64,000 bases of DNA from Candidatus Vesicomyosocius sp. SY067_SCS001. GTDB taxonomy: Bacteria; Pseudomonadota; Gammaproteobacteria; PS1; Pseudothioglobaceae. The first letter of the stretch is position 1; each line of letters opens with the position of its first letter. Location of the stretch: contig NZ_CP054877.1 of assembly GCF_014706615.1 (NCBI RefSeq), positions 868,001 to 932,000 of the forward strand, written 5' to 3'. This document shows, piece by piece, positions 1 to 64,000 of the stretch. The notes below the pieces were generated by a model. It did not search any database. It worked only from the letters and a program-made list of their open reading frames with translations, and had not been told where the DNA came from. Both the position numbers and the translations under genes were made by a program.

Positions 1-1
1 T

Positions 2-1270
2 GCTACTTCAGCTAATAAACATGAATACGGTTTTGCCAAAGTTCGTTCTTGCAACTACTCGCCACTACTAAATGGTATTAATGATGGAAGTAACGATTTA
101 TTAGATGTGTGGATGAGTCACGGAATTGAGGTAAAACAATTACCAGATGGGTTTAAACTAATTGCTTCTACAGATAGCTGTAATATAGCAGGGTTTGCCG
201 ATATAAATAAACATTATTATGGCTTACAATTTCATCCAGAAGTTACTCATACTAAACAAGGAAAACACATATTAGAGCGTTTTGTCAGTGACATTTGTCA
301 ATGTAAAAAAAATTGGACAACAGATAATATCATCACTAAATTAGTGAATGATCTTAAAAAACAGATTGGTAATGCCAATGTTTTATTAGGTTTATCTGGT
401 GGTGTAGATTCCTTAGTAGTTGCTGTACTTTTACAACAAGCAGTAGACAAACAACTTACTTGTGTATTTGTTGATAATGGTCTTTTACGTCTCAATGAAG
501 GCAATAAGATAATGCAAAGTTTTGCACAAAATATGAGCGTAAAAGTTATACGTGTCAACGCTCAGAAAAAATTCTACAATGCACTATCAAATGAAGATAA
601 ACCTGAGGCAAAACGAAAAATTATTGGTCATGCGTTTATTGAAGTATTTGAAGAAGAAGCTAAAAAACTTAATAACATTCAATTTTTAGCCCAAGGCACA
701 ATTTACCCAGATGTTATTGAATCAGCAGGCACAAAATCAAACAAAACCAAAGTTATTAAATCACATCATAATGTAGGTGGATTGCCAGACAGTTTACAGT
801 TAACATTAGTAGAACCTATTAAAGAATTATTCAAAGATGAAGTACGAAAAATTGGTGCTATACTTGGTATTCCAACGCATATGCTTTATTGTCATCCATT
901 CCCAGGACCTGGATTAAGCATACGTATTTTAGGACAAGTAAAACAAGAATATGCAGATATTTTAAGACAAGCTGATACTATTTTCATAGACGAATTATAT
1001 AAAAATAATTTATACAACACAGTTAACCAAGCCTTTGCTGTATTCCTACCTATTAAATCAGTTGGCGTTACTGGAGATACAAGACGATATGACTATGTTA
1101 TTGCACTACGTGCTGTTGAAACAATTGACTTTATGACAGCTCGTTGGGCAAGACTACCTTATGATTTTCTAGATTTAGTATCCAATAGGATTATGAATGA
1201 AATTCCACGCATTTCACGTGTAGTCTATGATGTTTCTAGTAAACCACCAGCAACTATTGAATGGGAATAA
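2..1270 (+). CDS. guaA: GMP synthase (glutamine-hydrolysing), 5' truncated by window edge
   Basis: GuaA converts XMP to GMP with ATP and glutamine, the last step of guanine nucleotide synthesis. The frame is open from base 2, so the start lies upstream of the window; the ATG at 107 is internal (VWMSHG motif). The visible part holds the end of the class I amidotransferase domain with its catalytic His-Glu pair (HPEVTH), the ATP-pyrophosphatase P-loop (GLSGGVDS) and the C-terminal dimerisation domain ending in KPPATIEWE, which is typical of the family. The last 10 bases overlap tadA, implying co-transcription. No damage is seen in the visible part. Confidence 0.97.
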
Positions 1271-1725
1271 CCACAGTAGATTGGATGACACTTGCTATTG
1301 AACAAGCAAAACAAGCACAACAAATAGGTGAAGTACCTGTTGGTGCAATCTTAGTACAAAATAATCAATTAATTGGAGAGGCACATAACCAAACAATTTT
1401 AAACAATGATCCAACTGCACATGCAGAAATACAATTATTGCGTATTGCAGGTAAAAAATTAAATAATTATCGATTATCTGGCACAACATTATATGTTACT
1501 TTAGAGCCTTGCACTATGTGTCTAGGTGCGATAGTTCATGCACGTATATCATATATTGTATTCGGTGCTTATGACAAAAAATCAGGTGCTTGTGGATCGT
1601 GTATAGATTTACTGAATAATCGATGTTTTAACCATTTAATTAGCATTAAAAGCGGTATTTTAGCTGACCAATGCAAAAATCTATTACAAAACTTTTTTAA
1701 AAATAAACGAATAAATAATCAATAA
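1261..1725 (+). CDS. tadA: tRNA-specific adenosine deaminase TadA
   Basis: TadA deaminates the wobble adenosine of tRNA-Arg(ACG) to inosine. The 154-residue product shows the cytidine/adenosine deaminase zinc site: HAE at residues 54-56 (proton-shuttling Glu56) and PCTMC at 83-87 (zinc ligands Cys84 and Cys87). The length is normal. The ATG at 1261 overlaps the end of guaA by 10 bases and gives a natural N-terminus, so the two genes are probably read from one message. The family is essential in most bacteria, and all catalytic residues are present. Confidence 0.95.
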
Positions 1726-1739
1726 AAATAACTTAAGTC

Positions 1740-2486
1740 TTAGACTGTATACATCCCACCATTAACATGTAATGTCTGTGCTGTAATGTATGAAGCACCG
1801 TCACCTGCTAAAAATAATACTACATTAGCAACTTCATAAACTGTACCTAAACGATTCATTGGAATTTGTTGAGATACAGCTACTATTTGCTCTTCAGATA
1901 ATGTATTAATCATATCTGTTTGAATAAAACCAGGAGCAATCGAATTAATTGTAATATTACGAGAACCCACTTCACGGGCCAATGATTTGGTAAACCCTAT
2001 TATACCTGCCTTAGCAGCAGCATAATTAGTTTGACCTGCATTACCCATAGCAGCCACAACAGAAGCAATAGAAATAATACGACCTGATTTCTTCTTCATC
2101 ATTCCACGCAATACCGCTTTTGACATTTTATAAACTGAAGTTAAGTTAGTATTGATAATATCATCCCACTCATCCTCACACATCCGTATCAACAAATTAT
2201 CACGAATAATACCTGCATTATTAACTAATATATCAATAATCCCATAAGTGTCAACAATAGACTTTATCATCTTAGCAATTTGCTCATTATTAGTCACGTT
2301 AAGTTTCATACCTATACCCGTAACACCGCTATTCTTTAATACTATACTAATTGCACTTGAACCTTTATTACTGGTTGCTGTACCAATAACAGTCGCACCT
2401 GCTGCCCCTAAAGTTAAAGCAATTGCCTGACCAATACCACGACTTGCACCTGTTACTAACACGATTTTTCCATCTAAATTATTCAT
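1740..2486 (-). CDS. fabG: 3-oxoacyl-[acyl-carrier-protein] reductase FabG
   Basis: FabG is the NADPH-dependent ketoreductase of type II fatty acid synthesis. The 248-residue short-chain dehydrogenase has the cofactor motif TGASRGIG (12-19), NNAG (89-92), and the catalytic Ser142 and Tyr155-x3-Lys159. The start overlaps the end of fabD by four bases (ATGA), so translation is coupled. The fabD-fabG order is the usual fab cluster order, but acpP and fabF do not follow; the next gene downstream is the convergent tadA. Length and motifs are normal. Confidence 0.96.
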   Translation of the reverse strand: MNNLDGKIVLVTGASRGIGQAIALTLGAAGATVIGTATSNKGSSAISIVLKNSGVTGIGMKLNVTNNEQIAKMIKSIVDTYGIIDILVNNAGIIRDNLLIRMCEDEWDDIINTNLTSVYKMSKAVLRGMMKKKSGRIISIASVVAAMGNAGQTNYAAAKAGIIGFTKSLAREVGSRNITINSIAPGFIQTDMINTLSEEQIVAVSQQIPMNRLGTVYEVANVVLFLAGDGASYITAQTLHVNGGMYTV

Positions 2487-3415
2487 GATAAAATTTCCTT
2501 TAAAGTTATTTCTATACTAGTTGAATCTAATATAGCATTAACAGTTAATGCTTTCTCAATTCTTCTTGTTAAACCTGTAAGTACTTTTCCTGGACCAGAT
2601 TCAATTAATTTTTCAACACCCATATTATGCATCGCTTGAATAGTATTAGTCCATAACACTGGATGATGTAATTGCGCGACTAATTTAGATTTCATGTCGT
2701 CAACATCAGTTGCTTTAAGTGTATCAAAATTATGAAGCACATCAATACTACCTTTATTAAACTGAACCAAATCTACACAATTTTTAAACTCAACTGCCAC
2801 ATTGTTCATTAATGAACAATGTGATGCTACACTAACTGGCAATAGCACTACACGTTTAGCGCCTATAGCTTTCATTAATTGACAAGTAGACTCTACAGCC
2901 TCTTTATTACCCGCAATAACCACCTGCCTTAATGAATTAAAATTAACCGCTTCAACAATACCCCGACCTGAATAATCCATACACAATTTAACTACAATAC
3001 TACTTTCTAACCCAATAATAGCTGCCATTGCACCTACTCCTGTAGGCATTGCCGATTGCATTAATTCTGCACGTTTTCTAACTAACTTAATTCCATCACT
3101 AAATCCTAAAGAACCAGATGCTACTAATGCTGTATACTCACCTAAACTATGACCTGCCATACAAACAGGCAATAAATTATACTTATATGTAAGTGCTAAA
3201 TAAGTTGCATAACCTGCAGCCAACATAGCTGGTTGAGTATTTTCTGTTTGACTAAGGGAATTTAGGTCTTGTTGTGTTAGTGTCCAAAGATCAAAACCCA
3301 GTGCGTCACTTGCCTCAGTAAATGTTTCTTTTACAACAGGAAAATAACTGGCAAGTTCTGATAACATGCCTAAAGATTGTGACCCTTGACCTGGAAATAT
3401 AATAGCGTATTTCAT
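2483..3415 (-). CDS. fabD: Malonyl-CoA:ACP transacylase FabD
   Basis: FabD loads malonyl groups onto acyl carrier protein for fatty acid elongation. The 310-residue product begins with the family motif FPGQGSQ and has the nucleophile elbow GHSLGEY with Ser90. The conserved Arg (KRAELMQ region) and late His (VASHCSLM) are also seen. It lies directly upstream of fabG with a four-base overlap. A strong hairpin terminator separates it from the upstream rplU-rpmA unit, so it needs its own promoter in the 88-base spacer, which I could not identify with confidence. Confidence 0.96.
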   Translation of the reverse strand: MKYAIIFPGQGSQSLGMLSELASYFPVVKETFTEASDALGFDLWTLTQQDLNSLSQTENTQPAMLAAGYATYLALTYKYNLLPVCMAGHSLGEYTALVASGSLGFSDGIKLVRKRAELMQSAMPTGVGAMAAIIGLESSIVVKLCMDYSGRGIVEAVNFNSLRQVVIAGNKEAVESTCQLMKAIGAKRVVLLPVSVASHCSLMNNVAVEFKNCVDLVQFNKGSIDVLHNFDTLKATDVDDMKSKLVAQLHHPVLWTNTIQAMHNMGVEKLIESGPGKVLTGLTRRIEKALTVNAILDSTSIEITLKEILS

Positions 3416-3457
3416 ATAAACTTAAAACAAACTCAATTGTAGTATTTTAATTAATAA

Positions 3458-3480
3458 AAAAGCGCCTAAAAAGCGCTTTT
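3458..3480 (-). terminator. Intrinsic terminator of rplU-rpmA
   Basis: On the minus strand an 8-bp perfect stem (aaaagcgc / gcgctttt, 3458-3465 with 3473-3480) with a 7-base loop is followed by a T-rich tail. It lies 24 bases past the rpmA stop, where a rho-independent terminator is expected. Confidence 0.8.
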
Positions 3481-3503
3481 CAAAATAATCTAAATGCATA
3501 AAA

Positions 3504-3761
3504 TTATGCTATTTCAATAGAAATATATTGATACATAAATTTACCTTTTTTAGAAAATACAACTTTGCCATCCATTGTGGCAAATAATGTATCGTCTTTT
3601 CCCTTACTAACATTAATGCCTGGATGAAATTTAGTACCTCTTTGACGTACTAAAATATTACCAGCTAACACGACTTGTCCGCCAAATCTTTTAACACCTA
3701 GACGTTTTGATACTGAATCTCTACCGTTGTTAGTACTACCGCCTGCTTTTTTATGTGCCAT
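3504..3761 (-). CDS. rpmA: 50S ribosomal protein L27
   Basis: L27 sits near the peptidyl-transferase centre of the large subunit. The 85-residue protein has the conserved N-terminus [16 protein letters not shown] and the [23 protein letters not shown] region typical of the family. The basic N-terminal tail is intact and begins directly with Met-Ala. It follows rplU by 11 bases, the universal rplU-rpmA order, and ends at a clear terminator. The usual downstream partner obgE is not here. Confidence 0.98.
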
Positions 3762-3772
3762 AAAATACTCTC

Positions 3773-4084
3773 TTATGTATTAATTCTAACAATTTCAATT
3801 TCAGTTAACAATTGGCGATGACCTTGTTGTTTCATTGAATGTTTACGACGACGGAATTTGAGTATGTGTACTTTTTTCCCTTTTACTTGTGAAATAATTT
3901 TTGCTTCAACAGTTACTTTAGATACAAAAGGTGTACCCACCTGAATATCATCTCCATCAGAGACTATTAACACTTCTTTAAAAGTAACTTTATTACCAGG
4001 CTCAACTTCTAATTTTTCAATTTTTAGAATCATGCCTTGTTTAATCTTAAATTGTTGACCACCTGTTTTAATAACTGCGTACAT
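3773..4084 (-). CDS. rplU: 50S ribosomal protein L21
   Basis: L21 binds 23S rRNA in the large subunit. The 103-residue protein starts [13 protein letters not shown] and contains the basic [16 protein letters not shown] segment typical of L21. Length is normal. It is the first gene of the rplU-rpmA unit; its promoter must lie in the 124-base spacer shared with the divergent ppiB. Confidence 0.98.
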
Positions 4085-4208
4085 AACTAATTCTAAACAT
4101 GTTTTGCTAAAATAGCGTGATTATACTTGAACGTTTAGATTTGTAAAGTTTCTTTAATAAAATTATAACGTATAATTCATATTTCTTCTTTAAATGGACT
4201 TTTAATAC

Positions 4209-4694
4209 ATGACTATTTTTGAAACCAACATGGGTAATATTCATATTAATGTTGATACTAAAAACACACCAATTAGCACACAAAACTTTATTAATTATGT
4301 AAATAATGGATTTTATGATGGCACTATTTTTCATCGTGTTATTAAAAATTTTATGATTCAAGGTGGTGGTTTTACAAAAGATATGATCCAAAAAACCACT
4401 AAAACTAACATTAAAAATGAAGCAAAAAATAGCTCTAAAAATAACAAATATTCATTGGCTATGGCTAGGACTTCTACACCACATTCTGCCAACTCACAAT
4501 TCTTTATCAACACATCAAAGAACTCATACTTAAATTTTCCCGGACAAGATGGATGGGGCTATTGTGTATTTGGTAAAGTTGTTAAAGGTTTTGAAGTGAT
4601 TGATAAAATCAACCAAGTATCTACTAGCAATAAGAGTGGACATAGTGATGTACCAAATGACTATGTAGTTGTTAATAAGGCATATAACGCTTGA
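4209..4694 (+). CDS. ppiB: Cyclophilin-type peptidyl-prolyl cis-trans isomerase
   Basis: This enzyme speeds proline isomerisation during protein folding. The 161-residue product is a single cyclophilin domain with FHRVIKNFMIQGG (active-site Arg and Phe) and ANSQFFIN. No signal peptide is present, so it is the cytoplasmic PpiB type. It is followed by lpxH with only two bases between the stop and the chosen lpxH ATG, an arrangement similar to the E. coli ppiB-lpxH pair. Confidence 0.95.
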   Translation: MTIFETNMGNIHINVDTKNTPISTQNFINYVNNGFYDGTIFHRVIKNFMIQGGGFTKDMIQKTTKTNIKNEAKNSSKNNKYSLAMARTSTPHSANSQFFINTSKNSYLNFPGQDGWGYCVFGKVVKGFEVIDKINQVSTSNKSGHSDVPNDYVVVNKAYNA

Positions 4695-4696
4695 TA

Positions 4697-5419
4697 ATGA
4701 GTCAAACACTCATCATAGCAGATTTACACCTTACTGTTAATAAAATGGAAAAAACTCATCTTTTTATTAAGTTTTGTCAAGAACATGCTGTTATAGCCGA
4801 TCAACTTTTTATTCTTGGAGATTTATTTAATACTTGGCTGGGTGATGACTTATCAATCAATTATTATCAAAAAGTTATCTTGACTTTAAAAAAACTAAGT
4901 CTTAAAACTAAAATTTTTATCATGACTGGCAATCGTGATTTTTTACTAGGTAATAACTTTGCTAAACAAACTAATTGTATCTTAATTCACACTCCTTATT
5001 TACTTAAAACTAGTAAACAAAAATATTTACTAACACATGGCGATGAATTATGCAGTGATGACAAGAAATATCAACGCTTAAAAAGCGTACTACAACATCC
5101 AATCACAAAATTTGTTTTTCTACATTTAAAAACAAAACTACGTATAAAAATTAGTGAACAATTACGACAAAATAGCATCAAAGCTCAACAAAGTAAATCA
5201 CTTAAGGTTATGGATGTAAATATGACAAGCGTTAATCAATTAATGCAAAAATACCCTGGTGTAAATCTTATTCACGGACATACACACCGATTAGACACCC
5301 ATATTAATAATAAATTTACTAGATACGTATTGGGGGACTGGTCAAACAACCAAGGGAATGCAATTAAAATTAATCATCAACAACTAAATCGACTTAAAAT
5401 TAGCACTACAATCAACTAA
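4697..5419 (+). CDS. lpxH: UDP-2,3-diacylglucosamine pyrophosphohydrolase LpxH
   Basis: LpxH hydrolyses UDP-2,3-diacylglucosamine to lipid X in lipid A synthesis, acting at the inner membrane surface. The metallophosphoesterase signature is complete: DLH near residues 9-11, GDLFNTW from about 41, GNRD, HGDE and HGHTH. I chose the ATG at 4697 because it places the first beta strand at the N-terminus as in the family; a TTG at 4691 is a weaker alternative. The last 36 bases overlap the convergent ribonuclease gene tail to tail. Confidence 0.93.
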   Translation: MSQTLIIADLHLTVNKMEKTHLFIKFCQEHAVIADQLFILGDLFNTWLGDDLSINYYQKVILTLKKLSLKTKIFIMTGNRDFLLGNNFAKQTNCILIHTPYLLKTSKQKYLLTHGDELCSDDKKYQRLKSVLQHPITKFVFLHLKTKLRIKISEQLRQNSIKAQQSKSLKVMDVNMTSVNQLMQKYPGVNLIHGHTHRLDTHINNKFTRYVLGDWSNNQGNAIKINHQQLNRLKISTTIN

Positions 5420-7195
5420 ATCAACAGTTGTTACTTTTAGTATTATTTTTTCATCTAGCTGAGGCAAAATTTTAAACCTAATCTGAGTTATCATACCTAA
5501 CTCAGGAATCATAAGCAATGCTTTATCACCTCGTATATCCACTACAAAACTATCACCTTTCCATAATGGATTATCGAGTAAATAAACGCATTTATAATGA
5601 TTATTACTAGAACGTATCGTCCTACCAACACTAGACATAGTAGTATTATGAATACCAATAATCTTTTTAACATCCTCCTTGTTTAATGTATCTTCACCCT
5701 TAATAAATCGACTAAGCTGTTGATGTGCGAATAAATCAAGATACCTTCTAAGTGGGCTAGTAATACGTAAATACGCCTTAACTCCTAACCCAAAATGGGG
5801 TAAATTCTTGATAGATGTAGCTGAGCGTTTAAAAAATTTTGTAGCTTTAAATGACTCAGATAAAGATAATCTGTCTTGATTATCTAATATTTCTTGTGAA
5901 AATTCTCCTTTATCTTGAATTGTATAAGGCATAACAATATTATTATCAACAGCAAATTGTGCAACAACACGACCCGCCATCACCATCATTTCGGCCACCA
6001 ATTCACGACTTTTACTTAATCTTTGTTGTGTAATTAACACTTGGCCCTGCCTAAACCTAATATCAACATTGGGCAAATTTAAACTAATTGCGCCATTTCT
6101 ATATCTATATTGCTTGTGTGCTTTTGTGATACTTTGTAATTTTGATAAATACTCATTAGAGTCCAACATCCCATCTGCATTATCATAACTAATATTAGTT
6201 ACTTTAATTATACTACGAACCACTTCAATGTTATTAATTTCGCCTGATTCTAAAATAAAACCTATCGACAAAGCATATGATGTTTCAGTCAATCCTAATG
6301 CACACATCTTAGTCACAGAAATAGGTAGCATGTGGATAATTTGATCGGGTAAATATAAATTAGAAGCACGCTTTTGTGCATAAGCATCCAACTCAGAACC
6401 AACGGTAGCAATCAAAGATACATCAGCAATATGAATCCAAATCTTATCACCATCAATACTAATTGCATCATCAGCATCATTTGAATCAAAATTATCAATT
6501 GCATAACTAGATAAATGCGTTAAATCAACCCGCTCAACCTTCACTATATTGGCATCAATTTGATCATCTTTAAGAATATTATTACGAGTTGGGTAAGGAT
6601 TAAAACTTGGCTTAAAATAATTCAGATCTAATAACAATCTATAAGCAGATTCAGGTATATTTTCTACACCAATACTAGATAAGACCTTAGCATGCTTAGA
6701 TTGATTTAACGCCACTTTTTCAATATCCCTAATATAGGGTAAATCTTGTTCATCCAATATATTATTAGCAATATTATCCGCACAATGCTTAAGATTTTTA
6801 GTCTCAATAATTTTAGCATCACGTTTAGTTCGAATATTTTCAACTTGGCAAGTTGGGCGTATAAAAACTTTGTCTTTTTGCCAATAAAAATACAACCCAT
6901 CTTCAATTAAAACAAAGCTACACCAAGCATTTTTAGCATTATACTCATCAAATAACCATTCCGTTATTTCTTCTAATGTTAATACTTCCTCTTGTAAATC
7001 TTCAAGTACAGACATATCTGCATATGTATATGTACATGAGTTATCTACCTGAATAAATTCAGAATGAATAAAACGGAAATCTTTTTCTCGTACTAAGCGT
7101 GAAGAACCATCAGCAAACTCTAATACAAATTTATGCATCGTTTGCTTGATAATACGTGCAGGCTTACCTTTATAGGATACTAAAGCGTTAATCAA
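5384..7195 (-). CDS. RNase II/VacB-family 3'-5' exoribonuclease
   Basis: This is a processive 3'-5' exoribonuclease for mRNA or structured RNA decay. The 603-residue product has small N-terminal beta-barrel domains and a central RNB domain whose acidic cluster (NFDSNDADD) supplies the metal ligands, followed by IHIADVS and ITSPLRRYLDLFAHQQL. The C-terminal S1-like part is short and poorly conserved. It is smaller than E. coli RNase II (644) and RNase R (813), so I give no rnb or rnr symbol. It follows gcvH by 8 bases and overlaps lpxH at its 3' end by 36 bases. Confidence 0.9.
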   Translation of the reverse strand: MINALVSYKGKPARIIKQTMHKFVLEFADGSSRLVREKDFRFIHSEFIQVDNSCTYTYADMSVLEDLQEEVLTLEEITEWLFDEYNAKNAWCSFVLIEDGLYFYWQKDKVFIRPTCQVENIRTKRDAKIIETKNLKHCADNIANNILDEQDLPYIRDIEKVALNQSKHAKVLSSIGVENIPESAYRLLLDLNYFKPSFNPYPTRNNILKDDQIDANIVKVERVDLTHLSSYAIDNFDSNDADDAISIDGDKIWIHIADVSLIATVGSELDAYAQKRASNLYLPDQIIHMLPISVTKMCALGLTETSYALSIGFILESGEINNIEVVRSIIKVTNISYDNADGMLDSNEYLSKLQSITKAHKQYRYRNGAISLNLPNVDIRFRQGQVLITQQRLSKSRELVAEMMVMAGRVVAQFAVDNNIVMPYTIQDKGEFSQEILDNQDRLSLSESFKATKFFKRSATSIKNLPHFGLGVKAYLRITSPLRRYLDLFAHQQLSRFIKGEDTLNKEDVKKIIGIHNTTMSSVGRTIRSSNNHYKCVYLLDNPLWKGDSFVVDIRGDKALLMIPELGMITQIRFKILPQLDEKIILKVTTVDLVDCSANFKSI

Positions 7196-7203
7196 TTTAG
7201 AAT

Positions 7204-7578
7204 CTAGTTTAATATTTGTGCATAAACAGTAGCATTCATTAAATCACCAACTGAATGAGACTTAAATTTAACTAACCAACCATCATCATAACAACTAGAA
7301 TTAACCAATTCTGGCTCGTCATCAAGCGCTTCGTTAACTTCAATAATTTGTAAATCAGCAGGTGAATAAACACCACTAGCCGCTTTAACAGATTCAACCA
7401 CACAAAACTCATCATCAATAGAGACTTTATCATCAACATTAGGTAATTCTACAAATACCATATCACCTAATAATGCTTGTGCATGATCAGTAATACCCAT
7501 AGTATAAGTATCATCACCATTATCTAAAATCCACTCGTGAGTTTGTGTATATTGTCTATCGTCTTTTATTTCACTCAT
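7204..7578 (-). CDS. gcvH: Glycine cleavage system H protein
   Basis: GcvH is the lipoyl carrier that shuttles the aminomethyl group between the P, T and L proteins of glycine cleavage. The 124-residue protein has the lipoylation segment [12 protein letters not shown] with acceptor Lys65. It lies 42 bases after gcvT. The P protein (gcvP) is not in the window; the L protein could be the lpdA product at 36 kb. Confidence 0.96.
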
Positions 7579-7620
7579 GCTGTTCTCCTAATGTTTTTCA
7601 AATAATTTTTTCTTACTTAT

Positions 7621-8697
7621 TTAAACCAATACAGTACCATTACGCACAAATGGCGGTTCAACTATTTTAGCGTAAACCTGCCTTTTTCGTATCTCAATTT
7701 CACACACACTAAGGTTACCTTTCGGTACGCTTGCCAGTGCAATTACCTTACCTATAGTAGGTGAGAGTATAACTGAAGTAACTTTGCCTTCACCTAGGTT
7801 AGTCATTACTTTTTGGTGGTTATTAATCACACCTTTACCTTCTAAAACTAAACCAACAATGGTTTTTTTAACGCCTTTATCTTTTAACGCCTCTAGTGCA
7901 TCACGACCTATAAACGCACGATTTTCATCGCTTAAATCAACCGTCCAAGCTAATGCTGCTTCAAGTGGTGAAACCATATCATTCATTTCTGAACCATATA
8001 AACTCACTCCTGCTTCTAAACGTAAAGTATCAAATGCACCTAAACCATAAGGTTTAACACCAGCTTCAAGCAGCATTTTCCAAGTAAATTTTGCCGCATT
8101 TGAAGGTAACATAATTTCAAATCCATCTTCGCCTGTATAGCCTATGCGTGCAATAAACAACTTACCTAAACTAGCTGCATTAAATGATTTTAACTCACCA
8201 CAAACCTCTTCTACTCCTGGTATAGCAGAGAATACTTTTTCCCTTGCATTTGGACCTTGTACAGCAATCATAGCTAAATCAGATATAGGCTCAACCAATA
8301 CATCAAAACTATTTGCTTTAGTGTTAATCCAAGACATATCCTTATCGGTAGTCCTTGCATTGATAACCATACGATAATATTCATTATTTAGATAATAAAC
8401 AATCAAATCGTCCACTATCCCTCCTAGCTCATTTAATATACAACCATATAAAGCCTTTCCTTGTACTCTTAACTTATCAACATCATTAGCAATCAAAATT
8501 TGCAAAAATGCTTTTGCTTCAGCGCCTTTAAAATCCACCACACTCATATGTGAAATATCCAACATACCTGCATCATGGCGTACTTGATGATGCTCCTCAA
8601 TTTGAGAACCATAATTGAGTGGTATTTTACAATCCCAAAAATCAACCATCTTTCCTTGTGACTCTACATGTATTTGATACAATGGTGTTTGTTTCAT
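7621..8697 (-). CDS. gcvT: Aminomethyltransferase (glycine cleavage T protein)
   Basis: GcvT transfers the methylene group from aminomethyl-lipoyl GcvH to tetrahydrofolate, releasing ammonia. The 358-residue product has the expected motifs: MVDFWDCKIPLNYG near the start, YTGEDGFEI, GAFDTLRLEAG and the C-terminal Gly-rich barrel. Its ATG overlaps the TAA of yciB by one base (TAATG), so it belongs to the yciB-gcvT-gcvH run. Length matches the family. Confidence 0.96.
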   Translation of the reverse strand: MKQTPLYQIHVESQGKMVDFWDCKIPLNYGSQIEEHHQVRHDAGMLDISHMSVVDFKGAEAKAFLQILIANDVDKLRVQGKALYGCILNELGGIVDDLIVYYLNNEYYRMVINARTTDKDMSWINTKANSFDVLVEPISDLAMIAVQGPNAREKVFSAIPGVEEVCGELKSFNAASLGKLFIARIGYTGEDGFEIMLPSNAAKFTWKMLLEAGVKPYGLGAFDTLRLEAGVSLYGSEMNDMVSPLEAALAWTVDLSDENRAFIGRDALEALKDKGVKKTIVGLVLEGKGVINNHQKVMTNLGEGKVTSVILSPTIGKVIALASVPKGNLSVCEIEIRKRQVYAKIVEPPFVRNGTVLV

Positions 8698-9350
8698 TAT
8701 TTTTTATCTTCTTTAATATATTTTTTAATAAAAATTATCATTATGATTATTAATATAAGTGTTAGCCCTATAGTGCCAAATAATTTAAAATTAACCCAAG
8801 ATTCTTCAGCCTCTTGGGCAGTAATACAAAGTTTACTCATTGCTATATTCGTGCAATTTAACATTGTCAATTCAATCTTAGGATCAAGTTCAGTAGCGGT
8901 AAATAATGCCTCTCTAGCGCTTAAAGCAATATTAACATAATAAGCATTAACAATCGCAATACCCATAAAACCAAATCCCCACAACCAACTAAGTTGACAC
9001 CATACATTTATCGGCAAATCTAATTCCTTTCCTAACATTCTTTGTAATAAGGTTTTCTTACCAATCCACATGCTTAACACTAACATAAAAGCAAATACCA
9101 CATACAGCACACTAACTTTCCACATTAAAAATGCAGGATCTCTCAAAACAAGCGTCACACCTCCTAAAATACCCAATAAACCAAATGTTATTAAATTCGT
9201 ATTTTCAAACCTTCCAATTTGGTAACGTACAATCATCATATGCAAGAAAGTCGCGCCAATCATGGCATAAATTGCCATATACAAACCCATGAATTTATAA
9301 ACAACAAAAAATAGAACAATAGGAAAAAATTCAAGTAAGAATTTATTCAC
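8697..9350 (-). CDS. yciB: Inner membrane-spanning protein YciB (septation protein A family)
   Basis: YciB proteins are multi-spanning inner membrane proteins linked to envelope maintenance and septation; the biochemical role is unsettled. The 217-residue product matches the family in order: FFPIVLFFVVYK, LITFGLLGILGGVTL, WKVSVLYVVFAFMLV, LLQRMLGKELDLP and WVNFKLFG, with about five hydrophobic segments. It is longer than the usual 180 or so because some 35-40 extra residues with two cysteines sit just before WVNFK. It starts one base after the upstream small gene and overlaps gcvT by one base. Confidence 0.9.
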   Translation of the reverse strand: MNKFLLEFFPIVLFFVVYKFMGLYMAIYAMIGATFLHMMIVRYQIGRFENTNLITFGLLGILGGVTLVLRDPAFLMWKVSVLYVVFAFMLVLSMWIGKKTLLQRMLGKELDLPINVWCQLSWLWGFGFMGIAIVNAYYVNIALSAREALFTATELDPKIELTMLNCTNIAMSKLCITAQEAEESWVNFKLFGTIGLTLILIIIMIIFIKKYIKEDKK

Positions 9351-9560
9351 TTATTCTAAATGCTCTTTAGAGCAATATGCTTTATTATTTTGAATAATCG
9401 CCTCATTTTTAGGGATATGAATCTTGCAAACACTACAAGCCAACATTATATTGCTAGAAGATTTCTGCTTAATACGATAAATTGGTTTCCTAAACTTTTT
9501 TAGTAACCAAAAACCCATCCAAACAAATAGAACAATAATAATTAACTTAACAATCCCCAT
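9351..9560 (-). CDS. PP0621-like small membrane protein with zinc-ribbon tail
   Basis: The 69-residue product has one N-terminal transmembrane helix (about residues 3-20), a basic linker (KKFRKPIYRIKQK) and a C-terminal Cys-rich part, CSVCKIHIP followed by AYCSKEHLE, that looks like a zinc-binding treble clef or MYND-like knuckle. This matches the conserved but uncharacterised PP0621 family; its molecular role is unknown to me. It ends one base before yciB starts, so it is probably the first gene of the yciB-gcvT-gcvH-exoribonuclease run. Confidence 0.75.
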   Translation of the reverse strand: MGIVKLIIIVLFVWMGFWLLKKFRKPIYRIKQKSSSNIMLACSVCKIHIPKNEAIIQNNKAYCSKEHLE

Positions 9561-9644
9561 ACAATGCTACCCTGACAAAAAGTAAAATTTTACCCATGCT
9601 TAGTATATAATTCCTTTTTTTTACGTATCAATAATTTACAAACT

Positions 9645-9731
9645 GCCCGGGTGGTGAAATTGGTAGACACACAGGACTTAAAATCCTGCGGCTTAACGGC
9701 TATGCCGGTTCGATTCCGGCCCTGGGCACCA
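9645..9731 (+). tRNA. tRNA-Leu (anticodon UAA)
   Basis: A complete class II tRNA is present: 7-bp acceptor stem (9645-9651 with 9721-9727, one G-U), anticodon stem cagga/tcctg around loop bases containing TAA, a long variable arm (gcggcttaacggctatgc), and the T arm 9704-9720 with loop ttcgatt. The CCA end (9729-9731) is encoded. The anticodon and long variable arm identify tRNA-Leu(UAA). Confidence 0.97.
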
Positions 9732-9905
9732 CCATTCTTAAATTAATTTTTTGAACAACCAGCGTTTGATGACAAAAAACTAACTATATTTTCTATATTT
9801 TACTAATAAACAATTATGGAGTATTAGTTATCTTTACAACCACCATGTTCAAAATATTTGAGGAATATTTACCAAAAAATTTACCTTAACTTGGCTAAGA
9901 TTTCG

Positions 9906-9911
9906 TATAAT
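9906..9911 (+). promoter_or_regulatory. Possible -10 element for ridA
   Basis: A perfect TATAAT lies 30 bases before the ridA ATG. No convincing -35 hexamer stands at the right distance, so this is a tentative promoter. Confidence 0.35.
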
Positions 9912-9941
9912 TAATACATTCTAACTCAGGTACTCTTTATT

Positions 9942-10349
9942 ATGCAAAAACAGATTATTTCAACCGACAAAGCCCCTAAAGCAATCGGCACTTATTCTCA
10001 AGCAGTATGTATTACTGGAGGATCTATCATTTACTTATCTGGACAAATTCCTTTAATACCAGAAACAATGAAAATAATCAGTGGAGATATTGGTGAACAA
10101 ATTAATCAAGTTTTTAAAAATATAATAGCTGTTTGTCGTCAATCTAATGGTGACTTAAAGGATATTGTAAAACTAAATATCTACCTAACTGATCTAAATA
10201 ATTTTCCAAAAGTTAACGAAATAATGTTCACCTATTTTAATGAACCATATCCCGCACGTGCAATGATCGGTGTTAATGAACTACCTAAAAAATCCATGGT
10301 TGAAATAGATGGGATTATGGCAATAGAACCCTGTGATTACACCTACTAA
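9942..10349 (+). CDS. ridA: RidA family reactive imine/enamine deaminase
   Basis: RidA hydrolyses reactive 2-aminoacrylate and related imines from PLP enzymes, protecting the cell. The 135-residue product shows the YjgF/RidA pattern: APKAIGTYSQAV near the start, YLSGQIP, a conserved Arg in YPARAMIGV, and the end motif VEIDGIMA. Length is normal. It stands 51 bases upstream of recG in the same direction. Confidence 0.93.
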   Translation: MQKQIISTDKAPKAIGTYSQAVCITGGSIIYLSGQIPLIPETMKIISGDIGEQINQVFKNIIAVCRQSNGDLKDIVKLNIYLTDLNNFPKVNEIMFTYFNEPYPARAMIGVNELPKKSMVEIDGIMAIEPCDYTY

Positions 10350-10399
10350 AATAACTTAATAAAGCCCTCTAGTTTATTTAAACAAACTCCACCTATTTT

Positions 10400-12451
10400 A
10401 TGTATCAACTATCTAATTCAATTATTATATTAGATGGGTTAGGTCCAAAAACACAACAAAAACTAAACGCCATTGGTATTTTTAATTTGGAACATTTATT
10501 ATTTCAATTACCAACACGCTATCAAGATAAGACTAAACTAGTTAAATTAAACCAAGTCCAAGTAGGTGATGAAGTATTAATTCAACTAACTATAAAGTAT
10601 ACCGAACAGGTGTCAACTCATCAGAAACAATTGTTATGCTATTTATCTGACTCTAATCACCAAAACTTATTACTTAGATTTTTTTATTTTAATCAATATC
10701 AAAAACAAAACTTTATTCGTGGTGATATCATCCAATGCTTTGGTGAGATAAAAATGGGTCAAAATAGCTTAGAAATACACCATCCTGAATATAGATTAAT
10801 CTCTAAAGGACAAGCTAATTTACTAGAAAAAACACTTAGCCCTATCTATCCATTAACCACCAATATTCGTCAAGCACAAATGAAGAAATGGATAGGTATT
10901 GCATTAGAAGTTTTTCAACAATCAGATTTGTCTGATCATTTTAAAAATCTAACAAACAATGCCATGCCTACTCTTAAGCAGGCTTTAAATACATTACATC
11001 ACCCTAAATTTGATGATGATATCAAACAAATCGCTAATTTTAAGCACCTTTCACAGCAACGCTTGATTATTGAAGAGTTATGTGCACAACGCCTTAGCCT
11101 ACTCAAGCTCAAAAGCAAACATAAATCCAAAACATCCAATATATTTAAAATAAAAAATAACCTAACTCAAAAAGCATTAAATACCTTAAAATTTCAACTT
11201 ACCCAAGCACAACAACGTTGTATCAATGACATTAATTCAGATCTTAGTTCAAACCATCCAATGCTTAGACTATTGCAAGGTGATGTAGGATCAGGCAAAA
11301 CTATTATAGCTGTATTTGCTTGTTTACAAGCAATCGAAAATGGCTTTCAAACAACTATCATTGCACCAACTGAAATACTAGTTGCACAACATTTACAAGG
11401 ATTCTCAAAATACCTAACTCCTTTAGGTATTGAAATTGCGTTTTTAACTGACTCACAAAGTGCAATACAAAAATCCAAACAACTTGAAAAAATTAACACA
11501 AATACAGCAAGAATTATCATTGGCACCCACGTATTACTCCAAACCAAAGTTGTTTTTGATAAACTAGGTTTAGTAATTATTAATGAACAACACAAATTTG
11601 GTATACATCAATGCTTATCTCTTGTACAAAAATCGCATAATACACCTCATCAGCTAGTCATAACTACCACTCCTATTCCAAGATCATTAACTATTAGTGC
11701 TTATGCAGATTTAGACTACTCAATAATTGATGAATTACCACCTGGCAGAACGCCAACTAACACTATTGTAATTGGAAATAATAAAAAAAATAAAGTAATT
11801 GAAAAAATCAAACAAGTTTGTAATACTGGTAATCAAGTATATTGGATATGTACGCTGATTGAAGAATCAGAAATACTCCGTACTGAATCTGCTATCAATA
11901 CCCATAATTATCTAAAAAAAAAATTAGAAGGATTAAATGTAGTACTAATTTATGGAGGAATGCACAAACACAAAAAATCTAAAATTATAGCACAATTCTT
12001 AAAAGGTAAAATTGACATTTTAGTTACTACTACAGAGATTGAAGCAGGTATTAATATTATTAATACATCACTCATGGTCATTGAAAATTCTGAAAGACTA
12101 GGGCTTACACAATTACACCAATTACGTAGTCGCGTAGGACGAAGTCTTGACGCTAGTATTTGTATTCTAATGTATCAAACGCCACTCAGTTATAATGCTC
12201 TTGAACGACTTGACATCTTAAGAAAAACAAATGATGGATTTAAAATTGCACTAAAAGACCTAGAACTTCGTGGCCCTAGTGAGATTCTAGGAACACAACA
12301 GATAGGCATAGCTAATATGAAAATTGCCAATATTGTGCGTGATAAGTATTTGCTAAAACAAGTACAGTCTTACTCAAAACAATTATTAAAATTAAACAAA
12401 AATAAACAACAAATACTTATTACTCGTTGGAGTACTGATGATAACAGCTAA
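10400..12451 (+). CDS. recG: ATP-dependent DNA helicase RecG, with eroded motifs
   Basis: RecG remodels stalled replication forks and branched DNA. The 683-residue product has the N-terminal wedge domain, helicase domains and C-terminal TRG-like region in normal order and near normal length. Walker A is intact (GDVGSGKT, 294-301). Several near-invariant motifs are changed relative to E. coli: DEQH is NEQH (Asn395), TATPIPRT is TTTPIPRS, HGRM is YGGM, VIEVGVDVPNA is EIEAGINIINT, and LRGRVGRG is LRSRVGRS (Ser577, Ser582). The frame is open throughout, so this is either a recently relaxed gene or a protein with altered activity. Confidence 0.9.
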   Translation: MYQLSNSIIILDGLGPKTQQKLNAIGIFNLEHLLFQLPTRYQDKTKLVKLNQVQVGDEVLIQLTIKYTEQVSTHQKQLLCYLSDSNHQNLLLRFFYFNQYQKQNFIRGDIIQCFGEIKMGQNSLEIHHPEYRLISKGQANLLEKTLSPIYPLTTNIRQAQMKKWIGIALEVFQQSDLSDHFKNLTNNAMPTLKQALNTLHHPKFDDDIKQIANFKHLSQQRLIIEELCAQRLSLLKLKSKHKSKTSNIFKIKNNLTQKALNTLKFQLTQAQQRCINDINSDLSSNHPMLRLLQGDVGSGKTIIAVFACLQAIENGFQTTIIAPTEILVAQHLQGFSKYLTPLGIEIAFLTDSQSAIQKSKQLEKINTNTARIIIGTHVLLQTKVVFDKLGLVIINEQHKFGIHQCLSLVQKSHNTPHQLVITTTPIPRSLTISAYADLDYSIIDELPPGRTPTNTIVIGNNKKNKVIEKIKQVCNTGNQVYWICTLIEESEILRTESAINTHNYLKKKLEGLNVVLIYGGMHKHKKSKIIAQFLKGKIDILVTTTEIEAGINIINTSLMVIENSERLGLTQLHQLRSRVGRSLDASICILMYQTPLSYNALERLDILRKTNDGFKIALKDLELRGPSEILGTQQIGIANMKIANIVRDKYLLKQVQSYSKQLLKLNKNKQQILITRWSTDDNS

Positions 12452-12497
12452 TATGGTAATATTTAAAAGTATTTGATTGACATAAAATACTATAATT

Positions 12498-12974
12498 ATG
12501 TTTAACACAAAAAATTTAATATGGACAAGCTTAAATCAAATTAGAAATATACCTGATCACATTCTTGCTTGGCTTGATGATTATCAATCCTTAACCGCTA
12601 AACTAAAACAAAAATTTAATCGATTTTCAGTTAATATTTTATCACAAGAAGAATCCATTCCACATGCTGATGAAATAAAATTGCTTGATTGGTACAGCCA
12701 ATTTGTTGTACGTGAAGTAGAGCTTTTAGGAAATGATCAAGTTATTGTATTTGCTAGGTCAATCATCCCCATTACTAACAACACACAAAGCTTATTAAAA
12801 ATTGGTAATCACCCTTTAGGTGAAATATTGTTTAATGATGCAAATATTAAACGCGGTCAATTACAAGTTACCTATACACATGGAACTTGGGGTAGAAGAT
12901 CTCTCCTTACCATTGGTTCAACTCAAATATTGGTGAGTGAATTTTTTATAAAAACTAATAAATTAATTAGTTGA
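12498..12974 (+). CDS. ubiC: Chorismate pyruvate-lyase UbiC
   Basis: UbiC splits chorismate into 4-hydroxybenzoate and pyruvate, the first committed step of ubiquinone synthesis. The 158-residue product has the family features VREVEL, VFARSIIP, PLGEILF and WGRRS with the active-site Arg and Glu positions present. The length is normal. It follows recG after 46 bases. Ring hydroxylation later in the pathway may use the UbiH-type enzyme at 47.8 kb. Confidence 0.88.
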   Translation: MFNTKNLIWTSLNQIRNIPDHILAWLDDYQSLTAKLKQKFNRFSVNILSQEESIPHADEIKLLDWYSQFVVREVELLGNDQVIVFARSIIPITNNTQSLLKIGNHPLGEILFNDANIKRGQLQVTYTHGTWGRRSLLTIGSTQILVSEFFIKTNKLIS

Positions 12975-13057
12975 TTCAAGCTTTGATATATATATTAATA
13001 TATTTGAATGATATTCTTTCCAACCTCTAGTTAGCAATCCATAATTAAAATAATTAA

Positions 13058-13103
13058 CTTAATATTATTGAATAATTTATCAGATAAAATTGATAATATT
13101 AAG
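13058..13103. repeat. Inverted repeat, 11-bp arms
   Basis: Arms 13058-13068 (cttaatattat) and 13093-13103 are perfect complements around a 24-base loop. It lies 84 bases after ubiC without a following T tract, so a terminator role is uncertain. Confidence 0.5.
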
Positions 13104-13346
13104 CTATTTTTAGCGGTATTTTTGATATATAAATTGAAAATTTATCCATTATTTACGCTTAATCTTATCTTGCAATCTATTACATTAAAAAATAGACAAG
13201 TTCTAATTTTGACAATTAACAAAAACAAAACCAGCCAATAGCTATTTTATAACAAGCTTAAAAGTGCAACAAAAAAGATCAATCGATTGAAAACATACTA
13301 ATAACAAACAACAGACAAGCTCACTTTGAATGATTTAACACGGTAA

Positions 13347-13410
13347 ACTGTAAAACAGTATTTGCTGTTTTAAGTGTTCTTAACTCGTCTCTATTTTAAC
13401 GGTAAAATAG
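13347..13410 (+). promoter_or_regulatory. Hairpin chain in the trpG leader
   Basis: Three short hairpins are visible. actgt/acagt (13347-13359) competes for the same bases with aaaacag/ctgtttt (13352-13371), which ends in four T. A third perfect hairpin, ctatttta/taaaatag with loop acgg (13391-13410), ends eight bases before the chosen trpG ATG. The competing pair resembles an attenuator, but no leader peptide rich in Trp codons is visible, so the role is open. Confidence 0.3.
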
Positions 13411-13418
13411 CACATATT

Positions 13419-14006
13419 ATGTTGCTTATGATTGACAATTACGACTCATTTACCTATAATCTAGTGCAGTATTTTGGTGAGTTAGGACAAACTGTTGAAG
13501 TGTACCGTAACGATGAAATTACAATACATGACATTGAAAAACTTATGCCTGAATTTTTGGTAATTTCACCAGGCCCTTACGCACCAAACGAAGCAGGAAT
13601 TTCAATTGAAGTTATTAAGTATTTTTCTAAGAAAATACCAATCTTAGGTGTATGTCTAGGGTTCCAAGCTATAGTTCAGGCTTTTGGTGGACATATTATT
13701 GGTGCAAAAAAAATTATGCATGGGAAGGTGTCTAAAATTTATCATACCAACAAAGGTGTATTTACAAGCCTCAAAAATCCACTCAATGCAACACGCTATC
13801 ATTCATTAGTAGCACAACAATCAACTTTACCGAAATGCTTTGAAGTTACCTCATGGACCAAAAATAACAAAGGAGAAGTAGACGAAATTATGGGCGTTAG
13901 ACATAAAAAATTTGCTACTGAGGGAGTCCAATTCCATCCGGAATCAATTTTAACCGAACAGGGTCATGAAATCTTAAATAATTTTTTAATAAGGAGGGCT
14001 TTATAA
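13419..14006 (+). CDS. trpG: Anthranilate / aminodeoxychorismate synthase glutamine amidotransferase subunit
   Basis: This class I amidotransferase supplies ammonia to anthranilate synthase (Trp) or aminodeoxychorismate synthase (folate). The product shows [25 protein letters not shown], the nucleophile GVCLGFQA and the catalytic His-Glu FHPES. I chose the ATG at 13419 (second option 13428) because the family starts M[10 protein letters not shown]; a GTG at 13374 would add an unrelated extension. The synthase partner (trpE or pabB) is not adjacent, so TrpG and PabA cannot be told apart. The rhodanese gene follows after three bases. Confidence 0.9.
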
Positions 14007-14009
14007 ATC

Positions 14010-14429
14010 ATGAAAATATTTGAATTCTTATTTGCTAACGAGCAAATATTTACAACCATTACACTTATACTATTAATTGCTTTACTTATTGGTAATATTG
14101 TTGTTGATAAATTAAAAAAATATAAAGATATTGACCCTAATGGAGCAGTTACACTTATGGATAATAACAATCTAATTCTATTAGATGTTAGAGAAGAAAA
14201 AGAGAGAAAGGTCGGATATATTGATGGTGATATTCACATTCCACTTGCTAATGTTAAAAGTAAATTGTTTTCACTAGATAAGCACAAAAAAGTACTAGTT
14301 TATTGTCGTAGCGGCTCTCGTTCAGCATATATTTCTGGACTATTGACACGCAATAAATTTGTGAATGTATACAACTTAAAAGGAGGGTTTAAAGCATGGA
14401 AAAAAGCCAAACTACCCATTAAAACATAA
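14010..14429 (+). CDS. Membrane-anchored rhodanese-like protein (YibN type)
   Basis: The 139-residue product has an N-terminal transmembrane helix (about residues 12-32) and a rhodanese domain with LLDVREEKER and the active-site loop YCRSGSRSA, containing the catalytic Cys. Rhodaneses move sulfane sulfur; the substrate of this branch is not established. The order yibN-grxC-(secB)-gpsA is conserved in gammaproteobacteria and is kept here without secB. An AAGGAGG inside the end of trpG (from about 13991) is the likely, rather distant, ribosome-binding site. Confidence 0.88.
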   Translation: MKIFEFLFANEQIFTTITLILLIALLIGNIVVDKLKKYKDIDPNGAVTLMDNNNLILLDVREEKERKVGYIDGDIHIPLANVKSKLFSLDKHKKVLVYCRSGSRSAYISGLLTRNKFVNVYNLKGGFKAWKKAKLPIKT

Positions 14430-14435
14430 CAAACA

Positions 14436-14690
14436 ATGAAAAAAAATATTATTTATTGCTCAGATTCTTGTTTTTTTTGCCAAAAAGCTTACCAATTACT
14501 TGAAAAAAAAGGTATTCCTTTTAAGAAACACTACGTTAGGACACAAGTCGACTGGAATGAAGTGAAAGAAAAAACAAATAGAACAACCGTTCCACAAATA
14601 TTTATTAATAACTTCTATATAGGAGGATTTGATGACTTATCAGCTGCAGAACAATCCGGAAAATTAGATGAAATTTTAAATAAACCATGA
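14436..14690 (+). CDS. grxC: Glutaredoxin 3 with a CFFC active site
   Basis: Glutaredoxins reduce disulfides with glutathione in the cytoplasm. The 84-residue product has the normal fold markers TTVPQIFIN and GGFDDL. The active site reads Cys12-Phe-Phe-Cys15 in place of the usual CPYC, and there is an extra Cys8. Loss of the active-site proline is unusual for the family and should alter redox potential. It sits six bases after the rhodanese gene and overlaps gpsA by four bases. Confidence 0.92.
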   Translation: MKKNIIYCSDSCFFCQKAYQLLEKKGIPFKKHYVRTQVDWNEVKEKTNRTTVPQIFINNFYIGGFDDLSAAEQSGKLDEILNKP

Positions 14691-15670
14691 GTAATAACCT
14701 TAGCATCATTGGTGCTGGTGCTTGGGGAAGTGCCTTAGCCATTGCCCTTTATGATAACTTTGATACAATTTATCTACACACCCACACTCAAGCTAACATC
14801 AAAAAATTAAAATCAAAACATTCAGCATTATCCATACCCTATCCTAACAATGTAAAAATTGCTTATGATTTATATAAATTACAAAATTCTAAAAACATAC
14901 TAATTACCACACCTAGCTACGCATTTTCTGAAATTTTAGAAAAAATAAAGCCATTCATTAATCATACTCATAAAATTGCTTGGGGTACAAAGGGTTTTGA
15001 TACAACTAAAAGATGTTTTTTATATGAAAGTTTCAAACGTTTATTCCCAAATCATAATGGGTGTGTTATCTCTGGGCCAAGTTTTGCATTTGAAGTAGCA
15101 TTAAATAAACCTACCGCATTAGTCGTGGCATCTGTTGATGAAAATACCAGAAATCACTTTGCAAAATTAATACAAACAAACACCTTGCGTACTTATACCA
15201 ATGCTGACATTATCGGTGTAGAAGTTGGCGGATCAGTTAAAAATATCCTAGCCATCGCCGCAGGTATTACTTCTGGATTAAAATATGGTTTTAACACTCA
15301 AGCAGCCTTAATCGCTAGAGGCTTATCAGAGATGTCACGCTTAGGAAAAAGTCTTGGTGCAAAAAATTCTACTTTTATTGGCTTATCTGGTTTAGGAGAT
15401 TTAGTACTTACTTGTTCAGATAATCTATCTAGAAACAGGAGATTTGGCCAAGAATTAGTTAACAACTATAATATCAAAAATGCATTAATCAAGGTAGGGG
15501 GTACAGTTGAAGGACTTAATACACTTGATCTTATTTTGTCTATTGCCAATAAAAAAAAAGTAGAAATGCCAATTTGTGAGCAGGTTTATCAGATTACTCA
15601 AGGAAATATAACCCCTACTGAAGCAGTTAATTATTTAATGTCTAGAGAGCAACAACAAAATAACGAATGA
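14687..15670 (+). CDS. gpsA: Glycerol-3-phosphate dehydrogenase [NAD(P)+]
   Basis: GpsA makes sn-glycerol 3-phosphate from dihydroxyacetone phosphate for phospholipid synthesis. The 327-residue product has the nucleotide-binding motif IGAGAWGSALA near the start, the SGPSFAFEVA motif, the catalytic Lys in VEVGGSVKNILAIAAG and GLSGLGDLVLTC. Length and motifs are normal. It is coupled on both sides by four-base overlaps. Its product feeds PlsY (30.8 kb) in this window. Confidence 0.96.
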   Translation: MSNNLSIIGAGAWGSALAIALYDNFDTIYLHTHTQANIKKLKSKHSALSIPYPNNVKIAYDLYKLQNSKNILITTPSYAFSEILEKIKPFINHTHKIAWGTKGFDTTKRCFLYESFKRLFPNHNGCVISGPSFAFEVALNKPTALVVASVDENTRNHFAKLIQTNTLRTYTNADIIGVEVGGSVKNILAIAAGITSGLKYGFNTQAALIARGLSEMSRLGKSLGAKNSTFIGLSGLGDLVLTCSDNLSRNRRFGQELVNNYNIKNALIKVGGTVEGLNTLDLILSIANKKKVEMPICEQVYQITQGNITPTEAVNYLMSREQQQNNE

Positions 15671-16194
15671 AATTAGATCTACTTAGACACGGAATACCTG
15701 TTGGTGGGCATATTTATCGTGGCAACCAAAATGATCCTATTAGCAAAAATGGTTGGCAACAGATGCTCAAATCTACTCAAGGAGGATCATGGGATTACAT
15801 TGCCAGTTCACCCTTAATACGTTGTGCTAAATTTGCTAAGTATTTATCCAAAAAACAAAGTATTTATTACGAAATTATTAATAATTTTGAAGAATTGGGT
15901 TTTGGTGATTGGCAGGGTAAAAATGTTAATTCTATTGGTCTAAAATTAGTTAATAATTTTAGACAAGATCCTATTAATCATCAACCACCTAATGCAGAAA
16001 ACCTTTATGATTTTCAATCACGGGTTTTATCTTCCTTTGAAGATATTAAACTTCATCATACCAATAAATCAGTATTAATTATAGCGCACGCTGGTGTTAT
16101 TCGAATAATTAAATCTTACTTATTAAGCCTACCCGTTGAAAAAATATTTACAATGGAAGTTTCTTGTGCATCCAGTGAACGTTTTACTATTTAG
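15667..16194 (+). CDS. Histidine phosphatase family protein (alpha-ribazole phosphatase-like)
   Basis: The 175-residue product has the histidine-phosphatase core: LLRHG at residues 5-9 with the phosphohistidine, SSPLIRC with the second Arg, the Glu of FEELGFGDWQG, and AHAGVIR with the late His. The ELxFGxWxG stretch is typical of CobC-like alpha-ribazole phosphatases. No cobalamin gene is nearby and the substrate cannot be fixed from sequence. It overlaps gpsA by four bases and ends the trpG run. Confidence 0.8.
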   Translation: MKLDLLRHGIPVGGHIYRGNQNDPISKNGWQQMLKSTQGGSWDYIASSPLIRCAKFAKYLSKKQSIYYEIINNFEELGFGDWQGKNVNSIGLKLVNNFRQDPINHQPPNAENLYDFQSRVLSSFEDIKLHHTNKSVLIIAHAGVIRIIKSYLLSLPVEKIFTMEVSCASSERFTI

Positions 16195-16487
16195 TATCTT
16201 ACTTCTTAGTAAAACTCTTTTAATTCAATCAAATTAATTTCAAAAATTAGGATCATAACTAAATTCTCTTAAAACACCATATTTTAGATAAATTAAAATA
16301 GACATAATAAGCTCAATAATTTCTATCCTATTACTAATATTTCTTTACCATGATGGTTTTTAAGAAGGATTACCCTAAAATTAGCTTGATTATACAAAAC
16401 AAATATAAATGTATAATAAGCTTGTATTCAATCTAAAAAATACACTAATTGATAGACAATAATAACCTATATCTATTTTAAAAGAAC

Positions 16488-16883
16488 TTAACGCTTAGAA
16501 AATTGCTCGCTCTTACGTGCTTTCTTACGACCAACTTTCTTACGTTCTACAATTCTAGCGTCTCGTGTTACAAAACCTGCTTTACGTAATACACCCCGTA
16601 AATCATTGTTGTATGCAATAAGTGCACGAGTCACTCCCAATCTAATCGCGCCAGCTTGGCCTGTATCACCACCACCTTTAACCATAATATTAAAATCAAA
16701 TTTATCTTTCATATCAGACGTATCTAATGGTTGATTAATAATCATTGAAGAAGTTTCACGTCCAAAATATTCATTCATTGGACGTTTATTAACTATAAAA
16801 ACACCTTTTCCTTTACTCATATAAACACGAGCTACTGATGTTTTTCTTCTACCTGTTGCATAATAAATTTCTGTTTTTACCAT
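16488..16883 (-). CDS. rpsI: 30S ribosomal protein S9
   Basis: S9 reaches the P site of the small subunit with its C-terminal tail, here ending in the conserved QFSKR. The product begins [20 protein letters not shown] and contains [17 protein letters not shown] chose the ATG at 16883 because AAGGTG lies nine bases upstream; the longer GTG start at 16895 is itself part of that ribosome-binding site. It follows rplM by 13 bases, the universal rplM-rpsI pair. Confidence 0.97.
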
Positions 16884-16896
16884 AATGTTTTTCACC

Positions 16897-17325
16897 TTAA
16901 ATATCTAATACTTTAGGTTGTTGTGCACCGTGTGTGTGCTCACTGTTTACAAAAACTTTCATTTTTTTAAACATATCTCTTCCTAAAGGACCTTTTGGCA
17001 ACATACCCCTCACCGCTTTATTGATAATTATCTCTGGATTTTTGGTCTGTAAGTCTTTGAACGCTATTGATTTTAAGTTACCAACATATCCTGTATGGTG
17101 ATAATATATTTTGTCTTCAAATTTATTACCTGTTACCTTAATTTTTGAGGCATTAATGACAACAATATAATCACCAATATCCGTATGTGGTGTATATTCA
17201 GGTTTATGTTTGCCACGAAGACGAAAAGCAATTTTAGTTGCTAAACGACCTAAGGTTTGACCATCAGCATCAATGAGTAACCAATCTCTTTTGACTTCGT
17301 GTGCTTTAGCGCTAAATGTTTTCAT
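16897..17325 (-). CDS. rplM: 50S ribosomal protein L13
   Basis: L13 is an early-assembling large-subunit protein. The 142-residue product has [19 protein letters not shown], the basic [11 protein letters not shown] segment and [10 protein letters not shown], all characteristic. Length is normal. It is the first gene of the rplM-rpsI unit; its promoter must lie in the long spacer upstream, which also holds two strong palindromes. Confidence 0.98.
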
Positions 17326-17630
17326 AATCCTATCTATAATTCATGTAAAATAAATGAATTATTATAATCATTTTGAACTTTAAATGTTTATCTATATTTA
17401 CTAATATAATTAATCACATCACTAGATGAACTGTTTAAAACAACTAAACCCAGTTAATTTATTCTATGCAATAAATCCAAAATCCACAAAAATAGTTAAA
17501 ACAGCGTTTTCTATGTTTACCTTTCCTATACAATATACGATACTCAAACATAGAAAAAATTAACATGAATACGGGCACTTATTACATCAAATAATTCACT
17601 CAAATATAACTCATTAACTACTCTTCACTT

Positions 17631-17654
17631 ATGTTATTACAATTGTAATAACAT
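17631..17654. repeat. 24-bp perfect palindrome
   Basis: The half-site atgttattacaa is followed directly by its perfect complement. It lies about 300 bases from either divergent gene start. Such a two-fold symmetric site could be an operator or a cruciform former; no known operator consensus is recognised. Confidence 0.6.
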
Positions 17655-17885
17655 CCATATTTATGCCTTAATAAAGGTTCTTTGCTTTTAATATGACCAA
17701 TATTTGCAGTTAATAATTAGTATTGTACTACATCAGTAAAGTGAATAAATGCAACTATAACGACATAGTTTAACACCACTGATACTAGCGTAACATATAG
17801 AATCATTCAAGTAACGCAGCTAATAAGTAATATTTTATTATTTAGTAATTATAAATATAATTAAAAATTAATATAGTTCGTTAAA

Positions 17886-17908
17886 ATTATACCTAAATTA
17901 GGTATAAT
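17886..17908 (+). promoter_or_regulatory. Palindromic promoter/operator of the DEAD-box gene
   Basis: A perfect inverted repeat (arms attatacctaa and ttaggtataat, one central base) contains a consensus -10 TATAAT at 17903-17908, 28 bases before the ATG. By symmetry the opposite strand carries TATAAT at 17886-17891, so the element could initiate both ways. A weak -35-like ttaaaa lies at 17881. Confidence 0.5.
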
Positions 17909-17936
17909 TCTGATCTTCATTTGTCTTATAAATCAC

Positions 17937-19763
17937 ATGTCTGAAAATAAATCTGACCAAAAATCACCGTCCAAATTTGAACGTTTAGGATTATCTAATA
18001 CTATTTTAGATGTATTAGACTCTATTGGCTATGAAACTCCTTCCCCAATTCAAGAACAATGCATAACTCACTTATTAAATAACAAAGATATTATCGGGCA
18101 AGCCCAGACAGGAACAGGGAAAACAGCAGCATTCGTCCTCCCGTTACTTGACAAAATTAACTTAGACATTAATGCACCACAATTATTAATCTTAGCACCT
18201 ACCCGTGAACTTGCCATTCAAGTATCAGAAGCAGTACAAACCTATGCACAAGGTATGAAAGGTTTTCACGTATTACCTATTTACGGAGGGCAATCTTATG
18301 ATATTCAACTACGTCCTCTAAAACGTGGTGTACATGCTGTTGTTGGAACACCTGGTCGAGTAATGGATCATATTGAGAAAAAAACTTTAAAACTAGACAA
18401 TCTCAAATCCTTCGTACTAGATGAAGCCGATGAAATGCTTAAAATGGGATTTATTGACGATATTAAATGGATAATGAAACGCATTCCAGAACAACGACAA
18501 ATTGCCCTTTTTTCTGCTACTATGCCAAATGTTATCAAAAAGATAGCTAAACAATTTTTAAACCAACCAAAAATTATTAAAATAAAAACAAAGACAGAAA
18601 CAGCAACCACTATAACCCAAAAATACTGTATGGTTGGCGGCTTATCAAAAAAGCTAGAAGCATTAACTCGTATTCTTGAAGTGACCGTATTTGATGCAAT
18701 GATTATTTTTGTTCGAACCAAAACACTCACTGTAGAATTAACAGAAAAACTATCTGACCGGGGTTTTTCAGCAGATGCAATTAATGGAGATATTCAACAA
18801 AATCAAAGGGAACGTATTATTAATAACTACAAACAGGGAAAAATTGACATCCTAATTGCTACCGATATTGCTGCCCGTGGTTTAGATGTAGAACGCATTT
18901 CTCACGTGGTCAATTACGATATCCCTCAAGATGCTGAATCTTATGTACATCGTATTGGCAGAACAGGACGTGCAGGTCGAAAAGGTGAAGCGATTTTATT
19001 CGTATCAAACCGTGAAAGACGTATGCTTAGTACTATTGAACATGTTACTCGACAAAAAATAACCCCTATTGAACTACCTAGCGTAAAAATTATTAACGCC
19101 AAACGAATTGAAACATTCAAACAAAATATAATACAAACTATTAGCAATCAAAACTTAGAAATATTTAAAAAATTAGTCGGGGAATTCCAACAAGAAAATC
19201 CAAAGATTGAAATCTCACAAATTTCTTCTGCCTTGGCATATATTGCACAAGGCAATGAACCATTACTATTATCAGAGAAGGAGTCAAACTTTGTATCCAA
19301 TCAAACACCCAAAGAAAAAATAATAATCCCCATAAAAGCTAAGCCACTAAAAAAATTTCCGAAAATACCAATGTGTCGCTATAAAATTGAAGTGGGTAAT
19401 AATAATAATATTAAAATAAGTAATATTTTAAGTGCTATCGCAAATAAGATCAATATGGATAATGAATATATTGGATCAATTCAAATTTTTGATCATTTCT
19501 CAACTATTGACTTACCGGCTAAAATACCAAATGAAGTATTTGGAATTTTACAAAAAACTATAGTTTGTGGTAAACGCTTAAATATTGTAGAACTCACTGA
19601 AAAAAATAACAAAGATACAATTGTAGGACGAACAGAAAAACGTAACTTTAGTCCTGGGAAATTATCCAAGAGCAAAAACAATAACCAACGTAATAATAAA
19701 AACTATCACAGTAAAAACAAAAGATATGATAAACACAGTAGAAAACCAAGATTATCATATTAA
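17937..19763 (+). CDS. deaD: DEAD-box ATP-dependent RNA helicase DeaD/CsdA
   Basis: DeaD unwinds RNA during ribosome assembly and cold-adapted mRNA handling. The 608-residue product shows all core motifs: AQTGTGKTAA (I), PTRELA (Ia), TPGR, VLDEADEML (II), FSATMP (III), ARGLDVERI (V) and YVHRIGRTGRAGRKG (VI). The C-terminal third has a DbpA-like RNA-binding domain followed by a basic Asn/Lys/Arg-rich tail. A second family member, DbpA, is at 45 kb. It lies upstream of the cold-shock gene, and a palindrome covers its -10 region. Confidence 0.93.
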   Translation: MSENKSDQKSPSKFERLGLSNTILDVLDSIGYETPSPIQEQCITHLLNNKDIIGQAQTGTGKTAAFVLPLLDKINLDINAPQLLILAPTRELAIQVSEAVQTYAQGMKGFHVLPIYGGQSYDIQLRPLKRGVHAVVGTPGRVMDHIEKKTLKLDNLKSFVLDEADEMLKMGFIDDIKWIMKRIPEQRQIALFSATMPNVIKKIAKQFLNQPKIIKIKTKTETATTITQKYCMVGGLSKKLEALTRILEVTVFDAMIIFVRTKTLTVELTEKLSDRGFSADAINGDIQQNQRERIINNYKQGKIDILIATDIAARGLDVERISHVVNYDIPQDAESYVHRIGRTGRAGRKGEAILFVSNRERRMLSTIEHVTRQKITPIELPSVKIINAKRIETFKQNIIQTISNQNLEIFKKLVGEFQQENPKIEISQISSALAYIAQGNEPLLLSEKESNFVSNQTPKEKIIIPIKAKPLKKFPKIPMCRYKIEVGNNNNIKISNILSAIANKINMDNEYIGSIQIFDHFSTIDLPAKIPNEVFGILQKTIVCGKRLNIVELTEKNNKDTIVGRTEKRNFSPGKLSKSKNNNQRNNKNYHSKNKRYDKHSRKPRLSY

Positions 19764-20041
19764 GATTTAAAATGTAATGAAATTGACGCGTTTTTCCTAA
19801 TTTTAATTTAGTTTGAATTTATTAATGAGAATCTTTCTTTAAGCGTGTTTCATCTTTAGAATTAACTAAAATACTGTAATTATTACTGACACTGACATTA
19901 TACTTTATTTCAGAAGAAACAATCAAAGCTACTTATACATCATAATTATGACGCCATTAGTCATCACAATAAACCAAACGATGTTGAATTTTTACCACCC
20001 ACGATCACTTTCATCACTAGAATTTATCTTATCGCTATTAT

Positions 20042-20071
20042 TATATGAAATAATTAATTTTATTTCATATA
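20042..20071. repeat. Inverted repeat, 11-bp arms
   Basis: Arms tatatgaaata (20042-20052) and tatttcatata (20061-20071) are perfect complements; one further inner A-T pair is possible. It stands 22 bases before a second hairpin. Confidence 0.55.
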
Positions 20072-20093
20072 CGATCATTATTAGCTTTACAGC

Positions 20094-20120
20094 AACATGT
20101 CTTATCAAATAAGACATGTT
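20094..20120. repeat. Hairpin, 12-bp arms with 3-base loop
   Basis: Arms aacatgtcttat (20094-20105) and ataagacatgtt (20109-20120) pair perfectly around caa. Neither strand has a clear T tract after it, so it is not a typical terminator. Confidence 0.6.
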
Positions 20121-20577
20121 AAAAGATATCTTTATTCTCTATAATATATATTAATAATCATTGTATTATTCATTATACATATATTAACACTATAGAAAGT
20201 CCTAGGCTTTTAGTCTACTAAAATTAGTTAGACTTAAAACTTATTATTTAATATATTTTCTGATAAATTATATTAAATAAGTTATCAGATTAAATTTTTT
20301 AACTAAAAATCACAAACTTATTATGCGTTTTCACAAGAAAATAAAATATAAAACTTTAATAACCTGACAAATACTTATTTTGAATAAATATTATTCTATA
20401 ATAGCAAAAATATATGCTAAAATAAAAAGTGCTGTAAAGAATATGCTCATTATAAAAAATTAGTTTTGGGTTGCAGCTACTATTTATATCTATGTTGTTG
20501 ATTGATTCATTGTCGGTTTTCGTACTCTATAAAGGTGGTCTATTTTTTCGGTAATTTTTAACTTATAGGAGAACACA

Positions 20578-20781
20578 ATGTCTACAACAGGAAAAGTCAA
20601 ATGGTTTGACGCAAAAAAAGGGTTTGGTTTTATTGAACAAGAAAGTGGCGGAGACGTATTCGTTCACTTTCGCGCTATTCAAGGCGATGGCTATAAATCA
20701 TTAGAAGAAGGTCAAGAAGTGGAATTCGACTTAGAAGATGGTGAAAAAGGCCCACAAGCTGTTAATGTCTTTCCAAAGTAA
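20578..20781 (+). CDS. Cold-shock-domain protein (Csp family)
   Basis: The 67-residue protein is a single cold-shock domain that binds single-stranded RNA or DNA. The RNP1 motif KGFGFIEQ and RNP2 motif VFVHFRAI are intact. TAGGAG sits eight bases before the ATG, a strong ribosome-binding site. It is a stand-alone gene flanked by hairpin-rich spacers. Which E. coli paralogue it matches (CspA, CspE or other) cannot be decided from the sequence alone. Confidence 0.96.
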
Positions 20782-20796
20782 ATTACTGCATATTTA

Positions 20797-20832
20797 AGTA
20801 GTAATCCCAGTTTAATCACTGGGATTACTACT
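20797..20832 (+). terminator. Hairpin terminator after the cold-shock gene
   Basis: A perfect 14-bp stem (20797-20810 with 20819-20832) encloses an 8-base loop 15 bases after the stop codon. The trailing sequence atttactg is only weakly T-rich, but position and strength fit a terminator or 3'-end stabiliser. Confidence 0.7.
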
Positions 20833-20847
20833 ATTTACTGTTACAAA

Positions 20848-20893
20848 CAACATATAATTATATGTTGACTATTTTAAATATTAAAATAGTCAA
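20848..20893. repeat. Two overlapping perfect inverted repeats
   Basis: A 20-bp palindrome (20848-20867, half-site caacatataa) shares three bases with a 13-bp-arm, 3-base-loop hairpin (20865-20893). They follow the cspA terminator and precede sbcB, and the two structures partly exclude each other. Confidence 0.6.
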
Positions 20894-20953
20894 AGATATT
20901 AATAATAAAAAATCAATATTGATACCTTATCTTAAAGATATTCGGAAATTAGA

Positions 20954-20959
20954 TATAAT
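20954..20959 (+). promoter_or_regulatory. Possible -10 element for sbcB
   Basis: TATAAT lies 72 bases before the sbcB ATG. No clear -35 accompanies it, so the call rests on the hexamer and its position. Confidence 0.3.
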
Positions 20960-21031
20960 AGACGATTTTTACTAAGATTAAAACATAAGAAATCTATTCG
21001 TAAACAACTAATACACTAAACTAGTGTACTT

Positions 21032-22453
21032 ATGAAAACATTTTATTGGTATGACTACGAAACTTTTGGAATTTCTCCCAAAATAGATAGAATCTCTCAA
21101 TTTGCTGGTATCAGGACTGATGAGAATTTTAACATTATAAATGAACAGATGTTTTACTGCAAACCCACCAATGATTGCTTACTATCACCTGAAACCTGTC
21201 TTATAACTGGTATTAGCCCACAATTATGTGAGCAAAAAGGAATGATTGAGCATAAATTTATTAGAAAAATTCATGCTCAACTTTCAACTCCAAATACCTG
21301 TATTGTAGGTTACAATTCAATTCGTTTTGATGATGAATTCACTCGTCACACATTGTATCGTAATTTTATAGACCCTTATACTTGGCATTGGAAAAATGGT
21401 AATACTCGCTGGGATATATTAGACGTTGTACGCTTATGTTATGCACTTAAAAAAGACACAAGCCTTAAATGGGTTTATGATGAACAAAATAAGGTAATAT
21501 TTAAATTAGATAAATTATCACTGGCTAATGACATTGAGCATACAAATGCACATAACGCTTTAGCTGATGTATATGCTACTATTGCAATAGCAAAAATCAT
21601 CAAAAAAACACAACCACAATTATTTGATTATGCATTTAGTTTAAGAAAGAAGAAAACAATTAAGGAAAAAATCAAACTATTTGAACCGATGTTATACACC
21701 TCAGGAATATATCCTACTACTCTTTCTTGTACACGTTTATCAGTTGCTCTTGCTTATCATTCATATCATGATCGAGTCTTTGTATTTAACCTTGATCAGG
21801 ATCCCTGTATTTTACTAGAACTTAACATTAAAAGACTTAAAACTCTAATGTTTACTAAAAATAATCAATCTGCATTATCAAAAGAAATGAAAGGACTACA
21901 AATTAAAGAACTAATTTTTAATAAAAGTCCAATGTTTATTCCTAATGTTTATAAACTTGAGTCAAGAATTATTAAACAATTGAAAATTGATATGAGTACT
22001 TGTCTTCAACGACTTGAATTTATTAAAGAAAATCAGATTGTAATTAGCAAAGTTGTACAAGATTTATACAGAAATGATCAACAACGTCCACAAAGTTCTG
22101 ATGTTGATCAAGCATTATATGATGATTTTATTAACGACAATAAAGATAAACATCTTTGCAATCAAATCCAAACTTTATCTACTAATAAATTAAAAAACTT
22201 TCATCCAAAATTTAAAGACGAGAGACTCTCAAAATTACTAATGCACTTCAAAGCTAGGAACTATCCAGACGTTCTAACTGAAAACGAAAAAGAAGAATGG
22301 TTCAAAACTGTACAAGAAAGAGTCCAAACAGGTATAAATGGATATATAACCATTGATGATTATCTAACACGAATTAACATAATCAGGAAACAACACCCAA
22401 ATCAAGAAAAATTATGGAAACAACTTGAAACTTATAGCAAGTCGTTCTTTTAG
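21032..22453 (+). CDS. sbcB: Exodeoxyribonuclease I
   Basis: ExoI degrades single-stranded DNA 3'-5' in recombination and mismatch repair. The 473-residue product starts with the DnaQ-like exonuclease motif YDYETFG (Asp8, Glu10), followed by GYNSIRFDDEF and HNALADVYATIAIA, completing the catalytic acidic set. The C-terminal SH3-like and helical regions are present and length is close to the E. coli enzyme (475). With nth it forms a small repair pair. Confidence 0.95.
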   Translation: MKTFYWYDYETFGISPKIDRISQFAGIRTDENFNIINEQMFYCKPTNDCLLSPETCLITGISPQLCEQKGMIEHKFIRKIHAQLSTPNTCIVGYNSIRFDDEFTRHTLYRNFIDPYTWHWKNGNTRWDILDVVRLCYALKKDTSLKWVYDEQNKVIFKLDKLSLANDIEHTNAHNALADVYATIAIAKIIKKTQPQLFDYAFSLRKKKTIKEKIKLFEPMLYTSGIYPTTLSCTRLSVALAYHSYHDRVFVFNLDQDPCILLELNIKRLKTLMFTKNNQSALSKEMKGLQIKELIFNKSPMFIPNVYKLESRIIKQLKIDMSTCLQRLEFIKENQIVISKVVQDLYRNDQQRPQSSDVDQALYDDFINDNKDKHLCNQIQTLSTNKLKNFHPKFKDERLSKLLMHFKARNYPDVLTENEKEEWFKTVQERVQTGINGYITIDDYLTRINIIRKQHPNQEKLWKQLETYSKSFF

Positions 22454-22481
22454 GGTATTTTCATTAGATTTAAATATAAGG

Positions 22482-22487
22482 TATAAT
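22482..22487 (+). promoter_or_regulatory. Probable -10 element for nth
   Basis: TATAAT lies 35 bases before the nth ATG. A TTTTCA at 22458-22463 stands 18 bases upstream as a weak -35. Confidence 0.4.
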
Positions 22488-22522
22488 GTTTAGCATTAAG
22501 AAAAAAAATAGGCAAAGAAAAA

Positions 22523-23155
22523 ATGAACGCCGAGACACGCACAAAGATATTTGGAAGGTTGCTTAAAAAGATACCAAATCCAACCACAGAATTAAACTAT
22601 TCAACACCATTTGAACTATTAGTGGCCGTAACATTGTCTGCCCAAGCAACCGATAAAAGTGTCAACAAGGTAACTGACAAATTATTTCCAATTGCCAATA
22701 CACCTAAAACTATTTCTAAACTAGGGGAAAATACACTTCGAGATACAATAAGAACTATTGGCTTATTTAACTCAAAAGCCAAACATATTATACAAGCTTG
22801 TAAAATTCTGATTGAAAAATACAACTCGAGCGTCCCAAAAACTCGTAAAGAACTAGAAGCACTACCTGGTGTTGGTCGTAAGACTGCTAATGTTGTTCTT
22901 AATACTGCCTTTGGCCATCCTACTATTGCAGTGGATACACATATTTATCGTGTAGCCAACCGCACTGCTATTGCAAGTGGTAAAACTGTATTAGAAGTAG
23001 AAAAAAAATTGGTTAAATTCATCCCTAATGAATACCGAGTACCTGCACACCATTTAATGATTCTACATGGACGTTATACCTGTAAAGCTCGATCTCCATT
23101 ATGCACAGAGTGTATCTTGCTTGATCTTTGTGAATACGAAGAAAAAAACTTATAA
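22523..23155 (+). CDS. nth: Endonuclease III
   Basis: Nth is a base-excision-repair glycosylase/lyase for oxidised pyrimidines. The 210-residue product keeps every key residue at E. coli-like positions: helix-hairpin-helix LPGVGRKTA with catalytic Lys120, Asp138, and the [4Fe-4S] ligands Cys187, Cys194, Cys197 and Cys203. The intact state contrasts with the eroded recG. It starts 69 bases after sbcB but has its own likely promoter. Confidence 0.97.
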   Translation: MNAETRTKIFGRLLKKIPNPTTELNYSTPFELLVAVTLSAQATDKSVNKVTDKLFPIANTPKTISKLGENTLRDTIRTIGLFNSKAKHIIQACKILIEKYNSSVPKTRKELEALPGVGRKTANVVLNTAFGHPTIAVDTHIYRVANRTAIASGKTVLEVEKKLVKFIPNEYRVPAHHLMILHGRYTCKARSPLCTECILLDLCEYEEKNL

Positions 23156-23671
23156 TTTTTTAAATATTCCATGTTCAAGATAGAACACAATAGCAAAAAT
23201 CTCTTAATCCTTAAACAAGCAGCGGTTCAACCAATTAGAAACTCAAATAACATAAATAATATTTACATGTGTAATCTACTTTTATCTTTTAAAAGATAGT
23301 TCTAAATTCACTAATTATAAATAAGCACTTAGTTTACTAAACTTCATCAAATTACCAATAACTATTTTTTTGTTTTAGACTAACAATCATTATAAAAATT
23401 TATAATCTAGTAATAAATAATCCTGATTATATTGACTTTACTTGAATCTTTTTATTTAGATAAAAAGCATCTACAGAAAACAAGATTTACAAAAAATAAG
23501 CTAAATTTTATCTATGTAAAAATTGATTAATCTAATTTATGCTTTTTCACTAACAAATGCCATTCAAAATAAAAGTTGGTTTTAGATTTTTACAAATGAG
23601 AAAAATCAGCTTATTGTTGATCTAGATAATTCATAAAATTAAATAAAATAAATCCTTTAACAAAAAAATTA
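23156..23671. other. 516-base convergent spacer between nth and hisH
   Basis: No gene is seen. It has a 16-bp palindrome (23283-23298, half-site tatctttt), but nothing that looks like a well-formed terminator for either flanking gene. Confidence 0.55.
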
Positions 23672-24286
23672 CTAAATTCGCCAATTGACAAAATTACTAA
23701 GTAACTGCAACCCATCATATTGTGATTTCTCAGGATGAAACTGTACTGCAAACAGTTTATCTTGAGCAATAGCACAAGTGAAATCAACTCCATAACTAGT
23801 CAACCCAGCAACTACATTGTTGCTATTTTGTTCTACATAGTAACTATGTACACTATAAAAACGTGTATTATCATCAATATTATGCCAAAGTGGATGTTCT
23901 ATTGTTTGTTTAACTGTATTCCAACCCATATGTGGTACTTTAAGATTATTAGAAAACTTTACAACATTACCTTCTACAATAGATAAGCCATCGGTACCCC
24001 CATTTTCCGCACTAAAATCAAATAAGAGTTGTAAACCTAAACAGATACCCAAAAATGGCTTCTCACTAACGCAATGCTTAATCACGTTAATTAATTTATA
24101 TTTTACCAATGCTTTTATACAAGCACCTATTGCTCCTTGACCTGGAAAAACAATGCGATCAGCCTCCATAATTAAATCAGTATTATTAGTTATAAATACA
24201 TTATCATTAGGAGCAACATATGTAAGTGCTTTTTTCACACTGCGTATGTTGCCCATACCATAATCAATAATTGCAATACTTTGCAC
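23672..24286 (-). CDS. hisH: Imidazole glycerol phosphate synthase amidotransferase subunit HisH
   Basis: HisH supplies ammonia to HisF in histidine synthesis. The 204-residue product has IDYGMGNIRSVKKAL at the start, GICLGLQLLFD with the nucleophilic Cys, and FHPEKSQ with the catalytic His-Glu pair. It follows hisB by six bases. The partner hisF is not adjacent and hisA is 28 kb away, so the histidine operon is broken up in this genome. Confidence 0.95.
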   Translation of the reverse strand: MQSIAIIDYGMGNIRSVKKALTYVAPNDNVFITNNTDLIMEADRIVFPGQGAIGACIKALVKYKLINVIKHCVSEKPFLGICLGLQLLFDFSAENGGTDGLSIVEGNVVKFSNNLKVPHMGWNTVKQTIEHPLWHNIDDNTRFYSVHSYYVEQNSNNVVAGLTSYGVDFTCAIAQDKLFAVQFHPEKSQYDGLQLLSNFVNWRI

Positions 24287-24292
24287 GAATAC

Positions 24293-24871
24293 TTAAAGTA
24301 ATCCTTTGGTTGAAGGAATACCTTCTTGACGTTCATCTTCTGTTATTGCCACACGTAATGCCCTGCCAAATGCTTTAAAGATGGTTTCAGCCTGATGATG
24401 GGAATTAATTCCTTTAATATTATCAATATGCAATGTAACTAAAGAATGATTAACAAATCCTTGAAAAAATTCTGAAATCAAGTCAACATCAAAGGTGCCA
24501 ATCATAGCACGTGTAAAACTTACATTCAAATTTAGACTAGGACGACCAGAAAGGTCCAATACAACTCGCGACAAAGATTCATCCAACGGCACGTAAGAAT
24601 GGCCATAACGTATAAGGCCTTTTTTATCACCTACTGCTTGAGCAAAGGCTTGTCCTAATGTAATACCAATATCTTCAACACTATGATGATCATCAATTTG
24701 TATATCACCATCGCATTTAATAGTTAAATCCATTAATCCATGCCGTGCAACTTGATCCAGCATGTGATCTAAAAATGGAACACCAGTATCTATACTTGCA
24801 TTACCCATCCCATATAAATTTAACTCAACAATAATGTCAGTTTCATTGGTTTTTCTAGATACTTTAATCAT
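24293..24871 (-). CDS. hisB: Imidazoleglycerol-phosphate dehydratase
   Basis: This enzyme dehydrates imidazole glycerol phosphate in histidine synthesis. The 192-residue protein is the monofunctional dehydratase, without the N-terminal phosphatase of E. coli HisB. The manganese-binding motifs [17 protein letters not shown] and the second set around [18 protein letters not shown] are present. It is upstream of hisH. A possible small membrane-protein gene ends 14 bases upstream. Confidence 0.95.
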
Positions 24872-24885
24872 ATTTATTCTGCAAA

Positions 24886-25026
24886 TTAAAATAATTCTTT
24901 ATTATAACTATTGACAAAAATAATTACCATAACAATATAAAGGGATAAAGCTAAAACAATTATAAAACTAATAATTTTGGTAATAACCAACATAATCAAA
25001 ATACCAATAACACTTGCATAAAACAA
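24886..25026 (-). CDS. Possible 46-residue membrane peptide between asd and hisB
   Basis: A 47-codon frame starts at TTG (25026), with AGGAG eight bases upstream, and ends 14 bases before hisB. The peptide is almost entirely hydrophobic (segments [16 protein letters not shown] and [17 protein letters not shown]) with a short polar C-terminus NSYNKELF, so one long or two short membrane helices are likely. I recognise no family. It could be a real small membrane protein of the asd-hisB-hisH run, or the surviving end of a larger decayed membrane gene; an in-frame TGA sits just upstream of the TTG. Confidence 0.45.
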
Positions 25027-25099
25027 TCAAATTACTCCTAAGGTATAAACAAAATAATTGGCAAAAACTTTTAATAAATAGTTTTTATGATATCAAGAT

Positions 25100-26122
25100 T
25101 TATAAATACTCCTCAACTAAAATTTCAGCAATCTGCACGGTATTAAGCGCCGCACCCTTACGAATATTATCAGAAACTACCCACAAATTTAGAGCTTTTT
25201 CATGAGAAATATCCTCACGAATACGGCCTACAAACGTATCATCATGATTAGTTGCCTCAACAAATGGCGTAGCATACCCACCATCTTCACGCTTATCCAT
25301 AACTGTCACACCCTTTGCTTCTGATAGAATCTTAGTAGCTTCAGCTGCAGTAATTTTTCTTCTAGTTTCAATATTAATTGCCTCGGAATGGCCATAAATA
25401 ACTGGCACACGAACTGCTGTTGGATTGACTAAGATAGTTTCATCTTCAAAAATCTTTTGAGTCTCCCATACCATTTTCATTTCTTCCCTGGTATAACCAT
25501 TGTCTTGAAAAACATCAATATGTGGAATAACATTAAACGCAATTTGCTTTGGATAAACCTTAATATCAATCTCTTGGCCATTTAATAATTTAACTGTTTG
25601 ATCTGTTAGTTCAGTAATTGCCTCCTTGCCAGAACCAGATACCGCCTGATAAGTAGCAACATTAATACGCTTAATCCCTACTGCATCATAGATCGGCTTA
25701 AGTGCTACTAACATTTGAATGGTTGAACAATTAGGATTCGAAATAATATTACGTTTTGTATAATCTATAATCGCATGAGGATTTACTTCTGGTATAACCA
25801 ATGGAATATCCTTATCACGGCGAAAATACGCCGTATTATCAATCACAATACACCCTGAATCAGCTGCAATTGGTGCATATTTTTTAGAAATACTACCTCC
25901 AGCTGAAAACAAACTAATTTGCACTTGTGAAAAATCAAAGTTATTTAAATCTTGCACCATCCAACTTTTACCCTGACAAAATACTTTTTTACCAGTAGAA
26001 TTAGCACTCGCTAAAGGATATAAACTATTAATTTGAAAATTTCGCTGTTCTAAAATAGAAAGAATCATCTCTCCCACTACACCTGTTGCACCAACAACAG
26101 CAACATCATACTTTTTATTCAT
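25100..26122 (-). CDS. asd: Aspartate-semialdehyde dehydrogenase
   Basis: Asd reduces aspartyl phosphate to the semialdehyde, feeding lysine, threonine, methionine and diaminopimelate synthesis. The 340-residue product has VVGATGVVGEMIL at the start, the catalytic SNPNCSTIQ with Cys132, and the conserved GSGKEAI and GHSEAI segments. Length is normal. hisB lies downstream beyond a 228-base spacer that may encode a small peptide. Confidence 0.96.
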   Translation of the reverse strand: MNKKYDVAVVGATGVVGEMILSILEQRNFQINSLYPLASANSTGKKVFCQGKSWMVQDLNNFDFSQVQISLFSAGGSISKKYAPIAADSGCIVIDNTAYFRRDKDIPLVIPEVNPHAIIDYTKRNIISNPNCSTIQMLVALKPIYDAVGIKRINVATYQAVSGSGKEAITELTDQTVKLLNGQEIDIKVYPKQIAFNVIPHIDVFQDNGYTREEMKMVWETQKIFEDETILVNPTAVRVPVIYGHSEAINIETRRKITAAEATKILSEAKGVTVMDKREDGGYATPFVEATNHDDTFVGRIREDISHEKALNLWVVSDNIRKGAALNTVQIAEILVEEYL

Positions 26123-26736
26123 AAAATTATAATTTATAAGTTATATAAATAGTATTATACTTGAGTTTTAATCAATATTTTATTCGTCAAAAGCAGGTTA
26201 TTTTTATTTTATCTCACTATTCAAGATAGTGAACTTTATATTTTGTCAATTTAAAAGACTTACTTTCATAAAAGGAAACTATGGTTACGCATCTAACATT
26301 AAAAATATTTTTGTTAAAGTTGAATTTGACACTAAGCAACTACATTGCTTTACAACTTTCCTGTATAAATATTATTTGACTAATGTTAATATAAATATAA
26401 ATTTTCCGCCAAAATCCAAAAAGAGATAACATTAAATATAATTAAAAATTAATACTTAGAACAGGGATATAACCATAAAAACATTAATAATACATAAGCA
26501 TAATGCTTATAAAAATCAACACTATGGAAATATAACAATTTCAATACTCCTTCATAATAAAACAAATACCAACATCAAAAAATCATTATGTATAGCATAC
26601 ATAAAATATGTTTTAGCCCCTATGCTAAAAACTAAAATAAACGAGTAGTATGACGATACACTAATAATAAATACCATTTAAATTTTTGATAAATTTAAAT
26701 AAATTTGATTTTAGTTCTTACTTTAAAACTTATTTT
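26123..26736. other. 614-base spacer between asd and the Nif3-like gene
   Basis: No recognised gene. It contains a 7-bp-arm hairpin (26214-26232) and a 33-codon frame with a fair ribosome-binding site on the plus strand (26281-26379). A promoter for asd should lie near 26123-26220. Confidence 0.5.
26281..26379 (+). CDS. Very tentative 32-residue hydrophobic peptide
   Basis: An ATG at 26281 preceded by AAGGA six bases upstream opens a short frame coding a hydrophobic peptide (KIFLLKLNLTLSNYIALQL core). No family is recognised, and chance frames of this size are common in AT-rich DNA. An overlapping GTG frame on the same strand competes with it. Confidence 0.15.
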   Translation: MVTHLTLKIFLLKLNLTLSNYIALQLSCINII

Positions 26737-27477
26737 TCATACGATATTATAAATATCAATAAATTGATATTTAACGTTAAATTTTTCACTCAAGTGTTGA
26801 CATAAGGCTTGCACTCCATAACGTTCAGTAGCATAATGACCCGCAGATATAAAAGCAATATTGTTCTCTTTGGCGATAGCTGGGGTTTGTTCTGATATTT
26901 CTCCAGTAATAAAACAATCAGCGCCAATATTAATTGCATGTTTAATATAGCTTTGAGCACCACCAGTACACCATGCAATTTTTTTAATTTGTTGGTTAAG
27001 ATTACCAAATACTAAAGGTATACGTTGTGTAATATCTTGTACTACTTGAGACATCTCAATAAGTGATAATTTAACTTCACCTTGCCAAACCAAAGTATCT
27101 CTAATAGGAGTTGGATTAACAATATTAAGATGCATTGCTAGTTGAATATTATTACCAACTATAAGGTGAGCATCCAAAGGAAGATGATAAGCAAATAGAT
27201 TAATATTTTTCTCTAGTAAAATCTTGATGCGATTTTTTTTAATGCCGGTAATTACTAAGCTTTCATTTTGCCAAAACAATCCATGATGAACAAATAGAGC
27301 GTCAGCTTTTTCATCAATTACTCTTTCAATTAAATCCTGATTAACACTAACACCAGCAATGATTTTTCTAATTTGTTGACGCCCTTCAATTTGCAAACCA
27401 TTTGGACAATAATCATCAAATATATCTACATCAAGATAATCATGACAATATTCAGATAGGATTTTATTATCAATCAT
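26737..27477 (-). CDS. Nif3-like dinuclear metal-centre protein (YbgI)
   Basis: The 246-residue product belongs to the NIF3/YbgI/DUF34 family, which forms a hexamer with a two-metal site. Proposed roles include GTP cyclohydrolase-like or metal-related activities, but function is unsettled. Metal ligands are visible in FVHHGLFW, YHLPLDAH and near ISAGHYATER. It abuts the hisC stop directly, ending the folB-folK-dsbA-thiD-hisC-nif3 run. Confidence 0.88.
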   Translation of the reverse strand: MIDNKILSEYCHDYLDVDIFDDYCPNGLQIEGRQQIRKIIAGVSVNQDLIERVIDEKADALFVHHGLFWQNESLVITGIKKNRIKILLEKNINLFAYHLPLDAHLIVGNNIQLAMHLNIVNPTPIRDTLVWQGEVKLSLIEMSQVVQDITQRIPLVFGNLNQQIKKIAWCTGGAQSYIKHAINIGADCFITGEISEQTPAIAKENNIAFISAGHYATERYGVQALCQHLSEKFNVKYQFIDIYNIV

Positions 27478-28551
27478 TTACACCCTTTGTAAGATATAGA
27501 ATTTTTTTACAATATTAATGAATTTTTGATTTTGTTCTTCAGTGCCAATCGTTACACGTAAACAATTAATTAATTTCTTTTTTAGACTTAAATTTTTAAT
27601 TAGAACGCCATTTTCTTTCAAAAAATCGAACAAAATATTTGTATTAGGAGCTTTAAATAAAATAAAGTTTGTTTGTGACGGATAAACTTTTAAAACATTT
27701 ATTTTAACAAGTGCATCAAACAATAACTGACGTTGAGCAAGAATAACACTAACATTAGCATTAATAGTATTTTTTTCTTGTAAAAGAAAATTAGCACTAA
27801 CTTGAGTTAAAATATTTATATTATAAGGTAAACGTAATTTATTTAATTGATTTACTGTATCTTGCGTAGCAATTAACAAGCCTAAACGTAAACCAGCAAA
27901 ACCTATTTTAGAAACTGTTCTAAGTAAAACTAAATTTGGATACTTGGCAATATCGGTTAAAAAACTATCTGTTGTATATGCATAATAAGCTTCATCAAGC
28001 ACAACCATTGCCTTAGTTGAGCTAATAATATGCTCAATAATTTCTCGATTAAACGTATTGCCTGTTGGATTATTTGGATAAGCAATAAAAATTAATTTAG
28101 GATTATAAGTTTTTATTGCTTTTTGCATAGTATCATCGTCAATCTCAAAATCATCTGTTAATAAAACACTCTGATAATTAAGACGTGTAAATTTTGTAAT
28201 CATTTCATACATCACAAAACTAGGCTCAACACTTAAAACAGTATCTCCAGTATCACATGCCAAAGCTAATAATTGAATTAGTTCATCCGAACCATTACCT
28301 AGTAATACACCAAATTCTTTAGGAATATTCATCAACAATCTAAGTGTTTGATTCAATTTATCTGAACTAGGGCTTGGATAGCGATTAAGCTGTGCATCAA
28401 CTAAATAGGTTAAATATTGATCTGTTAGTTCGTCAGATAAAGAAAATGGAGATTCCATAGCATCCATTTTTACCATATTAGAAGAAATTGGCACATAATA
28501 AGCATGGATCATCTTAATATCAGATCTCAACCAATTATTGATAAAGCTCAT
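27478..28551 (-). CDS. hisC: Histidinol-phosphate aminotransferase
   Basis: HisC is the PLP enzyme that transaminates imidazole acetol phosphate in histidine synthesis. The 357-residue class I/II aminotransferase shows LLGNGSDELIQLL, YPNNPTGNTFNRE, VVLDEAYYAY and the PLP-lysine region LLRTVSKIGFAGLRLG. It overlaps thiD by four bases and is separate from the other his genes. Length is normal. Confidence 0.94.
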   Translation of the reverse strand: MSFINNWLRSDIKMIHAYYVPISSNMVKMDAMESPFSLSDELTDQYLTYLVDAQLNRYPSPSSDKLNQTLRLLMNIPKEFGVLLGNGSDELIQLLALACDTGDTVLSVEPSFVMYEMITKFTRLNYQSVLLTDDFEIDDDTMQKAIKTYNPKLIFIAYPNNPTGNTFNREIIEHIISSTKAMVVLDEAYYAYTTDSFLTDIAKYPNLVLLRTVSKIGFAGLRLGLLIATQDTVNQLNKLRLPYNINILTQVSANFLLQEKNTINANVSVILAQRQLLFDALVKINVLKVYPSQTNFILFKAPNTNILFDFLKENGVLIKNLSLKKKLINCLRVTIGTEEQNQKFINIVKKFYILQRV

Positions 28552-29300
28552 AATGGTTTTTGTCTATTTGGATGCATTTGCATTTTACCAATACTTTTAG
28601 CATTTAACAAAGTTTGATATGTATAGTCTAATGCTTGCTTGCTTGCAATCTCAATATCCAAACCCAATGCAATTAATGCACTCATTGCGCTTGAAAGTGT
28701 ACAACCAGAACCATGATAACTACCTGGTAGCTTTTGATAAGAGAAACTTTGAATGAGTGTTCCGTAGTGATACAAACAATGTTCAATCACATCATCAGAT
28801 GAGTCAGTTTTTGTGAGTAAAATCCAATTATAAGAAAGTTTCTTAATAGCTTTTTGCTCATCCTGTTCGCCCGCCAAAATTTGTAATTCTGTTAAATTAG
28901 GCGTAATAACTGTTACCATTGGCAATAATTGATGTTTTAAAGAATCAATTAAAACACTATCTAAAAAATCAAAATCACTACTAGATTTCACAATTGGATC
29001 AAGCACTATAATTTTATTTTTAACCAACTTAGCAATAGTTCTAATTTGCTGAATTGAAGATAATAAACCTATCTTTACCACTTTAAAATCAACATCAACT
29101 TGTAAACACTCAAATTGTTGGATAATAAAATTGCAATCCACCTCAATTAAATTCTCAACTGACGCTGTATTTTGTACAGTAAGGTTGGTAATAATAACCA
29201 GGGGTGTTACGCCAAATTGATTGATACTTTCAATATCAGCAACTAATCCTGCACCTCCACAAGGGTCAAGTCCTGATAAAACTAAAACTGCATTATTCAA
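28548..29300 (-). CDS. thiD: Hydroxymethylpyrimidine/phosphomethylpyrimidine kinase
   Basis: ThiD phosphorylates HMP and HMP-P for thiamine synthesis. The 250-residue ribokinase-fold protein has [18 protein letters not shown] at the start, the central VKIGLL and VLDPIVKSS motifs and the anion-hole/catalytic GSGCTLSSA near the end. It overlaps dsbA by eight bases and hisC by four, placing thiamine and histidine steps on one message. Confidence 0.92.
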
Positions 29301-29910
29301 ACTTACTTTCTTTTTTGATTAAAAAATCTACCACTTTAAGCATATTAATATGCGAACCTGCATATGTTGCATCGGTCAAGTATTTACCATTAATAATAAT
29401 AGCTGGTACGCCTGTAATCTTATATTTAAGTGTACTCAACTTAGATCTATTTACTTTAATTTTCACATTAAAAGAGTTCAATGCTGCTACTATCTTATTT
29501 TTATTAACACCAAAACTTGCCACCCAATCAACAAAACTCTCTTTAGAATTAAAACGTTTATTATTTACATGAATTACATCAAATAACTCCTCATGCAATT
29601 TTTCAACTAAGTCTAACTCTTCTAACACAAAATAAAAAATTGCACCATTTAACCAGCGCTTAGAAAAAATAGCTGTTTGGCGTACAAATTCAACATTACT
29701 AGGTTTGGTTTTAAGCCAACTATTTATAAGTGGTTCAAGATTATAACAATGTATGCAGTAGTACCAAAATAACTCACGCACTTCAATTTTATCACCCGTG
29801 ATAGTTTTAACAGGTTTATTAAGCACTATATAATCTATACCAGCTTCATAATCTTTCGAAAATACAAAACTAGAAAATGCAATAAGTAAAATAAATAATA
29901 TCTTTTTCAT
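29293..29910 (-). CDS. dsbA: Periplasmic thiol:disulfide interchange protein DsbA
   Basis: DsbA oxidises cysteine pairs in exported proteins. The 205-residue precursor has a signal peptide (about residues 1-18, cleaved near FVFS) and a thioredoxin fold with the active site Cys52-Ile-His-Cys55 (E. coli has CPHC), plus the cis-Pro loop in [10 protein letters not shown]. The x-His-Cys dipeptide marks it as DsbA rather than thioredoxin. The gene lies two bases after folK and overlaps thiD. dsbB is not in the window. Confidence 0.93.
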
Positions 29911-29912
29911 AA

Positions 29913-30395
29913 TTATTCCATATTTAAGATGCTAATATTATACGATTTTAATCCACCCATAGTTGCCTGTAACTGAGTATAAGTTTGATGTTGTTGTGGA
30001 TGAACTAAATTTGGGTTTAACTCTGCCAATGGCATAAGAACAAAATTATATTTTAAAATATCATCTCTTGGTAAGTTGTAATTTTGATCAATAACTGCAT
30101 CATATAAAGTTAAATCAAGATCAATTGAACGGGATGAAAATTTTGACGCCTCCCTATCCCTACCAAGAGTTTCTTCAATGTCATGTAATATATTGACCAC
30201 CTCAACAATTATTAAATTAGTGGTCGCATTAATACCAACATTATAAAAATTATCACCTTTAAAACCAAATGCTCTAGACTCATAAACCTTAGAAAAAATA
30301 GTATTCTTAAACATTACTTTAATAGCATAAATCGCCTTGGATAGATTTTCCCTACGATTTTGGTTTGAACCAATATTAATATGAATATTAGCCAT
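29913..30395 (-). CDS. folK: 2-amino-4-hydroxy-6-hydroxymethyldihydropteridine pyrophosphokinase
   Basis: FolK transfers pyrophosphate to hydroxymethyldihydropterin in folate synthesis. The product starts [18 protein letters not shown] and has the signature [12 protein letters not shown] plus the family segment [12 protein letters not shown] chose the ATG at 30395, which overlaps the end of folB by eight bases and gives the canonical IxIGSN start. A start further upstream would add an unrelated extension. Confidence 0.94.
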
Positions 30396-30741
30396 TACTA
30401 CGTTCAATAACAATACCTACTCCTTGAGCACCTGTCAATACCTCGCCTTTATTCAAGGTAAGTTTTATCCAAGTAACTTTAAATTCTTTCAATACAATTT
30501 GAGTAATTCTTTCAGCCAAAGTTTCAACCAATCGAAATTCACTGCACTGAACAAAATCAATTAATCGTTTTGATACTGCCTTGTAATCTAAGGCTTGATT
30601 AATATGATCGGTTTTACTAGCAGCTTTAATATTAGCCGACATTTCAATATCTAACACAATATCTTGACGAATTTTTCGCTCCCAATCATAAATACCAATA
30701 ACTGTATCAATTTTTAATCCTTGTATAAATATAATATCCAT
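30388..30741 (-). CDS. folB: Dihydroneopterin aldolase
   Basis: FolB cleaves dihydroneopterin to hydroxymethyldihydropterin, the step before FolK. The 117-residue product begins MDIIFIQGLKIDTVIGIYDWERKIRQ, has the ETLAERI motif with the conserved Glu, and ends with a strand containing the catalytic-type Lys (TLNKGEV). It is the first gene of a six-gene run; plsY diverges from it 54 bases away. Confidence 0.94.
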   Translation of the reverse strand: MDIIFIQGLKIDTVIGIYDWERKIRQDIVLDIEMSANIKAASKTDHINQALDYKAVSKRLIDFVQCSEFRLVETLAERITQIVLKEFKVTWIKLTLNKGEVLTGAQGVGIVIERSNG

Positions 30742-30795
30742 TATAAAATTTTAAGCAGATAAAATTATTAATCCAATTAAACCAAAAGAAACATT

Positions 30796-31386
30796 ATGTT
30801 ACCTGAGTTATTCTTTACTATTATTATCCTTAGTTATCTAATTGGTTCAATTTCAACAGCCATTATTATCTGTAAAATACTTAATCTACCTGATCCTAGA
30901 ACTCAAGGATCAAACAATCCAGGCGCTACAAATATACTTAGAATAGGCGGGAAAAAAGCAGCTGTCATCACACTCATTGGAGATGGGCTTAAAGGTATGA
31001 TTCCAGTATTAATTGCCCACTACTTAACCTTAGATACACTTAATATTACTTGGATTATCTTCGCAGCATTTTTAGGTCATATACACCCCATCTTCTTTAG
31101 TTTTAAAGGCGGAAAAGGAGTTGCAACCTTCCTAGGTGCTTTACTTGCCCTTAGTTATCCTACTGGACTGAGCTTTATAATCACTTGGATTTTTGTGGCA
31201 AAAGTACTAAAAATATCATCATTATCAACACTAGTAGCTACCACACTCACGCCAGTTTATTTCTATCTAATTACTAATAATTTGATTGCTACTTATGTCA
31301 TTATCTCAATATGTATATGGATTTTTTACACTCATAAAAGCAATATTAAAAGACTATTCAATAATCAAGAAAATAAAATCAAATAA
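30796..31386 (+). CDS. plsY: Acyl-phosphate:glycerol-3-phosphate acyltransferase PlsY
   Basis: PlsY makes lysophosphatidic acid from acyl phosphate and glycerol 3-phosphate, the first acylation in phospholipid synthesis. The 196-residue integral membrane protein has the three active-site loops: SIPTA-like GSISTAI, GSNNPGATNILR, and FKGGKGVAT with GHIHPIF. Five to seven hydrophobic helices are visible. It is divergent from folB, and this plsY-folB pairing is common in proteobacteria. Confidence 0.95.
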   Translation: MLPELFFTIIILSYLIGSISTAIIICKILNLPDPRTQGSNNPGATNILRIGGKKAAVITLIGDGLKGMIPVLIAHYLTLDTLNITWIIFAAFLGHIHPIFFSFKGGKGVATFLGALLALSYPTGLSFIITWIFVAKVLKISSLSTLVATTLTPVYFYLITNNLIATYVIISICIWIFYTHKSNIKRLFNNQENKIK

Positions 31387-31493
31387 CACTTAAAATCTTA
31401 ACATTTACTCATTAAAACAAAAAACCATATCTTCATTATTAGATATATAATATTATAATAATAAATTTATTTAAATTTAAACGTTACAATACT

Positions 31494-32405
31494 ATGTTAA
31501 TAAGGAAAAAATTTAGTAAAAAAGATGCTAAAAACAAGATAAAAAAATTACAAAATAACAAATATGTTATGCATAAAAATAATGTCATGTCTGGCAATGC
31601 GTTGTTAAGCTTATCAGAAATAGCAGGAGATTACCCTTATGCTAAAAAGATGCACGTTGAAGAATACGAAAATGAAAAATATTTATTACAAACAGAGTTA
31701 CTAAAAGCACAAGACTGGATTAAAAATTACAATAAAAAAATTATCTTATTATTTGAAGGCCGTGATGCAGCTGGAAAGGGCGGTACAATTAAGCGTTTTA
31801 TGGAGCACCTTAATCCTCGTGCTGCACGTGTTATTGCTTTAGAAAAACCATCAAGAGTAGAACTAGGGCAATGGTATTTTCAACGCTACATTAAACATTT
31901 TCCTACAAATGGAGAAATGGTGCTATTTGACCGATCTTGGTATAATAGAGCTGGTGTAGAACGTGTTATGGGCTTTTGTAAAAACTCAGAATATCTGGAA
32001 TTTATGCGGCAAGCACCTTTACTGGAACGTATGCTAGTTAATGACGGCTTTATGCTTTCTAAGTACTGGTTTTCTGTTAGTCATCAAGAGCAGTTAAGGC
32101 GATTTCATCTACGTAAAAATGACCCATTAAAAAGATGGAAGTTAAGTGAAATTGATTTACAATCATTAACAAAATGGGAACAATATACCAAAGCTAGAAA
32201 AGATATGTTTTTTTACACCAATACCGCTGATTCATCTTGGATTGTTGTAAAATCAGATGATAAAAAACGTGCAAGAATTAATTGTATTAGGCATTTTCTT
32301 TACTATCTAGATTATCCTAATAAAGATAGTAAAATAGTTTTTAAGCCTGATTCAAAAATTATTGGAAGTGTGAGTAATTTATATAAAAATAAGGAGAATA
32401 TTTGA
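31494..32405 (+). CDS. ppk2: Polyphosphate kinase 2 (PPK2 family)
   Basis: PPK2 transfers phosphate between polyphosphate and nucleoside diphosphates. The 303-residue single-domain protein shows Walker A LLFEGRDAAGKGGTIKR, NPRAARVIALEKPS, and Walker B VLFDRSWYNRAGVERVMGF, so all family catalytic elements are present. Its class and favoured nucleotide cannot be fixed from sequence alone. The stop codon overlaps the TTG start of the next gene, a lysine-rich protein. Confidence 0.93.
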   Translation: MLIRKKFSKKDAKNKIKKLQNNKYVMHKNNVMSGNALLSLSEIAGDYPYAKKMHVEEYENEKYLLQTELLKAQDWIKNYNKKIILLFEGRDAAGKGGTIKRFMEHLNPRAARVIALEKPSRVELGQWYFQRYIKHFPTNGEMVLFDRSWYNRAGVERVMGFCKNSEYLEFMRQAPLLERMLVNDGFMLSKYWFSVSHQEQLRRFHLRKNDPLKRWKLSEIDLQSLTKWEQYTKARKDMFFYTNTADSSWIVVKSDDKKRARINCIRHFLYYLDYPNKDSKIVFKPDSKIIGSVSNLYKNKENI

Positions 32406-32656
32406 TATCAAATAAAAAACAACAATTAAAAGATGCTATACAAATTGCAAGAAAGGCAGAAATTGAAGCCTTAATTGCGACTGAAAAAGCTCAAAAATCT
32501 GTTAATAAAATAGTAAAATTAAGAAAAGAGTTAGATGTACAGTATAGAAAATTAGCTAAAAAAATCAAAAAAAGTAAAAAAAACAACGACAAGAAAATAG
32601 AGTATTTTTCTAAAAAGAAAGTAAAAAAAGCAAAGAAAAAAAAATCTTTAAAATAA
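32402..32656 (+). CDS. Lysine-rich coiled-coil protein coupled to ppk2, unknown function
   Basis: The 84-residue product is not recognised. Residues about 5-48 form an amphipathic helix or short coiled coil (DAIQIARKAEIEALIATEKA). The last 35 residues hold 19 lysines, giving a strongly basic tail. The start is TTG, supported by AAGGAG five bases upstream and a four-base overlap with the ppk2 stop, typical of translational coupling. The tail could bind polyphosphate or nucleic acid; this is an inference from charge and neighbourhood only. Confidence 0.7.
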   Translation: MISNKKQQLKDAIQIARKAEIEALIATEKAQKSVNKIVKLRKELDVQYRKLAKKIKKSKKNNDKKIEYFSKKKVKKAKKKKSLK

Positions 32657-32733
32657 TTCCAGTTCTTAACTAGTTTATCATAATATTTTTAGTAATTTTT
32701 CTTTTAAATAATAGCTATGTAATACATTAAGTT

Positions 32734-33486
32734 TTAATATTCACATTTTTTTAATAGACAAAATGCAATTATTGACAATACAATAATTATACTCAATAAG
32801 ACTAAAATTGAAACCCAAAACTCAGAAGTACTAACGCCTAAAAACCCAAATCTAAAACTATCAACCATATAATAAATAGGATTAAATTTAGATATATTTT
32901 GCCAAAATTGTGGTAGTATTTCTACATTATAAAATATACCGCCAAGATAAGTCATAGGCATAAGAATAAAAGTAGGAACAATAGATATATCATCAAACGA
33001 TTGGGCAAAAATAGCGTTAATAAATCCTGCTAATGAGAATAAGATTGAGGTAAATAAAAAAATAATAAACACAATTAGCATATTATTTATTTCAAAGTCA
33101 ATAAAAAAACTCATAGCAATAGAAACCCCCAATCCAACTGCAAAGCCTCGCGATACACCACCAGATACATAACCTAATAAAATAACCCAATAAGACACAG
33201 GTGCTACTAATAATTCTTCAATGCTATGATTAAATTTTGCTAAAAAAAACGATGTTACTGTATTAGTATAAGAGTTAGTAATCACCGTCATTAAAATCAC
33301 CCCAGGAATTATATAATGTAAATAATCCACACCTTGCATATCACCAATACGCTTGCCCATTAAACCGCCAAAAATTAATAAATATAGTGACGTAGTGATA
33401 ATAGGTGGAAAAATAGTTTGTACCCAAATACGAGAAAATCTTAAAATTTCCTTAATAACAATAGTTTTATAAGAAATCCACATCAT
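32734..33486 (-). CDS. ABC-2 type transporter permease (YadH-like)
   Basis: The 250-residue product has six hydrophobic segments and the ABC-2 pattern of multidrug or polymer exporters: RIWVQTIFPPIITTSLYLLIFG near the start, GVILMTVI, and the late PMTYLGGIFYNVEILPQFW motif. It overlaps the ATP-binding subunit by one base. The substrate is unknown; YadGH-like exporters are conserved in gammaproteobacteria without a settled function. Confidence 0.9.
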   Translation of the reverse strand: MMWISYKTIVIKEILRFSRIWVQTIFPPIITTSLYLLIFGGLMGKRIGDMQGVDYLHYIIPGVILMTVITNSYTNTVTSFFLAKFNHSIEELLVAPVSYWVILLGYVSGGVSRGFAVGLGVSIAMSFFIDFEINNMLIVFIIFLFTSILFSLAGFINAIFAQSFDDISIVPTFILMPMTYLGGIFYNVEILPQFWQNISKFNPIYYMVDSFRFGFLGVSTSEFWVSILVLLSIIIVLSIIAFCLLKKCEY

Positions 33487-34400
33487 TACTCCTTGTTAGT
33501 TAAGTATAAAAATAAAGTTTCTAAACGATTTTGAGCGCTATGAATATAGTCCACACTAACACCTTGTATATCTAAATTATATAACACACTGGTAATGCTA
33601 ACATCTGAATTCAATACAACTTGTAATGAATGATCATCTAAACGTTCGCATTTAAACCTATCACTTGTTATAGTCTGAGGTAATTGAGCTAAGCTTTCTA
33701 AAATCAGCACTTGTTGGTCAACTTGTGACAATAATGCCTTCATACTAGTTTGCTTAATCACTTTGCCTTTATTTAGAATAGCAACATTACGACAAAGTAA
33801 CTCAGCCTCTCCAAGATAATGTGTAGTTAGAATAATGGTCATACCTTGGCGATTAAGTTTACTCAAAAAACGCCATATTGAATGGCGTATTTTAACATCA
33901 ACACCTGCGGTAGGTTCATCAAGAATTAATATCTTGGGTTGATGAATGAGAGCCCTTGCTAACATTAAACGTCTCTTCATACCACCTGATAATGATTTAG
34001 CCATATCAAAACGTTTTTCCCAAAGATCTACCTCTTTGAGTAGAAACTCAGCTTGAATTTTAGCTTTTGACTTAGCAATGCCATAATAACCTGCTTGATT
34101 AATCAAAATTTCCTCAATAGGTTCAAAAGGATTAAAATTAAATTCTTGCGGCATTAATCCAATTAATTTTTTCACCTGATTAACATGACTACTTTGATTA
34201 AAACCTAATACCTTAATACTACCTGAAGTTTTATTAAGTAACCCGCAAATAATACCAATAACTGTTGTCTTTCCTGCACCATTACTGCCTAACAATGCAT
34301 AAAAATCACCATGATCAACACAAAGATCAATACCTTTTAATGCTTCTAATTGATTAGCATAAGTCTTTTTTAAACCTTTAATGAGTAATGCAGTAGACAT
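33486..34400 (-). CDS. ABC transporter ATP-binding protein (YadG-like)
   Basis: This is the nucleotide-binding subunit partner of the ABC-2 permease that follows. It shows Walker A GSNGAGKTT, the Q-loop region, signature LSGGMKRRL, Walker B ILILDEPTAGVD and a C-terminal regulatory extension. I chose the ATG at 34400 (MSTALLIKGLKKTY), since a start at 34436 adds 12 residues not typical of the family. The divergent aceF begins 107 bases away. Confidence 0.92.
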   Translation of the reverse strand: MSTALLIKGLKKTYANQLEALKGIDLCVDHGDFYALLGSNGAGKTTVIGIICGLLNKTSGSIKVLGFNQSSHVNQVKKLIGLMPQEFNFNPFEPIEEILINQAGYYGIAKSKAKIQAEFLLKEVDLWEKRFDMAKSLSGGMKRRLMLARALIHQPKILILDEPTAGVDVKIRHSIWRFLSKLNRQGMTIILTTHYLGEAELLCRNVAILNKGKVIKQTSMKALLSQVDQQVLILESLAQLPQTITSDRFKCERLDDHSLQVVLNSDVSITSVLYNLDIQGVSVDYIHSAQNRLETLFLYLTNKE

Positions 34401-34507
34401 AATGAGTTTAGAATAAAAATCAAAACATTTTAACATTTATCCCCTTTTATTAGCTATTTTTGCGATAATTACCCACTTTAAATTATTTCCCAAAACATAC
34501 AGAACTT

Positions 34508-36025
34508 ATGATGAACATAAAAAATATAGTACTACCTGATATTGGTGATTTTTATGAAGTTGAAGTAATTGAGATTTTAGTAAATATTGGAGACAAAATA
34601 AACACGAATGATAGTATAGTAACCTTGGAAAAAGACAAATCTTCTATGGAAATTCCAAGCCCTTTTACAGGTATTATTACGAAAATTGAAGTCAATATTG
34701 GTGACAAAATTAAACAAGATGATATCATCTTGAGTATTGCAAGTGAATATAGTGAGATTCAAAATATCAACAAAAACATCAAAAATGAATATCCTAAAAC
34801 AAAAATAATACCCATTATTGTACCTAATATTGGTGATTTTGACGAAATTGAGGTCATTGAAATTCTAGTCAGTGTAGGAGATAAACTATCTGTAGAAGAC
34901 AGTATAATCACTTTAGAAAGTGATAAAGCTTCAATGGAAATCCCAACACCAGTTGCAGGCAAGGTTATTAATATTAATGTTGCACTAGGTGATAAAGTTT
35001 CTCTAGGTACACTAATTCTTAATATTAAAAGTATAGCTGAAGAAACACTTACGGAAATTAAAATGAAAAGTTTAACACCAATACTACCAAACCTAAGTAC
35101 ACTAACGCCAGTAACAACTAACATTAATAAAGTTGGTTCAAAACCAATCAGGGGTAACTCACACGCTTCACCTTCTATTCGTAAACTAGCTAGGGAGTTA
35201 GGTGTTGATTTATCATATATAACTGGTACAGGAAGAAAAGGTAGAGTTTTAGATACTGACCTTAAAAATCACGTTAAACAAATCATAACTTCTGACAATT
35301 TTAACAGCGCCCTTCCTAAACCACCAATAATTGATTTTTCTAAATTTGGGGACACTGAAACAATAAAACTATCTAGAATAAATAAATTATCAGGTAAACA
35401 TTTAACTACATGCTGGTTAAGCATTCCCCACGTTACCCAGTTTGACGAAGTTAACATTAATCAAATGGAAGCATACCGACAAAAACAAAGAGCTAACGGC
35501 ATTAAACTCACTCCTCTAGTTTTTATTATGAAAGCATTGGTTCAAACGTTGAAAAATCATCTACGTTTTAATGCTTCACTTGATGAATCAGGTGAAAACT
35601 TGATTATTAAAAAATATTTTAACTTAGGAATTGCAATGGACACACCAAAAGGCTTAATTGTGCCAGTTATTCGTGATGTTGAAAAAAAATCTTTAACTGA
35701 TCTAGCTAAAGAACTTTTTGAAACTTCAAAGAACGCACGAGAAAATAAGTTAAAACCCGCAGATATGCAAGGTTCAGGTTTCACTATTTCCAGCTTAGGT
35801 GGTATTGGTGGTACACAATTTACCCCTATTGTTAATGCACCAGAGGTAGCTATTTTAGGCATATCACGTTCATATTTAAAACCTACTTGGAATGGTGAAA
35901 ATTTTATCCCAACTTTAACATTACCACTAGCATTGTCCTATGACCATCGCGTGATTGATGGTGCACAAGGTGGACGGTTCATGGCAGAGTTAAATACAAT
36001 ATTAAAAGAGGCAAATTATGATTAA
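34508..36025 (+). CDS. aceF: Pyruvate dehydrogenase E2 component (dihydrolipoamide acetyltransferase)
   Basis: AceF carries acetyl groups on lipoyl arms and passes them to CoA. The 505-residue product has two lipoyl domains with acceptor lysines in LEKDKSSMEIP and LESDKASMEIP, an E3-binding domain (ASPSIRKLARELGVDLS) and a catalytic domain ending with the active-site motif SYDHRVIDGAQGGRF. It overlaps lpdA by eight bases. The E1 gene aceE, usually just upstream, is absent here; a divergent ABC transporter stands in its place. Confidence 0.94.
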   Translation: MMNIKNIVLPDIGDFYEVEVIEILVNIGDKINTNDSIVTLEKDKSSMEIPSPFTGIITKIEVNIGDKIKQDDIILSIASEYSEIQNINKNIKNEYPKTKIIPIIVPNIGDFDEIEVIEILVSVGDKLSVEDSIITLESDKASMEIPTPVAGKVININVALGDKVSLGTLILNIKSIAEETLTEIKMKSLTPILPNLSTLTPVTTNINKVGSKPIRGNSHASPSIRKLARELGVDLSYITGTGRKGRVLDTDLKNHVKQIITSDNFNSALPKPPIIDFSKFGDTETIKLSRINKLSGKHLTTCWLSIPHVTQFDEVNINQMEAYRQKQRANGIKLTPLVFIMKALVQTLKNHLRFNASLDESGENLIIKKYFNLGIAMDTPKGLIVPVIRDVEKKSLTDLAKELFETSKNARENKLKPADMQGSGFTISSLGGIGGTQFTPIVNAPEVAILGISRSYLKPTWNGENFIPTLTLPLALSYDHRVIDGAQGGRFMAELNTILKEANYD

Positions 36026-37421
36026 GACTCAAGTTGTTATTATAGGCTCTGGTCCTGGAGGTTATACAGCTGCCTTTCGTCTGGCAGATTTAGGTAAACA
36101 AGTTACTCTAATTGAACGTTATAACGCTTTAGGTGGTGTATGCTTAAATGTCGGCTGTATTCCTTCTAAAGCACTTCTTCATACAGCCCAAATCATCAAT
36201 GAAGCAAAAAATTCCTCACATATAGGGGTTACCTTTAATGAGCCACTAATTAGTGTCAATGGTATACGCACAAATAAAGACAACATCGTAACCAAACTAA
36301 CAAATGGTATCAAAACTTTAGCAAAAGCAAGAAAAGTTAATGTTGTAACAGGTTATGGAAGATTTATCTCAGCTAATCAAATTACAATAGAAAATAGCAA
36401 TGATATTATTGAATTTGAACAATGTATTATTGCTACAGGTTCACAAGTTGCCAAAATCCCCACCCTTACATTTGATGATGTTCGTGTAATGGATTCAACA
36501 GACGCACTAAACTTATCCAATATACCAAAACGTTTGTTAGTAGTAGGTGGGGGTATTATTGGCTTAGAAATGGCAACAGTTTATAACGCACTTGGTAGCG
36601 AAATTACTGTGGTTGAACTTTCTGACCAACTAATTACTAGTGCCGACAAAGACATTGTCAATCCACTACTTAGGTACATTAAAAAACAATATGCTAACAT
36701 TTTTTTAAACACCAAAATAACCAAAATTGAGGCATTAAAAGAAGGTATTAAAGTCGGATTTGAAGGAAAAAACACCCCAAAATTCGACACCTTTGACAAA
36801 ATACTAGTCGCTATTGGTCGCACCCCTAATGGAAAATTGATCGATTGTGAAAAAGCTGGTGTTGAAATAAATGATTGGGGTTTTATTCCTGTCAATAAAC
36901 AAATGAAAACCAATGTTAATAACATCTACGCCATTGGAGATATTACTGGTCAACCTATGCTTGCCCATAAAGCCATACACGAAGCTAAAATTGCAGCAGA
37001 AGTTATTTGTGGATACAAATCAGGTTTTAATGCCCTTACTATCCCATCTATTGCCTATACAGACCCAGAAATTGCTTGGACAGGAAAAACTGAAAAAGAA
37101 CTAAAAGCTAAAGGAATCTCTTATGAAAAAGGTTTATTTCCTTGGACAAATTCAGGTCGTAGTTTAAGTATTGGTAGATCTGAAGGCATTACCAAAGGAT
37201 TATTCGATGTAAAAGGCAAAATTTTAGGCATGGGCATTTGCGGCACCAATGCAAGTGAATTGATTGCTGAAGCAACACTAGCTATTGAAATGGGTTGTGA
37301 TATGGATGATATTGCACTAACTATCCACGCCCACCCAACCTTAAGTGAAACTACCGCCTTTGCAACTGAGATGGCACAAGGTACAATTACAGATTTATTA
37401 TCATCAAAAAAGAAAAAATAG
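36018..37421 (+). CDS. lpdA: Dihydrolipoamide dehydrogenase (E3)
   Basis: LpdA reoxidises dihydrolipoyl groups with NAD+. The 467-residue flavoprotein shows the FAD motif IGSGPGGYTAAFRLA, the redox disulfide GGVCLNVGCIPSK, the NAD motif VVGGGIIGLEMA, AIGDITGQPMLAHKA and the C-terminal HAHPTLSE with the catalytic His-Glu pair. It probably serves both pyruvate dehydrogenase and the glycine cleavage system, whose gcvH and gcvT are also in the window. Confidence 0.96.
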   Translation: MIKTQVVIIGSGPGGYTAAFRLADLGKQVTLIERYNALGGVCLNVGCIPSKALLHTAQIINEAKNSSHIGVTFNEPLISVNGIRTNKDNIVTKLTNGIKTLAKARKVNVVTGYGRFISANQITIENSNDIIEFEQCIIATGSQVAKIPTLTFDDVRVMDSTDALNLSNIPKRLLVVGGGIIGLEMATVYNALGSEITVVELSDQLITSADKDIVNPLLRYIKKQYANIFLNTKITKIEALKEGIKVGFEGKNTPKFDTFDKILVAIGRTPNGKLIDCEKAGVEINDWGFIPVNKQMKTNVNNIYAIGDITGQPMLAHKAIHEAKIAAEVICGYKSGFNALTIPSIAYTDPEIAWTGKTEKELKAKGISYEKGLFPWTNSGRSLSIGRSEGITKGLFDVKGKILGMGICGTNASELIAEATLAIEMGCDMDDIALTIHAHPTLSETTAFATEMAQGTITDLLSSKKKK

Positions 37422-37432
37422 GGATAGATTAT

Positions 37433-38086
37433 ATGAATATAAAACAAGCAAGAAAAAATGTCATTGAACAACAAATACGTCCTTGGGGCGGCTTGAATTA
37501 TATTGCTAATAATGCACTTAAAAACACACCAAGAGAATATTTTGTACCAGAGAAATATAAAAATCTTACATTTGCAGATATTGAAATTCCACTTACTAGT
37601 AAAGCAAAAATGCTTTTTCCGAAGATTGAAGGTCAATTATTGAATGCACTTAATATTAAAAAACATGAAACTGTACTAGAGATAGGAACAGGTAGTGGTT
37701 ATTTAACAGCTGTTTTGTCAAAATTATGCAAATCTGTAACCAGTATTGAAATTGATGAAAATCTTACTCATAGTGCCAAAAAAAGAATTGATACATTGGG
37801 TATTGATAATGTTACTTTAGAAGTGGTAGATGCTTCTAAAGACTGGAAGTATAATGATTTCTTTAATGTAGTGATTATTAGTAGTTCAGTGCCTAAAATT
37901 ACAAGACGTTACTTTCATTTATTAAATGTAGGTGGTAGAATTTTTGTAATTGAAGGTACTAAAAACGTTATGAGTGCAAAACTTATTACTCGAATTAATA
38001 AGAATAAATGGGATACAAAATCATTATTTGAAACACAATTAGACACAATGCAAGGGTTAGAATCATCAAATAATTTTGAATTTTAA
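37433..38086 (+). CDS. Protein-L-isoaspartate O-methyltransferase family protein
   Basis: The 217-residue SAM-dependent methyltransferase has the PCMT-type N-terminus (VIEQQIRPWGG, PREYFVPE), the SAM-binding motif VLEIGTGSGYLTAVLSKL and the SIEIDENL acidic motif. The family repairs isoaspartyl residues, but several proteobacterial homologues lacking canonical substrate residues are of unknown role, so I leave out the pcm symbol. It lies 11 bases after lpdA and two bases before the RND exporter. Confidence 0.85.
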   Translation: MNIKQARKNVIEQQIRPWGGLNYIANNALKNTPREYFVPEKYKNLTFADIEIPLTSKAKMLFPKIEGQLLNALNIKKHETVLEIGTGSGYLTAVLSKLCKSVTSIEIDENLTHSAKKRIDTLGIDNVTLEVVDASKDWKYNDFFNVVIISSSVPKITRRYFHLLNVGGRIFVIEGTKNVMSAKLITRINKNKWDTKSLFETQLDTMQGLESSNNFEF

Positions 38087-38088
38087 TC

Positions 38089-40470
38089 ATGAACTTATTT
38101 TTTGATTTTATCCTAAAAAAAGCCTCATTAGGGCTTACACTTTTATTACTAATTGCTATATTTTTTATAGCTCAAATCTCTAATTCTCAATTAGATGCAT
38201 CTTCAGACTCTTTAGTACTAGAAGGTGACAAAAACCTACGTTATTATCAAAACATTAAGAAAAATTATGGGTCTGATGATTATTTAATCATCTCTTATCA
38301 GGTTAAAGACAATTTAATTACACCTAAACAACTTGATCATCTTAGAAAATTTAAACAAGATTTAACTAAAATTAACCAAATCAGGTCAATAACAACTATT
38401 CTAGATGTACCACTTTTTAGATCTCCTCCATTGTCTTTAGCAGAACTAGCTAGTGAAAACATCAGCATTGATAATGATAATGCTAACTTGGCATTAGCTA
38501 ATAATGAATTCAAAAATTCACCTTTATATGCTAACAATTTAGTAAGTAAAGATGGAAAAACAACCGCTATTCTAGTGACACTAAAAAATAATCAAAAATT
38601 CAAAGAATTACGTGAAAATCTTGACAAAATGCACACCCAAAGAACTAATAATACATTATCAAATGACCAACAATTGAAACTTAAAATTATCGAAAAGCAA
38701 GTTTTAAAGAATATCACTATCCAGAATAAAATACAAGCACAAACAATTGCCCAAATTAGAACTACTATTAACCAATATTCAAATAAAGCTCATTTATTCT
38801 TAGGTGGGTTACCTATGATAACTACTGATATTATGACCTATATTAGCAATGATTTGCTCATATTTAGTTTAGCAGTTATTGGGTTAATGAGTTTAATTCT
38901 AACGATTATTTTCAAAAGTATTCGATGGGTCGTTATTCCAATTGGCATTAGCATTTTCAGTTCGTTTATCATGACAGGAATTTTAGCTTATTTAGGTTGG
39001 AAGATTACCGTTATTTCATCTAATTTTTTCTCATTATTACTAGTTATAACACTTTCAATAGTTATTCATCTTATAGTTAGATATAGAGAAATTTCCCAGC
39101 TTAATCCAAATATAAACTCACATCAACTAATTAAAGACACCTTATCACAAATGTTTAAGCCTTGTTTTTTCACAACTATAACCACATTTGTAGCTTTTAG
39201 CTCTTTACTTATTAGTGGTATCAGGCCTGTGATTAATTTTGGCTGGATGATGTCAATTGGCGTGATTATTACTTTTGTATTATCGTTTTTAGCTTTTCCG
39301 ATGATCATGAGTTTGTTACCAAAAGCAAAAATTACAAAACACAAAACCGAACTAAGAGCTACCACTTTATTAGCCAAATTTGTAGAAAAATTTGGCAATC
39401 ATTTATTAGTAATATTAGTAATATTAGTAATAGGTTCTGGATTTGGGATTAGCAAACTTAGTGTAGAAAATAGTTTTATTAATTATTTTAAACAAAACAC
39501 AGAAATTAATCAAGGGCTAACTTTGATTGATAAAGAACTGGGTGGCACCATTCCACTAGAAATTATTTTTGACAATTTAGCAGAGGACTACTGGTTTGAC
39601 GAAGATTTACGTAATGAAATACATGACGTCCATCAATATCTTAATTCTTTAGATGAAACTGGTAAAGTATTATCAATTGACACTTTAATGCAGATTCTAA
39701 CACAAGCTAATGATGGCAAAACACCTAATGGATTTCTCTTAAACATTATTCACTCACAATTACCTGAACGTGCTAAAGTACAAGTGTTATACCCTTATTT
39801 ATCTGAGAACAGTGGACAACTAAGAATGGTTATCCGTATTAGAGAAACTGAAAAAGAATTAAAACGTGGAGAGTTAATTGATCAAATACAACATCATATT
39901 TCTACTGAACTTGGATTTAAACAAAATAGTTTTCATTTAAGTGGCATGCTAGTTTTATACAACAACATGCTACAAAGTTTATTTGACTCGCAAATAAAAA
40001 CAATTATTGTGGTATTTATAATGATTTTTATCATGTTTTTATTTATTTTCAAATCAATTAGTTTATCCATCCTTGCATTAATTCCAAATACCTTACCATC
40101 ACTTTTTATCCTTGGTATTATGGGATTATTAAATATCCCACTAGACTTAATGACTATCACTATTTCAACAATTGCCATTGGTATTGGCGTTGATAACGCC
40201 ATTCACTATATACATCGTTTTAAGCATGAATTTAAAAAAGACAACGATTATATGGCAACTATGTATCGCTCACATGCTAGCATTGGATTAGCTATGTTTT
40301 ATACCTCAATTACAGTTACAATAGGCTTCTTGATTTTAGCTTTATCTAATTTTATACCTAGTATTTATTTTGGTGTATTTACTGCTATTGCAATGCTTAG
40401 TGCACTACTTGCCAATTTAACCCTACTACCTAAATTAATACTAATGATAAAACCAAAAATTAATATATAA
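38089..40470 (+). CDS. RND/MMPL superfamily exporter
   Basis: The 793-residue inner membrane protein has the duplicated RND plan: a first helix, a large periplasmic loop, about five helices (from near residue 255), another helix and loop, and a final helix bundle containing GIGVDNAIHYIHRFKHE, the sterol-sensing-like motif. Such MMPL proteins export lipids or hopanoid-type molecules in other bacteria. The substrate here is not known, and no partner periplasmic gene is adjacent. It follows the methyltransferase by two bases. Confidence 0.88.
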   Translation: MNLFFDFILKKASLGLTLLLLIAIFFIAQISNSQLDASSDSLVLEGDKNLRYYQNIKKNYGSDDYLIISYQVKDNLITPKQLDHLRKFKQDLTKINQIRSITTILDVPLFRSPPLSLAELASENISIDNDNANLALANNEFKNSPLYANNLVSKDGKTTAILVTLKNNQKFKELRENLDKMHTQRTNNTLSNDQQLKLKIIEKQVLKNITIQNKIQAQTIAQIRTTINQYSNKAHLFLGGLPMITTDIMTYISNDLLIFSLAVIGLMSLILTIIFKSIRWVVIPIGISIFSSFIMTGILAYLGWKITVISSNFFSLLLVITLSIVIHLIVRYREISQLNPNINSHQLIKDTLSQMFKPCFFTTITTFVAFSSLLISGIRPVINFGWMMSIGVIITFVLSFLAFPMIMSLLPKAKITKHKTELRATTLLAKFVEKFGNHLLVILVILVIGSGFGISKLSVENSFINYFKQNTEINQGLTLIDKELGGTIPLEIIFDNLAEDYWFDEDLRNEIHDVHQYLNSLDETGKVLSIDTLMQILTQANDGKTPNGFLLNIIHSQLPERAKVQVLYPYLSENSGQLRMVIRIRETEKELKRGELIDQIQHHISTELGFKQNSFHLSGMLVLYNNMLQSLFDSQIKTIIVVFIMIFIMFLFIFKSISLSILALIPNTLPSLFILGIMGLLNIPLDLMTITISTIAIGIGVDNAIHYIHRFKHEFKKDNDYMATMYRSHASIGLAMFYTSITVTIGFLILALSNFIPSIYFGVFTAIAMLSALLANLTLLPKLILMIKPKINI

Positions 40471-40529
40471 ATACACGTCAATGGATTAAAAAAGATTATG
40501 CTAATAATATTTATTTATCGTTAATACCC

Positions 40530-42095
40530 ATGACAAAACAACATAATTTTGACGTTCTAATTATTGGTACAGGTAGTGCAGGATTAATGAGTGCATTACA
40601 ATTATCAAATAATTTAAATGTTGCACTAATTTCCAAAGACAAAATATTAGAAGGCTGTTCATACTATGCGCAAGGCGGTATATCTGCTGTACTAGACATA
40701 AATGACAACTTTACTACTCATGTACAAGATACCTTATTAACTGCAGCAGGCTTAGGTGATGAAACTGCCATTCGCTTTATGGTTGAAAACGCGCCCAAAG
40801 CCATTGCCTCATTAGAACATTCTGGAGTTAAATTTACCAAAAATAAAAATAAAAAGAATTATCATCTAACCACTGAAGGTGGTCATAGCCGTAGAAGAGT
40901 AGCACATGTTGCTGATAAAACAGGACAATCAATCCAAACTAATTTGCTCAAAAACGTTAAAGAAAAAAGTAATATAACACTTTTTGAAAGCTATATTGCC
41001 ATTGATCTATTAATCAAATCCTACGACTGCTATGGCGCTTATGTTTTAAACAAAAATACCAATCAAGTTGAAAGTTTTATCTCTCATAAAACTATTATTG
41101 CCACAGGCGGAGCATCAAAAACTTATCTTTATACCTCCAACCCAGATACATCAACAGGTGATGGTATTGCAATGGCTTATCGAGCAAAATGCATTATTAC
41201 TAATATGGAATTTACCCAATTCCATCCTACTTGCCTTTACCATCCACATGCAAAATCTTTTTTAATTACAGAGGCGCTTCGTGGCGAGGGTGGTAAATTA
41301 ATTTTACAAAATGGTAAAGCTTTTATGCATGAATTTGACAATCGAGAGGAACTTGCACCACGTGATATTGTTGCCCGTGCAATTGATGTACAAATAAAAA
41401 CCCATGGATTTGAATGTGTTTATTTAGACATTTCATTTAAAAACAAAATCTGGATTAAACAACACTTTCCAACTATTTACAAAAAATGCAAGTCACTTGG
41501 TATTGATATCTCTAAAAATGCTATCCCTGTTGTACCTGCAGCACATTATACATGTGGGGGCGTACAAACTAATCTTGACGGTCAAACTAATATAAACAAT
41601 CTATACGCCATTGGCGAAGTTGCACACACTGGTGTACATGGTGCTAATCGTATGGCAAGTAATTCTTTATTAGAATGTGTAGTATTTGCTAAATCTTGTG
41701 CCAATTATATAAATCAACAATCAAAAACATTAACATATAAAAAATTTAGTCAGTGGGATGCTTCCAAAGTAGCACCTTCAAAAGAAAAAGTAGTCGTATC
41801 ACATTTATGGGATGAAATTCGCCGTATTATGTGGAATTTTGTTGGTATTGTACGTTCTAACAAACGCTTAAAATATGCACAGTATCGTCTGAATCAAATT
41901 CAGACAGAAGTGAACGATTACTACAAACTTTATTTAATATCTAGTAATTTAATTGAACTAAGAAATCTTATTCAAACCGCACAGCTAATTGTGAAATCTG
42001 CAATTTTTAGAACAGAGAGTAGAGGATTGCATTACAATGAAGATCATCCACAACAATCAAATCATCCAATTAATACTATAATTAAAAAATCATGA
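40530..42095 (+). CDS. nadB: L-aspartate oxidase
   Basis: NadB oxidises aspartate to iminoaspartate, the first step of NAD synthesis. The 521-residue flavoprotein shows the FAD motif IIGTGSAGLMSALQL, the SYYAQGGISAV segment, the active-site region TEGGHSRRRVAH, TEALRGEGG and AIGEVAHTGVHGANRMASNSL. The C-terminal helical domain is present. It overlaps def by four bases. nadA and nadC are not in the window. Confidence 0.95.
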   Translation: MTKQHNFDVLIIGTGSAGLMSALQLSNNLNVALISKDKILEGCSYYAQGGISAVLDINDNFTTHVQDTLLTAAGLGDETAIRFMVENAPKAIASLEHSGVKFTKNKNKKNYHLTTEGGHSRRRVAHVADKTGQSIQTNLLKNVKEKSNITLFESYIAIDLLIKSYDCYGAYVLNKNTNQVESFISHKTIIATGGASKTYLYTSNPDTSTGDGIAMAYRAKCIITNMEFTQFHPTCLYHPHAKSFLITEALRGEGGKLILQNGKAFMHEFDNREELAPRDIVARAIDVQIKTHGFECVYLDISFKNKIWIKQHFPTIYKKCKSLGIDISKNAIPVVPAAHYTCGGVQTNLDGQTNINNLYAIGEVAHTGVHGANRMASNSLLECVVFAKSCANYINQQSKTLTYKKFSQWDASKVAPSKEKVVVSHLWDEIRRIMWNFVGIVRSNKRLKYAQYRLNQIQTEVNDYYKLYLISSNLIELRNLIQTAQLIVKSAIFRTESRGLHYNEDHPQQSNHPINTIIKKS

Positions 42096-42634
42096 TTCTA
42101 CCCATCTTAAGCCACCCTGATAAACGCTTAAGAATCAAAGCCAAAAATGTAAATATAGTTAATAAAACCATACAAACTTTAATCAAAAATATGTTTGAGA
42201 CTATGTATGCTAAAAATGGTATTGGATTAGCTGCCACCCAAGTTAACCAACATCTACAAATAGCAGTTATTGATGTACCAAACTCTCAATTTTTATTTAA
42301 AAATCGAAAAAATGACTCGCATAAGTTACTACAAAAACAACACCCTTTATGTTTTATCAACCCAGAAATTAAAGAAAAAGATGGACAAGAAAAACACACT
42401 GAAAGTTGTCTATCTGTATCAGATTTTCAAGCAGAGGTTCAACGTGCTAATCATATTAAAGTTAAAGCACTCAACGAAAAAGGTGAAATATTTACCCTGC
42501 AAGCAACAGGACTACTTGCTATTTGCATCCAACATGAAATAGATCATTTAAAAGGTATTTTATTTGTTGATTACTTATCCAGACTTAAGCAAAAACGACT
42601 TCTAGAAAGAATAAAAAAGATGACTAAGATCTAG
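42092..42634 (+). CDS. def: Peptide deformylase
   Basis: Def removes the formyl group from new proteins. The 180-residue product has motif 1 GIGLAATQV, motif 3 QHEIDHLKG with two metal-binding His, and motif 2 in the form ESCLSV; most deformylases have EGCLS, so Gly is replaced by Ser while the metal-ligand Cys remains. A short insertion (about FKNRKNDSHKLLQKQ) precedes the INPE motif. The usual partner fmt does not follow; a 642-base spacer does. Confidence 0.92.
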   Translation: MILPILSHPDKRLRIKAKNVNIVNKTIQTLIKNMFETMYAKNGIGLAATQVNQHLQIAVIDVPNSQFLFKNRKNDSHKLLQKQHPLCFINPEIKEKDGQEKHTESCLSVSDFQAEVQRANHIKVKALNEKGEIFTLQATGLLAICIQHEIDHLKGILFVDYLSRLKQKRLLERIKKMTKI

Positions 42635-43276
42635 AAACTGATACTAATCAAAATTAACAACTGCAAACTCAATCTCCAAATATTACTAACTGTCATACAA
42701 TCCCAAAGATATGGCATAAACAACCACATAAAAAACATTCACTCAACATAATAACAGTTAGGATTAAAATAGTCTAATATGAAACTTTAAAGTTATAAAT
42801 ATCTTCTAAAAACTGTTAAATTTAATGTACAAATTATGGGTTAAGTCTGTAAGAATAGAAGGTTATAGAAAACACATACTTTTAGTATATTACACACCTT
42901 AACAAAAAATATATTCAGTAATCTTGGAAATACATTAACCAAATTAGTACTTAAAAATAATTCCACCTACTTGAAAAGTACCTGAAATAATTATGATCTA
43001 AACTAATTTATTAGCATGTATTAATACAAAACTTAAACATTACTTATTAAACAATTATAGGATAAACAAACAAGCACCATACATAAATATAGGTACCAAT
43101 AATATAAAGTCTGTTGTAATTAATTTATAATACTTACTCGACTTAATTAACCATAATCAAAGAAAAGTTTTAAGAATTTTAGATATTAATCTTGTCACGT
43201 TAAAAAAAATTAAACGATACAAACTCTAACACTTTATAATCATTGCTTAATTAACATAAAATTTTAAAAAAATAAA
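42635..43276. other. 642-base gene-free spacer between def and purH
   Basis: No gene or clear remnant is seen on either strand. A TATAAT at 43236-43241 may be the purH -10 element. The place where fmt often follows def holds only AT-rich sequence. Confidence 0.5.
43236..43241 (+). promoter_or_regulatory. Possible -10 element for purH
   Basis: TATAAT lies 35 bases before the purH ATG without a clear -35. No purine-repressor site was recognised nearby. Confidence 0.3.
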
Positions 43277-44818
43277 ATGTCTATACAACGCGCTTTAATC
43301 AGTGTTTCTAATAAAAATGGAGTTATTAATTTTGCCCAATTCTTAGTAGATAAAAATATCGATATTATTTCCACAGGTGGTACAGCAAAACTTTTGATAG
43401 AAAATAATATTCCAGTAATTGAAGTCTCAGATTATACAATGTTCCCTGAAATAATGGCAGGTCGGGTTAAAACTCTTAACCCTAAAATTCATGGCGGGAT
43501 TTTAGGACGTCGTGGAATTGATGAGGATATAATGGCACAAAACAACATTAAGCCAATTGACTTAGTTGTAGTTAACCTATATCCATTTCAAGCAACGATT
43601 GCCAAAATTGATTGTACATTGGAAGATGCAATTGAAAATATTGATATTGGTGGCTCAGCAATGCTTAGATCAAGTGCCAAAAATTATACATCTGTTACAG
43701 TTATAGTAAATAACACAGACTATCAAAAAGTTATGGATGAAATCAGCGAATTAGGCAATACTACACTTAAAACTAGAGCTGCACTAGCCCTTAAAACATT
43801 TGAACATACTGCCATGTATGATGGTGCAATTGCTAATTATTTAGGAAAAAATAAAGATGGTTTCTCTAACATCATAAATCTACAATTTAACAAGGCACAA
43901 TCAATGCGTTATGGTGAAAACCCACACCAAAAAGCCGCGTTCTATGTTGAAAGTAACTTATTAGAATCTTGTTTGGCATCTTCTATTCAATGTCAAGGTA
44001 AAGAAATGTCATATAATAATATGGCTGATGCTGATGCTGCCATTGAATGTGTACGTAGTTTTAACAAACCTTGTTGTGTGATTGTTAAACATGCCAACCC
44101 CTGTGGCATAGCTGTTCGTAACAATATTCAAAATGCCTATTTAGATGCTTTTAAAACTGATCCAACCTCTGCATTTGGGGGAATTATTGCCTTTAACAGA
44201 CCACTAGATAAAAGCACAGCTCAAAATATTATTGATAAACAATTTGTAGAAGTTATTATTGCACCAAGTGTACAAACACAAGCTAAACAAGTACTATCCA
44301 CTAAACAAAATATACGCGTACTAGAATGTGGTAATTTAAACACAGCAAAACCTTCTTTAGATTATAAACGTGTAACTGGTGGTTTATTGGTACAAGATAA
44401 AGACCTAGGCATTATCACAAAAAATGATATAAAATGCGTCAGTGATTTAACACCTAGCAAAGACCAAATAGAAGATTTATTATTTGCTTGGAAAGTTGCT
44501 AAAGTCGTTAAATCAAATGCTATTGTTTATGCTAAAAATAAAATGACTATTGGGATTGGTGCGGGTCAAATGTCCAGGGTCTACTCTGCTAAAATAGCTA
44601 GCATTAAAGCTACTGACGAGGCTTTCATTATTGATGGATGCGTAATGGCGTCTGATGCTTTTTTACCATTTCGTGATGGTATTGATTCAGTAGCACAAGA
44701 TGGCATTAAAGCCATCATCCAACCAGGTGGTTCAATACGTGATAAACAAGTTATTAAGGCAGCTAATGAGCACGGCATCACAATGGTATTTACAGGTATG
44801 CGTCATTTTAAACATTAA
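43277..44818 (+). CDS. purH: Bifunctional AICAR transformylase / IMP cyclohydrolase
   Basis: PurH performs the last two steps of IMP synthesis. The 513-residue product has the N-terminal cyclohydrolase domain ([29 protein letters not shown]) and the C-terminal transformylase domain with the catalytic VKHANPCG motif, [14 protein letters not shown] and AFGGI. Length and motifs are normal. The partner purD does not follow; dbpA converges from the other side. Confidence 0.97.
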
Positions 44819-45009
44819 TTTCAAATAGATATTACTAAAATTTATCCACACAAATTAATAAGGATTTATTAGGTCTTTTCTTATAATTACAAAAATAAAT
44901 ATTTAAGATAATATAACTTAAAAAAAATGAAACTAATAAAATAAATAATTGTTCCAAAAAAAATAATCAATTAAATCTATTGGTGTTTATTAAACAACAA
45001 ATATTTTTT

Positions 45010-46398
45010 CTATGAAAGAACTCTCACTTTAAACGATCTTCCTTTTAATTTATCATATCTTATCTTTCTTAATGCCGTTTTAACCAATTTTGAATTAACT
45101 GCAACATAAGACCATTGGCTAAGCACATTAATTTTTCCAATCTGATTAAAAGCAATCTCCTTTTTTTTCCCAGTTAATCCACCTACAATATCACCTGGAC
45201 GTAATTTTTGTTTCTTACCACCGTCTATCTTTAGGGTTATCATGGATGGTTTTTGAATGGGGTTATCTAGATAATGCTTACCTGGTAATGAATCTTGACT
45301 AATATTATCCCCATAAACTAATTTTAATGTATCAAGTTTATAGGTCTCTCTATTACTATACAAAGTACAAGCAATCCCAAAATGACCTGCTCTACCAGTA
45401 CGTCCAATACGATGTGTATGAACTTGATCATCATGAGCAATGTTAAAATTAATCACCATATCAAGTGAGTCAATGTCTAGACCCCGGGCTGCCACATCAG
45501 TTGCCACGAGAATAGACACACTTTTATTAGAAAATCTAATCAACGCCTGATCTCGTTCTCTTTGGTCAAGGTCACCATGAATAGCTAATGCATAGAATCC
45601 ATAATAAGCCAACTCATTAGAAACTCTTTGTGCATCTAGCTTAGTATTACAAAATACTAAGCTAGATTCAAGTTTATATTTTGCCAACAAAAGTCTCAAA
45701 GCCATCATACGTTCACTATCTGTATTGATTTCATAGAAATATTGCTTAATAGTTGATCTTTCATGTATTAATGGCACCTTAACCATAACAGGGGACCTCA
45801 TCACGCGCTGCGTGATATTTATAATAGTATCTATATAGGTCGCACTAAATAATAAGGTTTGTCGATTAGTAGGTATTGTTTTAATAATATTGTCAACAGA
45901 TTCTTGAAAACCCATATCTAGCATACGATCTGCCTCATCAAGAACTAATGTATTAACATAACCCAATTTAAGCGTACCTTTTCGTAAATGTTCTTCAATA
46001 CGCCCAGGCGTACCAACCACAACATGCACACCATGTCTTAATGAACCAATTTGAATTTCAAAAGACATACCGCCACACAACACCACAACCTTAATATTAT
46101 TAATAACTCTAGCTAATTTTTGAATTTCAACAGCTACTTGATTAGCCAACTCACGAGTTGGACACAAAACAATGGATTGCACTTTAAACAATTTAACATC
46201 AAGTTTTTGTAACAAACCTAAGCTAAATGCTACTGTCTTACCTGAACCTGTCTTACCTTGACCAATCACATCTTTACCAGATAGAATAATTGGTAAACTC
46301 AACTCCTGAATAGGTGTCATTAAATCATAACCTAAAATCGTTAAATTTTTTAACAAATTTGGATGTAACTTCAATGAAGAAAAATCAGTAGTATTCAA
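45010..46398 (-). CDS. dbpA: ATP-dependent RNA helicase DbpA
   Basis: DbpA is a DEAD-box protein that acts on 23S rRNA in large-subunit assembly. The 462-residue product has GQGKTGSGKTVAFSL (I), CPTRELANQVA, TPGR, VLDEADRMLDMGF (II), FSATY (III) and HRIGRTGRAG (VI). The C-terminal domain (RPGDIVGGLTGKKKEIAFNQIGKINV) matches the DbpA RNA-binding module specific for hairpin 92. It is more compact than the DeaD protein at 17.9 kb. Confidence 0.92.
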   Translation of the reverse strand: MNTTDFSSLKLHPNLLKNLTILGYDLMTPIQELSLPIILSGKDVIGQGKTGSGKTVAFSLGLLQKLDVKLFKVQSIVLCPTRELANQVAVEIQKLARVINNIKVVVLCGGMSFEIQIGSLRHGVHVVVGTPGRIEEHLRKGTLKLGYVNTLVLDEADRMLDMGFQESVDNIIKTIPTNRQTLLFSATYIDTIINITQRVMRSPVMVKVPLIHERSTIKQYFYEINTDSERMMALRLLLAKYKLESSLVFCNTKLDAQRVSNELAYYGFYALAIHGDLDQRERDQALIRFSNKSVSILVATDVAARGLDIDSLDMVINFNIAHDDQVHTHRIGRTGRAGHFGIACTLYSNRETYKLDTLKLVYGDNISQDSLPGKHYLDNPIQKPSMITLKIDGGKKQKLRPGDIVGGLTGKKKEIAFNQIGKINVLSQWSYVAVNSKLVKTALRKIRYDKLKGRSFKVRVLS

Positions 46399-46728
46399 AA
46401 TAATAAAAGTTAATTAATACAGAATAAATTTTACGCCAATCTTTTATGTTAAAGCTCTTATACCAATAATTTATAAAAGCTTATTTATTTTAAATACTCT
46501 ATAAAAATATATTTTTTTAAAAAAATTAAAATAATTCTTATATATTATATTTATAATTTATTATATTCTCTAAACTAATAAATAAATACACCAAAAACAA
46601 TATAGCTTACTATTTAACTAGACCATTTTAAAATAAAAATACCAAAATAACCTTCAAATTTTATTCTTGCATCTTATGATTCAATTTTAGCATAACACAA
46701 TACCTATGAAAAAGTTATAATTATTATT
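46399..46728. other. 330-base divergent spacer, no gene seen
   Basis: Very AT-rich, with A/T runs near 46500-46560. I looked for a 6S RNA, often found next to the downstream cyclo-ligase gene in gammaproteobacteria, but saw no convincing structure. Confidence 0.5.
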
Positions 46729-47286
46729 ATGAAAGCATTAAGACTCACACTTAGACAAAAAAGACACACTATTAATCACAACGATCGAAAAAAATTTGCC
46801 CAATTCTTATTATTTCAAACACAAAAATTAACCACTTTTAAACGTGGAGAAAAAATTGCTATTTACCTGCCAAATGATGGTGAAATTGACACTAAATATA
46901 TTGCTAACTTCTTAAAAAGACAAAATTTTAGTATATATTTACCAAAACTAATTGGTAAAAAACTTAAATTTGCAAAAGTTAATAAGTTTTTTAAAAAAAA
47001 TATATTTGGCATTAAAGAGCCTATTTACACTCAAATTTTAACCACTAAACAAATGAATATTATCTTCGTACCACTAGTTGGTTTTGATAAAAATAAAAAC
47101 CGAATTGGAATGGGTAGTGGTTTTTATGACCACACCTTTGCCTTCAAAAAATACCAACAAAATTATAAAAATCCAAAACTTTATGGTTTAGCATTTGATT
47201 GCCAAAAAGTAGATAAGCTCAACACCAACCCTTGGGATGTAACACTTGATGCAATCATAACACCAACAAAAATTTACAATAAATAA
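46729..47286 (+). CDS. 5-formyltetrahydrofolate cyclo-ligase
   Basis: This enzyme uses ATP to convert 5-formyl-THF to 5,10-methenyl-THF, returning folate to the one-carbon pool. The 185-residue product starts LRLTLRQKRH and has the family motifs IAIYLPNDGEIDT, the ATP-binding loop RIGMGSGFYDHTF and a final strand VTLDAIITP. Equivalent to E. coli YgfA. It is a single-gene unit. Confidence 0.9.
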   Translation: MKALRLTLRQKRHTINHNDRKKFAQFLLFQTQKLTTFKRGEKIAIYLPNDGEIDTKYIANFLKRQNFSIYLPKLIGKKLKFAKVNKFFKKNIFGIKEPIYTQILTTKQMNIIFVPLVGFDKNKNRIGMGSGFYDHTFAFKKYQQNYKNPKLYGLAFDCQKVDKLNTNPWDVTLDAIITPTKIYNK

Positions 47287-47826
47287 AAATATGAAAATAG
47301 TTTGATTTATACTATTAATATTAGCTTCTTCCAGCTAACTTATAACTACATTAATATTCTTACATATTCAACTCTGATTATTTTATCAAATCTAAATATT
47401 TAGTTTAAATTAATACAACTCTTTTATACCAATATAAAACAATAAGTTCTGATTTTACGGTCTAGCATGTAGAATCTTTTAATTTTTCTTATCAGTATTA
47501 TATTCTGCGGCTAAATTTATTTCAGTTTATTTTTAAAAAATAAAAATACTAAATCAGTAGCACTGTTCTTTTATAAAAATTAACCTAATGAAACATTAAC
47601 ACTAATTCTTCCATAATCTTCTAAGATTATTTTAAAGTTGCTATAAAAATCAAAATATTAATTATTTATTAAACCTGTAAGACTTATCAAGTGTTTAAGT
47701 GGGTCTTACATTTTGTAAGAAATAATTGATAATATTAATAATATTCTTTATACTTCTATATCTTCTAAAAAATAAGCATTAGTAAGAGAGAGTGTTGTAG
47801 TAACTAATTTTTTAAAAGGAACTATA
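47287..47826. other. 540-base convergent spacer
   Basis: No gene is seen. Competing hairpins built from GTAAGAC/GTCTTAC occur at 47677-47720, downstream of ubiH on the minus strand. The remainder is AT-rich. Confidence 0.5.
47677..47720. repeat. Competing GTAAGAC/GTCTTAC hairpins
   Basis: gtaagac (47677-47683) can pair with gtcttac (47703-47709), while tcttaca (47704-47710) can pair with tgtaaga (47714-47720). The same heptamers recur in the 30-bp palindrome at 47864-47893. Confidence 0.5.
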
Positions 47827-49008
47827 CTAAATATTAAATAGTTTATTTCCTGAAGCTTGTTTTTGAAAGTAAGACTTTAAAGTCTTACTTTCATTAATTA
47901 AATTCATGCCAAAACCCCGCAACCATCTAAGTGGTTCGTTATTCTCTTTATAAATCCAATTAAGTCCAGTCATAGTCTTTGCCATAAGTTCATTGTTTAA
48001 TCTTCTGGATCTAGCATATTTTCTTAATACTAAATAATCACCTAAAGGTTTATGATTAGCTTGTATTTGTTGTGATAATTCAATAACATCAGAAAAACCT
48101 AAATTAACCCCCTGACCTCCAAGAGGGTGAATATTATGCGCAGCATCACCAATTAATACTAAATTACGTTTTATATAATCTTGTGAGCTACGCTCAATGA
48201 GCTTAAAAGATTTAATATCACTAACAACTTTAAATCGACTAAATTTATATTCAACACCTTTAGAAAGTCTATCGGCAAACCGCTTAACTGAAAGTTGTAT
48301 AAGCTCATCAGCTAAATTATTTTCTGCTGACCAAACAATGGATGCTTGTTTATCACTTAAAGGAAGTAAAGCAATAATACTATCTGATAAAAAACGTTGC
48401 CAAATTGTATTCTGAAAACTTTTTAAGGATTCAATATTACAAATAATAGCTTTTTGTTGGTAATTATTTTCACTAAATTCAATACCTGCTAATTCTCTAA
48501 CATTTGATTTAGCACCATCTGCACCAACTAATAAACTACACGTTATTCTATGATTACTATTCAAATCAACCTGATAACCATTATCAATTTTATTGATAGC
48601 GGTAAGTTCTGTACAAATAAACTCAACACTAGTTTTCTCTAATATTGTATACATTGCAGATTGTATAGCATCATTTTCAATAATATAACCTAATTGATTA
48701 ATATCTACATCTTGACTATGAAAATCTAAACTACCATGAGAATTCTGATCCCAAATATGAATATCGGTAAACTTATATTTACGCTTAATTAACCTCCAAA
48801 CACCAATATTTCTTAATAACGTTTCTGATTTAGGTGTAATTGAACTAACACGTGTATGATACTTATCCTGTAATTTTGGATTAAAATAGTTAGGATCAAT
48901 AATAACAATCTTTAACCCTTTATTAATCATAGATAAGGCAAATGCCTGTCCCACCATGCCACCACCAATAATAACAATATCATATCGTAAATTATTTACA
49001 GAACTCAT
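47827..49008 (-). CDS. UbiH/UbiF/COQ6-family FAD-dependent hydroxylase
   Basis: Enzymes of this family hydroxylate the ubiquinone ring. The 393-residue product has the FAD motif VIIGGGMVGQAFALSM, the DG motif LLVGADGAKSNVREL and the GD motif IGDAAHNIHPLGGQGVNLGFSD. The specific position hydroxylated (UbiH, UbiI or UbiF type) cannot be told by eye. The last codons contain a 30-bp perfect palindrome. Its ATG overlaps the pmbA stop by one base, ending the hisA-to-ubiH run. Confidence 0.9.
   Translation of the reverse strand: MSSVNNLRYDIVIIGGGMVGQAFALSMINKGLKIVIIDPNYFNPKLQDKYHTRVSSITPKSETLLRNIGVWRLIKRKYKFTDIHIWDQNSHGSLDFHSQDVDINQLGYIIENDAIQSAMYTILEKTSVEFICTELTAINKIDNGYQVDLNSNHRITCSLLVGADGAKSNVRELAGIEFSENNYQQKAIICNIESLKSFQNTIWQRFLSDSIIALLPLSDKQASIVWSAENNLADELIQLSVKRFADRLSKGVEYKFSRFKVVSDIKSFKLIERSSQDYIKRNLVLIGDAAHNIHPLGGQGVNLGFSDVIELSQQIQANHKPLGDYLVLRKYARSRRLNNELMAKTMTGLNWIYKENNEPLRWLRGFGMNLINESKTLKSYFQKQASGNKLFNI
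47864..47893. repeat. 30-bp perfect palindrome inside ubiH-type CDS
   Basis: The half-site tgaaagtaagacttt is followed directly by its exact complement, all 15 pairs matching. It lies inside the last 25 codons or so of the hydroxylase gene. No T tract follows on the minus strand, so it is not a standard terminator. Confidence 0.8.
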
Positions 49009-50327
49009 TACACTGCTCCTGCAATAGTCATTTGCTGTATCAGAACAGAACCAACTTTAATATTATTACGATAATCAATATCCGAACCAATGTGCTCAAT
49101 ACCTAATAGCATTTCTTTAAGATTACCAGCAATTGTAACACCTGATACTGGATATTGAATTTTACCATTATCTACCCAAAAACCCAAAGCACCACGAGAA
49201 TAATCACCAGTTGTGTCATTCACACCTTGACCCATCAGTTCAGTTACAACTAAACCTTGGTGCATATTTTTAATTACCTCATTAAGACCACCTTCAAATT
49301 TATGTTCAATCATAACATTATTCACACCGCCTGCATTTGCTGTAGTTTTAAGACCTAACTGATTAGCTGAATATTGTCCCATAATATAACTTTGAACCTG
49401 ACCGCTCTTAACAAAATATTGTTGTTTTTTTAGCACGCCATCTTGGTCAAATGCTTTAGAGCCAATAGTTTTCTTAACCAGTGGTTTTTCTAATAAACTA
49501 ATACTACTAGGCATTACTAACTGATCAATACTATCCAATAAAAACGTTGATTTTTTATATTGTCGAGTGCCATTTAATGCACCCATTAATTGTGAAAACA
49601 ATTCACCAGATAAACGTGGTGTAAAGATAACTGGACATTTTCTTGATTCTAAAGACCTTGAAGCAAGCTTATTAACAGCTAAATTTGCTGCCTTTTTACC
49701 TACTACTTCTGGCGACTCTAGATCAAAATTATCCAATGCTACTGTATATTCATAAGCCTTTTGCATATCTCTACCTTGTTTAGCAATAATAGAACAATGT
49801 AATGAATGCTTAGTACCTTGTTGCGCCACCATCATACCATGTGAATTAATATATAAATCCTTGCCTTGAAAGCTTGATAATTCAGCACCATCTGAACTAT
49901 CAATATATTTTTGCTCTAACGCAGCTGTTTCACAACGTTTAGCTAAATCAACACTATGGGTCGGATCTAAATCCCACGGATAATACATATTTAAATCAGG
50001 AGGATTAAACGCCATTAACTCTTTTGGTGCCAAGCCATTAAATAGATCTTCTTGTGTATATTTAGCAATTAGACAAGCAGATTCTATAGTTCTACCAATA
50101 CCATTCTTATTTAAATCAACACTAGATGCATGTCCTTTTTTATTACCCATATGAACATTAATATCAAACATTTTATCTAAATGATGTTCTAAAGTTTCAA
50201 TTTTACCCAATCGAATAGCAGTGGAAACGCCAGAGCTTGAACTTAAAAAAATTTCATAATCAGTAATATCATACTTTTTTAATAAATCAATAGCAAATTG
50301 TGCAGTATTTTCTAGTGAAAATGACAT
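49008..50327 (-). CDS. pmbA: Metalloprotease-related protein PmbA (TldE)
   Basis: PmbA/TldE forms a heteromer with the protease TldD, matures modified peptides and degrades unfolded ones in E. coli. The 439-residue product lacks the HExxxH zinc motif, as expected for the TldE half. It has the conserved SGVSTAIRLGKIETLEHH, TTGDYSRGALGFWVDNG and AGNLKEML segments. tldD is not in the window. Length is close to the E. coli protein (450). Confidence 0.93.
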   Translation of the reverse strand: MSFSLENTAQFAIDLLKKYDITDYEIFLSSSSGVSTAIRLGKIETLEHHLDKMFDINVHMGNKKGHASSVDLNKNGIGRTIESACLIAKYTQEDLFNGLAPKELMAFNPPDLNMYYPWDLDPTHSVDLAKRCETAALEQKYIDSSDGAELSSFQGKDLYINSHGMMVAQQGTKHSLHCSIIAKQGRDMQKAYEYTVALDNFDLESPEVVGKKAANLAVNKLASRSLESRKCPVIFTPRLSGELFSQLMGALNGTRQYKKSTFLLDSIDQLVMPSSISLLEKPLVKKTIGSKAFDQDGVLKKQQYFVKSGQVQSYIMGQYSANQLGLKTTANAGGVNNVMIEHKFEGGLNEVIKNMHQGLVVTELMGQGVNDTTGDYSRGALGFWVDNGKIQYPVSGVTIAGNLKEMLLGIEHIGSDIDYRNNIKVGSVLIQQMTIAGAV

Positions 50328-50334
50328 AATGAAA

Positions 50335-51078
50335 TTATACCAAATAATAAAAATATATTAGCTTAGAAAAATGAATAATATCATATATACCCATAAATAC
50401 CATAGATTGAATCGGCATCCATAGCGCTATGATTCCCAATATAATAATCAACAAACCAGATAAGCGCCGAATCCAAGGTTTTTGGATTAAAAAACCCAGC
50501 TGAGTAGATAAACCTGACATTAACAACAAGCTTGGCAACGTCCCTAGTCCAAATGACAACATAATTAAACCGCCTTCAAACATAGAACCAGATAGAATAG
50601 AAAAGCTAAGTGCTCCATAAACTAACCCACAAGGAACCCCTCCCCATAACAAACCAATAAAAAATGCACTTCTAAGATTTTTAATTGGTAAGAACTGTTG
50701 AGTTAATGGCTGTAATTTTACCCAAAATTTAGCGCCAAATTTTTCCAATATTTGAATGTTGAATGACCAGTTACCAATATATAGCCCAACCATCACCATC
50801 AACATGCCTGAGAATATTCGCAAAACCTTATCAAACACACTCATTTGTAAGACTTGAGTTAATATCATTCCAACTAAGCCAAAAATAGCACCTATTAGTA
50901 CATAACTTAAAATTCTACCAAGGTTATAATTTAGATGAAAAAGTACTATTTTTTTTGGATTATTCCTAACTTTTGGGTCAAGCCCAGCACTAAGCATACC
51001 CACTATACCACCACACATTCCTAGGCAATGCACTCCACCTAATAGTCCCATTAGAAACACACTAATAAGAATACTCAT
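50335..51078 (-). CDS. Sulfite exporter TauE/SafE-type membrane protein
   Basis: The 247-residue product has six or so membrane helices and the family marks GGVHCLGMCGGIVG near the start and the related GLLWGGVPCGLVYGA in the second half, each with a conserved Cys. Members of this UreH/DsbD-like group occur beside cytochrome oxidase or thiol-redox genes and may move metals or reductant; the role here is unknown. It overlaps corC by one base and ends seven bases before pmbA. Confidence 0.82.
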   Translation of the reverse strand: MSILISVFLMGLLGGVHCLGMCGGIVGMLSAGLDPKVRNNPKKIVLFHLNYNLGRILSYVLIGAIFGLVGMILTQVLQMSVFDKVLRIFSGMLMVMVGLYIGNWSFNIQILEKFGAKFWVKLQPLTQQFLPIKNLRSAFFIGLLWGGVPCGLVYGALSFSILSGSMFEGGLIMLSFGLGTLPSLLLMSGLSTQLGFLIQKPWIRRLSGLLIIILGIIALWMPIQSMVFMGIYDIIHFSKLIYFYYLV

Positions 51079-51926
51079 TAAACATTGTTACCATTCATAG
51101 AACGTTCTACTTCAAGTAAATGAATACGTCTAGAATCAGTTTTTAAAATTTTAAAATTAAAACCTTGTAACGATATTTCATCCATTTGCTCAGGCAAACG
51201 AGTAAATCCTTTAATTACCAAACCAGCTACTGTATCAAGATTCTCAACTTGTAATTTTACCTTAAAAAACTCATCAAATTCCTCAATAGGAGTATTAGCC
51301 TTAAGCACAAATCTACCTTCGCCAAAATCAATAATATTATCTTCTTCCAAATCATGTTCATCCTCAATCTCTCCTACGATTTGTTCTAATACATCTTCTA
51401 GCGTTACTAAACCTGCAATTTCTCCATATTCATCCATCACAATTGCCATATGTGATTTTTTTTGTTGAAAATCTCTTAATAATGCACCAAGGGTTTTACT
51501 TTCTGGTACAAAAAGAGAGTCTCTTAAATATTGCTTATAATTAAACTCAAAGTTCTGCTCTTCTGCTAAAAACCCAAGCAAATCCTTAGCCAAAATTACA
51601 CCTTGAATTTTATTTTTATCACTATTAATGATAGGGAATCTAGAGTGTGAGGATTTAATCATAATATCAAGTAATTCTTTAGTGGTTGATTGATGCTCAA
51701 TCATCACCATTTTGGATTTTGGCACCATTACATCACGAACTTCTAACTTTTCAAGTTGCATTGTACCTTCAATAATTGAGCGAGAATGAGAGTCAATGAT
51801 ATAATTTTCCTCCGCTTCTTTAAGCATTTTCAAGAGTTCGTCACTTGAACGTAGCGGTATATGCAGGCAACGTTTTTTAAGTCTTTGTAAAAAGAAGGAT
51901 TTTAGTGAAAATTGTTCTTTATTCAT
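51078..51926 (-). CDS. corC: HlyC/CorC-family CBS-domain protein
   Basis: CorC-family proteins are linked to magnesium and cobalt efflux. The product has an N-terminal helical part, a pair of CBS domains (EVRDVMVPKSKM to DEYGEIAGLVTLEDVLEQIVGEIEDEHD) and a C-terminal CorC_HlyC domain. No membrane helices are present, as in E. coli CorC (YbeX). I chose the ATG at 51926, with AGGTG just upstream, over a GTG two codons earlier. The usual partners ybeY and lnt are not adjacent. Confidence 0.88.
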   Translation of the reverse strand: MNKEQFSLKSFFLQRLKKRCLHIPLRSSDELLKMLKEAEENYIIDSHSRSIIEGTMQLEKLEVRDVMVPKSKMVMIEHQSTTKELLDIMIKSSHSRFPIINSDKNKIQGVILAKDLLGFLAEEQNFEFNYKQYLRDSLFVPESKTLGALLRDFQQKKSHMAIVMDEYGEIAGLVTLEDVLEQIVGEIEDEHDLEEDNIIDFGEGRFVLKANTPIEEFDEFFKVKLQVENLDTVAGLVIKGFTRLPEQMDEISLQGFNFKILKTDSRRIHLLEVERSMNGNNV

Positions 51927-51964
51927 TAACACCTATATAAATTATAGAATTATTTTAACAAAGT

Positions 51965-52261
51965 TCAAGTTTTTTTACCACTACGCATCATTTTTCCTTG
52001 TGCAGCCCTCTCCTTACGTACGACTTTAGGGTCAGCAATTAATGGACGATAAATTTCAATCCTATCTTTTTCCCTAAGCACCTTGTCAAGGTTAACAATT
52101 TTACCAAAAATACCAGTTTTTTGTTTAATAAGATCAATCTCTGGGTATATACTCAATATATTAGACAACTTAATTGCTTGCTGTAAAGTTGTTCCTTCAC
52201 TTATTTCTAATTCAAGCAAAGTTTGCCTATCTCTTAAAGCATACACGACCTCAATTTTCAT
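51965..52261 (-). CDS. RnfH-family ubiquitin-like protein (RatB/UPF0125)
   Basis: The 98-residue product has the beta-grasp pattern of the RnfH family: [13 protein letters not shown] at the start, a helix ([11 protein letters not shown]), GIFGKIV and [21 protein letters not shown] near the end. The family is often found with ratA or rnf genes, and its role is unknown. I chose the ATG at 52261, which overlaps the hisA stop by 11 bases; a longer start would add a non-homologous stretch inside hisA. Confidence 0.85.
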
Positions 52262-52982
52262 CGCAAAGTTGTTGTGCCTGTTTAAAATCAAGCGTACCTT
52301 CATAAATTGCACGACCAGTAATCACACCCATAATACCAAAATGTACCTCGGTTAATAATCCAATAATATCTTCTATATTAGTAATTCCTCCTGACGCGAT
52401 AATAGGGATTGAAATTTGCTTAGCAAGATTAACTATTGCCTCAACATTCATTCCCTGCATCATTCCATCACGTGCAATATCTGTATAAATAATAGAACTA
52501 ATCCCATCTTGTTCAAATTTTTTAGATAAATCTACCACATTTAAATTCGTTTTTTGTACCCAACCTTTTGTCGCTACAAAACCATTATTTGCATCCAAAC
52601 CTACAATCACCTTATTAGGGAATTCACGACACAATTCAGATACAAATTCAGGGTTTGTTACCGCCATTGTACCAATAATTAAATAACTAATTCCTGCTTC
52701 AATATAAGTATTAGCAATTTTAATATTGCGAATACCACCACCAATCTGAACTGGCAAATCAGGAAATGCCGATACAATCTCAGTTACACTAGCTGCATTA
52801 ACAGGCCTTCCTTCAAATGCACCGTTAAGGTCCACTAAGTGCAACCTACGCGCACCTTGCTCCACCCACTGCATTGCCATTTCAATAGGATTACTAGAAA
52901 ATACCGTCGTATCCTCTATCAAACCCTGCCTTAAACGAACACACTGTCCATCTTTTAAATCTATTGCTGGAATAACAATCAT
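52251..52982 (-). CDS. hisA: ProFAR isomerase HisA
   Basis: HisA isomerises ProFAR to PRFAR in histidine synthesis. The 243-residue TIM barrel begins [17 protein letters not shown] and has [12 protein letters not shown] with the catalytic Asp, VQIGGGIRN, and [12 protein letters not shown] with the second catalytic Asp. I chose the ATG at 52982; a start at 53015 would add 11 residues not seen in the family. It leads the hisA-rnfH-corC-TauE/SafE-pmbA-ubiH run, away from hisH and hisB at 24 kb. Confidence 0.94.
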
Positions 52983-53463
52983 ATTTCTCTTAATTATTGT
53001 ATTAACAATATCCAATCACTTTAACCCAACATACTGATTGATATACTAACCACTTTTAAAGTTTGATAATAAACCCTAATAGATAAGCGCAGATTATTAA
53101 TCTATACATTTTAATAGACATTTATTTTCCTTATTCTTCTATTCTCATATTATAACTTTTAGTTAATTATCTTTCTATATAAGTTTTACTATTCTAAATA
53201 TATTTTAGATTTTATATTTTATATTACCTACTATTAACAATAGGAAGTTTATATTTAACACTATGTTAATATACTCAAGTAACAACCTATATTAATTTAA
53301 TTAAGATATTTGTGATATAAGATTTTATTTACACTAAAACTACATTAACTGTATTTACATACTCTATTTAAATCAAAAATTAACATAATATTTACAACAA
53401 TAATGAAACTTTTCTAAGTTAAAAAAGTAAATTTGCTATTATAAAAATCAGCAACAATTAGTA

Positions 53464-53490
53464 ATATACTATGTAAATTACATAGTATAT
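53464..53490. repeat. Inverted repeat, 13-bp arms, 1-base centre
   Basis: Arms atatactatgtaa (53464-53476) and ttacatagtatat (53478-53490) pair perfectly around one base, in the gene-free region. Confidence 0.6.
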
Positions 53491-53859
53491 AAACTACCTC
53501 TTACTCCAGAATATAGCAGCAAATAAGTATCCAATTTATCTCATTTAAGAGATTGTTATAGTTTAATAATAAAGAATAAATTAAATGTGTACCATTCACA
53601 AAAGAAATAGTTAATTTAACCACTCTTTTATTAAAATAAAAACTAATCTTCTAATGCTAGGTTTTATCCCTATAATTAATAGCAATTTAGCTTGCTTCTT
53701 TGAAAATATTGTTAAACCTTTTAAATTGTTATTAATCTAGTACTTTATCATTTTGCTATATATATAATAATATATATATATATAATTTATAAAAATAGCA
53801 GCTATGCTAGCTCCTCTATAAAAAAATTTCCAGATATAGTTACCATTCAAAATAAATAA

Positions 53860-53899
53860 TATCATCAAACTTAACATAAAATGTTATCATCAAACTTAA
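53860..53899. repeat. 15-bp direct repeat
   Basis: tatcatcaaacttaa occurs at 53860-53874 and again at 53885-53899, a 25-base period. Confidence 0.6.
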
Positions 53900-54790
53900 T
53901 ATAGTTTATATTATTTTCAGCAATCCATCTTCTTAAGAAATGGCATATTTTTTCTTGCTTAGCTACTATATTCTTCTTCATTTATAAGACCTGTCATGAA
54001 ACCTACAACAAGTAATGATTTTCTATTTTATAATAGTATCTACTGATAAAAACAAACTAAACCATAACAAACTACAGTAATGACTTTTTGCTTTCGAGTA
54101 AGAGTGTTAAAGAATATTATTAATATTAGGAATTAATAGATAAATCAAACATCATTATAAACTTCAAGATAGAATATCGTACTATCATCATAGTTATATT
54201 GAATCAATAACTTTCAGCTGATTATTCTAACCATTTCTCTAATTTATATTATTTTAAGGATCATTATCCGAAATAATAGTAATTAATTACACTAATAGGC
54301 TAAAAATTTACAGGGAAAATATTTATTAAATAACGCAAGATAAATGAATCTTTAGTTGAAAGAACTATGGATTTGTTAGTAATTAAGTAAGTTTTAAATA
54401 CTTTAGCAGTACTATGCTTGCATGATTAAAAATAAATGTTCTATAAAAATAGTTCTACATGAAGAAGATAGGTTGACTAACAATAAATTATACCCACTAC
54501 TTATGGTAATAATTTCAAGTACATATTTAGCTTAGCATGATATTAATTCTTAACTCAAAAGGATTATTATTGTCAATCAACTAACTATTAAATAAATTTA
54601 CATGTATAAATAATAGCTTACCAACCAATAAACGTTATAATACAAGAATTGATTTTGTAAGATACTTGACTGGCTTAACTAAATTACAATATTAACTAGT
54701 GATATAAGTTGTATAAAAATGATCCATCTAATCCCAATCATTCATAAAATTTAAATAAGCTAAAGTCAACATCTTATTTAATTTATTCAA

Positions 54791-54811
54791 AATCCAGTAG
54801 CAATCCAGTAG
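54791..54811. repeat. 10-bp tandem repeat
   Basis: aatccagtag occurs twice in tandem with one base between (54791-54800 and 54802-54811). Confidence 0.6.
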
Positions 54812-55034
54812 TAATGTGAAAATTATATTATAGTAAACTTACAACAATCATCCATTTTGTAACAGATTTAAACTTTAAAGTCATAAATCTACTACACACA
54901 TAATTTTTACTTCTACGTATCGCTCTTTCAGACAAACCAATTCTCGGAAACTCTAGCAAGTAAACCTCTTAGATATACACTTCAATGGTTACCAATGTGA
55001 TATATCACGACTTAATCAACACACAGAAAACAAT

Positions 55035-56060
55035 TTATTTAATTTGACTCAATTCTTCTACACTCCATCTAGGCTTAATATTAATTTCATAATTGATATC
55101 GCACTGTCCATGGCTTAAGCGAAAATGCCCAGCTAAAGCTATCATAGCACCATTGTCAGTACAAAACTCTTGCCTTGGATAAAAGATATTTACACCCACT
55201 TTTCTACCCATTTGGTTAAGTTCCTTACGCAAAGATAAATTTGCACTAACGCCACCTGCAACCACAAGTGTTATTCTTCCAGTCTTCTCTAATGCCCTTC
55301 TACACTTAATCATAAGTATTTGCGTAGTAGCAACTTCAAAAGATTTAGCAATATCTGATTTTTTATTAGGATGTTTAGTAAAGGTATTACGTGCAAACGT
55401 TTTTAAACCACTAAAACTAAAGTCAAGCCCAGGACGGTCAACCATTGGAAGTGGAAACTTAAAAGTATTAGTATTGCCTTGTTTAGCAAGCTTTTCTAAA
55501 GCAGGACCACCAGGATAACCTAAACCTAAAATTTTTGCTGTTTTATCAAAAGCCTCGCCTACTGCATCATCTAAGGACTTACCTAAAATCTTGTATTGGC
55601 CAATGGCCTTAACATCAATTAACATAGTGTGGCCACCTGAAACTAACAAAGCTACAAAAGGGAATTTAGGCTGAGACTCTTCTAATAAAGGTGCTAGTAA
55701 ATGTCCTTCCATGTGATGTACAGCTAAAGACGGAACACCCAAACTCCAAGCTAAAGATTTAGCCAACGCACTTCCTACCAAAAGCGCACCTGCCAAACCT
55801 GGTCCAGCTGTATAAGCAATGCCATTTAAATCTTGTAAGGTAAACTTTGCATTTGTTAAAACTGTTTTAATTAAAGGTAATATTCTTTGAATATGATCAC
55901 GCGATGCCAACTCAGGAACCACGCCACCATATTCGCTATGGATTTCAACAGATGAAAATAATTGATGACCAATAAGGCCAAACTCAGAATGGTATAATCC
56001 AACACCTGTTTCATCACAAGAACTTTCTATCCCTAACGTAATAAAGTTAAGTTTAGCCAT
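55035..56060 (-). CDS. tsaD: tRNA threonylcarbamoyladenosine transferase subunit TsaD
   Basis: TsaD with TsaB and TsaE transfers the threonylcarbamoyl group to A37 of ANN-decoding tRNAs. The 341-residue ASKHA-fold protein has [14 protein letters not shown] at the start, the metal-binding HHMEGH (His116, His120), VSGGHT, and the late [10 protein letters not shown] and [10 protein letters not shown] motifs. Length is normal. It lies 37 bases downstream of lptB. tsaB and tsaE are not in the window. Confidence 0.96.
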
Positions 56061-56097
56061 TTATTAATCCTAATGAATGTACATTGTAAAGATAGGA

Positions 56098-56820
56098 TCA
56101 TACCCCTCCTAAATAAACTTCACGAACCCTTTCATTGTAAAGAATTTGTTCTTTACTACCCTCTGCAATAATAACCCCATTATGTAATACATAGGAGTTA
56201 TTACAAGTATCTAGCATTTCACGATAATTATGATCCGTAATTAAGATGCCAATATCTTGATCTTTCAAATAGAAAATAATTTTTTGAATATCTACTACAG
56301 AAATTGGATCAACTCCTGAAAATGGCTCATCAAGCAATATAAATTTTGGATTCATTGCTAGCGCCCTAGCACTTTCTACTCTTCTCCTTTCACCGCCAGA
56401 TAAACTAACGCCGTTAATATGGCGAATATGTTCAATACTAAACTCTCTTAATAATTTCTCCAATCTGTGTACTCTCTGTATTTTATCAAAATTAGAGTTT
56501 AGTTGTAACACCGCCATAATATTGTTTTCCACAGAAAGATTACGAAAAATAGAAGGCTCTTGAGGTAAATAACTAAGCCCTAAATCAGCACGCTTGTGCA
56601 TTGGTAAATGATCAATTCTCTTATTGTTTAAGTATACCTTTCCTGAATTTGCCTTAATTAAGCCACAAGTAATATAAAAACAAGTAGTTTTTCCTGCGCC
56701 ATTTGGACCTAACAATCCAACTACTTCACCACTTTTCACAAAAAATGACACATTATTAACTACAGTCCTACCTGAATAAGATTTACTAATATTTTGTATT
56801 ATTAGAGCGTTACTAGTCAT
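56098..56820 (-). CDS. lptB: LPS export ABC transporter ATP-binding protein LptB
   Basis: LptB powers extraction of lipopolysaccharide from the inner membrane with LptF and LptG. The 240-residue product has Walker [12 protein letters not shown], the signature [18 protein letters not shown], Walker [14 protein letters not shown] and the TDHNYREML switch-His region typical of LptB. lptA and lptC, usually just upstream, are not adjacent. Together with lpxH it shows that LPS synthesis and export are retained. Confidence 0.93.
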
Positions 56821-57258
56821 AATAACAAATATTAATTTTTTTAACAGTTCTAGTCATTAACCTCACCAAATAATAAACAAGAATACGTAAATATTAGAAT
56901 ACAAAACACTACTATTAATATTGAGTAAAACTTAATTTAAAACAAAATCTAAAGAGTAACACATTAAAAATAATATTTCTGGTTACAATAATATGAATAT
57001 ATTTAAAAACATCAAAAACATCAAAATCCTAAAAAGATAACTCGGTTACAAATGAAAAATTAACTAAAATTAAAATAGATTTTTTACTAAAATGATTAAT
57101 AATTTTATCTAAAGTGAGTAAGAAAATTATCACACTCTATAGAAGTAACATTACTATAAGATATTAGTTAATCATAAATTATTCTAAAAGATTTTTTAAT
57201 TAAAAAAATATTTCAATAATAGACACAATAATAAACTAAAAACCGCATTCAATCAACA
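56821..57258. other. 438-base spacer between birA and lptB, no gene seen
   Basis: AT-rich sequence lying downstream of birA and upstream of lptB on the minus strand. A short direct repeat of aaaaacatc occurs near 57006-57023. No promoter or terminator could be called safely. Confidence 0.45.
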
Positions 57259-58017
57259 CTAACAAAGATGTAAAAATTCAGATGAATAAACCAGTTTAAT
57301 GCCATATTGAGTTTCAACTAACAAAACTCCTTCGTGATTGATACCAAGACAAGTACCGCTAAACAACTGCATTTTATTTGTATGCTTAACCTGCTTACCT
57401 AATAAATAATCTATTTTAGACCATTGGTTATAAAACTCATCAAAACCACTTGATTCAAAAATATCCAGATATTCTAATATCTTGTTAATTAAATTTTTAC
57501 TTAAATGGAACTTATTAATCGGTATTAAAATTATTTTTTTTAAATCTATCCAAGGTGTTTCACACTGAAAATCTTCATTAAAATCAACATTTAGTCCTAA
57601 ACCAATAATGACTGAATGATAATCACCTTGAAGTGAATTCTCAATTAAAATACCTGCTAGTTTCTTACCCTTAAAATAAAGATCATTTGGCCATTTGAGT
57701 TTCAAATCAAAAACACCATATTTTTCTAACACATTGACTAATGCAAGACCAACCACTAAGCTCAATCCGCTTAATAAAATTCTACTAAGAAAAACACGAC
57801 GTATTGATAAAATAATACTTGAATCTTTCTGACTCAACCATTTCCTATTATATTGGCCTTTTCCACGAGTTTGCTCAGAAGTAACGCAAACTTGCGTTTT
57901 CATACAAAAAGCTAACTGGGCTAGATAATCGTTAGTGCTAGATATTGAATCAAAAACAAAACATTGAATATCATCACTCAAACAACTTGATAGATTTGTA
58001 TAATTATAGGTATTCAA
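57259..58017 (-). CDS. birA: Biotin-protein ligase BirA (monofunctional)
   Basis: BirA attaches biotin to the acetyl-CoA carboxylase carrier protein. The 252-residue product has the catalytic domain with SSTNDYLAQL, RGKGQYNRKW, LKWPNDLYFKGKKLAGILIE and GLGLNVDF. It begins directly with the ligase domain, lacking the N-terminal winged helix that makes E. coli BirA (321 residues) a repressor, so it should not regulate biotin genes. The short C-terminal SH3-like domain is present. Confidence 0.92.
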   Translation of the reverse strand: MNTYNYTNLSSCLSDDIQCFVFDSISSTNDYLAQLAFCMKTQVCVTSEQTRGKGQYNRKWLSQKDSSIILSIRRVFLSRILLSGLSLVVGLALVNVLEKYGVFDLKLKWPNDLYFKGKKLAGILIENSLQGDYHSVIIGLGLNVDFNEDFQCETPWIDLKKIILIPINKFHLSKNLINKILEYLDIFESSGFDEFYNQWSKIDYLLGKQVKHTNKMQLFSGTCLGINHEGVLLVETQYGIKLVYSSEFLHLC

Positions 58018-58538
58018 GCAGAATAATAAATCTTAACTAAGTTATAATTTTTATAAATTTACGTTTAGCAACTCCAAAGGTTATTTTTAATAAATTTCTA
58101 AGTTATCAACTATTGTTATATGTCCATTTTCAAAAAAAAGTGGGTAGAAATGATATTTTGATGATTATATCCAATTTGCTTAATACAAAAACTAGTCATA
58201 CCTATAATTAATAATAAATAGCATTAGTAATAAAAACACTCTATTACAGAGTCCATATTCTGTATCCATTTCATATCAACCAGCTTATAATCATGGGATT
58301 AATAGCAAACTCTATCCACTCCTGATTCAAATAATTAAACCAAAAAAAGTAACTTACTAAACAAAATTCTAAACTTAACCTACTAGTCTACTTCATATGG
58401 AATCTGTTTCAGGTTAAGCTAGAAGACTTTAGGTACTATCATACAAAAAACCAAAAACATTGATGAATGTTCATTCATGTTTCATACTAACCAATTTAAT
58501 TGGTTTAAAATAAATATATTTATTTGACACATTATATC
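58018..58538. other. 521-base divergent spacer between birA and truA
   Basis: No gene is seen. Near truA there are two small inverted repeats: 58463-58478 (atgaatg arms, 2-base loop) and 58489-58505 (aaccaatt arms, one central base). A TTGACA at 58524 is too close to the start codon to be its -35. Confidence 0.5.
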
Positions 58539-59282
58539 ATGAAAATAGCATTAGGAGTTGAATACTTAGGCACACATTTCCACGGTTGGCAGTGTCAAAA
58601 ATCTAACATTAGGACTGTACAACAAGTAATAGAACAAGCTTTATCAAGTGTTGCCAATCAACCTGTGAGAGTGTTTTGTTCTGGTAGAACCGATACTGGT
58701 GTACACGCCACCTGCCAAGTTATTCATTTTGAAACTAACATCAAGCGTAAAAATAAGGCTTGGCTATTTGGTGGCAATGTTAACCTGCCAAGTGATGTTA
58801 ACTTCACTTGGATAAAGCCCGTTGATGATAATTTTCACGCACGATTTAGTGTTATCAGCAGACAATATAATTATAAAATACATAACACAAAAATCCGTTC
58901 TTCTATTATAGCAACTCATTCATTATGGGAACCAAGAAAATTGGATATAATAGCAATGAATAAAGCCGGGCAATATTTAACTGGAAAACATAACTTTTCA
59001 GCCTTTCGAGGAAGTTTATGCCAAGCAAAATCCCCCATTAAAACCATTGAATTTATAAAACTAACCAAGAATGATGATAATATTTTACTAAACATAAAAG
59101 CCAACGCCTTTTTACACCATATGGTACGCAATATCGTTGGTACACTGCTAAAAGTAGGTAAAGGAGAAAAACCCATTGAATGGGTGAGAGAGGTTTTGAA
59201 TAGCAAACAACGAAAACAGGCCGGACCTACCGCACCACCACAAGGACTTTACTTTATTAAAGCTTTTTATAAAAATCTTTAA
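58539..59282 (+). CDS. truA: tRNA pseudouridine(38-40) synthase TruA
   Basis: TruA makes pseudouridine at positions 38-40 of the tRNA anticodon arm. The product has the catalytic motif SGRTDTGVHA with Asp52, RQYNYKI, and the late FLHHMVRNIVGTLLKVGKG motif. I chose the ATG at 58539 (MKIALGVEYLG), which matches the family start; a TTG five codons earlier is less likely. Length (247 residues) is normal. Confidence 0.95.
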   Translation: MKIALGVEYLGTHFHGWQCQKSNIRTVQQVIEQALSSVANQPVRVFCSGRTDTGVHATCQVIHFETNIKRKNKAWLFGGNVNLPSDVNFTWIKPVDDNFHARFSVISRQYNYKIHNTKIRSSIIATHSLWEPRKLDIIAMNKAGQYLTGKHNFSAFRGSLCQAKSPIKTIEFIKLTKNDDNILLNIKANAFLHHMVRNIVGTLLKVGKGEKPIEWVREVLNSKQRKQAGPTAPPQGLYFIKAFYKNL

Positions 59283-59498
59283 TGCTAAGAAGGATAACGT
59301 TTAAACATCACATTTAATATATTAATAAAGCAATCAACAAATGAATTTATTAAAAATATATGTTAAATAAATTTGCACAAACAACAGGCTTACTCAAAAA
59401 ATTACTTGTAAGAAGAAAATAACTATCACTAGGTTTAAAAACAGATATTTTTAATCAGTAACACTTATTAGCAGTGATTAGTAATGTTATGATTATGG

Positions 59499-59504
59499 TA
59501 TAAT
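59499..59504 (+). promoter_or_regulatory. Probable -10 element for the SLC13-family gene
   Basis: TATAAT preceded by TATGG lies 38 bases before the ATG at 59542. A weak -35-like TGATTA stands 18 bases upstream. Confidence 0.4.
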
Positions 59505-59541
59505 TTTCTTATTATTTTGTACACTCTTTAAAATTAAAATC

Positions 59542-61485
59542 ATGTTCAATAAAAAAAATATTTCAGCTATTATTTTTGCTATTTTTGCCGTATGGCTCTC
59601 AACAATTGCACCAACTACTTCTATTTCTTGGATGTTGGGTGTTCTCGTATTAACAATTTACTTATTTGCTTTTGAAGTGGTAGAGGTTGATGAAGCTGCT
59701 ATTACCATTATGATTATTTTAGGGCTAAGTTCTTTACCATGGATTTATACTTTAATGGGACTAAAAGAAGGATTAGTTGACAATCAAAGACTATTTGATG
59801 GATTCTCTTCTAATGCAGTTATGTCAATTATTGCAGTTATGATTATTGGTGCAGGTTTAGATAAAACAGGATTAATGGGAAAGGTTGCTACTTTTATTCT
59901 TAAAATAGGTGGCACCTCTGAACCAAGAGTGATTCCAATTATATCTTCTACTGTTGGATTTATATCATCTTTTATGCAGAACGTTGGTGCGGCTGCATTA
60001 TTTATCCCTGTTGTAAGTCGTATTTCATCACGTTCAGGCATTCCGATGTCACGATTATTAATGCCAATGGGATTTACAGCAATTTTAGGCGGCACAATAA
60101 CCATGGTAGGTTCTAGCCCTTTAATCTTACTTAATGACCTAATTTTAACCACTAACCAAGGACTAGAAGTTGGACAGGAAATGAACACATGGGGTTTATT
60201 CTCTGTCACACCAATAGGTATTGCACTAGTCATAACAGGTATTATATATTTCGTTATTGCTGGAAAGTTTGTCTTACCTGTAACTAAAAAAGAACAGTCA
60301 GAATCTGTATCCGCCATTGAACACTTTCATAAAGTTTACAATATAGACTATGATTTATTTGAGGTTAATGTTCCTACAGATTCAAAATTAATCGGCATGA
60401 TGCTTGATGATATTGAAACAACTGCTAAAATTAGAATCATCGCAATTCAGACCATTGAAGGAGAAACATTTATTGGGCATCATTCAGTTGAAAGGAGTAC
60501 TGCAATTAAACCCCAAATGACCTTAGGTGTTTTAACAAAAAAAGAGCATTTAGATACTTTTGTCCAAGAATTTCATCTTAAACTATCAGACACAATTGAA
60601 AAATTCTCCAATTTACTATCCACACAAGAATGTGGCACAGCAGAAATTGTTATCCCACCTAATTCTTCTCTCATTAATCAAAGCGCTAGAGACGTATGGT
60701 TACGAAAAACTTATGGAATCGCCATGGTAGCCCTACATCGTGGCGGCAAAACCATGCAAGAAGGTGAAGGTATTCGTAATATACCATTTCAATCTGGTGA
60801 TACGTTAATTGTCCATACACGTTGGATTGACCTTGATAGACTACAATCAAATCCTGATTTTATTGTTATTACTTCTGAGTATCCAAGACAGGAAGAATAC
60901 CGACCTGAGAAAATCAAATGGGCAAGTATTTTCTTTGTCATTGCGCTTTTCTTAGTCTTATTTACAGATATTAAACTTTCTATCGCTCTTATGACTGGTG
61001 CTTTAGGTATGATTTTATCTGGTGTTATTAAAATAGAAGAAGCTTATCGCGTAGTTTCTTGGAAAACAGTATTCTTATTAGCCAGTCTTATTCCACTAGG
61101 CATGGCTGTGTCAAAAACTGGCACTGCCCTATGGATTGCACAAGAAACAGTTAAAGTAGTTGGAGATATGGCACCTTGGGTCATATTAACCTCAATTGTA
61201 ATATTGGCAACTTTCTTTACATTAGTCATGTCTAATGTAGGTGCAACTATTCTCTTAGTACCTATTGCCGTTAATATTGCTATTCAAGTAGGCGAAAATC
61301 CTGCAGTTTATGCACTAGCAGTTGCTATTGCAACTTCAAACTCATTTTTAATTCCTACTCACCAAGTGAACGCCTTAATTATGGGTCCTGGTGGTTATAA
61401 AGTAGCAGATTTTATCAAAGCAGGCGGCCTTATGACAGTACTATTTATCATTGTGATGATGTCAATGATGAGCATCATCTTTTAA
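59542..61485 (+). CDS. SLC13-family permease with TrkA-C (RCK_C) domains
   Basis: The 647-residue inner membrane transporter has two membrane halves (about 1-245 and 455-647) with the family motif ILGGTITMVGSSPLILLND and the matching VMSNVGATILLVP, separated by a soluble insert of about 200 residues with two RCK_C-like ligand-binding domains (around EVNVPTDSKLIGMML and AEIVIPPNSSLINQS). Relatives move sulfate or dicarboxylates with sodium. In a sulfur oxidiser, sulfate handling is plausible but not proven. A possible -10 element lies 38 bases upstream. Confidence 0.88.
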   Translation: MFNKKNISAIIFAIFAVWLSTIAPTTSISWMLGVLVLTIYLFAFEVVEVDEAAITIMIILGLSSLPWIYTLMGLKEGLVDNQRLFDGFSSNAVMSIIAVMIIGAGLDKTGLMGKVATFILKIGGTSEPRVIPIISSTVGFISSFMQNVGAAALFIPVVSRISSRSGIPMSRLLMPMGFTAILGGTITMVGSSPLILLNDLILTTNQGLEVGQEMNTWGLFSVTPIGIALVITGIIYFVIAGKFVLPVTKKEQSESVSAIEHFHKVYNIDYDLFEVNVPTDSKLIGMMLDDIETTAKIRIIAIQTIEGETFIGHHSVERSTAIKPQMTLGVLTKKEHLDTFVQEFHLKLSDTIEKFSNLLSTQECGTAEIVIPPNSSLINQSARDVWLRKTYGIAMVALHRGGKTMQEGEGIRNIPFQSGDTLIVHTRWIDLDRLQSNPDFIVITSEYPRQEEYRPEKIKWASIFFVIALFLVLFTDIKLSIALMTGALGMILSGVIKIEEAYRVVSWKTVFLLASLIPLGMAVSKTGTALWIAQETVKVVGDMAPWVILTSIVILATFFTLVMSNVGATILLVPIAVNIAIQVGENPAVYALAVAIATSNSFLIPTHQVNALIMGPGGYKVADFIKAGGLMTVLFIIVMMSMMSIIF

Positions 61486-61552
61486 TTAATTACTCTAACC
61501 CTTAACTTAAGTAGAGAGAAACGTTCTTAACGAGACAAAAAATTTAAATTCA

Positions 61553-62143
61553 ATACAAGCAAAAAAAAGACTGATTGATGGTAATCAACGTTTTATTGAT
61601 GGCACTACTGTATTGCATCATCAATTACCTCCACATAAACATATAAAGAATATACAAGATCAAGAACCTTTCGCAATTATATTAGGCTGTTCTGATTCAC
61701 GAGTACCTATTGAGACTATCTTTGACCAAAATTTTGGAGATTTATTCATTATTCGTATTGCAGGCAACATAGTAGCACCATCACAAATGGGTAGCGTTGA
61801 GTTTGCAATATCAAAATTTAAAACAGTCTTAATCGTTATACTAGGACATTCTAACTGTGGTGCTATTAACGCAACCATTGATGAATGTATAAATAAAACA
61901 CATTTATCAAGTAGTCTTCACTCTATTACTGATAGAATAAAACCATCAATCTTACCTTTAATTAACTTAGATTTACCCAATCATGAATTAATAAACAGAG
62001 CTGTTAAAGTTAATATTATTAATTCTGTCAAACAATTACAAAGCCAATCAACAGTGATTAAAGAATCTATTAAGAGTAATAAACTAAGGATTATAGGTGC
62101 CAACTATTCTTTAACATCAGGTATGGTTCAGTTCCTGACTTAA
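61553..62143 (+). CDS. Beta-class carbonic anhydrase, start codon not canonical
   Basis: Carbonic anhydrase interconverts CO2 and bicarbonate. Zinc ligands and catalytic pair are present: CSDSR (Cys46, Asp48, Arg50 counted from the ATA) and HSNCGA (His99, Cys102). The C-terminal GANYSLTSGMVQFL matches the family. Homology clearly extends upstream of the first usable TTG (61613): RLIDGNQRFIDG matches the family N-terminus. Between the in-frame stop at 61508 and 61613 there is no ATG, GTG or TTG. I place the start at ATA 61553 tentatively; it may instead be a gene with a lost start codon. Confidence 0.8.
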   Translation: MQAKKRLIDGNQRFIDGTTVLHHQLPPHKHIKNIQDQEPFAIILGCSDSRVPIETIFDQNFGDLFIIRIAGNIVAPSQMGSVEFAISKFKTVLIVILGHSNCGAINATIDECINKTHLSSSLHSITDRIKPSILPLINLDLPNHELINRAVKVNIINSVKQLQSQSTVIKESIKSNKLRIIGANYSLTSGMVQFLT

Positions 62144-62177
62144 TTTTCTTAAGATTTTGTGATTGAAACCAAGTTGT

Positions 62178-62681
62178 TTAAAAATTCTCATCCCAATCAA
62201 CTAAAATAGTTTGATTATTTATATCCACTTGTATTAAAAATGGAGAAATATAAGGCACCCAGTGCTCTTTTACACCTCTAACTATAAGTACACTATTCGA
62301 ACCAGTATCAACTAAATTAAGAACCTTACCAAGAACAATTTGTGTTTTATTAACTACTTCTAAACCAATTAAATCATTCCAGTAGTATTCACCTGCTTTT
62401 AGTCTTAATAATTGTGATTTTTCAATATACAAGTTAGTATCTATATAGACTCTAGCTTGTTCTTTATCAAAAATATCTTTGATTTGTGCTACAATAGTTT
62501 TAGCTTGCACACGACCTTGGGAAATATTTAAAGTTTGCCAATGACTATCGACATTTATATACCACGGTTGATAGGATAAAATATTCACCCTTGGATGAGT
62601 ATGGGAGAAAACTTTAACCCAGCCATTAACACCAAAAAACCCATTAATCTTTCCGATTAATAGCTTTTGATTATTAGATAT
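62178..62681 (-). CDS. rimM: Ribosome maturation factor RimM, probable ATA start
   Basis: RimM helps mature the head of the 30S subunit and binds S19. From the ATA at 62681 the product reads SNNQKLLIGKINGFFGVNGW, a perfect family N-terminus, then ILSYQPWY, the PRC-barrel segment GEYYWNDLIGLEV, TGSNSVLIVRG and a final VDWDENF. The length of 167 residues fits the family. The only canonical start in frame is GTG at 62588, which would delete about 31 conserved residues. AGAG lies a few bases upstream of the ATA. rpsP precedes it, as usual. Confidence 0.85.
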   Translation of the reverse strand: MSNNQKLLIGKINGFFGVNGWVKVFSHTHPRVNILSYQPWYINVDSHWQTLNISQGRVQAKTIVAQIKDIFDKEQARVYIDTNLYIEKSQLLRLKAGEYYWNDLIGLEVVNKTQIVLGKVLNLVDTGSNSVLIVRGVKEHWVPYISPFLIQVDINNQTILVDWDENF

Positions 62682-62738
62682 TAAAGACTCTGAATTACTC
62701 AGCGAGTTCTACTGATTATGCTATTAGTTTAGATAAAA

Positions 62739-63014
62739 TCAAAGATTTTTTGCTAACTTGACAGCAATACCTTGGTCTTTAAACTCTTTGACAAGCCGCT
62801 TAACACGATCTGAAATTTGAGCACCTTTTGATGTCCAATATGCTAACCTAGCTTCTTCGATAATAAGCCTAACTTCTTGTCCATGGGTAACTGGATTAAA
62901 ATATCCAAGTCGCTCAATATAAGAACTATCTCTACGTCTCCTAGAGTCTGTTGCTACAATTGAATAAAAAGGTTTTTTCTTGGCTCCACCACGAGCTAGT
63001 CTAATTTTAACCAT
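62739..63014 (-). CDS. rpsP: 30S ribosomal protein S16
   Basis: S16 is an assembly protein of the small subunit. The 91-residue product begins [20 protein letters not shown] and has [16 protein letters not shown], as expected. It is followed by rimM, the conserved rpsP-rimM order, but the usual trmD and rplS do not follow; a convergent carbonic anhydrase gene lies there instead. Confidence 0.97.
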
Positions 63015-63077
63015 GGTTTTATTCCTAATTTATATCATATAATAATATACTTATACATTACGGCATAAGATTAATTA

Positions 63078-64000
<923 letters not shown>

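Follow-up and report, generated by a model that had tools for sequence, protein, structure and literature searches.

Relaxed selection on the motor of a full-length RecG in vesicomyid symbionts that lack recA and ruvC

The window analyzed here is a stretch of 64,000 nucleotides, positions 868001–932000 of a single-contig, Vesicomyosocius-type genome of 1,032,764 bases (1.03 Mb). At positions 10400–12451, on the + strand, it carries recG as an uninterrupted 683-codon frame encoding a full-length protein of 683 aa. The product matches the NCBIfam RecG model NF008163 at 824 bits (cut-off 796), which bears out the description, in an earlier note on this DNA, of a full-length RecG without any frameshift. 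Its score against TIGR00643, 618, lies below that model's own cut-off of 659.4. The domain order is normal, with the PF17191 wedge, PF00270 (DEAD), PF00271 (Helicase_C), and PF19833 (RecG_dom3_C) all above their cut-offs. The wedge (10433–10894, + strand; residues 12–165) retains the aromatic pair of LRFF (residues 92–95). A Rid-family deaminase gene lies just upstream (9942–10349) and a chorismate lyase-like ORF downstream (12498–12974; NF008656, 77.6 bits against a cut-off of 191), and recG is found together with both in the fetched stretches of all ten genus genomes examined. Our genus sample comprises 12 genomes, the named relatives in the collection being Candidatus Vesicomyosocius and Ruthia; in all 12, recG is full length and free of internal stops. 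The window recG is the clade's ordinary RecG, vertically inherited. Confusion with a paralogue or with Mfd was rejected: the genome's other helicase match is an Mfd-like protein of 1,149 aa with 35% identity. The nth gene (22523–23155) and an intact sbcB, encoding exonuclease I (21032–22453), are present and evolve at ordinary rates, but they lie some 9–10 kb off and are not direct neighbors of recG.

RecG sequences were used from 50 of the 58 genomes surveyed; none was taken from G016, G017, G022, G033, G039, G040, G044, and G054, where the gene was partial or absent or the locus was not taken. Thirty-eight of these sequences, 21 from the family and 17 from the class, constitute the outgroup, in which 173 positions are conserved in at least 93% of the proteins (deep positions). 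We call clade I the four genus genomes G000, G001, G005, and G008, of which G001 is presumably V. okutanii; G003 we take to be, probably, R. magnifica.

The helicase motifs, all on the + strand, are unequally affected. Walker A (motif I, GDVGSGKT; 11279–11302, residues 294–301) is unaltered. Walker B (motif II; 11582–11593, residues 395–398) reads NEQH: the codon of D395N is AAT throughout clade I (4/4), and the aspartate is present in 38/38 outgroup sequences and in the eight other genus genomes. Motif III, TTTPIPRS (11663–11686, residues 422–429), departs at A423T, S429 being the family state. The motif IV region reads YGGM (11951–11962, residues 518–521; H518Y), and at residue 518 the four clade I RecGs have Y, N, D, or H, where every one of the 38 outgroup sequences has H. 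Motif V, TTTEIEAGINIINT (12026–12067, residues 543–556), carries V546E, V549A, V553I, and A556T, and includes the segment IEAGINIINT (residues 547–556). Motif VI, LRSRVGRS (12122–12145, residues 575–582), carries G577S and G582S and retains its arginines. The TRG loop reads GPS (12272–12280, residues 625–627; G627S), its third glycine being Ser or Asn in clade I (Asn in G008). R405C and V551I add to these departures from outgroup-conserved residues. The motif readings from Walker A to LRSRVGRS agree with those of the earlier note, but about three of the differences it listed are family-wide states and not lesions: PIPRS, VNV in place of VDV, which clade II relatives already carry as VNVTN, and the K or R of HG[KR]M. 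Treating all differences from Escherichia coli as lesions was thus rejected.

At the 173 deep positions, the four clade I proteins differ at 21 (the window genome), 19, 25, and 23 sites, the G003 protein differs at 10 sites, and the other seven genomes of the genus, all recA positive, differ at 0–4. Thirteen positions, including D395N, V546E, G577S, and G627S, are altered in every clade I RecG, and five of the thirteen (378, 549, 556, 577, and 582) are changed in G003 too. The G003 protein retains DEQH and carries R428T, T324N, G577S, and G582D. As the motif changes are common to four genus genomes, an assembly or frameshift artefact was rejected. Of the 83 conserved residues in the motor motifs, the clade I proteins have changed 17, 14, 18, and 18 and the G003 protein 9, compared with 0–1 in the set's four recA-positive genomes; the window protein, with NEQH and LRSRVGRS where intact SF2 motifs read DEQH and QLRGRVGRG, accounts for the first of these counts. 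By comparison, the motor motifs of Mfd, scored over 84 positions that exclude motifs Ia and Ib (not located by text match), are changed at 2/84 in each clade I genome and at 0/84 in G003. The motif changes in RecG thus exceed what chance would give. A simple genome-size effect was rejected, because the similarly reduced recA-positive genomes G002, G009, and G010 (1.18–1.23 Mb) retain their RecG motifs (0–1/83). However, Mfd has itself fixed changes at 22 of 395 deep sites throughout clade I, so that the oddities fixed on the clade I stem are in part a genome-wide effect. As the 13/173 of RecG only mildly exceeds this, the case is carried by the crown rates and by the location of the changes in the motifs. 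The number of stem-fixed RecG changes is unexceptional alone; their placement in motifs II, V, and VI and in the TRG loop is exceptional.

The recA gene (PF00154) is present in 7 of the 12 genus genomes and absent from the other five, those of clade I and G003. A second, weak match of about 459 aa, taken for RadA from its length, occurs in the same seven genomes and is absent from the same five. ruvC is absent from clade I and interrupted by five stops in G003. The clade I genomes have ruvA and ruvB; in G003, no ruvA was found, and what is left of ruvB is a stop-containing fragment. All 12 genomes carry priA. The survey of recA, ruvABC, and priA that the earlier note had proposed thus leaves clade I with ruvA, ruvB, and priA and without recA and ruvC. 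A search for recB in the 12 genus genomes returned only relatives below the cut-off, in every genome; one is a 1,058-aa RecB/AddA-like ORF (G000:C1:91240-93729), and similar matches extend to the five recA-less genomes. The recA-less set (5/12 genomes) coincides exactly with the set whose RecG motifs are eroded. A PCR study inferred independent losses of recA, one in clade I and one in R. magnifica (PMC3202245), so that the association between recA and RecG represents two independent events. With two lineages, the link could be a coincidence.

Rates were estimated in our own code with a GY94 codon model (F3x4) that assigns one omega each to the recA-positive branches, the stem of clade I, its crown, and G003. 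The window contains 65 ORFs of at least 100 aa; seven antisense or overlapping ones were excluded by eye, and 42 genes have orthologues in all nine genomes of the rate set. With these nine taxa, the omega of recG is 0.149 on recA-positive branches (rank 22 from the top among the 42 genes), 0.175 on the stem (rank 7), 0.295 in the crown (rank 2), and 0.332 in G003 (rank 2). The increase over the background is significant in the crown (likelihood ratio test [LRT], p = 5e-5) and in G003 (p = 6e-4) and not on the stem (p = 0.42 with nine taxa, 0.079 with 12). Twelve taxa gave 0.162, 0.224, 0.308, and 0.360, respectively. In 30 codon bootstraps, the 5–95% range of the ratio to background was 1.52–2.46 for the crown and 1.45–3.20 for G003. 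At deep-invariant sites, omega rises from 0.040 on recA-positive branches to 0.222 in the crown and 0.160 in G003 with nine taxa; with 12, the background is 0.026 and the corresponding values are 0.230 and 0.167. In the lineages lacking recA and ruvC, selection on the ATP-driven motor of RecG is thus relaxed about 2-fold overall and about 4- to 9-fold at normally invariant sites.

The control proteins do not follow this pattern. At deep sites, neither Mfd (0.041 in recA-positive lineages, 0.075 in the crown, p = 0.11, and 0.041 in G003) nor PriA (0.018, 0.010, and 0.003) shows a significant change. The PriA of G003 (L099) has a raised overall omega (0.246 vs. 0.112, p = 1e-3), an increase confined to non-conserved sites. 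RuvB, a partner of the pathway, is also relaxed in the crown (0.211 vs. 0.068 on recA-positive branches, p = 2.6e-4; deep sites 0.106 vs. 0.020, p = 0.007), which fits a pathway effect and not a replacement of RecG by RuvAB. Relative to the control genes, recG therefore shows relaxed selection following the loss of its pathway, in two independent lineages only.

Several other observations concern these proteins and the recG locus. RuvB is full length in clade I, where RecA and RuvC are missing (G000:C1:708531-709439, L105), with an omega about 3-fold above that of recA-positive relatives. The Walker A motif GPPGLGKT was not found in three of ten RuvBs (L107, L109, and L111, from G005, G002, and G010, respectively), and the deep-site changes of all three include Pro-to-Ser. 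The Rid-family deaminase gene evolves as fast as recG in the crown, with the highest omega of the 42 genes there (0.300), over a short protein of 135 aa; this rate and the raised overall omega of PriA in G003 weaken the case for RecG. The chorismate lyase-like ORF has a high omega in every lineage (0.26–0.31).

We propose, with a probability of roughly 0.7, that once RecA and RuvC had been lost, selection on the ATP motor of RecG became strongly relaxed while the protein remained under residual selection. The persistence of selection separates this proposal from the idea that recG is already functionless, drifting neutrally and spared from stop codons so far by chance. A high omega, the Y/N/D/H variation at residue 518 among the four clade I genomes, and the convergent changes in G003 are what such drift would produce. 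However, omega = 1 is rejected, with LRT values of 100.5 in the clade I crown and 26.6 in G003. Moreover, neutral simulation at the synonymous rate yielded a mean of 46.8 stops over the four clade I tips (minimum 31 in 200 runs), where none is observed, and the wedge aromatic pair is retained. Neutral drift is thus very improbable. As neutrality is strongly rejected, the clade I recG is not yet a pseudogene, having neither a disrupted frame nor a neutral dN/dS. The loss of selection suggested in the earlier note consequently stands as a relaxation, visible in the move of recG from 22nd to second of 42 genes in parallel with the loss of recA and ruvC, but it is incomplete.

At the other extreme, RecG might be fully active, its changes being tolerated or compensated and its faster rate reflecting weaker selection in small symbiont populations. 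The catalytic E396, Walker A, and the motif VI arginines are all retained in clade I, so that activity may persist; omega is still about 0.3, and several substitutions are conservative. We nevertheless consider full activity unlikely, because Mfd, PriA, and the 41 other window genes serve as controls for genome-wide effects, and because the GPG loop is altered together with motifs V and VI in one protein. In addition, 211 of 369 class genomes contain I-D-E-Q-H-x-F-G-V and none contains I-N-E-Q-H-x-F-G-V, in a sample without the other three clade I genomes and with the window genome, which has FGI, fitting neither pattern. An intermediate view is that the motor is dead and RecG is kept as an ATP-independent fork-binding protein, with selection on the wedge and not on the motor. 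With 12 taxa, omega indeed rises from 0.133 to 0.331 in the motor (p = 2.5e-6) and only from 0.223 to 0.279 in the wedge (p = 0.39), and a domain-by-lineage test gives p = 0.031 for the crown and 0.017 for the crown and G003 pooled. With nine taxa, however, the wedge omega increases too, from 0.176 to 0.273 (not significant) and to 0.437 in G003. The bootstrap ranges of the wedge and motor ratios overlap, and the domain test for G003 alone is not significant (p = 0.14). The wedge is also less constrained from the outset, and in the G003 protein (L013) the alignment shows, beside the wedge pair, a two-residue gap (FHFN--QKQN) that none of the other 11 genus RecGs shares. We judge this view quite unlikely, and wedge sparing was rejected as a main claim, its outcome varying with the taxon set. 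A bolder extension, which we offer as a doubtful conjecture, is that in both recA-less lineages RecG is, or is becoming, a fork-binding protein without ATP hydrolysis, the motor job having split from RecA-independent binding.

Under our preferred reading, in which the motor relaxed once RecA and RuvC were gone, RecG would have few D-loops and Holliday junctions left to drive without RecA strand exchange and RuvC. Fork regression and branch migration would then be only weakly selected in recA-less lineages, so that motor changes such as D395N, V546E, and G577S, which became fixed on the stem of clade I, would have been tolerated. Replacement of the Walker B Asp by Asn weakens ATP hydrolysis in related helicases, and ATP hydrolysis by the clade I motor may now be poor or nil. 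Alanine replacement of the GPG in the TRG loop of Thermotoga maritima RecG is reported to abolish both ATP hydrolysis and fork reversal (PMC6213257). A residual role, such as weak remodeling or the ATP-free holding of forks, SSB, or PriA sites, could sustain the partial selection. E. coli RecG is described as converting 3' flaps at merging forks and curbing PriA-driven over-replication, and 3' exonucleases such as ExoI as sharing the work on flaps (PMC5055574, PMC6393302). The retained exonuclease I may take over the flap work in the symbionts, keeping fork fusion tolerable. In E. coli, the rise in tandem-repeat recombination without RecG is reported to require RecA and RecBCD (PMC5055574). 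G003 would have arrived at the relaxation of the RecG motor independently.

The purpose of RecG has been unsettled for decades, between recombination, fork rescue, and the policing of fork fusion, and two losses of RecA among close relatives constitute a natural experiment on its function. If selection on the motor collapses whenever RecA is lost, the ATP-driven work of RecG would lie mostly downstream of RecA, and the features still under selection would point to any RecA-independent job. The recG of these symbionts of deep-sea clams looks like a repair gene partway to retirement, full length with its motor residues being rewritten, a stage of decay that precedes breakage of the frame and at which annotation would call the gene intact.

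Loss of recA, mutY, and uvr genes has been described in vesicomyid symbionts (PMC3202245, PMC5310779). We found no paper on recG in vesicomyid or Calyptogena symbionts in one open literature collection, so that prior publication is possible, and recG does not occur in the main text of either study. The present case involves the same symbionts and the same stepwise decay of repair genes, but those genes are reported as deleted or fragmented, whereas recG is a full-length frame with erosion at motor sites. The closest published case is the neutralization of ruvA in isopod Wolbachia, as presented in PMC4224334: a branch-migration gene free of stops, whose Ka/Ks is raised and which carries, at a functional site, a change ancestral to the clade. 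There, the opposite gene decays, recG being conserved at a Ka/Ks of 0.13, and recA is among the homologous recombination genes analyzed. In the recA-less symbionts studied here, unlike in isopod Wolbachia, recG and ruvB both relax and neutrality is rejected. Compared with canonical RecG (T. maritima 1GM5, E. coli 9wm0), the clade I protein shares the gene family, the domains, Walker A, the wedge pair, and the motif VI arginines, but the Walker B Asp, motif V, the motif VI glycines, and the TRG-loop Gly are replaced. Mfd of the same genomes, which has a homologous SF2 translocase motor and a TRG motif, has, unlike RecG, kept its motifs nearly intact and its dN/dS is not raised.

Follow-up and report, generated by a model that had tools for sequence, protein, structure and literature searches.

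The rimM gene of Candidatus Vesicomyosocius sp. SY067_SCS001 raises the question of which codon opens a reading frame whose N-terminal part offers none of the usual bacterial starts. It lies on the minus strand of the window, by which we mean the whole 64,000-nucleotide stretch analyzed here, and the relevant features are collected in Table 1. Downstream of the rpsP stop the rimM frame runs through TAA, TAG and TAG, and after the last of these it reads AAC TCG CTG AGT AAT TCA GAG TCT TTA ATA TCT AAT AAT CAA AAG CTA TTA ATC GGA AAG and stays open up to its terminal TAA. As the original prediction had stated, no ATG, GTG or TTG occurs in this frame between that last TAG and the GTG at 62588; the near-cognate codons present in the open stretch are CTG at 62702, ATA at 62681, ATC at 62657 and ATT at 62648. 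The original prediction had placed the start at the ATA and missed the CTG, and comparison with related genomes indicates that a CTG start conserved across the clade most likely has to replace it.

Table 1. Features of the rimM locus in the window (positions counted from its first letter)
Feature	Position or sequence	Strand	Basis or remark
rimM	62178..62702	-	174 codons, counted from the proposed CTG and excluding the stop TAA 62180-62178
rimM, proposed N-terminus	fMet-SNSESLISNNQKLLIGKINGFFG	-	translation from CTG 62702-62700
CTG, most likely rimM start codon	62700..62702	-	family conservation; TTG at the homologous codon in G054/L064; kept after rpsP shortening
ATA, start in the original prediction; probably an internal isoleucine codon	62679..62681	-	ATA/TTA/ACA/ATG = 2/2/7/1 among congeners
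TAG, in frame, closes the rimM frame upstream	62709..62711	-	reading frame
GTG, first canonical in-frame start	62586..62588	-	start there loses about 25 conserved residues of the RimM domain
rpsP (S16)	62739..63014	-	stop TGA 62741-62739; ends 36 nt before the rimM CTG; C-terminal tail lost
Shine-Dalgarno remnant AGCATAATCAGTAGAACTCG	62703..62722	-	AGAGGAA at this place in most relatives

Judged by family profiles, the residues encoded upstream of the GTG are part of RimM, as the original prediction had proposed. With them the Pfam RimM model (PF01782) is matched over profile positions 2-84 at 65.7 bits (cut-off 23.5), and without them only over positions 26-84 at 30.5 bits. The TIGR02273 equivalog behaves likewise, scoring 141.5 bits (cut-off 66.2) and falling to 109 bits, with its first 27 positions gone, if the protein is begun at the GTG; across the Pfam and NCBIfam profiles such a start costs the first 25-27 positions. 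Together with a PRC_RimM match (PF24986) of 48.2 bits (cut-off 27), the protein contains both the N-terminal RimM domain and the PRC barrel above the curated cut-offs, the combination that defines membership of this family. Alignments with the three best solved RimM chains begin at residues 12-15 of the CTG-started protein.

Substitution rates indicate that the parts of rimM before and after the GTG are both conserved as protein. Against three sister genomes the values before the GTG are 0.03-0.07 for dN and 0.19-0.27 for dS, and those after it 0.036-0.051 and 0.20-0.22, giving a dN/dS of about 0.2 on either side, as in a gene selected for its protein product rather than a pseudogene. The AT-rich, reduced genome and the eroded Shine-Dalgarno sequence could be taken to suggest that the gene is losing expression, either for want of a working start or by yielding a short protein from the GTG. 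Against this, none of the four sister genomes has an interrupted rimM frame, both parts evolve under the constraint just described, and the short protein would lack about 25 positions at the beginning of the RimM domain. Nor does the want of a canonical start signal decay here, because relatives with larger genomes show it too. We consider loss of expression very improbable; of the two outcomes that the original prediction had envisaged, a non-standard start or decay, it is the former that is favored.

For the choice among the non-standard candidates we collected rimM from relatives, a search at the level of the order yielding members of the same family only, and aligned the codons with codon 0 set at the I/V of the LLIGKING motif, which places the CTG at -15 and the ATA at -8. 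In the genus (12 genomes) codon -8 reads ATA twice (the window and L003), TTA twice (L002 and L004), ACA seven times and ATG once (L007). In the tree the window forms a four-genome clade with L002-L004 and L007 falls outside it, the branching of the other congeners being unresolved. The ATA was originally viewed as a mutated ATG, a derivation that this alignment does not support: because the only genome with ATG lies outside the window's clade, a single C-to-T change from ACA would be a simpler origin. Furthermore, the ATA cannot be a shared solution, since L002 and L004 have TTA in its place and likewise lack a canonical start; the CTG, seven codons farther upstream, is by contrast common to all four genomes of the clade.

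Initiation at the ATA, with the upstream CTG as a relic, would nevertheless draw some support from the identical ATA of L003, from the ATG at this codon in L007, and from a weak Shine-Dalgarno match (AGAGT, -2.4 kcal/mol) 5 nt upstream, which is slightly better than the match before the CTG. In the relatives, however, the matches before codon -8 are weaker or absent, and with TTA in two sisters and ACA in most congeners we regard a start at the ATA as unlikely. L003 is identical to the window at both the ATA and the CTG, and a sequencing error is an unlikely source of bases that an independent sister genome also carries. In L007 (G006), whose rpsP is shortened, an ATG has been gained at codon -8 and CTG AGT AAT is kept upstream of it, with one extra codon between.

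The distribution of the CTG across the family supports its use. An in-frame CTG at codons -13 to -17 is present in 32/32 evaluable genomes that have no ATG, GTG or TTG at codons -14 to -5, compared with 6/34 of those having a canonical start there (L088, L020 and L073 were left out of the counts because of Ns, a contig end or an unusual fusion upstream). The corresponding Fisher p of 4e-13 carries no correction for shared ancestry and, the genomes not being independent, is no more than a rough guide. In the genomes lacking a nearby canonical start the CTG stands at -15 in 28 cases and, as part of the same CTG block, at -17 in three genomes of genus g2. Within g2 the CTG occurs in 3/3 genomes devoid of GTG/TTG and in 0/16 of those possessing one. 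In ten genomes, including the window's clade, not a single canonical codon follows the last in-frame stop until the protein core is reached. In G054 (L064), the remaining one of the 32, where rpsP is shortened, the codon exactly homologous to the CTG is TTG at -15, possibly a reversion to a canonical start, and a further CTG stands at -16. The absence of a canonical start at the N-terminus in several species recalls the situation of infC, as does the presence of one and the same non-AUG codon at one place, the latter being partly confounded by rpsP coding in other genomes.

This confounding effect needs to be considered, as rpsP coding does explain a part of the CTG conservation in the relatives. 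In most of them CTGAGTAA serves twice, spelling the last rpsP codons with their stop (GCT GAG TAA) as well as the proposed rimM start (CTG). It could thus be argued that the CTG is kept solely by the rpsP tail and that rimM begins elsewhere, at a TTG at codon -1, at the near-cognate ATC 62657 or ATT 62648 in the core, or through a frameshift from rpsP. In keeping with this, the S16 reading frame closes with AE* in most genomes, many g4/g6 genomes do have TTG at -1, and in the g3 genomes, which have a GTG at -11 and serve as a control, the CTG inherited from rpsP lies in another frame than rimM and is still kept in 8/10, having turned into CCG in 2/10. Codon -1, however, is TTA in 12/12 congeners. 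In g2 the CTG is confined to genomes without GTG/TTG, its position reading AAA, CTA or TAA in the others. A frameshift fusion of rpsP and rimM is blocked here by the TAA, TAG and TAG in the rimM frame.

The lineages with a shortened rpsP also bear on this alternative. In L001-L004, L011 and L012 rpsP ends earlier, and the CTG block is therefore free of rpsP constraint there, yet the CTG and the codons following it survive. Between the window's clade and the other congeners the 12-nt block CTGAGTAATTCA is identical at 10-12/12 positions, against only 7-14/24 in the 24 nt upstream of it and 55% at fourfold sites, where a C is kept in 45/242 comparisons. This excess of identity suggests that the block itself is under selection, and we consider conservation through the rpsP tail alone to be improbable, marginally more so than a start at the ATA. 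The low-complexity C-terminal tail of rpsP has been lost in the window (62703-62741) and in L002-L004, L007, L011, L012 and L064.

A start at the CTG is also consistent with the initiation signals of the relatives. Most of those with the CTG have AGAGGAA 6-7 nt before it, with a predicted anti-Shine-Dalgarno duplex of -6.0 to -9.1 kcal/mol. In the window lineage this Shine-Dalgarno sequence is eroded, the match before the CTG being weak both in the window (-0.5 kcal/mol) and in its clade (-0.5 to -1.4 kcal/mol). In this clade the rimM Shine-Dalgarno sequence, which lay inside the rpsP tail, was lost along with that tail. The 16S 3' end GGATCACCTCCTT is present in the genome and the initiator tRNA retains the usual GGG/CCC anticodon stem, so no exotic machinery is indicated; neither an unusual initiator tRNA nor an altered anti-Shine-Dalgarno sequence was seen as a possible cause.

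RNA structure offers a less favorable picture. In a 150-nt fold of the window the CUG lies in paired sequence, which counts against its use as a start. Single-sequence folds of L006, L009, L016, L017, L019, L023 and L069 suggest pairing of the Shine-Dalgarno/CUG region with downstream pyrimidines, with z-scores down to -3.0. Over the initiation region, however, covariation did not rise above that of shuffled alignments, no consensus structure was obtained and the window lacked this pairing (z-score +1.2), and a conserved regulatory hairpin around the CUG was accordingly rejected. An Rfam scan of 62100-63100 gave zero matches.

Weighing these lines of comparative evidence, we propose, with a probability of about 0.76, that rimM is functional and has its translation start at the CUG, and that this is an old start common to much of the family. 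The ordinary initiator tRNA would read the CUG, inefficiently, as fMet. Ribosomes translating S16 may, in the ancestor, have been delivered to a Shine-Dalgarno sequence in the tail of rpsP, with the CUG overlapping the S16 stop, and in the extant relatives ribosomes ending S16 would still be positioned at the weak rimM start by the Shine-Dalgarno sequence 6-7 nt upstream. In the window lineage the end of rpsP would then have moved to an earlier position, the tail and the Shine-Dalgarno sequence decaying and the CTG block remaining. A weak start would suit RimM, an assembly factor presumably required in far smaller amounts than the S16 encoded by the same message, and this much lower demand for translation is probably why the CUG has been tolerated or kept.

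A stronger version, which we offer only tentatively and lean against, is that much of the SUP05/clam-symbiont family actively retains the CUG as a brake setting the RimM:S16 ratio of a single message. Consistent with such retention, ATG, GTG and TTG are each one mutation away from CTG, and the CTG persists though C-to-T changes are favored in these AT-rich genomes, even where the rpsP constraint is gone.

Two known systems invite comparison. In infC the AUU start codon lowers expression and is part of an autoregulation via IF3. The rimM genes described here are similar in being genes of the translation apparatus with a conserved weak non-AUG start, which in infC is an expression-lowering one, but they differ from infC, with its AUU and IF3 autoregulation, in having CUG as the proposed codon and rimM as the gene concerned. 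For E. coli infC, encoding IF3, the AUU start is named in titles cited in PMC9845219. The second system is the E. coli rpsP-rimM-trmD-rplS operon, in which rimM likewise comes after rpsP. Both are read from one mRNA there, but translation of rimM is lower by about ten-fold (PMC4378010), mRNA structure keeping it down (PMC5318159). In the present genomes a conserved structure over the rimM initiation region is unsupported, unlike in E. coli, and a CUG start would achieve a similarly low translation of rimM by another route.

CUG itself has been held almost unusable as a bacterial start. Its initiation complexes are less stable than those with AUG, GUG or UUG and it is an inefficient start in E. 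coli (PMC11497404); one E. coli/chloroplast study found zero reporter activity (PMC9845219), and a survey cited there counts CUG starts in 20 ORFs of 69 model genomes, about 0.024% of annotated ORFs. The proposed rimM start shares its codon with these annotated bacterial genes, but differs in that orthologues of a single gene have the CUG in several genera of the family. Within the literature collection searched, nothing relevant on a CUG-started rimM was found. A start conserved to this depth in a ribosome-assembly gene would offer a natural setting in which to examine bacterial initiation on CUG, as well as the possible selection of weak starts for balancing the proteins of one operon. Gene prediction limited to ATG, GTG and TTG would place the rimM start wrongly in these genomes or shorten the gene.

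The gene order around rimM also departs from that of the E. coli operon. Here trmD does not adjoin rimM, and in the relatives checked none was seen within 3 kb on either side of rimM; in this genome it is found far from rimM and outside the window (G000:C1:264208-264795). On its downstream side rimM is adjoined in the window by a convergent carbonic-anhydrase-like gene (61511-62143).
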